DNA of 35,253 nucleotides from Acidimicrobiaceae bacterium. Its GTDB lineage: Bacteria; Actinomycetota; Acidimicrobiia; Acidimicrobiales; Aldehydirespiratoraceae. Numbering within the stretch: the first letter of the stretch is position 1; each line of letters opens with the position of its first letter. The notes under the pieces were generated by a model. It did not search any database, was not told where the DNA came from, and was given only the letters and a program-made list of their open reading frames with translations. Of this stretch, positions 1 to 35,253 are shown in pieces. The DNA lies in NCBI GenBank assembly GCA_002694825.1, contig NZNH01000084.1:2076-37328 (forward strand), in the 5' to 3' direction. The translations under genes were made by a program, and so were the position numbers.

Positions 1-191
1 TACTGGGCGGTCGCCCAGACGACCGGCCGCCCGGTGGTCTCCTCAAGCGCGGTGGTGGCCGCAGCGAGGCCGGCCCCACCGAACAGGAAGATCTCTCGAA
101 CGCTCAGCCGGGGGATGACGGGCAGATACCACCGGTGCGGATTGTGCGTGGCCTCAAGGCCGAGCCACTTGCGCGGTGTGAGCTCGCTCAT
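1..191 (-). CDS. Partial acyl-CoA thioesterase-like HotDog protein (N-terminus only)
   Basis: Reading on the minus strand from an ATG at 191 gives 63 residues before the window edge cuts the gene. The peptide begins MSELTPRKWLGLEATHNPHR and later has LFGGAGLAAA and GRPVVWATAQY. This pattern (FGG followed by a GRP-hWATAQ strand) resembles the N-terminal HotDog domain of actinobacterial TesB-like acyl-CoA thioesterases, which hydrolyse acyl-CoA to free acid and CoA. The ATG overlaps the stop of the preceding alpha/beta hydrolase (ATGA at 188-191), so the two are translationally coupled. The catalytic part is outside the window, so the family call rests on the N-terminus alone. Confidence 0.55.
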   Translation of the reverse strand, partial: MSELTPRKWLGLEATHNPHRWYLPVIPRLSVREIFLFGGAGLAAATTALEETTGRPVVWATAQ

Positions 192-1003
192 CGGAGGTTG
201 TCCCGAATCTCGACGGCCGCACGCGCCGGATGGGTGAACGGCCCGAAGTGGGTCTCGCCCTCCCAGGTGACGAGGCGCGCCGACCCGATTCCCTCGGCCA
301 CCATCGGAGCGATCGTCGCAGGTGGCGCTCCATCGGTCGACGCAATCACGGTGATATCGGCATCGATACCGCCGAGGCGCCCATAGACCTCGTAGTCGAC
401 GCTTTCGAACGTGCGGGCCTCGCTCTCGGGCGTGCACTTGAGCGTGACCCCCTCCGGCGACGGCGTGAAGCCGTGACGGACATAGTCGTCGAGCACCGCA
501 GGGTCGACCGCGGAAAACGGTGGGCGCGATCCGTATCGCTCGAGCACGGCCTCGATGGTGTCGAAGCTGGCCCGACGGTTGCGGGCGACCTCGGACATGG
601 TGCTCGGGTTGTCGCCCATCGGGGGGAAGACGATCGGCTCGAAGAGCCACGCGGTGCGGATCGTGCCGGGCCGACGGAGCTCGGTGGCGATCACGGTGGC
701 GCCGCCCATCGAGTGACCGACGAAGTCGACCGGCTCGTCGATGCCGAGAGCGTCGAGCACGGCGCAGAGGTCGTCGGCCATGCCACTCCAGTGAAAGCGG
801 TCGTCCGCAGGAATGGTGCTGTCTCCGTGGGCCCGAAGGTCCGGTGCCCAACAGTGGCGAATGTCGCCGAGTTGCTCGGCGATCCGGGTGTAGCACCGGC
901 CATGGAAGCCGGTGGCGTGCACGAAAAGGAGCGGTGGTCCTTCGCCTCCGAGATCATGGATGGCGAGCTCGACGCCGTCGCTGGAGCTCGCGTGGAGTGT
1001 CAC
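188..1003 (-). CDS. Alpha/beta-fold hydrolase
   Basis: A 271-residue protein starting at GTG 1003. It has an alpha/beta-hydrolase oxyanion region (LLFVHATGFHG, about 25-35), the nucleophile elbow GHSMGG with Ser98, and a C-terminal catalytic His252 in GETHFGPF. This is a complete, normal-length family member. Substrate cannot be predicted; the family covers esterases, epoxide hydrolases and dehalogenases. The GTG overlaps the TGA of the upstream AhpD-like gene (GTGA at 1000-1003), and its own stop overlaps the thioesterase-like start, so it lies in the middle of a tightly coupled run. The serine-histidine machinery is seen; the role is unknown. Confidence 0.85.
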   Translation of the reverse strand: MTLHASSSDGVELAIHDLGGEGPPLLFVHATGFHGRCYTRIAEQLGDIRHCWAPDLRAHGDSTIPADDRFHWSGMADDLCAVLDALGIDEPVDFVGHSMGGATVIATELRRPGTIRTAWLFEPIVFPPMGDNPSTMSEVARNRRASFDTIEAVLERYGSRPPFSAVDPAVLDDYVRHGFTPSPEGVTLKCTPESEARTFESVDYEVYGRLGGIDADITVIASTDGAPPATIAPMVAEGIGSARLVTWEGETHFGPFTHPARAAVEIRDNLR

Positions 1004-1518
1004 CGTTCGCCCTCATTCACGAAGTAGTGCCCATCGTCGTCGGCTTCCACGCCGAGCACGGTGAAGAAGCGGCCATTGCCGAGCGTCATCGCACACAGTG
1101 CCGTGAGCTCGATCACCTCGACGTCGGTGAAGTGGTCGCGGAGGTCCGCCATGAATGTGTCGTCGAGTCGGTGATGATCCGACGCGAAGCGGTCGGCGAA
1201 CTCGCCGGCGAGACGTTCACGTTCGTCGAGATCGCCGAGGGTGTGCACGCCGCCGAGATCACAGGCGACGACAGCTTCGACCGTCGCCTCGTCGAAGCCA
1301 TCCTCCGTCGCATGGGCGGAGCGGGTGTTCAGACAGACGGGACAGCCATTCGCAGCGGCGATGCGAAGCCGCGCCACCTCCCGAACCCGAGGCGGAAGCG
1401 AGGTCTTCTCGTAAATCGCCGCCGAATAGGCACCCATGCCCATGGCGACGTCGAGCTGCATCATCAGCAGGCGTTCTCGCTCCAGTCCGGAGCCGTCGGG
1501 AACATCGATGCGAGCCAT
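1000..1518 (-). CDS. Carboxymuconolactone decarboxylase/AhpD-like protein
   Basis: A 172-residue all-helical protein with the redox signature GCPVC (Cys59, Cys62) followed by His69, set in the segment LRIAAANGCPVCLNTRSAHA. This is the CMD/AhpD-like core, in which a CxxC pair plus histidine acts in peroxide or disulfide chemistry. The spacing from the second Cys to His is six residues, longer than the three of classical AhpD, so true alkylhydroperoxidase partner activity is uncertain. The ATG start at 1518 is supported by a TAGGCT hexamer ending 6 nt upstream. It follows the PrmA-like gene and overlaps the downstream hydrolase, suggesting co-expression with it. Confidence 0.8.
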   Translation of the reverse strand: MARIDVPDGSGLERERLLMMQLDVAMGMGAYSAAIYEKTSLPPRVREVARLRIAAANGCPVCLNTRSAHATEDGFDEATVEAVVACDLGGVHTLGDLDERERLAGEFADRFASDHHRLDDTFMADLRDHFTDVEVIELTALCAMTLGNGRFFTVLGVEADDDGHYFVNEGER

Positions 1519-1524
1519 CGGGCG

Positions 1525-1530
1525 AGCCTA
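1525..1530 (-). promoter_or_regulatory. Candidate -10 hexamer TAGGCT for the AhpD-like gene
   Basis: TAGGCT on the minus strand lies 6 nt before the ATG at 1518 and overlaps the TAG stop of the PrmA-like gene. Transcription from it would begin at or beside the start codon. No clear -35 element was seen. Confidence 0.4.
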
Positions 1531-2337
1531 GGTCGCTGCGTCGCCTCGTCCACGATCGAACACGAGGGCGACCCAGCCGTCCTCGCTCAGTCGCTCGGTA
1601 GGGCTCTGGCCGTGGAGCCGTGCCGCCCGCTCGGCCTGCTCGCCATCGAGGATCCCGGCGACGATCAGCACGGGAACGTCGAGGCGTTGGACCGCAGGGG
1701 CGACGGATTCGTGGATGTCGATCGTGACGTTGAGCAGAGCGACATCGAACGACTCGTCGTTACCGATGTCGCTGATGTCGCCGATACGCACCTCGACGCG
1801 TTCGCGGACACCGTTGGCCATGGCGTTCGTCTGGGCCGCTGGCGCCGCCGCCGGATCGAGGTCGATCCCGATCACATCTGCGCCGAGTTGGGCTGCGGCG
1901 ATTGCGAGAATGCCGCTCCCGGTCCCGAGGTCGACGACGCGGTCGCCGGTCCCGATGTGCTCGGCGAGCGCAGTCAGCATCAGGCGAGTCGTGGGGTGAC
2001 TGCCGCTGCCGAAGGCATGCCCCGGGTCGATTACCAGATCGACGAACCGGCCGGTGGAATCCGGATCGATCCAGGGTGGACGAACGTGAAAGCGGCCCGC
2101 CCGGTAGTCAGCCGCGTGGTCTCGCCAGTTGTCGAGTCCGGTCGTGTCGGCGACGTCCTCTACCCGCCCGCCGTGGCGAAAGGCCACCGACGTGGCGGTG
2201 GCGGTGTCGGTGAATGCCGCCCGGATCGAGCGGTCGATCTCCTCCACACCGACAGCACCAGCACGCCAGAGTTCGTCGACGAGAAGTTCGGTGGTCGAGT
2301 CATCGTCGGGACGAACGATCGTGACCAGGTGATGCAC
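1528..2337 (-). CDS. Ribosomal protein L11 methyltransferase-like (PrmA family)
   Basis: A 269-residue SAM-dependent methyltransferase from a GTG start at 2337. The PrmA hallmark DPGHAFGSGSHPTTRL (104-119) is followed by SAM motif I VVDLGTGSGILAIAAA (134-149) and an acidic motif II GIDLDP (157-162). The N-terminal 90 residues match the position of the substrate-recognition domain of PrmA, which trimethylates ribosomal protein L11. Motif IV reads LLNVTIDIH, less typical than the usual Asn-Ile-Leu form, so a different protein substrate is possible. It begins 2 nt after the PAC2-family stop. Fold and SAM use are clear; L11 as substrate is by family. Confidence 0.8.
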   Translation of the reverse strand: MHHLVTIVRPDDDSTTELLVDELWRAGAVGVEEIDRSIRAAFTDTATATSVAFRHGGRVEDVADTTGLDNWRDHAADYRAGRFHVRPPWIDPDSTGRFVDLVIDPGHAFGSGSHPTTRLMLTALAEHIGTGDRVVDLGTGSGILAIAAAQLGADVIGIDLDPAAAPAAQTNAMANGVRERVEVRIGDISDIGNDESFDVALLNVTIDIHESVAPAVQRLDVPVLIVAGILDGEQAERAARLHGQSPTERLSEDGWVALVFDRGRGDAAT

Positions 2338-2339
2338 CC

Positions 2340-3215
2340 TCAGTCGTCCTGTTGGCGCAGGAAGCGTTCGAACTCGGCGGCGAGATCGTCGGCGTTGGGG
2401 ATACTCGACTCGGCTCGGCGGTCGTAGTGCTCTTCGAGTCGTCGGACGTACCCCGTGACATCGTCGTCGTCGGCCATGGCCTCGTCGACGCGGCGCTCCC
2501 AGGCTCGAGCCTCATCCTCGAGGTCGGCCCAGGAGGTCGGCAGGCCGGTGATGCGTTCGAAGCGCTCGAGGAGGGCCCCGCTGGCCTTGGGGTTCGGTGA
2601 TCCCGACACGTAGTGAGGGACCGATGCGCGGAGTGACACGGCGGGGATACCGGCGCGTTCGAGGCGTTCGTGAAGCACCCCGATGACCCCAGTTGGCCCC
2701 TGGTAGCTCGGACGGTCGAGTCGCATGACGGCGGCGAGGTCGGCATCGGTCGTCGAACCGGTGATGGTCGGCGGGCGGGTATGGGGCACCTCGGCGATCA
2801 TGGCGCCGAACGTGACCACCATCGCGGCGTCGACCGCGGTTGCGACCTCGGTGATGGCATCGCTGAAGGTTCGCCAGAGCAGGTGGGGTTCGACCCCCTC
2901 GACCAACACGAGATCACGGGACTGGTCGGGTAGCGCCAGGACGTGGATCCGGTGATCGGGCCAGTCGATGACACGGCGGCCGTCGTCAGCGATGCGGATC
3001 TCGGGCCGGCGCTCGCTGAAGTCGAAGAACGGGTCGGCGTCGATGACGCCGACCTCGATCCCCCCGGTGCCTCGTAGGGATTCGATCGCTCCGGTAGCGG
3101 CGCCGCCGACGTCGAAGAGGCCCTCGAACGCGGTGACAAGGATCGGAGAACGCAGGGAGGGCAGATCGGCGGTCCACTGGAGCACGGTCACCAGCCCAGC
3201 ATGCCCGCACACCAT
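2340..3215 (-). CDS. PAC2 (proteasome assembly chaperone 2) family protein
   Basis: A 291-residue protein. The open frame continues further upstream into the amidohydrolase gene, but ATG 3215 is the first usable start after that gene's stop (68 nt gap); no strong ribosome site is visible. The core SPILVTAFEGLFDVGGAATG followed by a region ending in VPHTRPPTITGSTTD is characteristic of bacterial PAC2 proteins, which are common in actinobacteria and related to eukaryotic proteasome assembly chaperones. The C-terminal segment carries the family's Asp/Glu-rich helical tail, ending LAAEFERFLRQQDD. The bacterial family has no settled biochemical function, and no proteasome gene is in the window. 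Confidence 0.82.
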   Translation of the reverse strand: MVCGHAGLVTVLQWTADLPSLRSPILVTAFEGLFDVGGAATGAIESLRGTGGIEVGVIDADPFFDFSERRPEIRIADDGRRVIDWPDHRIHVLALPDQSRDLVLVEGVEPHLLWRTFSDAITEVATAVDAAMVVTFGAMIAEVPHTRPPTITGSTTDADLAAVMRLDRPSYQGPTGVIGVLHERLERAGIPAVSLRASVPHYVSGSPNPKASGALLERFERITGLPTSWADLEDEARAWERRVDEAMADDDDVTGYVRRLEEHYDRRAESSIPNADDLAAEFERFLRQQDD

Positions 3216-3283
3216 GACTTCGGCACGGTCGGCCGATGAAACGAGCGCACGCCTGATGATCGCGACGCCGTTCAGCGGCCGGG

Positions 3284-4186
3284 TCAGTCGAGCTTCAGCA
3301 CCCGACGGGCGTTGTCCCGAAGGAACTTCGGCCAGACCTCGTCCTTGAACGGAACATTGCGAAGCTGCTGGAAGATCTTGTCGAGCGACAGGCCCATCGG
3401 GAAATAGCCGGCGTAGATGATCTTGTCGGCACCGCGAGTGTTGGCGTAGTCGATGATCGCCTTCGGGTAGTGCTTCGGCGCGAACGCCGACGTGGAGTAG
3501 TGAAGCCCCGGCCACTTGAGCATGAGCTTCACCGCGAGGTCTTCCCACGGCTCGCAACCATGACGGGTCACGAAGGTGAGCTCCGGGAAGTCGTACATCA
3601 CCTGATCGATGCGCTCGACGTGCTGAGGCGCAGCCGGCACGCGCGGCCCGGGGATGCCGGCGCAGCAAAAGATCGGGATGTCGAGTTCACAGCACAGGGC
3701 GTAGATCGGGTACATCAGCGGCGCGTCGATCGGCACCTGCGGCATCCGGCCCGACGGGAACGCCGTGACCGCCTTGAGGCCGAACTCGTCGTGGAGCCGC
3801 CGGATCGTGCGGATCGCCTCGACACCGTCGTTGGGATCAGGTTCATGGCACGGGATGAAGCGATCGGGGTGCTGGGTGACGCACCGAACGCCCTCACCCT
3901 CACCGGAGGCCGCGATGCCGACCATCGCGATCTCAACATTGCAGCGATCCATGAACGGCAGCAGCAGATCGGGGCCCTGCGGCGGTTCGTCGAGGTTGCC
4001 GTCGGCATCTCGGGCCTGATCGGAGAACGGCACGTCCTTGAACATGTACTGCGCAGGGAAGTTCATGTTGGCCGACTCGGCGTCCTTCAGCGCCCGCTCG
4101 AGGAAGGCGTAACGGTTCTTGCCGGTCGTGCCCGCCGTCGTGCCCATCATCGTGTCGATGACCCCGATGTCTTCCGGAAAGCCCAT
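3284..4186 (-). CDS. Amidohydrolase-2-fold protein lacking canonical metal ligands (copy A)
   Basis: A 300-residue TIM-barrel protein of the amidohydrolase_2 type, a family including decarboxylases and lactonases. It starts at ATG 4186 with AGGGG upstream. Recognisable blocks are GVIDTMMG (8-15), DIPIFCCAG (169-177), FVTRHGCEPW (205-214) and KIIYAGYFP (255-263). In typical members these contain DxHxH, a His before AlaGly, a His, and GSD-(Y/F)-P. Here the HxH positions are Met13 and Gly15, the second His is Cys175 and the terminal Asp is Tyr261; only His209 remains. A close paralog lies at 31856-32719 with identical substitutions. It may be a metal-free enzyme or a binding protein; the function is unknown. 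Confidence 0.8.
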   Translation of the reverse strand: MGFPEDIGVIDTMMGTTAGTTGKNRYAFLERALKDAESANMNFPAQYMFKDVPFSDQARDADGNLDEPPQGPDLLLPFMDRCNVEIAMVGIAASGEGEGVRCVTQHPDRFIPCHEPDPNDGVEAIRTIRRLHDEFGLKAVTAFPSGRMPQVPIDAPLMYPIYALCCELDIPIFCCAGIPGPRVPAAPQHVERIDQVMYDFPELTFVTRHGCEPWEDLAVKLMLKWPGLHYSTSAFAPKHYPKAIIDYANTRGADKIIYAGYFPMGLSLDKIFQQLRNVPFKDEVWPKFLRDNARRVLKLD

Positions 4187-4210
4187 GAATCCCCCTGTCG
4201 ATTCCGAGCG

Positions 4211-4216
4211 ACCCTA
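4211..4216 (-). promoter_or_regulatory. Candidate -10 TAGGGT for the copy A amidohydrolase run
   Basis: TAGGGT on the minus strand lies 24 nt before ATG 4186, leaving a short 5' leader that contains the AGGGG ribosome site. It is back to back with the plus-strand hexamer at 4227-4232, so both promoters share a 55-bp gap. Confidence 0.35.
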
Positions 4217-4226
4217 ACGCGGGGGC

Positions 4227-4232
4227 TACCGT
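4227..4232 (+). promoter_or_regulatory. Candidate -10 TACCGT for the alpha/beta hydrolase at 4242
   Basis: TACCGT ends 9 nt before ATG 4242. There is no Shine-Dalgarno sequence in the gap, consistent with a leaderless or nearly leaderless message. Confidence 0.4.
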
Positions 4233-4241
4233 CCCTTCGAA

Positions 4242-5093
4242 ATGGAACCGACCCCCTTGCGTTTCACCACCTCCGATGTCGTGATCGCGGCCGATCGCCG
4301 TGGCGATCCACGTGACCCGCCGGTGTTCTTCCTGCACGGCGGCGGTCAGACCCGTCACTCGTGGGGTACGGCTGCCGAGGTGGTGGCCGAACGCGGCTGG
4401 TGCACCTACACCCTCGATTCGCGAGGGCACGGCGAGAGCGACTGGTCGGCTGAGGCGAACTACTCGTTGCAGGACTTCGCGCTCGACCTGATCTCGATCG
4501 CCGACGCCGTCGGGTCGAACCCCGTGATCGTCGGGGCGTCGCTCGGCGGACTCACCAGCCTGCTCGCGATGGGGCGGGAACGCCCCGGGCTCGGCCGCGG
4601 GCTGGTGTTGGTCGACATCGTCCCCGAGATGGAGCAGGCCGGCACCGACCGCATCGGTGCGTTCATGATGCGCCATGTCGAAACTGGGTTTGCCTCGTTG
4701 CACGAGGCCGCCGTCGCCGTCGCCGAGTACAGCCCCCGTCCCGGTCGAACGATCGACCCCGACAGCCTCCGCAAGAACCTCCGAGAGCGCGATGGCCGCT
4801 GGTACTGGCACTGGGACCCGCGCTTCATGTCGTCGATCAAGCGGAGCAACGGCGGCTCGGAGGTCTTCGCCCACGAGGTCCTGACCGAATGTGCCCGTGC
4901 GATCGATGTCCCCAAGCTGCTCGTGCGCGGCCGGATGAGCGACGTTGTCACCGAGGAGGCCGCCCGGCGTTTCGTCGCCGCCGTGCCCGGCACCGGCTAT
5001 GTCGACATCGCCGATGCCGCCCACATGGTTGCCGGCGACAAGAACGACGTGTTTCGGTCGGCCGTGCTCGACTTCCTCGCCGAACTCGACTGA
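4242..5093 (+). CDS. Alpha/beta-fold hydrolase
   Basis: A 283-residue hydrolase with an oxyanion motif FFLHGGGQTRHSW (29-41), LDSRGHGES (58-66), the nucleophile elbow GASLGG with Ser100, and a catalytic His261 in DAAHMVAGD near the C-terminus. The pattern is that of a soluble esterase/peroxidase-type alpha/beta hydrolase as found widely in actinobacteria. It is transcribed divergently from the copy A amidohydrolase-like gene across 55 bp. Its TGA directly abuts the stop of the opposing phosphodiesterase gene, with no bases between them. Substrate is not predictable. It is unrelated in detail to the hydrolase at 188-1003 apart from the fold. Confidence 0.85.
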   Translation: MEPTPLRFTTSDVVIAADRRGDPRDPPVFFLHGGGQTRHSWGTAAEVVAERGWCTYTLDSRGHGESDWSAEANYSLQDFALDLISIADAVGSNPVIVGASLGGLTSLLAMGRERPGLGRGLVLVDIVPEMEQAGTDRIGAFMMRHVETGFASLHEAAVAVAEYSPRPGRTIDPDSLRKNLRERDGRWYWHWDPRFMSSIKRSNGGSEVFAHEVLTECARAIDVPKLLVRGRMSDVVTEEAARRFVAAVPGTGYVDIADAAHMVAGDKNDVFRSAVLDFLAELD

Positions 5094-6572
5094 TCAGCGC
5101 AGGTAGACGTACTGGTCGTCGTTCAAGATGGCGTCGATCCCGGCGTCGCGTAGGGCCCCCGCCAGGTCGAACGGCTCGGCGATCGCAAAGCGCTGCATGC
5201 CGTGGTCGGCGAGCACGATGACCGCAGTGCGGTCGAGTTTTCCGGCCGCCTCGATCTCGGCGAGCACATCGCGCATGCGGGCATCGGTGTCGCGAATGGC
5301 GGCGTGGAGGATCTCCGAATGCGGCCCACCGGCGTGCCCGCAGGCGTCGGTGAGGTTGAACGTGAACCAGCTGTAGCGGGGGAGCGCCCCGAACTCGCCC
5401 CGCCAGACATGCAGGGCCTCGTTGCGGGAGTGGGCGTCGTAGATCGATGCGTTGCGGAACTCCTTCACCCCCATGAAGTCCTCGGTGCGGTGCAGACGGC
5501 GGTCGGCGTCGGAGAGGGTGGGGATTGGCCCGTTCGTCGTCATCTGGGCATACGTGGAGTAGTCGGCGCCGCGATCGCCGTATTCGTAGGTCGTGGCGGT
5601 GAACGCCTCGGGCTCGTGACGCTTCAACGCCTCGTGGATCGTCTCGACGCCGGGCGCCAGGTGTTCGCGGGCTCGGATCATCTGGTGATAGTCGAGCAGG
5701 TCGACATGGACGTCCCGGTCCCGGTCGAACCAGGTGTTGTGGAGTACCCCCGACCGTCCGGGGAACACACCGGTGCACTGTGTCGTGTGGTTGGCCAGTG
5801 TGGCGGTCGGCAGCGCCGAGATGCAGCCGTGTCGGTAGGAGGTGCCTCGTTCGATCAGTGAGGCGATGCCAGGGGCCTCACCTCGATCGACGGCGTCGTG
5901 CAGCGCGTTGGGGTTCACCCCATCCCACAGAAACACGACGACGTGGTCGGGACGCTCGTCGGGGTCGAGGAGTTCGGTGATCTCGTCGCCGTCCTGCATG
6001 GCGAGCCGGACCCCGCTGCGGGCGCGACCTCGGCCGTCGACCCCATCGCCGGCCGGAATGCCGAGCAGGGCAGCGATCGTCGGCGCGACATCGACGGTGC
6101 GGAGATGCTCGGTCACGATGCCGCGGGGCCGGATCCCGGGCCCGGCTGCAATGAACGGCGCCCGGGCCTGGATGCCGCCGAGCGAGCCGTGGTTCCCGAC
6201 ACAGTCGTGGAACATCTGCTGGGGCGACCACATGACGGCGGCGTCGGGCGCGTGCTCAGCGTCGAAGTACTGCACGACCGATTCGTACGCGAGGGGCGTG
6301 GCGAGTTCGCCGAGGGACACCCCCTCGACCGCAACCTCGGCCTCGGTCCCGATGCCCTGATCAAGCGCCTGATTCCGCAGCGGGTGGTCGCCGGACTCGG
6401 CGAGGATCTCGATCGACCCGTCGGGGGCTTCGCAGAAATCGACGGCGCCGGTGGCCGACGCGGCGCGGAATCCGTCACCGGTTTGCATGACCACGGTGTC
6501 GACGTAGCGGGTCATGGACGAATCGGTGAGCAACGATTCGAGCCGGGAGATGGGGGTATCGGCGAGGGTCAC
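5094..6572 (-). CDS. Alkaline-phosphatase-superfamily phosphodiesterase with permuted domain order
   Basis: A 492-residue enzyme of the type I phosphodiesterase/nucleotide pyrophosphatase superfamily. Residues about 208-460 hold the usual N-terminal part: VVFLWDGVNP (Asp217), nucleophile motif LPTATLANHTT (Thr258 at the TFPNH position), DACGHAGG (Asp409, His413) and LADHGM (Asp456, His457). The protein then ends about 30 residues later. The block that normally follows, GNHGS (His128) ... RAPFIAAGPGIRP ... DVAPTIAALLGIP, lies instead at 126-173, before the catalytic core. All metal ligands are thus present but in circularly permuted order. GTG 6572 is supported by TACGGT 7 nt upstream. The substrate is unknown; no signal peptide is seen. 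Confidence 0.8.
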   Translation of the reverse strand: MTLADTPISRLESLLTDSSMTRYVDTVVMQTGDGFRAASATGAVDFCEAPDGSIEILAESGDHPLRNQALDQGIGTEAEVAVEGVSLGELATPLAYESVVQYFDAEHAPDAAVMWSPQQMFHDCVGNHGSLGGIQARAPFIAAGPGIRPRGIVTEHLRTVDVAPTIAALLGIPAGDGVDGRGRARSGVRLAMQDGDEITELLDPDERPDHVVVFLWDGVNPNALHDAVDRGEAPGIASLIERGTSYRHGCISALPTATLANHTTQCTGVFPGRSGVLHNTWFDRDRDVHVDLLDYHQMIRAREHLAPGVETIHEALKRHEPEAFTATTYEYGDRGADYSTYAQMTTNGPIPTLSDADRRLHRTEDFMGVKEFRNASIYDAHSRNEALHVWRGEFGALPRYSWFTFNLTDACGHAGGPHSEILHAAIRDTDARMRDVLAEIEAAGKLDRTAVIVLADHGMQRFAIAEPFDLAGALRDAGIDAILNDDQYVYLR

Positions 6573-6579
6573 GGACGCG

Positions 6580-6585
6580 ACCGTA
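6580..6585 (-). promoter_or_regulatory. Candidate -10 TACGGT for the permuted phosphodiesterase gene
   Basis: TACGGT on the minus strand ends 7 nt before GTG 6572. This fixes the start at 6572 and argues that the N-terminal block of the protein is not an annotation artefact. Confidence 0.45.
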
Positions 6586-6635
6586 ACCCGTGCCGCTCAC
6601 CACCGCCGGTTGACGCTGCTGATTGGCGTTGCTGG

Positions 6636-6663
6636 TTGACAATGCCGCCGAACGGGTTACCGT
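6636..6663 (+). promoter_or_regulatory. leu leader promoter (TTGACA, 16 bp, TACCGT)
   Basis: A perfect -35 TTGACA at 6636-6641 is followed after 16 bp by an actinobacterial TANNNT -10, TACCGT, at 6658-6663. The expected transcription start, 6-8 nt later, falls at or beside the GTG of the leader peptide at 6671. It is the only promoter in the window with a consensus -35. Confidence 0.6.
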
Positions 6664-6670
6664 GGAGGCC

Positions 6671-6709
6671 GTGAAGTGCTGCAGCAACACCCTGCTTCTT
6701 CTCGTGTAG
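6671..6709 (+). CDS. leuL: leu operon leader peptide (12 residues, four consecutive Leu codons)
   Basis: GTG-initiated reading frame encoding MKCCSNTLLLLV then TAG. Codons 8-11 are CTG CTT CTT CTC, four leucines in a row using four different codons, ending two codons before the stop. It sits just upstream of a stable hairpin, a rho-independent terminator and leuA, the defining arrangement of a leucine attenuator: slow leucyl-tRNA supply stalls the ribosome on the Leu codons and relieves termination. A GGAGG is present at 6664-6668 but only 2 nt from the GTG, too close for normal use. With TACCGT ending 7 nt before the GTG, a leaderless message is more likely. Leader-peptide attenuation of leu genes is known in actinobacteria. 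Confidence 0.75.
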   Translation: MKCCSNTLLLLV

Positions 6710-6735
6710 GCGAGCGCCACATACCGGCGCTCGCC
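6709..6735 (+). promoter_or_regulatory. Attenuator hairpin 1:2 after the leader stop codon
   Basis: GGCGAGCGCC (6709-6718) and GGCGCTCGCC (6726-6735) form a perfect 10-bp stem with a 7-nt loop, beginning at the last base of the TAG. The 3' arm 6726-6733 can alternatively pair with 6750-6758 (8 pairs including one G-U, one bulge). That would put the terminator's 5' arm in a loop and act as an antiterminator when a ribosome stalled on the Leu codons covers the first arm. The perfect stem is seen; the switching is inferred. Confidence 0.6.
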
Positions 6736-6736
6736 G

Positions 6737-6777
6737 AACCCTCCGTGCCCGAGTGGCCCGGAGGGTTTCTTGTTTTT
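6737..6777 (+). terminator. leu attenuator rho-independent terminator
   Basis: AACCCTCCG (6737-6745) pairs perfectly over 9 bp with CGGAGGGTT (6759-6767) across a 13-nt loop. It is followed by a T-rich tract, TTTCTTGTTTTT (6766-6777). It lies between the leader peptide and leuA, 40 nt before the leuA ATG. This is the clearest intrinsic terminator in the window. Confidence 0.8.
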
Positions 6778-6817
6778 CCGTACACTTTCCACCTGACCGA
6801 CTCCCTGGGAGCGACCC

Positions 6818-8578
6818 ATGAACCCGGCATCGTCTGACAACCAGACCGCACCTGCTGCGACCGCCTCACCGCCACGTGGGGGCACCATGCCCTTCGAGAA
6901 GTACCGGCCCTATCCGGCCGTGGAACTTCCCGATCGCACCTGGCCGGACAAGCGGCTCGAGTCCGCCCCGATCTGGTGCTCGGTCGATCTTCGCGACGGC
7001 AACCAGGCGCTGGTCGACCCGATGGACTCCGTGCGCAAGCGTCGCATGTGGGACCGTCTCGTCGAGATCGGCTTCACCGAGATCGAGGTCGGCTTCCCCG
7101 CTGCGTCGCAGACCGACTTCGACTTCGTGCGTGAGTTGATCGAAGGCGACCTCATCCCCGACGGCGTCACCATCCAGGTCCTCACCCAGTGCCGCGAGGA
7201 CCTCATCCGCCGCACCTTCGAGTCGATCGAGGGCGCCAAGAGCGCCATCGTGCACTTCTACAACTCGACCTCGACCACCCAGCGTCGCGTCGTGTTCCGC
7301 ACCGACCGGGCCGGCATCATCGACATCGCCGTCCAAGGCGCCAAGCTCTGCAAAGAGCTCCGCGATGCCGATGCGAACCCTGAGCGCATCCGCTTCGAGT
7401 ACTCGCCCGAGTCCTACACCGGCACTGAGCCCGACTTTGCCGTCGAGGTCTGCGAGGCGGTCATGGACATCATCGAGCCGACCCCCGACAACCCGCTCAT
7501 CTTCAACCTTCCGGCGACGGTCGAGATGTCGACCCCCAACCTCTACGCCGACATGATCGAACGCTTTCTGCGCGACGTGAAGAACCGCGACTCGATCATC
7601 CTTTCGCTCCACCCGCACAACGACCGCGGCACGGGTGTCGCTGCCGCCGAGCTCGGCATGATGGCCGGCGCCGACCGGGTCGAGGGCACGCTCTTCGGAA
7701 ACGGCGAGCGCACCGGCAACGTCGATGTGGTCACGATCGCCCTCAACATGTTCACCCAGGGCGTCGATCCCGAACTCGATTTCTCCGACATCGAGGAAGC
7801 CCGGCGCGTGTACGAGTTCTCCAACCGCATGACCCTGCCGGACCGGCAGCCCTACGTCGGCGATCTCGTCTTCACCGCCTTCTCCGGTTCGCACCAAGAC
7901 GCCATCAAGAAGGGCATGGCCGACATCTACGATGTGCAGCCCGGCGAGCCGCTCGAGGGCGAGTACGACACGTGGGACGTGCCGTATCTGCCGATCGATC
8001 CCCGTCACCTCGGCCGCAGCTACGAGGCCGTGATCCGGGTCAACAGCCAGTCCGGCAAGGGCGGTGTGGCCTATGTGCTGCTGCACGAGTACGGCCTCGA
8101 CCTTCCTCGTCAGCTCCAGGTCGACTTCGCCAAGAAGATCCAGGCCGTCACCGAGGACACCGGCACCGAGATCACCTCGTACGAGATCCACCGACGGTTC
8201 ATGAGTGCCTATGTCGAGCCGGTGAGTCCGAAGGTCGAGATCATCGGGCATCGGTCGTCGAGCGACACCCTCGAGTCCGGCACGACGACGATGGAAGCGA
8301 AGCTCATCGTCGACGGCAAGGAACAGATGGTGATGGGTGAGGGCAACGGCCCGATCGATGCCTTCGTCGCAGCGCTCACCGGTGCCGGCCTCTTCGAGGG
8401 CAAGGTCGCCGACTACAGCGAGCACACGATGGGCACCGGCTCTGACGCCACCGCCGTCGCCTATGTCGAGATCGACACGGGCGGCCGGGACACCACCTGG
8501 GGGGTCGGCATGCACGAATCGATCGTGTCGGCCTCGCTCCGGGCGATCGTCTCGGCGGTCAACACCCTCCGGAGCTGA
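6818..8578 (+). CDS. leuA: 2-isopropylmalate synthase
   Basis: A 586-residue cytosolic enzyme catalysing the first committed step of leucine synthesis: acetyl-CoA plus 2-oxoisovalerate to 2-isopropylmalate. The TIM barrel begins with the metal/substrate motif SVDLRDGNQAL (Arg59, Asp60) and carries the divalent-metal pair HPHND (His265, His267) and GNGERTGNVD. Residues from about 430 to the end form the LeuA dimer regulatory domain that mediates leucine feedback, including SGTTTMEAKL and a GEGNGPIDA loop. The length matches the long actinobacterial form. ATG 6818 has GGGAG at 6807-6811; a second in-frame ATG at 6887 begins MPFEKYRPYP and could also be used. Expression is controlled by the upstream leucine attenuator. 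Confidence 0.97.
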   Translation: MNPASSDNQTAPAATASPPRGGTMPFEKYRPYPAVELPDRTWPDKRLESAPIWCSVDLRDGNQALVDPMDSVRKRRMWDRLVEIGFTEIEVGFPAASQTDFDFVRELIEGDLIPDGVTIQVLTQCREDLIRRTFESIEGAKSAIVHFYNSTSTTQRRVVFRTDRAGIIDIAVQGAKLCKELRDADANPERIRFEYSPESYTGTEPDFAVEVCEAVMDIIEPTPDNPLIFNLPATVEMSTPNLYADMIERFLRDVKNRDSIILSLHPHNDRGTGVAAAELGMMAGADRVEGTLFGNGERTGNVDVVTIALNMFTQGVDPELDFSDIEEARRVYEFSNRMTLPDRQPYVGDLVFTAFSGSHQDAIKKGMADIYDVQPGEPLEGEYDTWDVPYLPIDPRHLGRSYEAVIRVNSQSGKGGVAYVLLHEYGLDLPRQLQVDFAKKIQAVTEDTGTEITSYEIHRRFMSAYVEPVSPKVEIIGHRSSSDTLESGTTTMEAKLIVDGKEQMVMGEGNGPIDAFVAALTGAGLFEGKVADYSEHTMGTGSDATAVAYVEIDTGGRDTTWGVGMHESIVSASLRAIVSAVNTLRS

Positions 8579-8695
8579 ACCAAACCGGTCGCCGAGCGCG
8601 TCCACGCTGCGCTTCGGAACTTGCTCGGCGTCGCGGAAACGTGTGGGATTCCTCTCGAAGAAGCGACCGATGCCCGCTGCCGGGCGAGGAGTCCC

Positions 8696-9670
8696 ATGGC
8701 CTACACCGTCTTTCGACTGAATCATGTCCATCCGGACCCGAGTGACGGCTCCGAGATGAGCGACCGGTATCGAGCAGCGCTCGACATGGTCGAGTTCCTC
8801 GATCAACGAGGCCTCAACGCCGTGCAGTTCGACGAGCACCATGTCAGCAGCACGGGCTGGTCACCGACCCCGATGATGAGCGCCGGCATGGTCCTGGCGC
8901 GCACCGAGAACGTGCTGTGCATGATCGGAGCGCTCCTGCTCCCGCTCCACGACCCGATCCGGGTCGCTGAGGATCTCGCGGTGCTCGACCTCGTCGGGAA
9001 GGGACGAATCGTCGTCACGATGGGCCTGGGCTACCGGCCGCTCGAGTACACGGCGATGGACAAGGAATGGAGCCGCCGCGGCAAGATCATGGACGAGTCG
9101 CTCGACGTGCTGATGAAGGCGTGGACGGGCGAACCGTTCGAACACCATGGCGAGACGGTGCAGGTGCTGCCGAAGCCGTTCACCTCGCCGCACCCCCAGA
9201 TCATGATCGGAGGATCAGCGAAGGCATCGGCCCGCCGAGCCGCCCGCCTCGGTCTGCCCCTCTACATGAACGGCAACCCGCCAGGGATCAAGGAGCTCTA
9301 CGAGGAGCTGTGCGCCGAGAACGGCACCGTGCCGTTCTGCATCGCCCCCGAAGAGGCGCCGCAGCTGTTCATCACCGAAGACCCCGACCGCGCCTGGGCC
9401 GAACTGGGCGAGCATTTCATGCTCGAGGCCCGCACCTACGCCGATTGGCAGCCCGAGGGTCAGAACTCACCGGTGCACTCGCATGCGATGACGGTCGACG
9501 ATCTGCGCGAGGAGGGCATCTACCGTTTCCTCACGCCGGATGAGGCTCGCGAGTTTGTCGCCGGTGCGGGGTCCTGCACGCTTCACCCGCTTGTCGGGGG
9601 GATGCCGATCGACGAGGCGTGGCGTTCGGTCGAACTCTTCGCCGACGCCGTGCTCAGCGGCGACTCGTGA
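8696..9670 (+). CDS. Luciferase-like (LLM) flavin-dependent monooxygenase
   Basis: A 324-residue TIM-barrel protein of the bacterial luciferase-like family. Supporting segments are AVQFDEHHVSSTGWSPTP, LPLHDPIRVAEDLAVLDLV and the HPQIMIGGSAKASARRAARLGLPL barrel end. The DEHH and PIRVAEDLAVLD motifs are typical of FMN- or F420-using members that oxidise small organic substrates. The open frame extends upstream to 8621, but ATG 8696 follows a good GAGGAG ribosome site at 8686-8691, and the protein then starts with the expected first beta strand. The 117 bp between leuA and this gene hold no obvious terminator. Its stop overlaps the next gene (GTGA). The substrate is unknown. Confidence 0.85.
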   Translation: MAYTVFRLNHVHPDPSDGSEMSDRYRAALDMVEFLDQRGLNAVQFDEHHVSSTGWSPTPMMSAGMVLARTENVLCMIGALLLPLHDPIRVAEDLAVLDLVGKGRIVVTMGLGYRPLEYTAMDKEWSRRGKIMDESLDVLMKAWTGEPFEHHGETVQVLPKPFTSPHPQIMIGGSAKASARRAARLGLPLYMNGNPPGIKELYEELCAENGTVPFCIAPEEAPQLFITEDPDRAWAELGEHFMLEARTYADWQPEGQNSPVHSHAMTVDDLREEGIYRFLTPDEAREFVAGAGSCTLHPLVGGMPIDEAWRSVELFADAVLSGDS

Positions 9671-10560
9671 CCGACTGGAACGACCTCTCCGCCCGAGGAG
9701 GCCGCGTCGGCCACGACCTCGTCGGGTGGGTCATGTGGGACGAACGGGCAAAGGCTGGTCTCGGCGAACTCGGCTTCCCCAACACCGGCGTCTGGATTGT
9801 GGCCTGGCGTCTCGCCGGGTTGGGCAACACGCCCCATCCCGTTGCGGCCGCGATGACCTATTCGATCCATCCCGACTTCATCGAGGCCATCCGAGGAACG
9901 ATCGACGCCGTCACCACCAACGACGCCGTGCTCGGCGTGCTCGACGATGCCATCGTGCCCGGGCTCGAGTCGATCGTGCCCGGCCTCGCTGCCGATCTCG
10001 GCGAACTGGCCGACGAGCTCTGGGCCGGGATCGATGCCATGTTCCACGGCATGCGGCCGTTCTTCTGCGCCTTCCGGGCGCGTCCACGACCCACCGACCG
10101 GGATCCGGCCCTGTCCGCCTGGCACGCCATCAACTGCATCCGTGAGCTGCGCGGCGACAACCACTGGGCGCTGCTCGCAAGCGAAGGGATCGACGACGTC
10201 GAGGCGGGCCTGCTCCACTCGGCGATGGTCGATGTCGACGAGTACGGCGGTGAGGAGTGGATCGCCCGCAGCCGAGGCGGCGACGATCAGTCGGTCGCAG
10301 CTGCGTGGTCCCGTCTCGAAGCCCGCGGGCTCGCGGTCGACGGGCGGCTGAGTGACGCCGGCCGATCCCTTCGGCTCGACCTCGAACGCCGAACTGACGA
10401 GCTCACCACACCCGTGTGGCAGGCGATCGGTGAGACGGCCACGGTGAAGCTGCTCGACCTCGTCGAACCTCACCAGGACGCGTTCGTTCAGCGGATCAAC
10501 GAAACGGCCGGCCCCCGCTGGATGCCCGCGGTCCGGCCGGGTGGTTCGGCAGTCGTCTGA
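9667..10560 (+). CDS. SCO6745/SalK-like family protein
   Basis: A 297-residue protein beginning at GTG 9667, inside the TGA of the monooxygenase gene, so the two are translationally coupled. Its central block, SAWHAINCIRELRGDNHWAL, and a later EEWIARSRGG ... RLEARGLAVDGRLSDAGRSL ... RRTDELTTPVWQ match my recollection of the actinobacterial SCO6745 (SalK-like) family. The family has no established activity, and a winged-helix-like segment is suggested around 215-245. The His/Arg-Gly-Asp-His cluster is the most conserved part and could be a ligand site. Coupling to an LLM oxidoreductase hints that the two act on the same compound; this is inference. Confidence 0.7.
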   Translation: MTDWNDLSARGGRVGHDLVGWVMWDERAKAGLGELGFPNTGVWIVAWRLAGLGNTPHPVAAAMTYSIHPDFIEAIRGTIDAVTTNDAVLGVLDDAIVPGLESIVPGLAADLGELADELWAGIDAMFHGMRPFFCAFRARPRPTDRDPALSAWHAINCIRELRGDNHWALLASEGIDDVEAGLLHSAMVDVDEYGGEEWIARSRGGDDQSVAAAWSRLEARGLAVDGRLSDAGRSLRLDLERRTDELTTPVWQAIGETATVKLLDLVEPHQDAFVQRINETAGPRWMPAVRPGGSAVV

Positions 10561-10564
10561 CGGT

Positions 10565-11200
10565 TCAGAAAATCCCAGCGGCGAGCGCTGCGATCTCTGG
10601 CCCAGCCTTGTCGACCGACCCGCTGTCGAACGGTGGCTGCGGGTCGTATTCGATACCGAGCTGGATCGTCTTGGCCACGTCGTCGCCTGCGATCTGAGCG
10701 GCCAAGGTGAGCGCCATGTCGATACCGGCCGACACGCCGGCTGCCGTCACGTGCTTGCCATCGATGACGACCCGTTCGTCGCGCACCGGTGTGGCTCCGA
10801 ATCCCTCGAGGGCGTCGACGGCGGCCCAGTGTGAGGTCGCCCGCTTCCCGTTCAAGACGCCAGCTGATCCGAGGATCAGCGAACCCGTGCAGACCGAGGT
10901 GGTCCATGTGGAGTTGGCGTCGATCATGCGCACCCACTCCTGGATCTTCTCGTCGGCGGCGGCGGCGAACGTGCCGTCGACCCCGCCGGGTACGACGAGG
11001 ATGTCGGCTGCGTCGACCTGATCGATCGTGTGGGTGGCGGTGAGCCCGAGGACACCGGTGTCGGCCATGAACGGCCCCGTGGTCGTGCCGACGCTGATCG
11101 CCTCCGCCTCGGGAAGGCGGCTCAGAACGTCGTGCGGCCCGATGATGTCGAGGGTGGTGAGCCCTTCGTAGAGAAAGAACGCGATCCGCATGTTTTGCAT
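10565..11200 (-). CDS. DJ-1/PfpI-family isonitrile hydratase-like protein
   Basis: A 211-residue glutaminase-like-fold protein. The nucleophile elbow VCTGSLILGSAGVLNGKRAT carries Cys104-Thr105, and an Asp18 lies in GLTTLDIIGP. This Asp-Cys-Thr set matches isonitrile hydratase InhA, which hydrates isonitriles to N-substituted formamides, as does the following SHWAAVDAL segment. Related members instead act as transcription regulators with an added AraC domain, absent here. The open frame extends upstream, but ATG 11200 (or ATG 11191, three codons later) gives the correct family N-terminus RIAFFLYEG. It is divergent from the PhyH-like gene across only 31 bp. Isonitrile as substrate is by family and unproven. 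Confidence 0.75.
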   Translation of the reverse strand: MQNMRIAFFLYEGLTTLDIIGPHDVLSRLPEAEAISVGTTTGPFMADTGVLGLTATHTIDQVDAADILVVPGGVDGTFAAAADEKIQEWVRMIDANSTWTTSVCTGSLILGSAGVLNGKRATSHWAAVDALEGFGATPVRDERVVIDGKHVTAAGVSAGIDMALTLAAQIAGDDVAKTIQLGIEYDPQPPFDSGSVDKAGPEIAALAAGIF

Positions 11201-11231
11201 CGTCTCACGTCGCTGCCTCACACTGCGAGCC

Positions 11232-12104
11232 ATGGAGATCGTCCACCTGCCCTCGTCCGCCTCCGGCGCTGAGATCGCAGAGGTGCTTCGCCGCGACGGT
11301 GCCGTCGTCGTCGACGAGATGGTCGACCCCGGCCTCCTCGACCGCTTTTTCGACGAGATGCAGCCTTTCGTCGACGCCACTCCCAACGGCAGCGACGGGT
11401 TCACCGGGTTCACCACCCGACGCACCGGTGGCCTGCTCGCCCGCTCGGCAACGGCGCAGGAGCTCGTGATGCACCCCTCGGTCATCGCCACGTGCGACGA
11501 CTTCCTCGGGCACGTCACCAGTTACCAACTCCACCTCACCCAGATCATCGACATCGGCCCGGGCGGCGAGGCGCAGCCGATCCATCGGGACCAGTGGGCG
11601 TTCGACTTCTTTCCGTTCCCCACCGGCTACGACGTGCAGTGCAACACGATCTGGGCCGGCGACGACTTCACCGAGGAAAACGGTGCGACCCGCATTGTGA
11701 TCGGGAGCAACCAACTCGAAGACGGGCTGCGATTCACCCTTGAGGACTCGATCCCCGCCGAGATGACGAAGGGCTCGGTGCTCTTCTACAGCGGCAGCGT
11801 TTACCACGGCGGTGGCGCCAACGACTCCGATGCGAATCGCCGAGCGATCAACATCACCTACAACGTGAGCTTCCTCCGTCAGGAGGAAAATCAGTACCTG
11901 TCGGTGCCACGCGAGCAGGCGGCCACGTTCCCCGAGCCGCTCCAGCGGCTGATGGGCTACCAGATGGGGGCCTACGCACTCGGCTACATCGACGACCTGC
12001 GCGATCCGATCAACGTGCTCACCGGAGAGCAATCGAACGAGGTGTCGTTCGCCGGCGAATCCGAGGACGCCCGGGCGACGGTGGAAGCGCGCCAACAGCG
12101 GTAG
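11232..12104 (+). CDS. Phytanoyl-CoA dioxygenase (PhyH) family protein
   Basis: A 290-residue Fe(II)/2-oxoglutarate-dependent oxygenase. The iron-binding triad is visible as HRD (His118, Asp120 in EAQPIHRDQWAFDFF) and the distal His192 in SVYHGGGANDSD. The 2-oxoglutarate-binding Arg is 203 or 204 in ANRRAINI. The double-stranded beta-helix strands around them (DVQCNTIWAGDDFTEENGA, KGSVLFYSG) are typical. PhyH enzymes hydroxylate acyl-CoA thioesters or free small molecules. ATG 11232 was chosen over the longer frame because upstream sequence would run into the divergent InhA-like gene and reads poorly. The neighbouring acyl-CoA synthetase is convergent, so an acyl-CoA substrate is plausible but unproven. 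Confidence 0.85.
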   Translation: MEIVHLPSSASGAEIAEVLRRDGAVVVDEMVDPGLLDRFFDEMQPFVDATPNGSDGFTGFTTRRTGGLLARSATAQELVMHPSVIATCDDFLGHVTSYQLHLTQIIDIGPGGEAQPIHRDQWAFDFFPFPTGYDVQCNTIWAGDDFTEENGATRIVIGSNQLEDGLRFTLEDSIPAEMTKGSVLFYSGSVYHGGGANDSDANRRAINITYNVSFLRQEENQYLSVPREQAATFPEPLQRLMGYQMGAYALGYIDDLRDPINVLTGEQSNEVSFAGESEDARATVEARQQR

Positions 12105-12161
12105 CTCCAGCACGCTTCGAGGTGCTCACCAGCGCTGCTGGGGCCAGTGGGCTGCGCCGCT

Positions 12162-13655
12162 TCAGATCTTGCGGTCGTGGCCTTCCCAGTACGGGTCACG
12201 CAACGACGAGAGGTACAGCTTGCCGTTCGGTTGGCGGGGGAGTGACTCGTGAACGTCGATCGAACGCGGCACCTTGTGGCGTCCGAGGCGTTCGCGGGCG
12301 AAGTCGATGAGTTCGGTGTCGGTGACCGTCTCACCAGCAGCGAACTCCACCGCCGCTCTGACCTGTTCGCCCCACTCCTCGTCGGGGATGCCGAACACCG
12401 CGACATCGAGCACGGCTGGGTGTTCGAGCAAGGCTTGCTCGACCTCGGCCGGATACACGTTGACCCCACCGGTGATGATCATGTTCGTGGCCCGGTCGGC
12501 GAGGAAGATCCACCCCTCGTCGTCGACGTGGCCCATGTCGCCGAGGGTGAAGACCCCGGGTCGGAGATAGCTGGAGGCCGTCTTCTCCGGCGCATTCCAG
12601 TAGGCGAACGGTTCGGGCTTGTTCGGCGTGTGGCAGAACAGTCGTCCGACCTTGCCAGGAGGAAGCGTTGCGCCGGTGTCGTCCACGGCGAAGACCTCGA
12701 AACCGGGCACCGGTCGCCCGACCGTGCCGGGATGCGCCAGCCAGTCGGCGGAATCGACCCGGGTGAACACGCCCGCTTCCGAAGTCCCCCAGTACTCGAC
12801 CAGGATCGGACCCAGCCAGTCGATCATCTGGCGTTTCACCGCCGGCGCAATCGGTGCGGCCCCATGAAGGACGATGTCGAGCGACGAAAGATCGCGCAGC
12901 CGAGCGCTCTCGTTGAGCCGCAGCATCCGGACCATCATCGTCGGCACGAGATGTGTGCGGCGGACCTGCTCCTGCTCGATCAACTCGAGGGTGCGGGCTG
13001 CGTCGAACTTCCGCATGATCCGCAGCGTCGCCCCGTTGCACAGATCGAAAAACGCGAAACCGCCGACGGCCGCGTGGTACGCCGGCCCGGTGACAAGGTG
13101 AATGCCCTCGCCCGTCATCGCAACGTCGTGGCCGGCGCTGCGCTGCACGGCGAGCATCTCGTCGAGTGCAGCGGGGATGGACCGCTTCACCCCTTTGGGA
13201 TGGCCGGTCGTGCCCGACGTGTAGGAGAAACGCGATCCTGCCGGAGCGTCGAGTGCAAACGGCGTGGGATCGCCCTCTGTGATCATCGTCTCGTACGGCT
13301 CGCCAAAGCAGATCGTCGTGATGTCGTCGGGGGCGAGGGACGCGAGCTCGTCCTCGGCGAAGATCATCGCCAGATCGGCGTCGCGGGCGACGTACGTCAC
13401 CTCGCTCGGTGCGAGCAGGCCGTTGATCGGCACGAGCCAGATGCCCGAGAGCATCGATGCAAGGTAGAGCTCGAAGAACTCGGCTCGGTTCTCGGTGAGC
13501 GTGCCGACATGACCACCAACGGGCACGCCGGCGGCGTGCATGGCCCGGCCGAGTCGAGTCGCCCGGTCGAGGAGTTCGGCGAAGGTGACCGTCGTCCCGA
13601 GGTCGTCGATCAGGGCGAGACGTTCGGGGTGGATGAGCGCAATGTCGACGGGCAT
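12162..13655 (-). CDS. AMP-forming acyl-CoA synthetase (FadD-like)
   Basis: A 497-residue member of the ANL superfamily, activating a carboxylic acid to acyl-AMP and then acyl-CoA. The ATP-binding loop YTSGTTGHPKG is at 145-155, followed by YWGTSEAG, the hinge region TLGDMGHVDDEGW, MIITGGVNVYPAEVE and the catalytic Lys479 in PNGKLYL. It shares a distinctive stretch with the synthetase at 30260-31810 (VPTMxVRMLxL and KRxMIDWxGP), showing that the two are paralogs. ATG 13655 overlaps the stop of the upstream VanY-type gene (ATGA). It is last in a seven-gene minus-strand run. Substrate chain length cannot be told; the short form suggests a small or ring-bearing acid. Confidence 0.9.
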   Translation of the reverse strand: MPVDIALIHPERLALIDDLGTTVTFAELLDRATRLGRAMHAAGVPVGGHVGTLTENRAEFFELYLASMLSGIWLVPINGLLAPSEVTYVARDADLAMIFAEDELASLAPDDITTICFGEPYETMITEGDPTPFALDAPAGSRFSYTSGTTGHPKGVKRSIPAALDEMLAVQRSAGHDVAMTGEGIHLVTGPAYHAAVGGFAFFDLCNGATLRIMRKFDAARTLELIEQEQVRRTHLVPTMMVRMLRLNESARLRDLSSLDIVLHGAAPIAPAVKRQMIDWLGPILVEYWGTSEAGVFTRVDSADWLAHPGTVGRPVPGFEVFAVDDTGATLPPGKVGRLFCHTPNKPEPFAYWNAPEKTASSYLRPGVFTLGDMGHVDDEGWIFLADRATNMIITGGVNVYPAEVEQALLEHPAVLDVAVFGIPDEEWGEQVRAAVEFAAGETVTDTELIDFARERLGRHKVPRSIDVHESLPRQPNGKLYLSSLRDPYWEGHDRKI

Positions 13656-14851
13656 CAGCCGCCCGTCGTCGACCAGTGCCAGGGCTCACTCGGGAGGTTG
13701 TAGAAGCCGAACTGTGGGGCGACCTCGGCGAGGGCACGGAACACGTCGCTGTTCCGGGTGCGCAGAACTCGACCGTTGAGGGTGAAATCGATCGCCAGAC
13801 CGACCTCATGCTGGCTCAGGCCAGGCCGGGCTGTCGGCGGGCGGCACCGACTCGCCGGCATCTCCCAGATCGCATAGTCCGAGGTACCGCAGTTGGCTCG
13901 CCGAAGGCGAATTTGACTCTCAATGCTGCGGTAGCCGCCGCCGCCGAGGTTGAAGCCCCGAGCCGACATGGCGGCGAGGATGCCGCGCACCTGGTCCTCG
14001 ACCAGAACGTTGACGGTAATGCCGCCGACCGTCACGAGTTCGATATCGGAATCGGGGGGCACCGTGACGCTGCCACCACCGGGCGGGATGCGATTGGCGA
14101 TCGCGTCGGCGATGCGTTGCTCCTCGACACGGATCTGCTCGGAGAGCTCGGCTTCGAGCGCCTCAAGCGCGACCGCCTCGCCAAGACGACGCTCCTGACG
14201 CTCGATTGCCTCGAGAAGAAGCTGGTCCTCGATGGCGAGGGCGGTCTCAAGTTCGGCGAGACGGAACCGCATCTCCTCGCGGTTGCTCTCGGCTTCGACA
14301 GCGGCTTGTTCGGCGAGCAGGCGCTGGAACTCAAGCTCGGCCCCGATCGATCGCAGGTTGTCGAGTCCTTCGAGGCTGGTGCCGGTGCCAATCTCCGCCA
14401 GCGTCTCGGCCCGTGAGGCCTCCCACGGGTCGTCGCCGAGGGCCTCGAGATCATCGAAGCCCTGGAAGGAGACATAGCTATCGATCACGGCGTTCTGCAG
14501 GTCGATGCGAGCCTGTTCCTCTTGAACCTCGAGATCGATGATCGCCGCAAGCGCGGCGGCCTGGGCCTCGTCGGCGTCGATGACGGCTCGGTTGGCGGCC
14601 TCGACGGCGGCCTGCTGGGCGTCGACATTGGCCTGCGCGGCAGCGAGTGCGACCTCGAGATCGGCGACATCGGCAGTTGCTGCGTCGACCTCGCTTGCGA
14701 GTTCGGCAGCCTGGGCTTGGACCTCACGCCGCTCTTCGCGAAGTTCGTCGGGGGTCGCTGCGTCGACGACGGTCGCAAGCGTTGCCAGGGCCGCGACGGC
14801 TGCGAGGAAGGCCACTCGGCGGTGGCGAGCGAAGATCGGACCAGTATCCAT
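13655..14851 (-). CDS. Secreted coiled-coil protein with VanY-type D-Ala-D-Ala carboxypeptidase domain
   Basis: A 398-residue exported protein. ATG 14851 gives a signal peptide, with basic FARHRR then the hydrophobic stretch VAFLAAVAALATLATVV and a cleavage region near Ala31. Residues about 35-255 are very rich in Ala, Glu, Gln and Leu heptads, forming a long coiled coil. A Gly/Pro linker (NRIPPGGG) leads to a peptidase M15B/VanY domain: SQHEVGLAID (His348, Asp355) and EPWHW (His392), the zinc ligands, with a likely disulfide pair around CGTSDYAIWEMPASRC. The fold trims D-Ala from peptidoglycan stems. A coiled coil plus cell-wall hydrolase resembles envelope remodelling proteins regulated by FtsEX-type partners, but none are nearby. 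Confidence 0.85.
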   Translation of the reverse strand: MDTGPIFARHRRVAFLAAVAALATLATVVDAATPDELREERREVQAQAAELASEVDAATADVADLEVALAAAQANVDAQQAAVEAANRAVIDADEAQAAALAAIIDLEVQEEQARIDLQNAVIDSYVSFQGFDDLEALGDDPWEASRAETLAEIGTGTSLEGLDNLRSIGAELEFQRLLAEQAAVEAESNREEMRFRLAELETALAIEDQLLLEAIERQERRLGEAVALEALEAELSEQIRVEEQRIADAIANRIPPGGGSVTVPPDSDIELVTVGGITVNVLVEDQVRGILAAMSARGFNLGGGGYRSIESQIRLRRANCGTSDYAIWEMPASRCRPPTARPGLSQHEVGLAIDFTLNGRVLRTRNSDVFRALAEVAPQFGFYNLPSEPWHWSTTGG

Positions 14852-14922
14852 TTCGTCACACGTTCGTAACCGAACTGCGGAGACGATACTGCCGCGTGAC
14901 GGCCGAGTCACCCTCGGCGCAC

Positions 14923-16209
14923 TCAGGAGCGCGGCGTGAGCGTTGCCCCCTCGGGCAGTGTTCTCGGGGCGGCGTTCAGTGTCTCGACTGCGAAGCCGGC
15001 AGCCGCCTTGTAGCGGGCCATGAACGACTCGACCTCGGCACGCGGAATCACGTCGTCGATGTCGTCGAACACCCCGCCGCAGCGCTCATCGACCGTGCCC
15101 AGAATCGCCACCGGACCAGCTTCCCGGTTGCGCAGCACGAGGGCAGAGATGTCCTCGTGAAGCCGATCCTGATAGGCAGCGAGCGCGTCGGGGGTCAACC
15201 CGTGCTCGACGAGCGATGCGCCGAGCACGCGAGCATCGACGATCGCTTGGCTCGCACCGTTCGAGCCGACCGGATACATGACATGGGCGGCGTCGCCGAG
15301 CAACGCCACCCGGCTGTCGACCCAGGTTGGGGCCGGGTCGCGGTCGACCATCGGGTACTCCCAGACCTGCTCGGCTCGGCCGACCAGCGCCGGGATGTCG
15401 AGCCAGTCGAAGTCCCAGTCGGCGAACGCGGGCAGAAAGACCTCGGGGTCAACGGTCTGATTCCAGCTCGCAGCATCCCAGCCCTGGGCTGGGTCGAAGG
15501 TGAGCTCGGCAATGAAGTTCTGCCGCTGGAGCCCGGTGGCCGGATCGACGGGGCCGATCGGGTAGTGGACGAAGCGTTGCTCGAGGTTTCCGACGAGCGT
15601 GAACGATGCGCCAGTGCGGATTGGCCGGCCCTGCGCCGTGCCTCGCCACAACACGGCTCCACCCCAGAGCGGTGGACCTTCGTCGGGGAAGCGCTGGCGG
15701 CGGGCGGCGGAGTGCAACCCGTCCGCAGCGACCAGAAGGGGCCCCTCGACGGTGACGGTTCGGCCCGCCCCTCGATCCTCGAACGTGGCGGTGACCGAGT
15801 CGGCCGCCTGCTCGTACGTGAGCAGACGGTGGGCCTCGATGACGCTGTCGGATCCGCAACGTTCGCGCACGGCATCGAGAAGGAGCATCTGCAGTTCACC
15901 GCGGTGCACGGCGAATTGAGGCCAGCGGTAGCCGGCGTGTCGACCCCTCGGCTCGGCCCAGACGTCGTTGCCATTACGGCCGACCAGCGCCCACTCCTCG
16001 GCCTCGACCCCGATGTCGGGGAGCCGGTCGGCGAGTCCGAGATCGGTGAGCTCCCGAACCGCGTTGGGCTGGAGGTTGATGCCGACCCCTAAGGGCCGGA
16101 TCGTCATCGCCGATTCGAAGACGCGGACCGGTACCCCGATCTCATGGAGCGTGAGGGCCGTGGTCAGCCCACCGATACCGCCACCCGCAACAATGACCGG
16201 CTCGCCCAA
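14923..16209 (-). CDS. FAD-dependent aromatic-ring-hydroxylase-type monooxygenase
   Basis: A 428-residue class A flavoprotein monooxygenase. It has the Rossmann FAD motif VIVAGGGIGGLTTAL (5-19) with the ribose-binding acidic residue in VRVFESA, the DG motif LLVAADGLHSAARR, and the second FAD motif VALLGDAAHVMYPVGSNG. These are the three fingerprints of para-hydroxybenzoate-hydroxylase-like enzymes, which use NAD(P)H and oxygen to hydroxylate an aromatic substrate. The start is an unusual TTG at 16209, one base after the stop of the glutamine-synthetase-like gene; no ATG or GTG precedes the GGGIGG motif in frame. Co-transcription with the ligase and iron alcohol dehydrogenase is likely. The substrate is unknown. 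Confidence 0.88.
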   Translation of the reverse strand: MGEPVIVAGGGIGGLTTALTLHEIGVPVRVFESAMTIRPLGVGINLQPNAVRELTDLGLADRLPDIGVEAEEWALVGRNGNDVWAEPRGRHAGYRWPQFAVHRGELQMLLLDAVRERCGSDSVIEAHRLLTYEQAADSVTATFEDRGAGRTVTVEGPLLVAADGLHSAARRQRFPDEGPPLWGGAVLWRGTAQGRPIRTGASFTLVGNLEQRFVHYPIGPVDPATGLQRQNFIAELTFDPAQGWDAASWNQTVDPEVFLPAFADWDFDWLDIPALVGRAEQVWEYPMVDRDPAPTWVDSRVALLGDAAHVMYPVGSNGASQAIVDARVLGASLVEHGLTPDALAAYQDRLHEDISALVLRNREAGPVAILGTVDERCGGVFDDIDDVIPRAEVESFMARYKAAAGFAVETLNAAPRTLPEGATLTPRS

Positions 16210-16210
16210 C

Positions 16211-17566
16211 TCAGATGCGCTCGAAATAACGCGCCATCTCCCAGTCGCTCACGGCGGCCTCATGAGCCCCAATCTCGGTGCGGAGATGGTGGGTGTAGTG
16301 GTCGACTACAAGATCACCAAAGAACCGGCGGGCGGCTGCGGAGGCCTCGAATCGGTCGACGGCGTCGCGGAGATTCCCGGGGACCCGCTCGACGTCGGAG
16401 GCGTAGACGTCGCCGCGGAATTCTTCGGGTGGTTCGATCTGGTTGGCGATGCCGTCGAGGCCCGAGGCAAGGGCAGCGGCGTAGGCGAGGTACGGATTGA
16501 CGTCGGCGCCCGGGATCCGGTTCTCGATACGCAGGCCCGATCCGGTTCCTACGACACGGAACCCGGCGGTGCGGTTGTCGGTGGACCAGGCAAGCCTGGT
16601 CGGCGCCCACGACTGGTCCCGGTAGCGCTTGTAGGAGTTGATGGTCGGAGCAACGAACGGCATCAGATCAGGGGCGTGGTGTATCCAGCCACCGAGAAAC
16701 CAGCGAAACAGGTCGCTGCGCCCGTCGTCGTCAGCCCCCGCCTGGTCTGCGAACACGTTGACACCGTCCTTCCAGAGCGACAGGTGGATGTGGCAGCTGT
16801 TGCCCGGCTGGGCGCTATCGGGCTTGGCCATGAAGGTCACCGACATGCCGAGCGCGTCGGCGAGTTCCTTCATGCCCTGCTTCATCACGACGTGACGGTC
16901 GGCCATGTCAAGCACCTCGGCGTAGCGGATGTTGAGCTCGTGCTGGCCGATCGCTGCCTCGCCCTTGGAGTTCTCCACCGGGATCTCGCTGTCGCGCATC
17001 GCCCGGCGGGCTGCGCCGACATAGTCCTCAACCCGACTGGCTTGCAGCAGGTGGTAGTCCTCGACGTACCAGCCGGCCGCTTCGAGATCGCGGTAGCTCT
17101 TGGCGTGGGCGTTGCGGTAGGAGTCGCGAAAGAGGAAGAACTCCAGTTCGCTCGCCGCCGCGACCGAAAAGCCAGCCTTCGTCAAGGCATCGACCTGGCG
17201 CCGCAGGATTGAACGCGGCGCGACCGAAACTGGTTCATGAGTCCGGTCGTCGATCACGTCGCACAGCACGAATGCCGTGCCGGAGGTCCAGCCAGCCGGG
17301 CGGAGCGTGCCGAGATCGGGCACCAGATGGAAGTCGCCGTACCCCTTCTCCCAGTTTGCGTACGCAAACCCTTCGACAGGATCCATCTCCATATCGACCG
17401 TTAGGAGGTAGTCGCAGCCGTGGGTGCCGTCCTCAACGCACGACTCAAGGAAGAAGTCGGCGTCGAAACGCTTGCCCATCGTGCGGCCGTAGTGATCGGT
17501 AAAGCCGACGACAACCGAGTCGATCTCGCCCGTCGACACGGCGACCCGCAGTTCTTCGAGTTCCAT
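16211..17566 (-). CDS. Glutamine synthetase-like gamma-glutamyl ligase (GlnA/PuuA type)
   Basis: A 451-residue ATP-dependent ligase of the glutamine synthetase fold. Metal and ATP residues are visible: ASELEFFLF (Glu140, Glu142), GEAAIGQHELNI (Glu210), NSCHIHLSLW (His259, His261), NRTAGFRVVG and RIENRIPGADVNPYLA (Glu348). The N-terminal beta-grasp region is present. The sequence resembles gamma-glutamylpolyamine or gamma-glutamylethanolamide synthetases more than housekeeping GlnA: it lacks the adenylylation-loop tyrosine region I would expect, and it sits with catabolic oxidoreductases. ATG 17566 was preferred to the longer frame because AGGAG lies just upstream; this leaves 11 nt to the alcohol dehydrogenase stop. 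The amine substrate is inferred only. Confidence 0.87.
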   Translation of the reverse strand: MELEELRVAVSTGEIDSVVVGFTDHYGRTMGKRFDADFFLESCVEDGTHGCDYLLTVDMEMDPVEGFAYANWEKGYGDFHLVPDLGTLRPAGWTSGTAFVLCDVIDDRTHEPVSVAPRSILRRQVDALTKAGFSVAAASELEFFLFRDSYRNAHAKSYRDLEAAGWYVEDYHLLQASRVEDYVGAARRAMRDSEIPVENSKGEAAIGQHELNIRYAEVLDMADRHVVMKQGMKELADALGMSVTFMAKPDSAQPGNSCHIHLSLWKDGVNVFADQAGADDDGRSDLFRWFLGGWIHHAPDLMPFVAPTINSYKRYRDQSWAPTRLAWSTDNRTAGFRVVGTGSGLRIENRIPGADVNPYLAYAAALASGLDGIANQIEPPEEFRGDVYASDVERVPGNLRDAVDRFEASAAARRFFGDLVVDHYTHHLRTEIGAHEAAVSDWEMARYFERI

Positions 17567-17577
17567 GAAGGCTCCTG

Positions 17578-18735
17578 TCAGTCCAGACGACCCTCGCACG
17601 CGGCGGCGAACACTGCAGCAGCGAAGTCGTGATCGACGGTGATCGGGTTTGTGCCAGCCGACGGGTCATGGACCGCAGCGGTAGCGATCGTGTCGACGGC
17701 ATCGGGGTCGACACCAAGCTCAACGAGGGTGTTCGGAACGTCGAGATCGGCTCGTAGCTGCACGATGTGGGCGAGCACGTCGTCGAAGGTGTGTCCGAGA
17801 CCGGTGTAGGCGCCGAGACGCTCGATCGTCACCTCGATCGCAGAACGGTTGGCGATGAGCACGTAGGGCATCACGACGGCGTTGGTCATGCCGTGATGGG
17901 TGTCGAAGTGGGCACCGATTGGGTGAGCGAGGGCGTGCATCGCCCCAAGTCCCTTTTGAAAGGCAACTGCGCCCATGGCTGCAGCGGTGAGCATCTGACT
18001 GCGGGCCTCGAGGTCGGTGGGGTTTGCTGCCGCGCTCGGCAGGTGCTCAAACACCAGCCGGCAACCCTCCATGCCGATGCCATGCGACATCGGATGATGA
18101 CCTGGCGAGCAGATTGCCTCAAGCGAGTGCGAGAGCGCATCGAGGCCGGTGCCGACGGTGAGCACCCGTGGCAAGCCGATGGTGAGTTCGGGGTCGGCGA
18201 TGACGGTGACCGGCAGCATCTTCGGGTGGAAGACGATCACCTTGCGGTGGGTGCTCTCGTCGATCACCACGCCAGCTCGCCCGACCTCGCTGCCGGTGCC
18301 CGCCGTCGTCGGGATCGCAATCACGGGAGCGATCGAATCGGGATCGGCACGGGTCCACCAGTCACCGATGTCCTCGAAGTCCCAGAGCGGGCGGGTCTGC
18401 CTGGCGTGAAAGGCGATGACCTTGCCGACGTCGAGCGCCGAGCCACCACCCACGGCGATGACGCCGTCGTGACCACCAGCCCGGAACGCTGCGACGCCGG
18501 CATCGATGTCGCGTCCGACCGGGTTGGGTCGCAGGTCGCTGAACACCGCCGACGCAAGGTCGGCGTCGGCCACGGCTGCACGGACGGCGGCAACGGGTGG
18601 GAGATCGACGAGTCCGGGGTCGGTCACGATCAGCGGGTTGGTGATCCCGGCATCGAAGCAGGCCTCACCCGTCTCGGAGACTCGGCCCGAACCACTGCGG
18701 ATTGCTGTTGGGTAGCTCCAGGTGGCGTGCATCAT
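17578..18735 (-). CDS. Iron-containing alcohol dehydrogenase
   Basis: A 385-residue group III (Fe-ADH) NAD(P)-dependent dehydrogenase. The dinucleotide loop VIAVGGGSALDVGK and IPTTAGTGSEVG are followed by the metal-binding set: Asp and His in GTGLDALSHSLEA, then two His in HALAHPIGAHFDTHHG. The domain order and length match the family, which oxidises or reduces small alcohols and aldehydes. It begins with tandem ATG codons at 18735 and 18732. Its stop is 11 nt before the glutamine-synthetase-like start, and 24 nt separate it from the upstream SDR gene, so it is probably in the same transcript. An amino alcohol or diol substrate fits the neighbours but is not shown. Confidence 0.92.
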   Translation of the reverse strand: MMHATWSYPTAIRSGSGRVSETGEACFDAGITNPLIVTDPGLVDLPPVAAVRAAVADADLASAVFSDLRPNPVGRDIDAGVAAFRAGGHDGVIAVGGGSALDVGKVIAFHARQTRPLWDFEDIGDWWTRADPDSIAPVIAIPTTAGTGSEVGRAGVVIDESTHRKVIVFHPKMLPVTVIADPELTIGLPRVLTVGTGLDALSHSLEAICSPGHHPMSHGIGMEGCRLVFEHLPSAAANPTDLEARSQMLTAAAMGAVAFQKGLGAMHALAHPIGAHFDTHHGMTNAVVMPYVLIANRSAIEVTIERLGAYTGLGHTFDDVLAHIVQLRADLDVPNTLVELGVDPDAVDTIATAAVHDPSAGTNPITVDHDFAAAVFAAACEGRLD

Positions 18736-18759
18736 GGGTGTGCGATTTCGGCTTGTCGA

Positions 18760-19542
18760 TCAGTCGTTCTTGGCGGTCAGGCCGCCGTCGACCGGAATTA
18801 TGGCACCGGTGATGTACGAAGCTGCGGGGAGCGCCAGGCTCAACGTGAGGTGGGCCACCTCTTCGGGATCGCCATAGCGACGCAGCGCCGTGCGACGCCG
18901 AGCGAAGGTGTCACGCATGTCGTCGGGGATGTCCTCGGTGATGCCGGTGAGGATCGGCCCGGGGCAGATCGCATTGACGGTGATGCCGTGGACGCCGAGG
19001 TTCACCGCCATCGACCGCGTGAGGCCGACGACACCATGCTTCGCTGCCGTGTACGGCATGGCGCCGCGCTGGGCGGTGATGCCTTCGGTCGAGGCGATGT
19101 TGATGATCCGCCCCTCGCCACTGGCCTTGAGATCGTCGAGGCAAGCCCGAACGAGGCGTTGGTGCGGTGTGAGCAGGACGTCGAGGGCCCTCATCCATTC
19201 GTCTTCGAAGTTGGGGTCCTCGAGCGCGCCACCCACGGCGAGGCCTGCATTGTTGACCACGACGTCGATCGGCCCGAGTTCGGCCCGGATCTCCTCGACC
19301 GCGCCGATGATCGCGTCGGCGTCGGTGACGTCGAGCACGATGCCGTGCGCCGCGCCGCCGGCCGTGCGGATGCGGTCGACAACGGCATCGACCCGTTCCC
19401 GACTCAGGTCAGTGACGGCGACCTTGGCGCCCTCGTCGGCGAACAGGAAGGCGGTGGCCCGGCCCATACCGGATGCGGCCCCGGTGATGACGACGACCTT
19501 GTCGGCCACGGAGCGGCTGAGGGTTGTGATGCGATTGGTCAT
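18760..19542 (-). CDS. Short-chain dehydrogenase/reductase
   Basis: A 260-residue classical SDR. The cofactor loop TGAASGMGRA (20-29), an Asp in VAVTDLSRER favouring NAD over NADP, NNAG (97-100), catalytic Ser151 in NIASTEG and Tyr164-x3-Lys168 in YTAAKHG are all present, followed by ICPGPILTGI and the C-terminal TGAIIPVDGG. It oxidises or reduces a secondary alcohol or sugar-like substrate. ATG 19542 overlaps the stop of the aldose epimerase gene (ATGA), showing translational coupling. The longer frame upstream lies wholly inside the epimerase gene and is discounted. Pairing with an epimerase suggests a sugar or sugar-acid dehydrogenase, which is inference. Confidence 0.92.
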   Translation of the reverse strand: MTNRITTLSRSVADKVVVITGAASGMGRATAFLFADEGAKVAVTDLSRERVDAVVDRIRTAGGAAHGIVLDVTDADAIIGAVEEIRAELGPIDVVVNNAGLAVGGALEDPNFEDEWMRALDVLLTPHQRLVRACLDDLKASGEGRIINIASTEGITAQRGAMPYTAAKHGVVGLTRSMAVNLGVHGITVNAICPGPILTGITEDIPDDMRDTFARRRTALRRYGDPEEVAHLTLSLALPAASYITGAIIPVDGGLTAKND

Positions 19543-20531
19543 GAGGCCTCCGAGGCGTCGGTGGTCAGTCGGAACTCGAGATGATGCCGGTAGGGCTCGC
19601 CCGGGCGCACGACCGGGCTTGGCGCCCAGGGCAGGTTGGGTGCGTCGGCGACATGCTGGGGTTCGAGGGCGAGCGCAGCGAACGCGTCGTGGGTGCGGCC
19701 ACCGCCCTCTGTACCAGGCAGAAATGCCCCCGTGTAGAACTGGCAGGCCGGCTGATCCGACCACACCTCGACCCGCCGCCCGGTCGTTGGGTGATCGATC
19801 CGGGCGTGGCGCCGAAACCCGGCGCCGTCGACCATGAAGCAGTGGTCATAACCGGCGGGAAGCGGAAATCCGATGCGGCCGCCGAGCACTCCACCCGCCC
19901 GCAGGTCGAAGGGTCCCTCGGCAGCGACGGGCTCGCCGTTGGGGATGAGGTCAGCGTCGACGGGGACGAGGGTGGAAGCATCGAGCGTGACGACATGATC
20001 GTCGATCGTGGTCTCGGTCGGCCCGCCGAGGTTCCAGTAGGTGTGGTTGCTGAGCGAGCACACGGTCGGGGCGTCGGTCGTGGCGCTGATGTCGACATGA
20101 AGGGTCGTGTCGACGAGCCGATAGTGCACGGTTGCGGTGAGGGTGCCAGGGAAGCCCATGTCGCCGTCGGGACTCACGAGCGAGAAGGTGACGCCGTCGT
20201 CGGTGTCGACGACCTCCCACCGCCGCCGCCCGAAACCATCGGCCCCACCGTGCAACAGGTTGTCGCCCTCGTTTGCGGCGAGTTCGTGCACCACGCCGTC
20301 GAGCTCGAACCGGGCTCCGCCGATGCGGTTGGCAAAGCGCCCGACGGTGATGCCGAGGTGGGGGTTTCGGGCGTGGTCGGTGCGAGCCTCGTCATCGTCG
20401 AGGCGAAGGGTGATGTCGTCGATGTCGCCGTGGCGGTCGGGGGCTCGAATCACCTCGACTGCCGCGCCGAGATCGACCAGTTCGACCTCGATCCCGGCTG
20501 CAGACCGGAGGGTGAAACGTCGCAACGGCAC
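19539..20531 (-). CDS. Aldose 1-epimerase (galactose mutarotase family)
   Basis: A 330-residue GalM-family enzyme interconverting alpha and beta anomers of aldoses. Motifs are VGRFANRIGG (63-72), NLLHGG (His95, substrate contact), SNHTYWNLGG with His163 as general acid, and Glu290 in LALEPQHVADAPN as general base. The length is typical. The start is GTG 20531, supported by TAGGGT ending 6 nt upstream, making it the first gene of the minus-strand run to 12162. It is coupled to the SDR that follows. The sugar is unknown; mutarotation upstream of an NAD-dependent sugar oxidation would fit. Confidence 0.92.
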   Translation of the reverse strand: MPLRRFTLRSAAGIEVELVDLGAAVEVIRAPDRHGDIDDITLRLDDDEARTDHARNPHLGITVGRFANRIGGARFELDGVVHELAANEGDNLLHGGADGFGRRRWEVVDTDDGVTFSLVSPDGDMGFPGTLTATVHYRLVDTTLHVDISATTDAPTVCSLSNHTYWNLGGPTETTIDDHVVTLDASTLVPVDADLIPNGEPVAAEGPFDLRAGGVLGGRIGFPLPAGYDHCFMVDGAGFRRHARIDHPTTGRRVEVWSDQPACQFYTGAFLPGTEGGGRTHDAFAALALEPQHVADAPNLPWAPSPVVRPGEPYRHHLEFRLTTDASEAS

Positions 20532-20537
20532 GGCCGC

Positions 20538-20543
20538 ACCCTA
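20538..20543 (-). promoter_or_regulatory. Candidate -10 TAGGGT for the epimerase-led run
   Basis: TAGGGT on the minus strand ends 6 nt before GTG 20531, with no ribosome site between, so the message is probably leaderless. It lies 54 bp from the plus-strand hexamer at 20598-20603 that serves the divergent gene. Confidence 0.45.
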
Positions 20544-20597
20544 CGCCGCGCCTGACGTCGCGTTCGCATGGAATCGGCGTGCCGTGCCCGCGGCGGG

Positions 20598-20603
20598 TAC
20601 CGT
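20598..20603 (+). promoter_or_regulatory. Candidate -10 TACCGT for the F420 oxidoreductase gene
   Basis: TACCGT ends 7 nt before ATG 20611. It is identical in sequence and spacing to the leu leader promoter -10, but without a TTGACA. Confidence 0.45.
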
Positions 20604-20610
20604 CCGCGTC

Positions 20611-21615
20611 ATGGATCTGGGACTCACACTTGGCTACTGGGGCCGTTCGATGCCGCAGGACATGGTTACCTTGGCCGTCGAAGCGGAGAAAGCCGGCTTC
20701 GACGCCGTCTGGACAGCGGAATCGTGGGGCTCCGACGCGTTCTCGCCACTCGTGCTGATCGCCGCGCACACCGAACGCATCCGGCTCGGCACCGGCGTGG
20801 TGCAGATCTCGGCCCGGACCCCGGCGGCGACGGCGATGCAGGCCGTCACGCTCGACCACATCTCCAATGGCCGCACGATCCTCGGTCTCGGCGTGTCGGG
20901 TCCGCAGGTCGTCGAGGGCTGGTACGGCATGCCGTCACGCAAGCCACTCGCCCGAACCCGTGAATATGTCGAGATCCTGCGCCAGGCCTTCCGCCGAGAG
21001 GGTCCGCTTGAGTTCCAGGGCGACCACTATCAGTTGCCCTACACCGGCGAAGGAGCGGAAGGCCTCGGAAAGCCGCTCAAGATCATGACGCATCCGCTGC
21101 GGGAGATCCCGATCTGGATCGGTGCGGAAGGACCGAAGAACGTCGCCCAGACCTGCCAGATCGCCGACGGGTGGATCCCGCTCTACTACTCGCCGTGGCG
21201 GGCCGAGGTGTATCACGAGCACATCGTGGATCGGCCGCTCGACTTCGAGATCGGTGTGAATGTGTCGTTCCGGGTCGGTGACGTCGAAGAGAGCCTCTGG
21301 ACGACCCGCGGATTCCTCGGCTTCTACATCGGCGGCATGGGAGCCAAGGGGCAGAACTACCACACCAAGCTGATGGCTCGGATGGGCTTCGAAAAGGAAG
21401 CCCACGAGATCCAGGACCTCTTCTTCGAAGGCAAGCGCGATGAAGCGATCGCCAAGGTCCCGATCGAGTTCGCCGACGAGATCTCGCTCGTCGGTTCGCC
21501 CGAACGCATCAAGGACCGCCTCCAGGCGTGGGAGGAGAGCGCGGTCACGATGATCAATGTCGCTCCCCGCACGGTCGAAGAGGTCTGGCAGATCGCGGAG
21601 CTGGTCAAGGGGTGA
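20611..21615 (+). CDS. F420-dependent LLM-class oxidoreductase (Rv3520c-like)
   Basis: A 334-residue luciferase-like TIM-barrel protein. The N-terminus LGLTLGYWGRSMPQ, then AVWTAESWGSDAFSPL, VVQISARTPAATAMQA, LGVSGPQVVEGWYG, KPLARTREYVEILRQ and GAEGPKNVAQTC follow the mycobacterial Rv3520c family closely as I recall it. That family is grouped with coenzyme-F420-dependent dehydrogenases. F420 use is by family and has not been shown here; no F420 synthesis gene is in the window. The open frame extends back to 20137 through the opposing epimerase gene, but ATG 20611 matches the family start and has a TACCGT hexamer at leaderless spacing. Its TGA overlaps the next gene's GTG. Confidence 0.9.
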   Translation: MDLGLTLGYWGRSMPQDMVTLAVEAEKAGFDAVWTAESWGSDAFSPLVLIAAHTERIRLGTGVVQISARTPAATAMQAVTLDHISNGRTILGLGVSGPQVVEGWYGMPSRKPLARTREYVEILRQAFRREGPLEFQGDHYQLPYTGEGAEGLGKPLKIMTHPLREIPIWIGAEGPKNVAQTCQIADGWIPLYYSPWRAEVYHEHIVDRPLDFEIGVNVSFRVGDVEESLWTTRGFLGFYIGGMGAKGQNYHTKLMARMGFEKEAHEIQDLFFEGKRDEAIAKVPIEFADEISLVGSPERIKDRLQAWEESAVTMINVAPRTVEEVWQIAELVKG

Positions 21616-22202
21616 GTCGCTGGCTCCTGCGCGACGACGTCCCGCGCGGCGACGACTACGACCAGCGATGGCGTGATCTCACCGATTCGGGCGAGGGGAT
21701 CCACGGTGAAGCCGATCTGATCAGTGCGTTGAGCGCTGGAGGATCGGTGCTCGACGCGGGCTGCGGCACCGGTCGGGTCGCGATCGAGCTCGCTCGTCGC
21801 GGCCACGAGGTCATCGGCGTCGACCTCGATCCGGGAATGCTCGACACCGCCCGAGCGAAGGCCCCCGAACTCGAGTGGCATCTCGCCGACCTGCTCGACA
21901 TCGACCTCGCCCGCACCTTCGACCTTGTCGCGCTCCCCGGCAACGTCATGATCTTTCTCAGCCCCGGAACCGAAGCTGACGTCGTCGCCAACATGGCTCG
22001 GCACCTCGCCACGGACGGCCGACTGGTCACCGGTTTCCAGCTCGGCGAGGGCCGCTACCGGCTCGTCGAGTTCGACGACGCTGCCGCTGCGGTCGGACTC
22101 GAACTCGAACATCGATGGTCGACATGGAGTCGTGCGCCGTTCGTCGCTGATGGCGCCGACTATGCGGTTTCGGTGCACCGTCGAGCCATGGCGGTCCGGT
22201 GA
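21612..22202 (+). CDS. Class I SAM-dependent methyltransferase
   Basis: A 196-residue methyltransferase from GTG 21612, which overlaps the stop of the F420 oxidoreductase. SAM motif I VLDAGCGTGRVAIELA, motif II VIGVDLDPGML and a motif near LEWHLADLLDID are clear. The C-terminal part is short and lacks a recognisable substrate domain, so small-molecule methylation is the best general guess. Its last codons overlap the GTG of the cysQ-like gene (GTGA at 22199-22202), making a three-gene translationally coupled set. The longer frame starting at 21528 lies inside the oxidoreductase gene and is rejected. Confidence 0.88.
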   Translation: MSRWLLRDDVPRGDDYDQRWRDLTDSGEGIHGEADLISALSAGGSVLDAGCGTGRVAIELARRGHEVIGVDLDPGMLDTARAKAPELEWHLADLLDIDLARTFDLVALPGNVMIFLSPGTEADVVANMARHLATDGRLVTGFQLGEGRYRLVEFDDAAAAVGLELEHRWSTWSRAPFVADGADYAVSVHRRAMAVR

Positions 22203-22984
22203 CCGTCGTCGACGGTTCAGGAGAGGCGGCCGCCCTCGACGACCATGCGGTGGCGCTCGACGTCGCCCATCGGGCCGGCGAGATGCTCGTCGATCTCATC
22301 CACTCGCCCGACCTCGACCGGCGCTGGGGCGGACTCGAATACGAAGGCGATGCCCGAGCACACCGGTTCATCATGTCCGAGCTCCGCCGCATGCGGCCCG
22401 ACGACGCGATCCTGTCCGAAGAGGGCGCCGACGACCGGTCCCGCGTCGGGAAGGAACGGGTCTGGATCGTTGACCCACTCGATGGATCGAGCGACTACGG
22501 CTACTCGCCGCACTGGTCGGTCCATGTCGCACTTGTCGTCGACGGCGAACCAACGGTCGGCGCCGTCGCCGTGCCCGGCTGGGAGACAACGTGGGGCACG
22601 GACCCCGCCCCGCAGCGGGTTCCAGCCGGGGTCGAAGCGGGTGAGGCGCCCCGCATCGTCGTATCCCGTTCGCGCAGCCGCTTCGACGGCAGTCGGCTGC
22701 AGGCTGCACTCGGCGCCGACATCTACACCGTGGGCTCCGCCGGCGTGAAGGCGATGGCAGTCGTGCGCGGTGACGTCGACGCCTATGTTCATGGCGGCGG
22801 CCTCTACGAATGGGACTCGTGCGCGCCGGTCGCCGTCGCTCGCGCCGCTGGTCTCGTGTGCTGCCGACTCGACGGCTCGCCGCTCGAGTTCAACAAACCC
22901 GATCCCTGGTCACCAGGCCTCGTCATCAGTCGGCCCGATCTCGCTGATGACATCTGTGCGGTGATGGGCGATCGGCAGCCCTAG
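22199..22984 (+). CDS. cysQ: 3'-phosphoadenosine 5'-phosphate phosphatase, CysQ-like
   Basis: A 261-residue inositol-monophosphatase-superfamily enzyme. It has the Mg/Li-binding motifs SEEG (Glu74, Glu75), WIVDPLDGSSDY (Asp92, Asp95) and YEWDSCAPVAVARAAGL (Asp206). The segment from GSAGVKAMAVV through DAYVHGGGLYEWDS to CRLDGSPLEFN closely follows mycobacterial CysQ (Rv2131c) as I recall it. CysQ dephosphorylates 3'-phosphoadenosine 5'-phosphate to AMP in sulfate assimilation, and members also hydrolyse inositol phosphates. The start is GTG 22199, overlapping the methyltransferase stop. No other sulfate assimilation gene is in the window. Assignment as CysQ rather than a general IMPase is likely but not certain. 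Confidence 0.8.
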   Translation: MTVVDGSGEAAALDDHAVALDVAHRAGEMLVDLIHSPDLDRRWGGLEYEGDARAHRFIMSELRRMRPDDAILSEEGADDRSRVGKERVWIVDPLDGSSDYGYSPHWSVHVALVVDGEPTVGAVAVPGWETTWGTDPAPQRVPAGVEAGEAPRIVVSRSRSRFDGSRLQAALGADIYTVGSAGVKAMAVVRGDVDAYVHGGGLYEWDSCAPVAVARAAGLVCCRLDGSPLEFNKPDPWSPGLVISRPDLADDICAVMGDRQP

Positions 22985-22987
22985 CCT
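22982..22987 (+). promoter_or_regulatory. Candidate -10 TAGCCT for the SRPBCC-like gene
   Basis: TAGCCT overlaps the TAG stop of the cysQ-like gene and ends 6 nt before GTG 22994. This suggests a separate leaderless transcript for the small downstream gene. Confidence 0.35.
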
Positions 22988-22993
22988 GCAACG

Positions 22994-23344
22994 GTGGCCC
23001 CCAAGAAGATCCGCTACCAGTCCCGCTCGGTCGAAACCCATGTCGATGCCACGCGCGATGCCGTGTGGCAACGCATCGTCGCCGTAATCCGCGATGAGGT
23101 CCGGCCTGCCCAGGAACTGTCGTTCGAGCCGCCGTGGCGCTTTGCCTACGAGGTCGACACCGCCGACTCGGCCCTCGACTTCTGGCAGAGCACCGTGCTG
23201 ATCCGTGACGACGGCCCCACCTGTCACGTCGCCTGGGGTCTCGTGTTCGATCCCGAACCCAGCGAGGCCGCCCTCGACGAATCGGTTGAGATCCTGGCGC
23301 GCATGCAGGCGTCGCTCGACGCCATCGCTGCCGAACTCGCCTGA
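22994..23344 (+). CDS. Small SRPBCC-like hypothetical protein
   Basis: A 116-residue protein starting at GTG 22994. A first strand-and-helix VETHVDATRDAVWQRIVAVI resembles the opening of the SRPBCC (START/Bet v1) fold, followed by PPWRFAYEVD and STVLIRDDGPTCHVAWGLVFDP strands and a C-terminal amphipathic helix. These proteins bind hydrophobic ligands. The length is a little short for a full SRPBCC domain and the match is by pattern only; no catalytic residues can be assigned. It lies 9 nt after the cysQ-like stop and may be read from the same message or from its own hexamer at 22982-22987. Confidence 0.6.
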   Translation: MAPKKIRYQSRSVETHVDATRDAVWQRIVAVIRDEVRPAQELSFEPPWRFAYEVDTADSALDFWQSTVLIRDDGPTCHVAWGLVFDPEPSEAALDESVEILARMQASLDAIAAELA

Positions 23345-23407
23345 CCGGCGCAGCGGAACGGGCTCACCGCAAGCCCAGGGGTGCGTTCTCTCTTCCAAAA
23401 CCGGTCG

Positions 23408-23413
23408 TACGAT
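23408..23413 (+). promoter_or_regulatory. Candidate -10 TACGAT for the DUF3048 lipoprotein gene
   Basis: TACGAT, the closest match to TATAAT among the hexamers in this window, ends 8 nt before ATG 23422. Confidence 0.45.
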
Positions 23414-23421
23414 GGCGAGCC

Positions 23422-24705
23422 ATGTCCAGCCAGCCCCTCCTGCCGTCTCCTCGCGCTCTACGCCGGATCGTGTTCCCGACCGGCCTGTTCGTTGTTGCCG
23501 TTCTCGCCGGTGCGTGTGGTGGCGGCGATGATGGCGCCGCCGCCGACGATGTCGTGGTCGACGAGACGACGACCACCACCGAGGCTGCCATCGTTGTTGA
23601 CGAGACGACCACCACGGCGCCCGAAGAACAGCCGCTTTCTCCTCCGACCACGCGGGGCCCAGCCCCGGTACTCGACGTTGATCCGATCGAGGGTTTCGGT
23701 GCGATCAACGTCGTCTCGGGCGAACCGCCGTACAGCGGGATCCTGGCCCAACTCGATGCCGACCGAGCCGTCGTGCAAGCTGCTGCGCTCCCACCCGAGC
23801 AGGCGCCCGGTACGGCGCCGCTGACCGGACTTCCCCTTGCCGAGTCGTCGATTGCCGAACGGCCGGCGATGGTGGTCAAGATCGACAACACCGCTGCGGC
23901 CCGTCCCCACGCGGGACTCAATGACGCTGACCTTGTCTACGTCACCCAGGTGGAGGGAGGCTTCACACGCCTTGCGGCCGTCTTCCACTCCCAGACCCCA
24001 TCCGAAATCGGCCCAGTGCGCTCGGCGCGCACGACGGACATTTCCGTCTTCACTTCGCTGAACGAGCCGGTTTTCGTGTGGTCCGGCGCCAACCCGGGTC
24101 ACCGAGTACTCATCCGTCGGTATGACATGGTTGACCTGGGCGCCGCCACACGAAGCGAGTACTACCGGGCGGCCGATCGTCCCAGTGTCTACGACCTCAT
24201 GATCGACCCGACCGTGCTGTGGGGTATCGCCGAGTCGATTGCTGAAGGCGGAGCGCCACCCGCCCACTTCGAGTATCGAAACGAGACCACCGGCCTCCCT
24301 GCATCCGCCCAGGCCACCTCCTCGTTCCGAATCGACTACCCCTCTGCGGCGATGGAGTACGCCTGGAACGGCAGTGGATGGGTCCGAACGCAGAACAGCG
24401 AACCTCACCTCGATGCTGATGACATCCCGATCGCGCCGGAGAATGTTGTCATCGCCGAGGTGCGTCAGGTCGATACCGGCAAACGCGACAGTGCCGGATC
24501 GCCGGTCATCGAGCAACAGTTCATCGGAAGCGGCCGCGGCTGGGTGTTCACGGATGGCCAGTTCGTTCGGGTCGTGTGGACGAAACCATCGCTGGACGCA
24601 GCTGCGACCTGGACCACGCCCGACGGTGTGCCGGTGCCGCTCACGCCAGGCCAGACCTGGATCGAGCTTGCACCGGCCGACTCCGTCACTATCGGCGACT
24701 CCTGA
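23422..24705 (+). CDS. DUF3048-family lipoprotein (YerB-like)
   Basis: A 427-residue exported protein. Basic residues then a hydrophobic stretch precede a lipobox VLAGAC with Cys32 as the lipidation site. Residues about 40-80 are a low-complexity linker of Thr runs and acidic residues (ETTTTTEA, ETTTTAPEE) as often seen in actinobacterial wall-spanning regions. The DUF3048 body follows: RPAMVVKIDNTAAARPHAGLNDADLVY, then EIGPVRSARTTD and PVFVWSGANPG, with the second DUF3048 domain (DGQFVRVVWTKPSLDAA) near the end. This matches YerB-type lipoproteins, whose function is unknown. Location on the outer membrane face is well supported by the lipobox. Confidence 0.88.
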   Translation: MSSQPLLPSPRALRRIVFPTGLFVVAVLAGACGGGDDGAAADDVVVDETTTTTEAAIVVDETTTTAPEEQPLSPPTTRGPAPVLDVDPIEGFGAINVVSGEPPYSGILAQLDADRAVVQAAALPPEQAPGTAPLTGLPLAESSIAERPAMVVKIDNTAAARPHAGLNDADLVYVTQVEGGFTRLAAVFHSQTPSEIGPVRSARTTDISVFTSLNEPVFVWSGANPGHRVLIRRYDMVDLGAATRSEYYRAADRPSVYDLMIDPTVLWGIAESIAEGGAPPAHFEYRNETTGLPASAQATSSFRIDYPSAAMEYAWNGSGWVRTQNSEPHLDADDIPIAPENVVIAEVRQVDTGKRDSAGSPVIEQQFIGSGRGWVFTDGQFVRVVWTKPSLDAAATWTTPDGVPVPLTPGQTWIELAPADSVTIGDS

Positions 24706-24755
24706 GACCCGTCACCGGGCGTCCGCGCGTCGGGTGGGCGGGCTGGTCAGGAGAA

Positions 24756-25937
24756 TCAGATCTTCTTGATCAGGGTGCCGGTGCCGAGACCGCCACCGCA
24801 GCACATCGAGACGATGCCGTACGCCCCGTCGCCGCGCTGCAGTTCGTGAACGGCCTTCGTCATGAGGATCGCGCCGGTGCCGCCGAGCGGATGGCCAAGG
24901 GCGATTGCGCCACCGTTCGGATTGACCTTGTCCATGTCGGCGCCGAGTTCCTTGGCCCAGGCCAGCACGACCGAGGCGAAGGCCTCGTTGATCTCGAAGA
25001 CGTCGATGTCGTCCATCGAGAGGTCGTTGTCGGCGAGCAGCTTCTTGGTCGAGTCGATCGGGCCTTCGAGCATGGTGACCGGGTCGACGCCGACGAGATT
25101 GACGTCGACGATCTCGGCGAGCGGGGTGAGGCCAAGCTCGTCGGCCTTCTCCTTCGTCATCATCATGACGGCACCTGCGCCATCGCTGACCTGGCTGGAG
25201 GTTCCGGCGGTGTGCACCCCGTCCTCCCGGGCGACGGGCTTCAGGTTGCGGAGACCCTCAAGCGTGGTGTCGCGCAGACCCCCGTCCTTGGTCACGGTGA
25301 TTGTGTCGCCGGTCTCCTTGCCTTCCTCATCGAGGACGGGGACCGTGACGGGCACGATCTGGGTGGCGAAGGCATCTTCCGCCCAGGCCTTGGCGCCGAG
25401 CTGCTGGCTGCGCAGGCCGAAGGCGTCGGTGTCGTCACGGGTGATGTCCCACTTCTCGGCGATGCGCTCGGCCCCCTCGAACTGTGAGGTGAACTCGTAG
25501 TGCTCCCAGTACCGCTTGTTGACCGGGCGGCCGAGGCTCTTGTCGCGTGTGGTCGATCCCATCGGCACGCGGCTCATCAGCTCGACGCCGCAGGCGACGG
25601 CGGCGTCGACGACGCCTGATTTCACCATCGAGTAGGCCAGATTGGTGGCCTGCTGAGACGAACCGCACTGGGTGTCGACGGTGGTGGCCGGCACCTCGAG
25701 AGGCAGACCGGCGGCAAGCCACGCATTGCGAGCCACGTTCATGGTCTGCATACCTGCCGCTGACACACAACCGCCGACGACCTGGCCGATCTCGGTCGGA
25801 TCGATGCCGGTGCGATCGAAGAGGGCCCTCTGGACATCACCCAACACGCTGATGGCGTGTCCGGTGGAGAGTTCACCGTTGCGGCGCCCCACGGGGCTGC
25901 GCACGGCATCGACGATGACGACCTGACGTTCACTCAT
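24756..25937 (-). CDS. Acetyl-CoA acetyltransferase / 3-ketoacyl-CoA thiolase (FadA-like)
   Basis: A 393-residue thiolase. The acyl-accepting Cys91 is in VDTQCGSSQQA, the catalytic His349 in ALGHPLGGTGA and Cys379 in SMCCGGGLGTG, with NEAF before them, giving all four family motifs. The DTQCGSSQQA form and length resemble actinobacterial FadA thiolases working in fatty-acid or sterol side-chain beta-oxidation, although acetoacetyl-CoA synthesis cannot be excluded. ATG 25937 is fixed by TACGCT ending 7 nt upstream. A near-perfect palindrome lies immediately upstream of that hexamer, so the gene is probably repressor-controlled. It is convergent with the DUF3048 gene and has no beta-oxidation partners adjacent. 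Confidence 0.93.
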   Translation of the reverse strand: MSERQVVIVDAVRSPVGRRNGELSTGHAISVLGDVQRALFDRTGIDPTEIGQVVGGCVSAAGMQTMNVARNAWLAAGLPLEVPATTVDTQCGSSQQATNLAYSMVKSGVVDAAVACGVELMSRVPMGSTTRDKSLGRPVNKRYWEHYEFTSQFEGAERIAEKWDITRDDTDAFGLRSQQLGAKAWAEDAFATQIVPVTVPVLDEEGKETGDTITVTKDGGLRDTTLEGLRNLKPVAREDGVHTAGTSSQVSDGAGAVMMMTKEKADELGLTPLAEIVDVNLVGVDPVTMLEGPIDSTKKLLADNDLSMDDIDVFEINEAFASVVLAWAKELGADMDKVNPNGGAIALGHPLGGTGAILMTKAVHELQRGDGAYGIVSMCCGGGLGTGTLIKKI

Positions 25938-25944
25938 GCCGGTC

Positions 25945-25950
25945 AGCGTA
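25945..25950 (-). promoter_or_regulatory. Candidate -10 TACGCT for the thiolase gene
   Basis: TACGCT on the minus strand ends 7 nt before ATG 25937 and is separated by one base from the palindrome at 25952-25967, which would therefore cover the spacer between -35 and -10. Confidence 0.5.
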
Positions 25951-25951
25951 G

Positions 25952-25967
25952 GTGAACGGTCGTTAAC
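25952..25967. promoter_or_regulatory. Candidate repressor operator: 16-bp palindrome in the thiolase promoter
   Basis: GTGAACGGTCGTTAAC reads as arms GTgAACG and CGTTaAC around a central GT, with 6 of 7 positions complementary. The core AACG-N2-CGTT inverted repeat is the type bound by TetR-family dimers, several of which control acyl-CoA genes in actinobacteria. It lies between the presumed -10 and -35 of the thiolase gene. No TetR gene is in the window. Confidence 0.45.
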
Positions 25968-25995
25968 TACGCCAGTGGCGCGGGGATTGCCCCGC

Positions 25996-26412
25996 TCAGC
26001 GGACCTCGGCGATCTCGTAGCTCACCGTGCCGGCGCCGAGCTGGCCCTTGCCGACCGCCTGGACGGCGTTGAGCCAGGTGTAGCGCTCGTCGCTCGTTTC
26101 GAACTTCGGGGCCATATAGATCGGTTTGGTACCCGGCCCCTCGGACCAGTCGGCCCGGCCTTCGTAGGTGATGTAGATCAGCGCGCCGTCGTCGGTCTCC
26201 ACGACCACCCGCACGTCAAGCGAGGCGATCCCGTCCTTGCTGGTTCGCATCCAGTCGGCAGCGGCGTTGCCTTTGACGGTGCCGTTAAGCCGCTCGCCGG
26301 TCACCGAACCGCCGGAGACCTCGGCGATCGTGCGGGCGCCGGCCGGGCCGGTGCCGATCAGGTGCATGCCACCGATCGTGGCGTCGAGCGTGCAGAGCGG
26401 GATGAGTTCCAT
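25996..26412 (-). CDS. DUF3237 family protein
   Basis: A 138-residue protein with the DUF3237 pattern: an N-terminal PLCTLDATIG strand, a central GGSVTGERLNGTVKGNAAADWM, then DVRVVVETDDGALIYITYEGRADW and a C-terminal SDERYTWLNAVQAVGKGQL. DUF3237 proteins are small beta-rich proteins of unknown function, common in actinobacteria and proteobacteria near lipid or aromatic catabolism genes. ATG 26412 is supported by TACGGT 7 nt upstream. It is divergent from the molybdopterin oxidoreductase gene by about 47 bp and follows the thiolase gene on the same strand by 58 bp. Confidence 0.85.
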   Translation of the reverse strand: MELIPLCTLDATIGGMHLIGTGPAGARTIAEVSGGSVTGERLNGTVKGNAAADWMRTSKDGIASLDVRVVVETDDGALIYITYEGRADWSEGPGTKPIYMAPKFETSDERYTWLNAVQAVGKGQLGAGTVSYEIAEVR

Positions 26413-26419
26413 GCGGCGC

Positions 26420-26425
26420 ACCGTA
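26420..26425 (-). promoter_or_regulatory. Candidate -10 TACGGT for the DUF3237 gene
   Basis: TACGGT on the minus strand ends 7 nt before ATG 26412. It is the same hexamer and spacing as at 6580-6585 and 32727-32732. Confidence 0.45.
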
Positions 26426-26459
26426 GATGGTTGGGTACGCGCTGCGCACGCCTGCAAGC

Positions 26460-28721
26460 ATGGCGATCATGACCAGCTCCACTCCGGCCGACCGCACCGT
26501 GTTTCGCACCTGCCCGCTCTGCGAGGCGACGTGTGGTTTGCAGATCGAGATCAAGGACAGTGCGGTCAAGCGGATCCGTGGCGATCAGGACGACGTGTTC
26601 TCCAAGGGCTTCATCTGCCCGAAGGGTTCGACCCTCAAGCAGCTGTACGAAGATCCGGATCGGCTCCGCAAGCCGGTTGTCCGGCGTGGCTTCGACGACA
26701 ACGGTGCGCCGATCTTCGAAGAGGTCGAGTGGGACGAGGCCTTCGCCGTAGTCGGCGAGAAGTTCGCCGCCGTGAAAGCCGAGCATGGCAACGAGGCGAT
26801 CGGCGTCTACCTCGGCAACCCGAATGCGCACAATCTCGCCTGGAATACGCATGCACGAGCGTTCCTCCAGGCGATCGGCTCGCGCTCGATGTTCTCGGCG
26901 AGCACGGTCGACCAGATGCCTCGCCACGTGGCATCGGGCTACCTGTACGGCAACGGCATGCGAATGCCGGTTCCCGATCTCGACCGCACCGACCTGCTCG
27001 TGTTGCTCGGCACGAACCCGTTCGTGTCGAACGGCAGTATCTGCACCGCCCCCGATTACCCGGGCCGCATCCAGGCCGTTCGTGACCGGGGCGGCAAGGT
27101 CGTCGTGATCGATCCGAGCCGCACCCGCACTGCCGAGGCCGCCGATGAGCACATCGCCATCCGTCCCGGCACCGACGCCGTCCTCCTCGCCGCGGTCGTC
27201 CATCGCTTGATCGGCACCGATCAGGTGTCGACGGGCCGGGTCGCAGCGTTGGTCGACGGGATGAACGAACTCCGCGACGCCGTCGAGCCGTTCTCGCCCG
27301 AGTACGCCGAGGTCGTTACCGGGATCGCCGCCGAGACGATCGAGCAACTCGCCGACGACATCGCCACCGCGCCGACCGCTGCGGTTCACGGTCGTATCGG
27401 CACGACCACCGTCGAGTTCGGCACGCTCACCACCTGGTTGATCGATGTCATTGCGATCCTCACCGGGAACCTCGACGAACCCGGCGGCGCGATGTTCCCC
27501 CGATCGGCGATCGAACGGGTCCGCCCCGAGAAGCAGGGGCGGCCCTACCGGACGGGCCGCTGGCAGAGCCGAGTCAACGCCAACCCCGAGATCCAGGGCG
27601 AACTCCCCGCCGCCGACCTGCCGGTCGAGATCCTCGAGCCGGGCGAAGGCCAGCTCAGGATGATGTTCACCGTCGCCGGCAATCCGGTGCTGTCATGCCC
27701 GGATTCCGAACAGATGAACGAGGCCTTTGCGTCGCTCGACGCCATGGTGAGCATCGACATCTACCTCAACGAGACCACCCGCCACGCCGATGTCGTGCTG
27801 CCGCCGGCATCGGCGCTCGAAAAGAGCCATTTCGACATCGCCTTCTCGAACCTGTCGGTGCGCAATGTCGCGAACTACTCGGCGCCGGTGTTCGATTCCG
27901 AACAGCCCGCCGAGGACGACATCATCGCCCGTGTCGCCCTCCTCGCGATGGGGATGGAGGGTGACGCCACCCTCGTCCACGACCAGCTCGTCAACCAGCT
28001 GCTCTCCGCCGAGGTAGGGGCGCCTGGTTCGCCGATCGAGGGCCGGAACGTCGAGGACCTCATCGCCATGGTCGACGGCGACACCGGCAGCGATCGCATG
28101 CTCGATGCGATGCTGCGCACCGGTCCACACGGCGATGCCTTCGGCGCGAATCCCGACGGTCTCAGCCTGCAGAAGCTACGCGACAACCCGCACGGCATCG
28201 ATCTCGGCGCGCTTGAACCGCGGCTGCCGGATGCACTCCAGACCCCGGAGAAGCGGATCGATCTCTTCGCCGGTCCATTCCTCGAGGAACTCGCTCGTCT
28301 GGAAGCCCGCGTCGTCGAGTGGGCGGGCGACGGCCGTCTCCGCCTGATCGGTCGCCGTCATCTGCGGTCGAACAACTCGTGGATGCACAACGTTGAGGTG
28401 CTGGTCAAAGGCAAGGCCCGCTGCACCTTGCAGATCAACCCCGACGATGCTGCCGAACTGGGCGTGGTCGACGGTGGCAAGGCATCGGTGCGGAGCCGGG
28501 TCGGCGAGGTCACCGCCGATGTCGAGGTCACCGACATCGTTATGCCCGGCGTCGTTTCGTTGCCCCACGGCTGGGGTCACGGCCAGCCGGGGGCCCAACT
28601 CGAGGTCGCCGCCCGTCATGCCGGTGTGAACTCGAATGTGCTCACCGATCCGCTCGCGATCGATCCGGTGTCGGGTACGAGCGTCCTCAACGGCATCCCG
28701 GTCGAGGTTGCTCCTGCCTGA
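26460..28721 (+). CDS. Molybdopterin (bis-MGD) oxidoreductase with N-terminal 4Fe-4S site
   Basis: A 753-residue member of the DMSO-reductase-type molybdopterin family. The N-terminal iron-sulfur motif is complete: CPLCEATC then, after 27 residues, ICPKG (Cys18, Cys21, Cys25, Cys53). The MGD-binding regions follow, with LLVLLGTNPFVSNGS and VVVIDPSRTRTAEAADEHIAIRPGTD, then the C-terminal MGD domain with LQINPDDAAELGVVDGGKASV and LPHGWGHGQPGAQL. The absence of a Tat-type signal suggests a cytoplasmic enzyme. Substrate and partner subunits are unknown, as no electron-transfer gene is adjacent. The start could be ATG 26427, 26460 or 26469; none has a good ribosome site. Confidence 0.88.
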   Translation: MAIMTSSTPADRTVFRTCPLCEATCGLQIEIKDSAVKRIRGDQDDVFSKGFICPKGSTLKQLYEDPDRLRKPVVRRGFDDNGAPIFEEVEWDEAFAVVGEKFAAVKAEHGNEAIGVYLGNPNAHNLAWNTHARAFLQAIGSRSMFSASTVDQMPRHVASGYLYGNGMRMPVPDLDRTDLLVLLGTNPFVSNGSICTAPDYPGRIQAVRDRGGKVVVIDPSRTRTAEAADEHIAIRPGTDAVLLAAVVHRLIGTDQVSTGRVAALVDGMNELRDAVEPFSPEYAEVVTGIAAETIEQLADDIATAPTAAVHGRIGTTTVEFGTLTTWLIDVIAILTGNLDEPGGAMFPRSAIERVRPEKQGRPYRTGRWQSRVNANPEIQGELPAADLPVEILEPGEGQLRMMFTVAGNPVLSCPDSEQMNEAFASLDAMVSIDIYLNETTRHADVVLPPASALEKSHFDIAFSNLSVRNVANYSAPVFDSEQPAEDDIIARVALLAMGMEGDATLVHDQLVNQLLSAEVGAPGSPIEGRNVEDLIAMVDGDTGSDRMLDAMLRTGPHGDAFGANPDGLSLQKLRDNPHGIDLGALEPRLPDALQTPEKRIDLFAGPFLEELARLEARVVEWAGDGRLRLIGRRHLRSNNSWMHNVEVLVKGKARCTLQINPDDAAELGVVDGGKASVRSRVGEVTADVEVTDIVMPGVVSLPHGWGHGQPGAQLEVAARHAGVNSNVLTDPLAIDPVSGTSVLNGIPVEVAPA

Positions 28722-28740
28722 ACGCCATCGGCCGGCGGAG

Positions 28741-29277
28741 GTGCTTGAGGGCCCGTCCCTCGTACTTCGACGCGTCGACGCGGCCTACGCCGCGGAGCTG
28801 AGCGGGGCGTTGCGAGCCAGCATCCCGGAGCTCCGCAACTTCATGGACTGGGCCCAGGACGACCCGTCTGCAGAGGACGCAGTCGGAGAGTTTCTCGCCG
28901 TCTGTGATCGCGACTGGATCGCCGACCGGGCCTACAACTTCCACGTCTTCCTCGCTGACTCGGATGCGCTCATCGGGAATTGCGCCCTGATGCGTCGGGT
29001 CGGTCCGGTGGCGATCGAGATCGGCTACTGGATTCGGTCGGATCACGCAGGCCGTGGGTACGCCACCGAGGCAGCGGGGATTCTCGTTGAGGCTGCATGG
29101 GGAATCGACAGCATCGAGCGCATCGTGATCCGCCATGATCTCGCCAACGGTGCGAGTGGCCGGGTCGCCGAAAAGCTCGGTTTCGGCGAGATCGACCGGG
29201 TGGCGGTCGAGGTCATGGCAGAGGGTGAAAGCGGTGTCGACCTCATCCGCGAGCTGATCCGGCCCGAGCGGTTCTGA
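28741..29277 (+). CDS. GNAT family N-acetyltransferase (RimJ/RimL-like)
   Basis: A 178-residue acetyltransferase. The opening LEGPSLVLRRVDAAYAAEL, the substrate strand VAIEIGYWIRSDHAGRGYATEAA with the acetyl-CoA pyrophosphate loop, and the ANGASGRVAEKLGF C-terminal motif are those of RimJ/RimL-type GNATs, which acetylate protein N-termini or small amines. GTG 28741 gives the family-standard start. A TTG at 28708, inside the end of the oxidoreductase gene, would add 11 residues and cannot be excluded, as neither start has a well-spaced ribosome site. The gap to the oxidoreductase stop is 19 nt, so the two are probably co-transcribed. The substrate is unknown. Confidence 0.85.
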   Translation: MLEGPSLVLRRVDAAYAAELSGALRASIPELRNFMDWAQDDPSAEDAVGEFLAVCDRDWIADRAYNFHVFLADSDALIGNCALMRRVGPVAIEIGYWIRSDHAGRGYATEAAGILVEAAWGIDSIERIVIRHDLANGASGRVAEKLGFGEIDRVAVEVMAEGESGVDLIRELIRPERF

Positions 29278-29402
29278 CCTCGCTGGGCCGGGAACGCGTC
29301 TCGAGCTGTGTCGCTGGCTCGGCACCACCGGTGGCAACGCCACGGCGCCCCATGGCCACGGGAGCGTGACACCGCCCCGACCGATCAGGCAGGCTGTCGG
29401 CC

Positions 29403-30197
29403 ATGACCGAACACGGCCTCGACCTCTCCGACGACTTCACCGGCCGCCCGGGCGCGGCGTTCGTGGTCGGCGGAAGCGGTGGGCTCGGGGCGGCGGTCGT
29501 TCGGGAGCTCGCTGCCCGCGGCAGTGACGTCGCCTTCACCTATCGCCAGAACGAGGCGTCGGCTGCCCAACTCGCCCAAACGGTGAGCGATCTCGGCCGT
29601 CAGGCGTGGACGATCGGACTCGACCTCCGGAACCACGATGGTTGCGCGCAGGCGATCGATGCGATCGCAGAAGCGGCCGGGGGCGTCCATACGCTCGTCT
29701 ATGCGGCCGGCCCCCATGTTCCGCAGAAGCATCTGTCGAAGGTGACTCCGGCCGAGATGCAGGAACAGCTCGACGCCGATGCGTCCGGGTTCTTTGCTGT
29801 CGCTTCGCGCGCACTCCCGCACCTTCGCCAGACCGAAGGCAGCATCGTGGCCGTGACCACGGCGGCCACCCGCCGCTATCCGGTGCGCGACGGGCTGTCG
29901 TCGATCCCGAAGGCCGCGGTCGAGGCGGCGATCAGAGGGATCGCTGCCGAAGAGGGCCGTTTCGGGGTTCGGGCCAACACGGTGGGGCCCGGCATGCTCG
30001 TCGACGGGATGGCCGAGCGGCTGATGGCGTCGGGCGATCTCGACGAGTCCGCGCTCGACGCGGCGCGGGGCAATATCGCCATGCGGCGGTTCGGGTCGGC
30101 CGCCGATATCGCCGAAGCGGTCTGCTTCCTGGCGTCGCAGCGGGCGAAGTTCATCACCGGGCAGCATCTCGATGTCGACGGTGGCTTTACCGTCTGA
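29403..30197 (+). CDS. SDR-fold protein with altered catalytic residues
   Basis: A 264-residue Rossmann protein of the short-chain dehydrogenase family. The cofactor loop VVGGSGGLGA (21-30), AAG (101-103), NTVGPGMLVDGM and the C-terminal TGQHLDVDGGF are standard. At the active site the expected Tyr-x3-Lys reads Ser166-Ser-Ile-Pro-Lys170, so the lysine is kept but the proton-donating tyrosine is replaced by serine. The usual upstream Ser is a Thr in AVTTAA. It may use another residue (Tyr159 lies nearby) or have a non-dehydrogenase role. The protein begins at ATG 29403. The 125 bp before it hold no clear promoter; the nearest hexamer is CAGGCT ending 7 nt upstream. Confidence 0.85.
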   Translation: MTEHGLDLSDDFTGRPGAAFVVGGSGGLGAAVVRELAARGSDVAFTYRQNEASAAQLAQTVSDLGRQAWTIGLDLRNHDGCAQAIDAIAEAAGGVHTLVYAAGPHVPQKHLSKVTPAEMQEQLDADASGFFAVASRALPHLRQTEGSIVAVTTAATRRYPVRDGLSSIPKAAVEAAIRGIAAEEGRFGVRANTVGPGMLVDGMAERLMASGDLDESALDAARGNIAMRRFGSAADIAEAVCFLASQRAKFITGQHLDVDGGFTV

Positions 30198-30225
30198 CGA
30201 CTTCCCCGTGTGACCGGCGTCGCAC

Positions 30226-30231
30226 TAGGTT
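30226..30231 (+). promoter_or_regulatory. Candidate -10 TAGGTT for the acyl-CoA synthetase gene
   Basis: TAGGTT ends 28 nt before TTG 30260, giving a 5' leader of about 20 nt that contains a strong AGAGGAG. Unlike most hexamers in this window, it implies a conventional leader. Confidence 0.3.
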
Positions 30232-30247
30232 CGCGGACGCCTACTCC

Positions 30248-30254
30248 AGAGGAG
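30248..30254 (+). promoter_or_regulatory. Ribosome binding site AGAGGAG selecting a TTG start
   Basis: AGAGGAG lies 5 nt before TTG 30260. It decides the start: no ATG or GTG is available at suitable spacing, and the next in-frame ATG (30311) would remove the first conserved strand. Confidence 0.7.
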
Positions 30255-30259
30255 CCGTC

Positions 30260-31810
30260 TTGTACCCCGGACATCACGCTGCGACCCGACCTGATCACCC
30301 GGCCATCGTCATGGCCGACACCGACGAGGTCATCACCTACGCCGAACTCGACGAGGAGGCCAACCGCCTCTCGAACCTGTTCCGCGACATCGGACTGAAG
30401 CCAGGCGACCACATCGCCTTCTGCCTCGAGAACAACGCCCGCTTCCTCGTGCTGTGCTGGGGCGCGCACTACGCCGGACTCGTCTACACCGCGATGAGCA
30501 GCCGCCTCACCACCGACGAGATGGCGTACATCATCGACAACTGCGGGGCGAGGGTCTTCATCACCTCGCCGTACAAAGCCGACCAGGCTGCGGAGTTGCG
30601 CGACCAGATGCCCAACGTCGAGCTGCGGCTCTCGATGGGAGGCGCAATCGACGGCTACGACTCCTACGAGGACGCCGTCGCCAACGCCTCGCCCACCCCG
30701 CTCGAGCACCGCACCGCAGGCATGGACATGCTCTACAGTTCCGGCACGACCGGCCGACCTAAGGGAGTGCTCCCGACCGTTCCCGAGACACCGCTCGAGG
30801 AGTCCGGTACCGGTGTCGCAGGTCTGCTCTCCCTCCTCTTCGGGGCCAACGAGGAGTCGCGCTATCTCTCGCCGGCGCCGCTCTACCACGCTGCCCCGCT
30901 GCGATTCACCATGGGCACGCATGTCACCGGCGGCACCGTCGTCGTGATGGAGCGGTTCGACCCGGTCGACTACCTCCGCCTGATCGAAGAACACCGCATC
31001 ACGATCTCCCAGGTCGTTCCCACGATGTTCGTTCGGATGCTCAAGCTCGACGAGGAAACCCGCAACACCTACGACACCTCCTCGCTCAACGTCTGTGTCC
31101 ACGCCGCTGCGCCGTGCCCGGTCGAGGTCAAGCGCAAGATGATCGACTGGTGGGGGCCGGTCATCCACGAGTACTACGCCGGTACCGAAGGCAACGGCTT
31201 CGTGTACTGCAACAGCGAACAGTGGCTCGCTCATCCCGGCACCGTCGGCTCCGCCGTGCTCGGCGTGATCCACATCGTCGGAGAGGACGGTGAAGAGGTG
31301 CCCATCGGCGAAGAGGGCACGATCTACTTCGAGTCCGACACCCAATTTGAATACCACGGCGATCCGGAGAAGACGCAGGGCTCACGCCTCGCGAACGGCT
31401 GGTCGACCCTCGGCGACGTCGGCAAGGTCGACGAGGACGGCTTTCTCTACCTCACCGACCGCAAGGCGTACATGATCATCACCGGCGGCGTGAACGTGTA
31501 CCCGCAGGAAGCGGAGAACGTCCTCACCATGCACCCGAAGGTCGCCGACGTCGCCGTCATCGGTGTACCCAACGAGGACTTCGGCGAAGAGGTGAAGGCA
31601 GTCGTGCAGCCGGTCGAGATGCCGACCGACGACGACGCGGCATCGGCGCTCTCCCGGGAGCTGATCGCCTACTGCAAGGAACAACTCGCCGACGTGAAGT
31701 GTCCGCGATCGGTCGACTTCAGAGAAGAACTGCCTCGTCACCCCACCGGCAAGCTCTACAAGCGCCTGCTGAAGGACGAGTACTGGGCCGACGCCGGCCG
31801 CTCGATCTGA
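30260..31810 (+). CDS. AMP-forming acyl-CoA synthetase (FadD-like), second copy
   Basis: A 516-residue ANL-superfamily ligase from TTG 30260, chosen on the strong ribosome site upstream. The ATP loop YSSGTTGRPKG is at 159-169, then YYAGTEGNGF, LGDVGKVDEDGF, MIITGGVNVYPQEAE and Lys498 in HPTGKLYK. It shares long blocks with the synthetase at 12162-13655 and is slightly longer. It would make acyl-CoA from a carboxylate, ATP and CoA. The frame continues upstream to 29606 inside the SDR gene, which is discounted. It is convergent with the copy B amidohydrolase-like gene, 45 bp apart. Together with mutAB nearby, a propionyl- or branched acyl-CoA route is plausible but not shown. Confidence 0.9.
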   Translation: MYPGHHAATRPDHPAIVMADTDEVITYAELDEEANRLSNLFRDIGLKPGDHIAFCLENNARFLVLCWGAHYAGLVYTAMSSRLTTDEMAYIIDNCGARVFITSPYKADQAAELRDQMPNVELRLSMGGAIDGYDSYEDAVANASPTPLEHRTAGMDMLYSSGTTGRPKGVLPTVPETPLEESGTGVAGLLSLLFGANEESRYLSPAPLYHAAPLRFTMGTHVTGGTVVVMERFDPVDYLRLIEEHRITISQVVPTMFVRMLKLDEETRNTYDTSSLNVCVHAAAPCPVEVKRKMIDWWGPVIHEYYAGTEGNGFVYCNSEQWLAHPGTVGSAVLGVIHIVGEDGEEVPIGEEGTIYFESDTQFEYHGDPEKTQGSRLANGWSTLGDVGKVDEDGFLYLTDRKAYMIITGGVNVYPQEAENVLTMHPKVADVAVIGVPNEDFGEEVKAVVQPVEMPTDDDAASALSRELIAYCKEQLADVKCPRSVDFREELPRHPTGKLYKRLLKDEYWADAGRSI

Positions 31811-31855
31811 GCCCTTCGCAGCCGTGGTCCGGGGTGATCGTCAGGCTGCGTGGCA

Positions 31856-32719
31856 TCAGTCGATCTTCAGGATCCGGGCCGCGTTGTCGCGCAAGAACTT
31901 CGGCCAGACATCGTCGTTGAAGCCGACGTGTTGCATGTCGCCCATGATCCGCTCGAGCGACAGGCCCATCGGGAAGTAACCGGCGTAGATGATCTTGTCG
32001 GCGCCGCGAGTGTTGGCGTAGTCGATGATCGACTGGGGGTAGTACTTCGGGGCAAAGGCCGAGGTCGAGTAGTGGAGCCCCGGCCACTTGAGCATGAGCT
32101 TGACGATCAGATCGTCCCACGGCTCACACCCGTGGCGGGTCACGAAGGTGAGCTCGGGGAAGTCGTACATCACCTGGTCGATGCGCTCGACGAGCTGTGG
32201 GCTCATCGGCAGGCGGGGGCCGGGCACGCCGGCGCATACGAAGATCGGGATGTCGAGTTCACAGCACGTCGAGTAGATCGGGTAGTACAGCGGGCTGTCG
32301 ATCGGGACCTGGGGCGTACAGCCCACCGGGAAGGTCCCGACGGCCTTGATGTCCCACTCGTCCTTCAGTCGGCGGATCTTGCGGACCTCGCCCATCACGT
32401 CGTTGGGGTCGACATTGGCCTGCGGGATGAAACGGTCGGGATGTTCGGTGAGGGCGCGTTGGCTCTGCTCGCCCTCACACCCGATCAGGCCGTACTCGAT
32501 ACCGAAGCGGTCCATCTCGCCGAGGGTGACCTCGATCGGGTCGGCGTCGCTGCCGTAGAGCTCCTTCGGCACATTCTTGAACATGTACTCGACGGGGAAC
32601 TCGAAGTCGGTCGACTCGCCGTCCTTGAGCTGGTTCCTGATGAAGTCGTAGACGGCGAAGTCCTTGTCGGGAAACCCGATCATGGTGTCGATCACGCCGA
32701 TTCCGGATGGTGGAGCCAT
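31856..32719 (-). CDS. Amidohydrolase-2-fold protein lacking canonical metal ligands (copy B)
   Basis: A 287-residue paralog of the protein at 3284-4186. The first 120 residues differ considerably, but from DIPIF onward the two are nearly identical, including VERIDQVMYDFPELTFVTRH, KLMLKWPGLHYSTSAFAPK and DYANTRGADKIIYAGYFPMG. The metal-site changes are the same: Met13 and Gly15 at the HxH positions (IDTMIG), Cys162 for His, Tyr248 for Asp, with only His196 kept. ATG 32719 is supported by TACGGT ending 7 nt upstream. It is divergent from mutA across 65 bp that holds both promoters, suggesting shared control. A lyase or hydratase on an acyl-CoA-derived compound is a guess; no activity can be assigned. 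Confidence 0.8.
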   Translation of the reverse strand: MAPPSGIGVIDTMIGFPDKDFAVYDFIRNQLKDGESTDFEFPVEYMFKNVPKELYGSDADPIEVTLGEMDRFGIEYGLIGCEGEQSQRALTEHPDRFIPQANVDPNDVMGEVRKIRRLKDEWDIKAVGTFPVGCTPQVPIDSPLYYPIYSTCCELDIPIFVCAGVPGPRLPMSPQLVERIDQVMYDFPELTFVTRHGCEPWDDLIVKLMLKWPGLHYSTSAFAPKYYPQSIIDYANTRGADKIIYAGYFPMGLSLERIMGDMQHVGFNDDVWPKFLRDNAARILKID

Positions 32720-32726
32720 GGCGGCG

Positions 32727-32732
32727 ACCGTA
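32727..32732 (-). promoter_or_regulatory. Candidate -10 TACGGT for the copy B amidohydrolase gene
   Basis: TACGGT on the minus strand ends 7 nt before ATG 32719. With the opposite hexamer at 32771-32776 it leaves 38 bp between divergent -10 elements, so their -35 regions must overlap. Confidence 0.45.
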
Positions 32733-32770
32733 ATCGGATCGTCGACTTCGGGACCAAAACGTCGTCGGCG

Positions 32771-32776
32771 TAGGCT
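32771..32776 (+). promoter_or_regulatory. Candidate -10 TAGGCT for the mutA operon
   Basis: TAGGCT ends 8 nt before ATG 32785, with no ribosome site in the gap. It is probably the start of a leaderless mutA-small protein-mutB message. Confidence 0.45.
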
Positions 32777-32784
32777 GACCGGCG

Positions 32785-34557
32785 ATGACGAACGACGACC
32801 GGTTCCGGCTCGACCGGATCCCTGCCACCGAGGACGACTGGCGCGACGCCGTCGACGGCGTGCTCAAGGGGCGCCCGTTCGAGAAGGTGCTGGTGAATCA
32901 GACCGCCGGTGGCCTCGACATTCAGCCGCTGTACGCCCCGGCCTCCACCGAACCGATCCTGCCCGTCGATCCTCATCGCGTCGCCTACGGGTGGGATATC
33001 CGGCAGCGGCACGAGGCGACCTCGCCCTCGGTGTGCCAGGCGGCGGTGCTCGACGATCTCGAACACGGCGTCACCTCGATCGAACTCGGCACGCCGGCCA
33101 CGGCCTGGGGCCTCGATGAACTCCGTGACGCCTTGGAAGGCGTGCTGCTCGATATCGCGCCCGTCGTGCTCGCGCCGCATACCGACCTGGGCTCGGCCCG
33201 AGCCCTCGTGGATCTTCTCGACGAACGCGGCGATGCCCTCACGAGCCGCTGTTGGCTCGGCCTCGACCCGATCGGGGCCTACGCCCGAAGCCATTCCGTT
33301 GGTGCGGTCGACCAGGTCGCCGAATTTGCCGCGTCGATCGCCGACACGCACCCAAACGTCGTTGCATGCACGATCGACACGACCCGGTACGTCGATGCCG
33401 GCGCCGATGAAGTGCAGGAGATCGCCTGGATGCTCGCTACCGGCGTGGCGATGCTTCGATCGCTCGAAGCCGCTGGCCTTCCGGTCGAGCGGGCCGCTGC
33501 CACCATCGGCTTCCGGGTTGCTGCGGATGCCGATCAGTTCCTCACGATCGCCCGGCTGCGAGCGGCCCGATCCCTGTGGGGTTCGGTACTCGCCGCCTGT
33601 GGAGTCGACACCCACCCGTCGCGATTCCACGCCGTCACGTCGCCGGCGATGTTCTCGCGCCGCGATGCGGCGGTGAACATGCTCCGCTCGACGTCGGCGG
33701 CGTTCGGCGCTGGTGTCGGCGGCGCCGACTCGGTGACCGTCCTGCCGTTCGACGGCTCCGACTCCACGCTCGCTCGCCGGAACGCCCGCAACATCCATCA
33801 CCTGCTGATCGAGGAGTCCGGTGTCAACCGTCTCGTCGACCCGGCCGCCGGTTCCGGCTTCGTCGAGTCGCTCACGGACCGCCTCTGCGAAGCCGCCTGG
33901 TCGACCTTCCAGCAGGTGGAGGCCGATGGTGGCATGGTCGTCGCCCTCGAGTCCGGTGCGGTGGAGACGGCGATCGATGCGGCGTGGTCGGCTCGTCTCG
34001 AACGTCTTGCGACCCGCAAGGAACCGGTCACCGGGGTCTCGGAGTTCCCCGACGATGCCCCCGGTGCCGTGATCCCCGAGCCCGTCGACGGGTTCCCGGT
34101 CCGCCGGCCCGCTGCGCCGTTCGAGACGTTGCGCGATGCCGCCGATGGGGCCCGCGAAACCGGCGGATCACCGGCCGTTCACCTCGCTGCTCTTGGTTCA
34201 CTCGCCGATCACACCGCCCGTTCGACCTGGATCACGAATTTCTTGGCCGTCGGCGGTCTCGATGCGATCGGTGGCGATGCCGATGGGGCAGCATCCGCAG
34301 CTGACGCCGTCGCCGCTTTCGAGCAGGCGGGCGCATCGGTTGCCGTGCTGTGCTCGTCGGATCCGGTTTACGCCGAACTGGCCGTCCCGGCGGCCACGGA
34401 GCTGAAAGCGGCCGGTGCGGATTTCGTAGCTCTCGCCGGTCACCCGGGCGAACGTCGTGACGAGCTGGCGGCGGCGGGCGTCGACGCCTTCTTCCATGTC
34501 GGCGTCGACGTGCTGGCGGCGCTCACCGACCTGCATGAACGTCTGGGGGTGCGCTGA
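32785..34557 (+). CDS. mutA: Methylmalonyl-CoA mutase small subunit
   Basis: A 590-residue beta subunit of heterodimeric methylmalonyl-CoA mutase, which with MutB interconverts methylmalonyl-CoA and succinyl-CoA. The N-terminal region LDIQPLYAP ... VDPHRVAYGWDIRQRHE matches the mutase TIM-barrel domain, and blocks such as NMLRSTSAAFGAGVGGADSV, RRNARNIHHLLIEESGVNRL and DPAAGSGFVESLTD are the family core. The C-terminal domain (about 465-590) has the B12-domain fold pattern but no DxHxxG, as expected for the non-cobalamin-binding small subunit. Its stop overlaps the next gene's start (TGATG at 34555-34559). It functions in propionate and odd- or branched-chain catabolism. Confidence 0.95.
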   Translation: MTNDDRFRLDRIPATEDDWRDAVDGVLKGRPFEKVLVNQTAGGLDIQPLYAPASTEPILPVDPHRVAYGWDIRQRHEATSPSVCQAAVLDDLEHGVTSIELGTPATAWGLDELRDALEGVLLDIAPVVLAPHTDLGSARALVDLLDERGDALTSRCWLGLDPIGAYARSHSVGAVDQVAEFAASIADTHPNVVACTIDTTRYVDAGADEVQEIAWMLATGVAMLRSLEAAGLPVERAAATIGFRVAADADQFLTIARLRAARSLWGSVLAACGVDTHPSRFHAVTSPAMFSRRDAAVNMLRSTSAAFGAGVGGADSVTVLPFDGSDSTLARRNARNIHHLLIEESGVNRLVDPAAGSGFVESLTDRLCEAAWSTFQQVEADGGMVVALESGAVETAIDAAWSARLERLATRKEPVTGVSEFPDDAPGAVIPEPVDGFPVRRPAAPFETLRDAADGARETGGSPAVHLAALGSLADHTARSTWITNFLAVGGLDAIGGDADGAASAADAVAAFEQAGASVAVLCSSDPVYAELAVPAATELKAAGADFVALAGHPGERRDELAAAGVDAFFHVGVDVLAALTDLHERLGVR

Positions 34558-34724
34558 TGGGAAATGCCGAGAAGCTCGGATGGTCGTTCTTCGTGCTCGG
34601 CTCGTTGGTCTTCACCGCCGCTGGGATCGTGAACGGTGACTGGTGGACCTTCGTCGGGGGTCTGCTCTACGTGATCGGGTGTGCGGCCTTGCTCCGCAGC
34701 GCCACCGAGGGGAGTGCGTCATGA
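34557..34724 (+). CDS. Two-helix small membrane protein between mutA and mutB
   Basis: A 55-residue frame starting at ATG 34557, whose first base is the last base of the mutA stop. Its own TGA (34722-34724) overlaps the mutB ATG at 34721. Translation gives [20 protein letters not shown] and continues to a hydrophilic end [10 protein letters not shown]. Two hydrophobic segments (about 8-25 and 29-47) separated by NGD form a membrane hairpin. Coupling on both sides and use of typical GC-rich codons argue that it is real. I do not recognise the family, and mutA and mutB are usually directly adjacent in actinobacteria. It might anchor the mutase complex or be a coupling device; the function is unknown. 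Confidence 0.75.
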
Positions 34725-35253
34725 GTTCGATTCCGAATTTCGCGTCCGTGCCCCGCCCTGCCGGCACGGCGGCGCCGTCCGGTGCCGACCTCGATGCCTG
34801 GCGGACGCCAGAGGGCATCGACGTTCCCGCCTCACTCGACGCCGACACCAACACCGACCTCGCCTTCCCCGGGACCTTCCCCGGGCTGGCGCCCTTCGTC
34901 CGTGGTCCGTACCCGACGATGTACGTCAATCAGCCGTGGACGATCCGTCAGTACGCCGGGTTCTCCACCGCCGAGGAGTCCAACGCCTTCTACCGGCGCA
35001 ACCTTGCGGCTGGCCAGAAGGGTCTGTCGGTCGCCTTCGATCTCGCCACCCACCGCGGCTATGACTCCGACAATCCACGGGTGACCGGCGACGTCGGCAT
35101 GGCTGGTGTGGCGATCGACTCGATCCTCGACATGCGGCAACTCTTCGACGGCATCCCACTCGACAAGATGAGCGTGTCGATGACCATGAACGGTGCGGTG
35201 CTGCCGATCCTCGCCCTCTATGTGGTGGCGGCCGAGGAACAGGGCGTCGCTCC
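34721..35253 (+). CDS. mutB: Methylmalonyl-CoA mutase large subunit (partial, N-terminal 177 residues)
   Basis: The cobalamin-binding alpha subunit, cut by the window end. After a short N-terminal arm, the sequence from [20 protein letters not shown] through [40 protein letters not shown] and [18 protein letters not shown] follows the classical MutB barrel, including the Tyr in PYPTMY that lies over the active site in the Propionibacterium enzyme. The B12-binding C-terminal domain is outside the window. The ATG overlaps the stop of the small membrane protein gene, so all three are coupled. Confidence in identity is very high even though it is truncated. Confidence 0.95.

Follow-up and report, generated by a model that had tools for sequence, protein, structure and literature searches.

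For studies of catalytic promiscuity and evolution, the alkaline-phosphatase (AP) superfamily serves as a standard model, and the topology of its core is regarded as conserved. The canonical order of Pfam family Phosphodiest (PF01663), to which the NPP enzymes belong, is core, cap and C-terminal His block. We take the published ligands of the Xanthomonas NPP (PDB 2gsn) to be D54, T90, D210, H214, D257, H258 and H363, and its Asn111, at nucleophile+21, is presumably the NPP-type phosphoryl-binding residue. The literature that we searched, which left most subscription journals outside, held no description of circular permutation in this superfamily. The SGNH hydrolases AlgX, AlgJ and PatB1 are described as natural circular permutants that retain the active site of their fold (PMC9487903). 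These proteins are unrelated in fold and chemistry to the enzyme described here and serve as an analogy only.

The window, the 35,253-nucleotide stretch of actinomycetotal DNA that we analyzed, carries a 492-residue open reading frame (ORF) on its minus strand (6572 to 5094), with a GTG start codon at 6570 to 6572, a stop codon at 5094 to 5096 and the C terminus ILNDDQYVYLR. We annotate positions 5094 to 6572 as the coding sequence of a permuted phosphodiesterase-like enzyme, based on the ORF, its PF01663 match and its intact homologues. A -10-like hexamer, TACGGT, lies 7 nt 5' of the GTG (6580 to 6585, minus strand), marks a possible leaderless start and is kept in three relatives of 93 to 96% identity. 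The sequence-only reading of this DNA had held the hexamer against a fusion of two fragments; the hexamer is in place, but it is a weak argument on that point, and a consensus scan upstream of the gene found no -35/-10 promoter.

PF01663 matches residues 211 to 488 of the protein over profile positions 1 to 250 of 342 (109.5 bits; cut-off, 23), while canonical PF01663 proteins from the same genus span positions 1 to 341. The best solved-structure match by phmmer was the Xanthomonas NPP, in three pieces that follow a permuted order: residues 225 to 283 align with 19 to 76 of 2gsn, 382 to 465 with 143 to 227, and 126 to 177 with 322 to 373. The last of these pieces is weak when taken alone (6.8 bits by phmmer) and becomes convincing because seven residues are invariant across the family. 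With the offset of 39 between the chain index and the published NPP numbering, His128 stands opposite His363. As the earlier reading had proposed, the last catalytic block precedes the core, and all seven metal and nucleophile residues are present. The enzyme shares with the Xanthomonas NPP the seven ligand and nucleophile residues, the Asn at Thr+21, DxxxH and DHGM, but it differs in chain order, with the cap and C-terminal block at its N terminus, and is about 100 residues longer (492 versus 393). NPP enzymes are, by sequence comparison, its nearest solved structures. The permuted enzyme is not an ordinary PF01663 member, since its C-terminal block precedes the core, but a permuted variant of the AP superfamily. 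Rotating the sequence gained only about 2 bits against PF01663, a profile that is blind to the displaced block.

Residues 1 to 203 (5964 to 6572, minus strand) correspond to the second half of the ancestral fold by the 2gsn match and the family alignment. They hold the cap helix, the VDxV..dG..v strand pairs and the GxHGS block with His128, followed by the VDVAPTIAALLG helix and the old C-terminal element DGDEITELL. The junction between the old C terminus and the old N terminus spans residues 204 to 207 (5952 to 5963); its exact bounds come from the alignment, and the rotation scan described below peaks at cuts at residues 180 to 205. Residues 208 to 492 (5097 to 5951) correspond to the first half, by the same two comparisons and PF01663, and end in the cap strand ..DDQYVYLR. 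This half contains the predicted nucleophile, Thr258 (codon at 5799 to 5801), and the predicted metal ligands Asp217 (5922 to 5924), Asp409 (5346 to 5348), His413 (5334 to 5336) and Asp456-His457 of DHGM (5202 to 5207). Asn279 (5736 to 5738) follows Thr258 by 21 residues, the spacing of NPP enzymes, and we take it to be the counterpart of Asn111. The remaining predicted metal ligand, His128 (6189 to 6191), has moved to the N-terminal half, where it lies opposite the His of GSHGY in 2gsn. All of these codons are on the minus strand.

Thirteen unpermuted relatives from the same phylum, each about 500 residues long, were compared with the permuted profile, which we rotated in 20-residue steps and more finely near the peak. 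In its native order the profile scored 163 over 256 columns; the peak, with cuts at residues 180 to 205, reached 255 over 434 columns. A cut at residue 195 covered positions 19 to 513 of the 521 of the unpermuted family, and at the resolution of the scan, the fold neither loses nor doubles any part after rotation. Because full-length collinearity with the unpermuted relatives comes only after rotation, the protein is very probably, as judged from these alignments, a true circular permutant of the AP-superfamily fold.

The unpermuted proteins (L050 and L053 to L064, all from Actinomycetota) resemble the permuted enzyme in length and in their elements, the cap segment GFIYL..helix..dG..lrF among them. 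They differ in their normal order, and in the sequences read, both the NxH that follows the nucleophile and the Asn of NPP type are replaced. One of them, L050, aligned over the breakpoint as one piece (iE 1.1e-27): in its GRIGFIYL-NESRREALRPAVVDTLVSTDGVVQVMWREDEAYVVTSKRGTLRF, the counterparts of the permuted C terminus and of the permuted N terminus, ISRLESLLTDSSMTRYVDTVVM..GDGFRAASATGAVDF, stand in succession. The C terminus reads ..GFIYL in most permuted relatives and YVYLR in the window protein. By sequence, the new termini fall between a likely strand (ending YVYL) and a helix (starting ISRLESLL). The earlier placement of the termini in the post-DHGM strand agrees with L050, which runs from ...GFIYL straight into the first helix of the permuted protein. 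AlphaFold2, for which the input was four near-identical sequences (the window protein and three relatives at 93 to 96% identity), gave a model with a pLDDT of 33, which we discarded. Mean-field covariation over 53 sequences, in which phylogenetic noise was dominant, showed no signal between the halves: 48 inter-half pairs were among the top 100, with 48 expected.

The arrangement is conserved. A match was found in 28 of 148 genomes from the same order, and 22 of those 28 kept the native order over most of the query length. A phylum-wide search recovered the same arrangement in further families, including 5 of 5 genomes in the class of G157, one with broken frames, and the class of G208, where 37 of 198 genomes had a match, mostly of full length. 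We extracted 56 full-length single-ORF permuted proteins, which include a few near-copies of the window protein, and aligned 53. These homologues come from the window's order and two other classes, and those from outside the genus are 34 to 42% identical to the window protein. H128, D217, T258, D409, H413, D456 and H457 are invariant in all 53, and Asn279 is invariant among 21 sequences. Among close relatives, dN/dS was 0.05 to 0.29 in both halves, indicating purifying selection. Viral, phage and plasmid collections held no relatives of the permuted enzyme. The search for homologues with the same order, which the earlier reading had called for, thus yielded more than 50 intact single-ORF actinomycetotal proteins from independent genomes; these rule out a frameshifted tandem pair and, the order being the same in uninterrupted frames, an assembly error as well. 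In two relatives, L150 (G597:C1, about 4542092 to 4542111) and L149 (G661:C16, 22244 to 22549), the permuted protein lies in two frames, with the break near query residues 148 to 180; a frameshift, gene fission or an assembly error may explain it.

Four of 396 genomes encode giant, apparently secreted AP proteins (L065 to L068; 1,181 to 1,389 residues) that consist, in this order, of C-terminal block B, a complete domain A in unpermuted form, core B and a tail resembling Ig and carboxypeptidase-regulatory domains. In L067, Pfam places domain A at residues 351 to 746, matching PF01663 profile positions 3 to 341 of 342. Domain B is cut at the same site as the single-domain proteins, and its halves match them best: against L067, the single-domain family scored 97 bits for C-terminal block B and 178 for core B, versus 8.5 and 79 for the corresponding parts of domain A. 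Domain A scored best at a rotation of 0 and domain B at 200 to 250, so the giants provide both a negative and a positive control for the permutation test within one protein. This control and the retention of the order in many families support the permutation that the earlier reading had proposed. The ligand motifs are kept in both giant domains where read. Unlike the single-domain proteins, the giants carry a complete unpermuted domain A at the permutation junction, a signal-peptide-like N terminus and the Ig/carboxypeptidase-regulatory-like C terminus, and LPxTG-like sorting signals, identified by eye, stand at the C termini of L066 and L068. We saw no signal peptide in the single-domain permuted proteins, and these are therefore probably cytosolic, as far as their sequences indicate. 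In trees of both halves, single-domain proteins, giant domain B, giant domain A and unpermuted proteins formed separate groups with no resolution of the branching order, and a single clade of single-domain proteins with giant domain B was neither shown nor rejected. Elsewhere, four consecutive PF01663 matches on one contig (G001:C254:1371-7175) are possibly another tandem array of the superfamily.

In the window, the permuted-enzyme gene converges with an alpha/beta-hydrolase gene on one side and diverges from leuA on the other, and within the window's order it has no widely shared neighbor. In the class of G208 (L136 to L150), it is fixed between an ABC1 kinase gene and genes for a WhiB-like regulator and UvrD-like helicases, names that we gave by reading the sequences rather than by family search; this neighborhood appears to reflect vertical synteny rather than function. 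Positions 6671 to 6770 of the plus strand, upstream of leuA (6818), hold in turn a leader peptide of 12 codons, VKCCSNTLLLLV, a hairpin and a terminator-like stem that carries a T-run. From these features the element looks like a leucine attenuator; Rfam gave no family match for it.

The permuted enzyme is probably a two-metal phosphoesterase of the AP superfamily. By homology, its two halves would fold into one AP core in which His128 completes the metal site, and Thr258, acting together with two bound metal ions, would attack a phosphate diester or monoester or a phosphonate. That the protein is instead an inactive or regulatory relative is improbable: its genome neighbors suggest no substrate, but the catalytic residues are all invariant in 53 sequences and the gene is under purifying selection. 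Still less credible is a fusion in which one AP-superfamily gene supplied its C-terminal piece and a second one a truncated core, with no joint active site, the case that the earlier reading had itself named as its refutation. These genomes commonly carry AP-superfamily paralogues, and the halves stand in separate frames in some relatives (G661 and G597). The same breakpoint nevertheless recurs in more than 50 single intact ORFs from diverse genomes, the ligands are invariant with His128 among them, the two halves jointly span the unpermuted family end to end with no overlap or loss, and it is domain B of the giants, in each of its halves, that matches the single-domain proteins best, rather than domain A. 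On the shared breakpoint, the invariant ligands and the end-to-end coverage, we reject a fusion of unrelated halves.

For the circular permutant, the ancestral chain of core, cap and C-terminal block would have been re-cut in the cap, between the YVYL strand and the next helix, and the old C terminus (the DGxxxTELL element) would run almost without a linker into what was once the first strand (VVVFLWDG). The family probably goes back to a tandem AP-domain array that lost parts at both ends. Such duplication and trimming, which the earlier reading had suggested, is supported by the giants, whose C-terminal block, full domain and core have the layout of a trimmed array. We put it at slightly below an even chance that the array came first and the single-domain enzymes are giants that lost the central unpermuted domain, as opposed to an A-type domain having been inserted into a single-domain protein. 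The junctions in the giants connect the C terminus of one AP domain to the N terminus of another, the linker ALLRRQDGEV, known from the single-domain proteins, recurs at the joint between C-terminal block B and domain A, and both forms occur in G157. Against this order of events, an unpermuted A-type protein, L051, stands alone, which makes insertion possible; single-domain proteins are more widespread than giants; and the trees leave the order unsettled.

The chances are about equal for and against the fuller account, a stable, anciently inherited permuted AP-fold family that has extant relatives in which the tandem-array stage of C-terminal block, full domain and core is retained. If true, a stable permuted family would mean that the catalytic core can accommodate chain ends newly placed in the cap. 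Annotation by profiles overlooks the displaced C-terminal part of permuted enzymes, and the giants offer a natural case for testing the duplication-and-trimming model of circular permutation.
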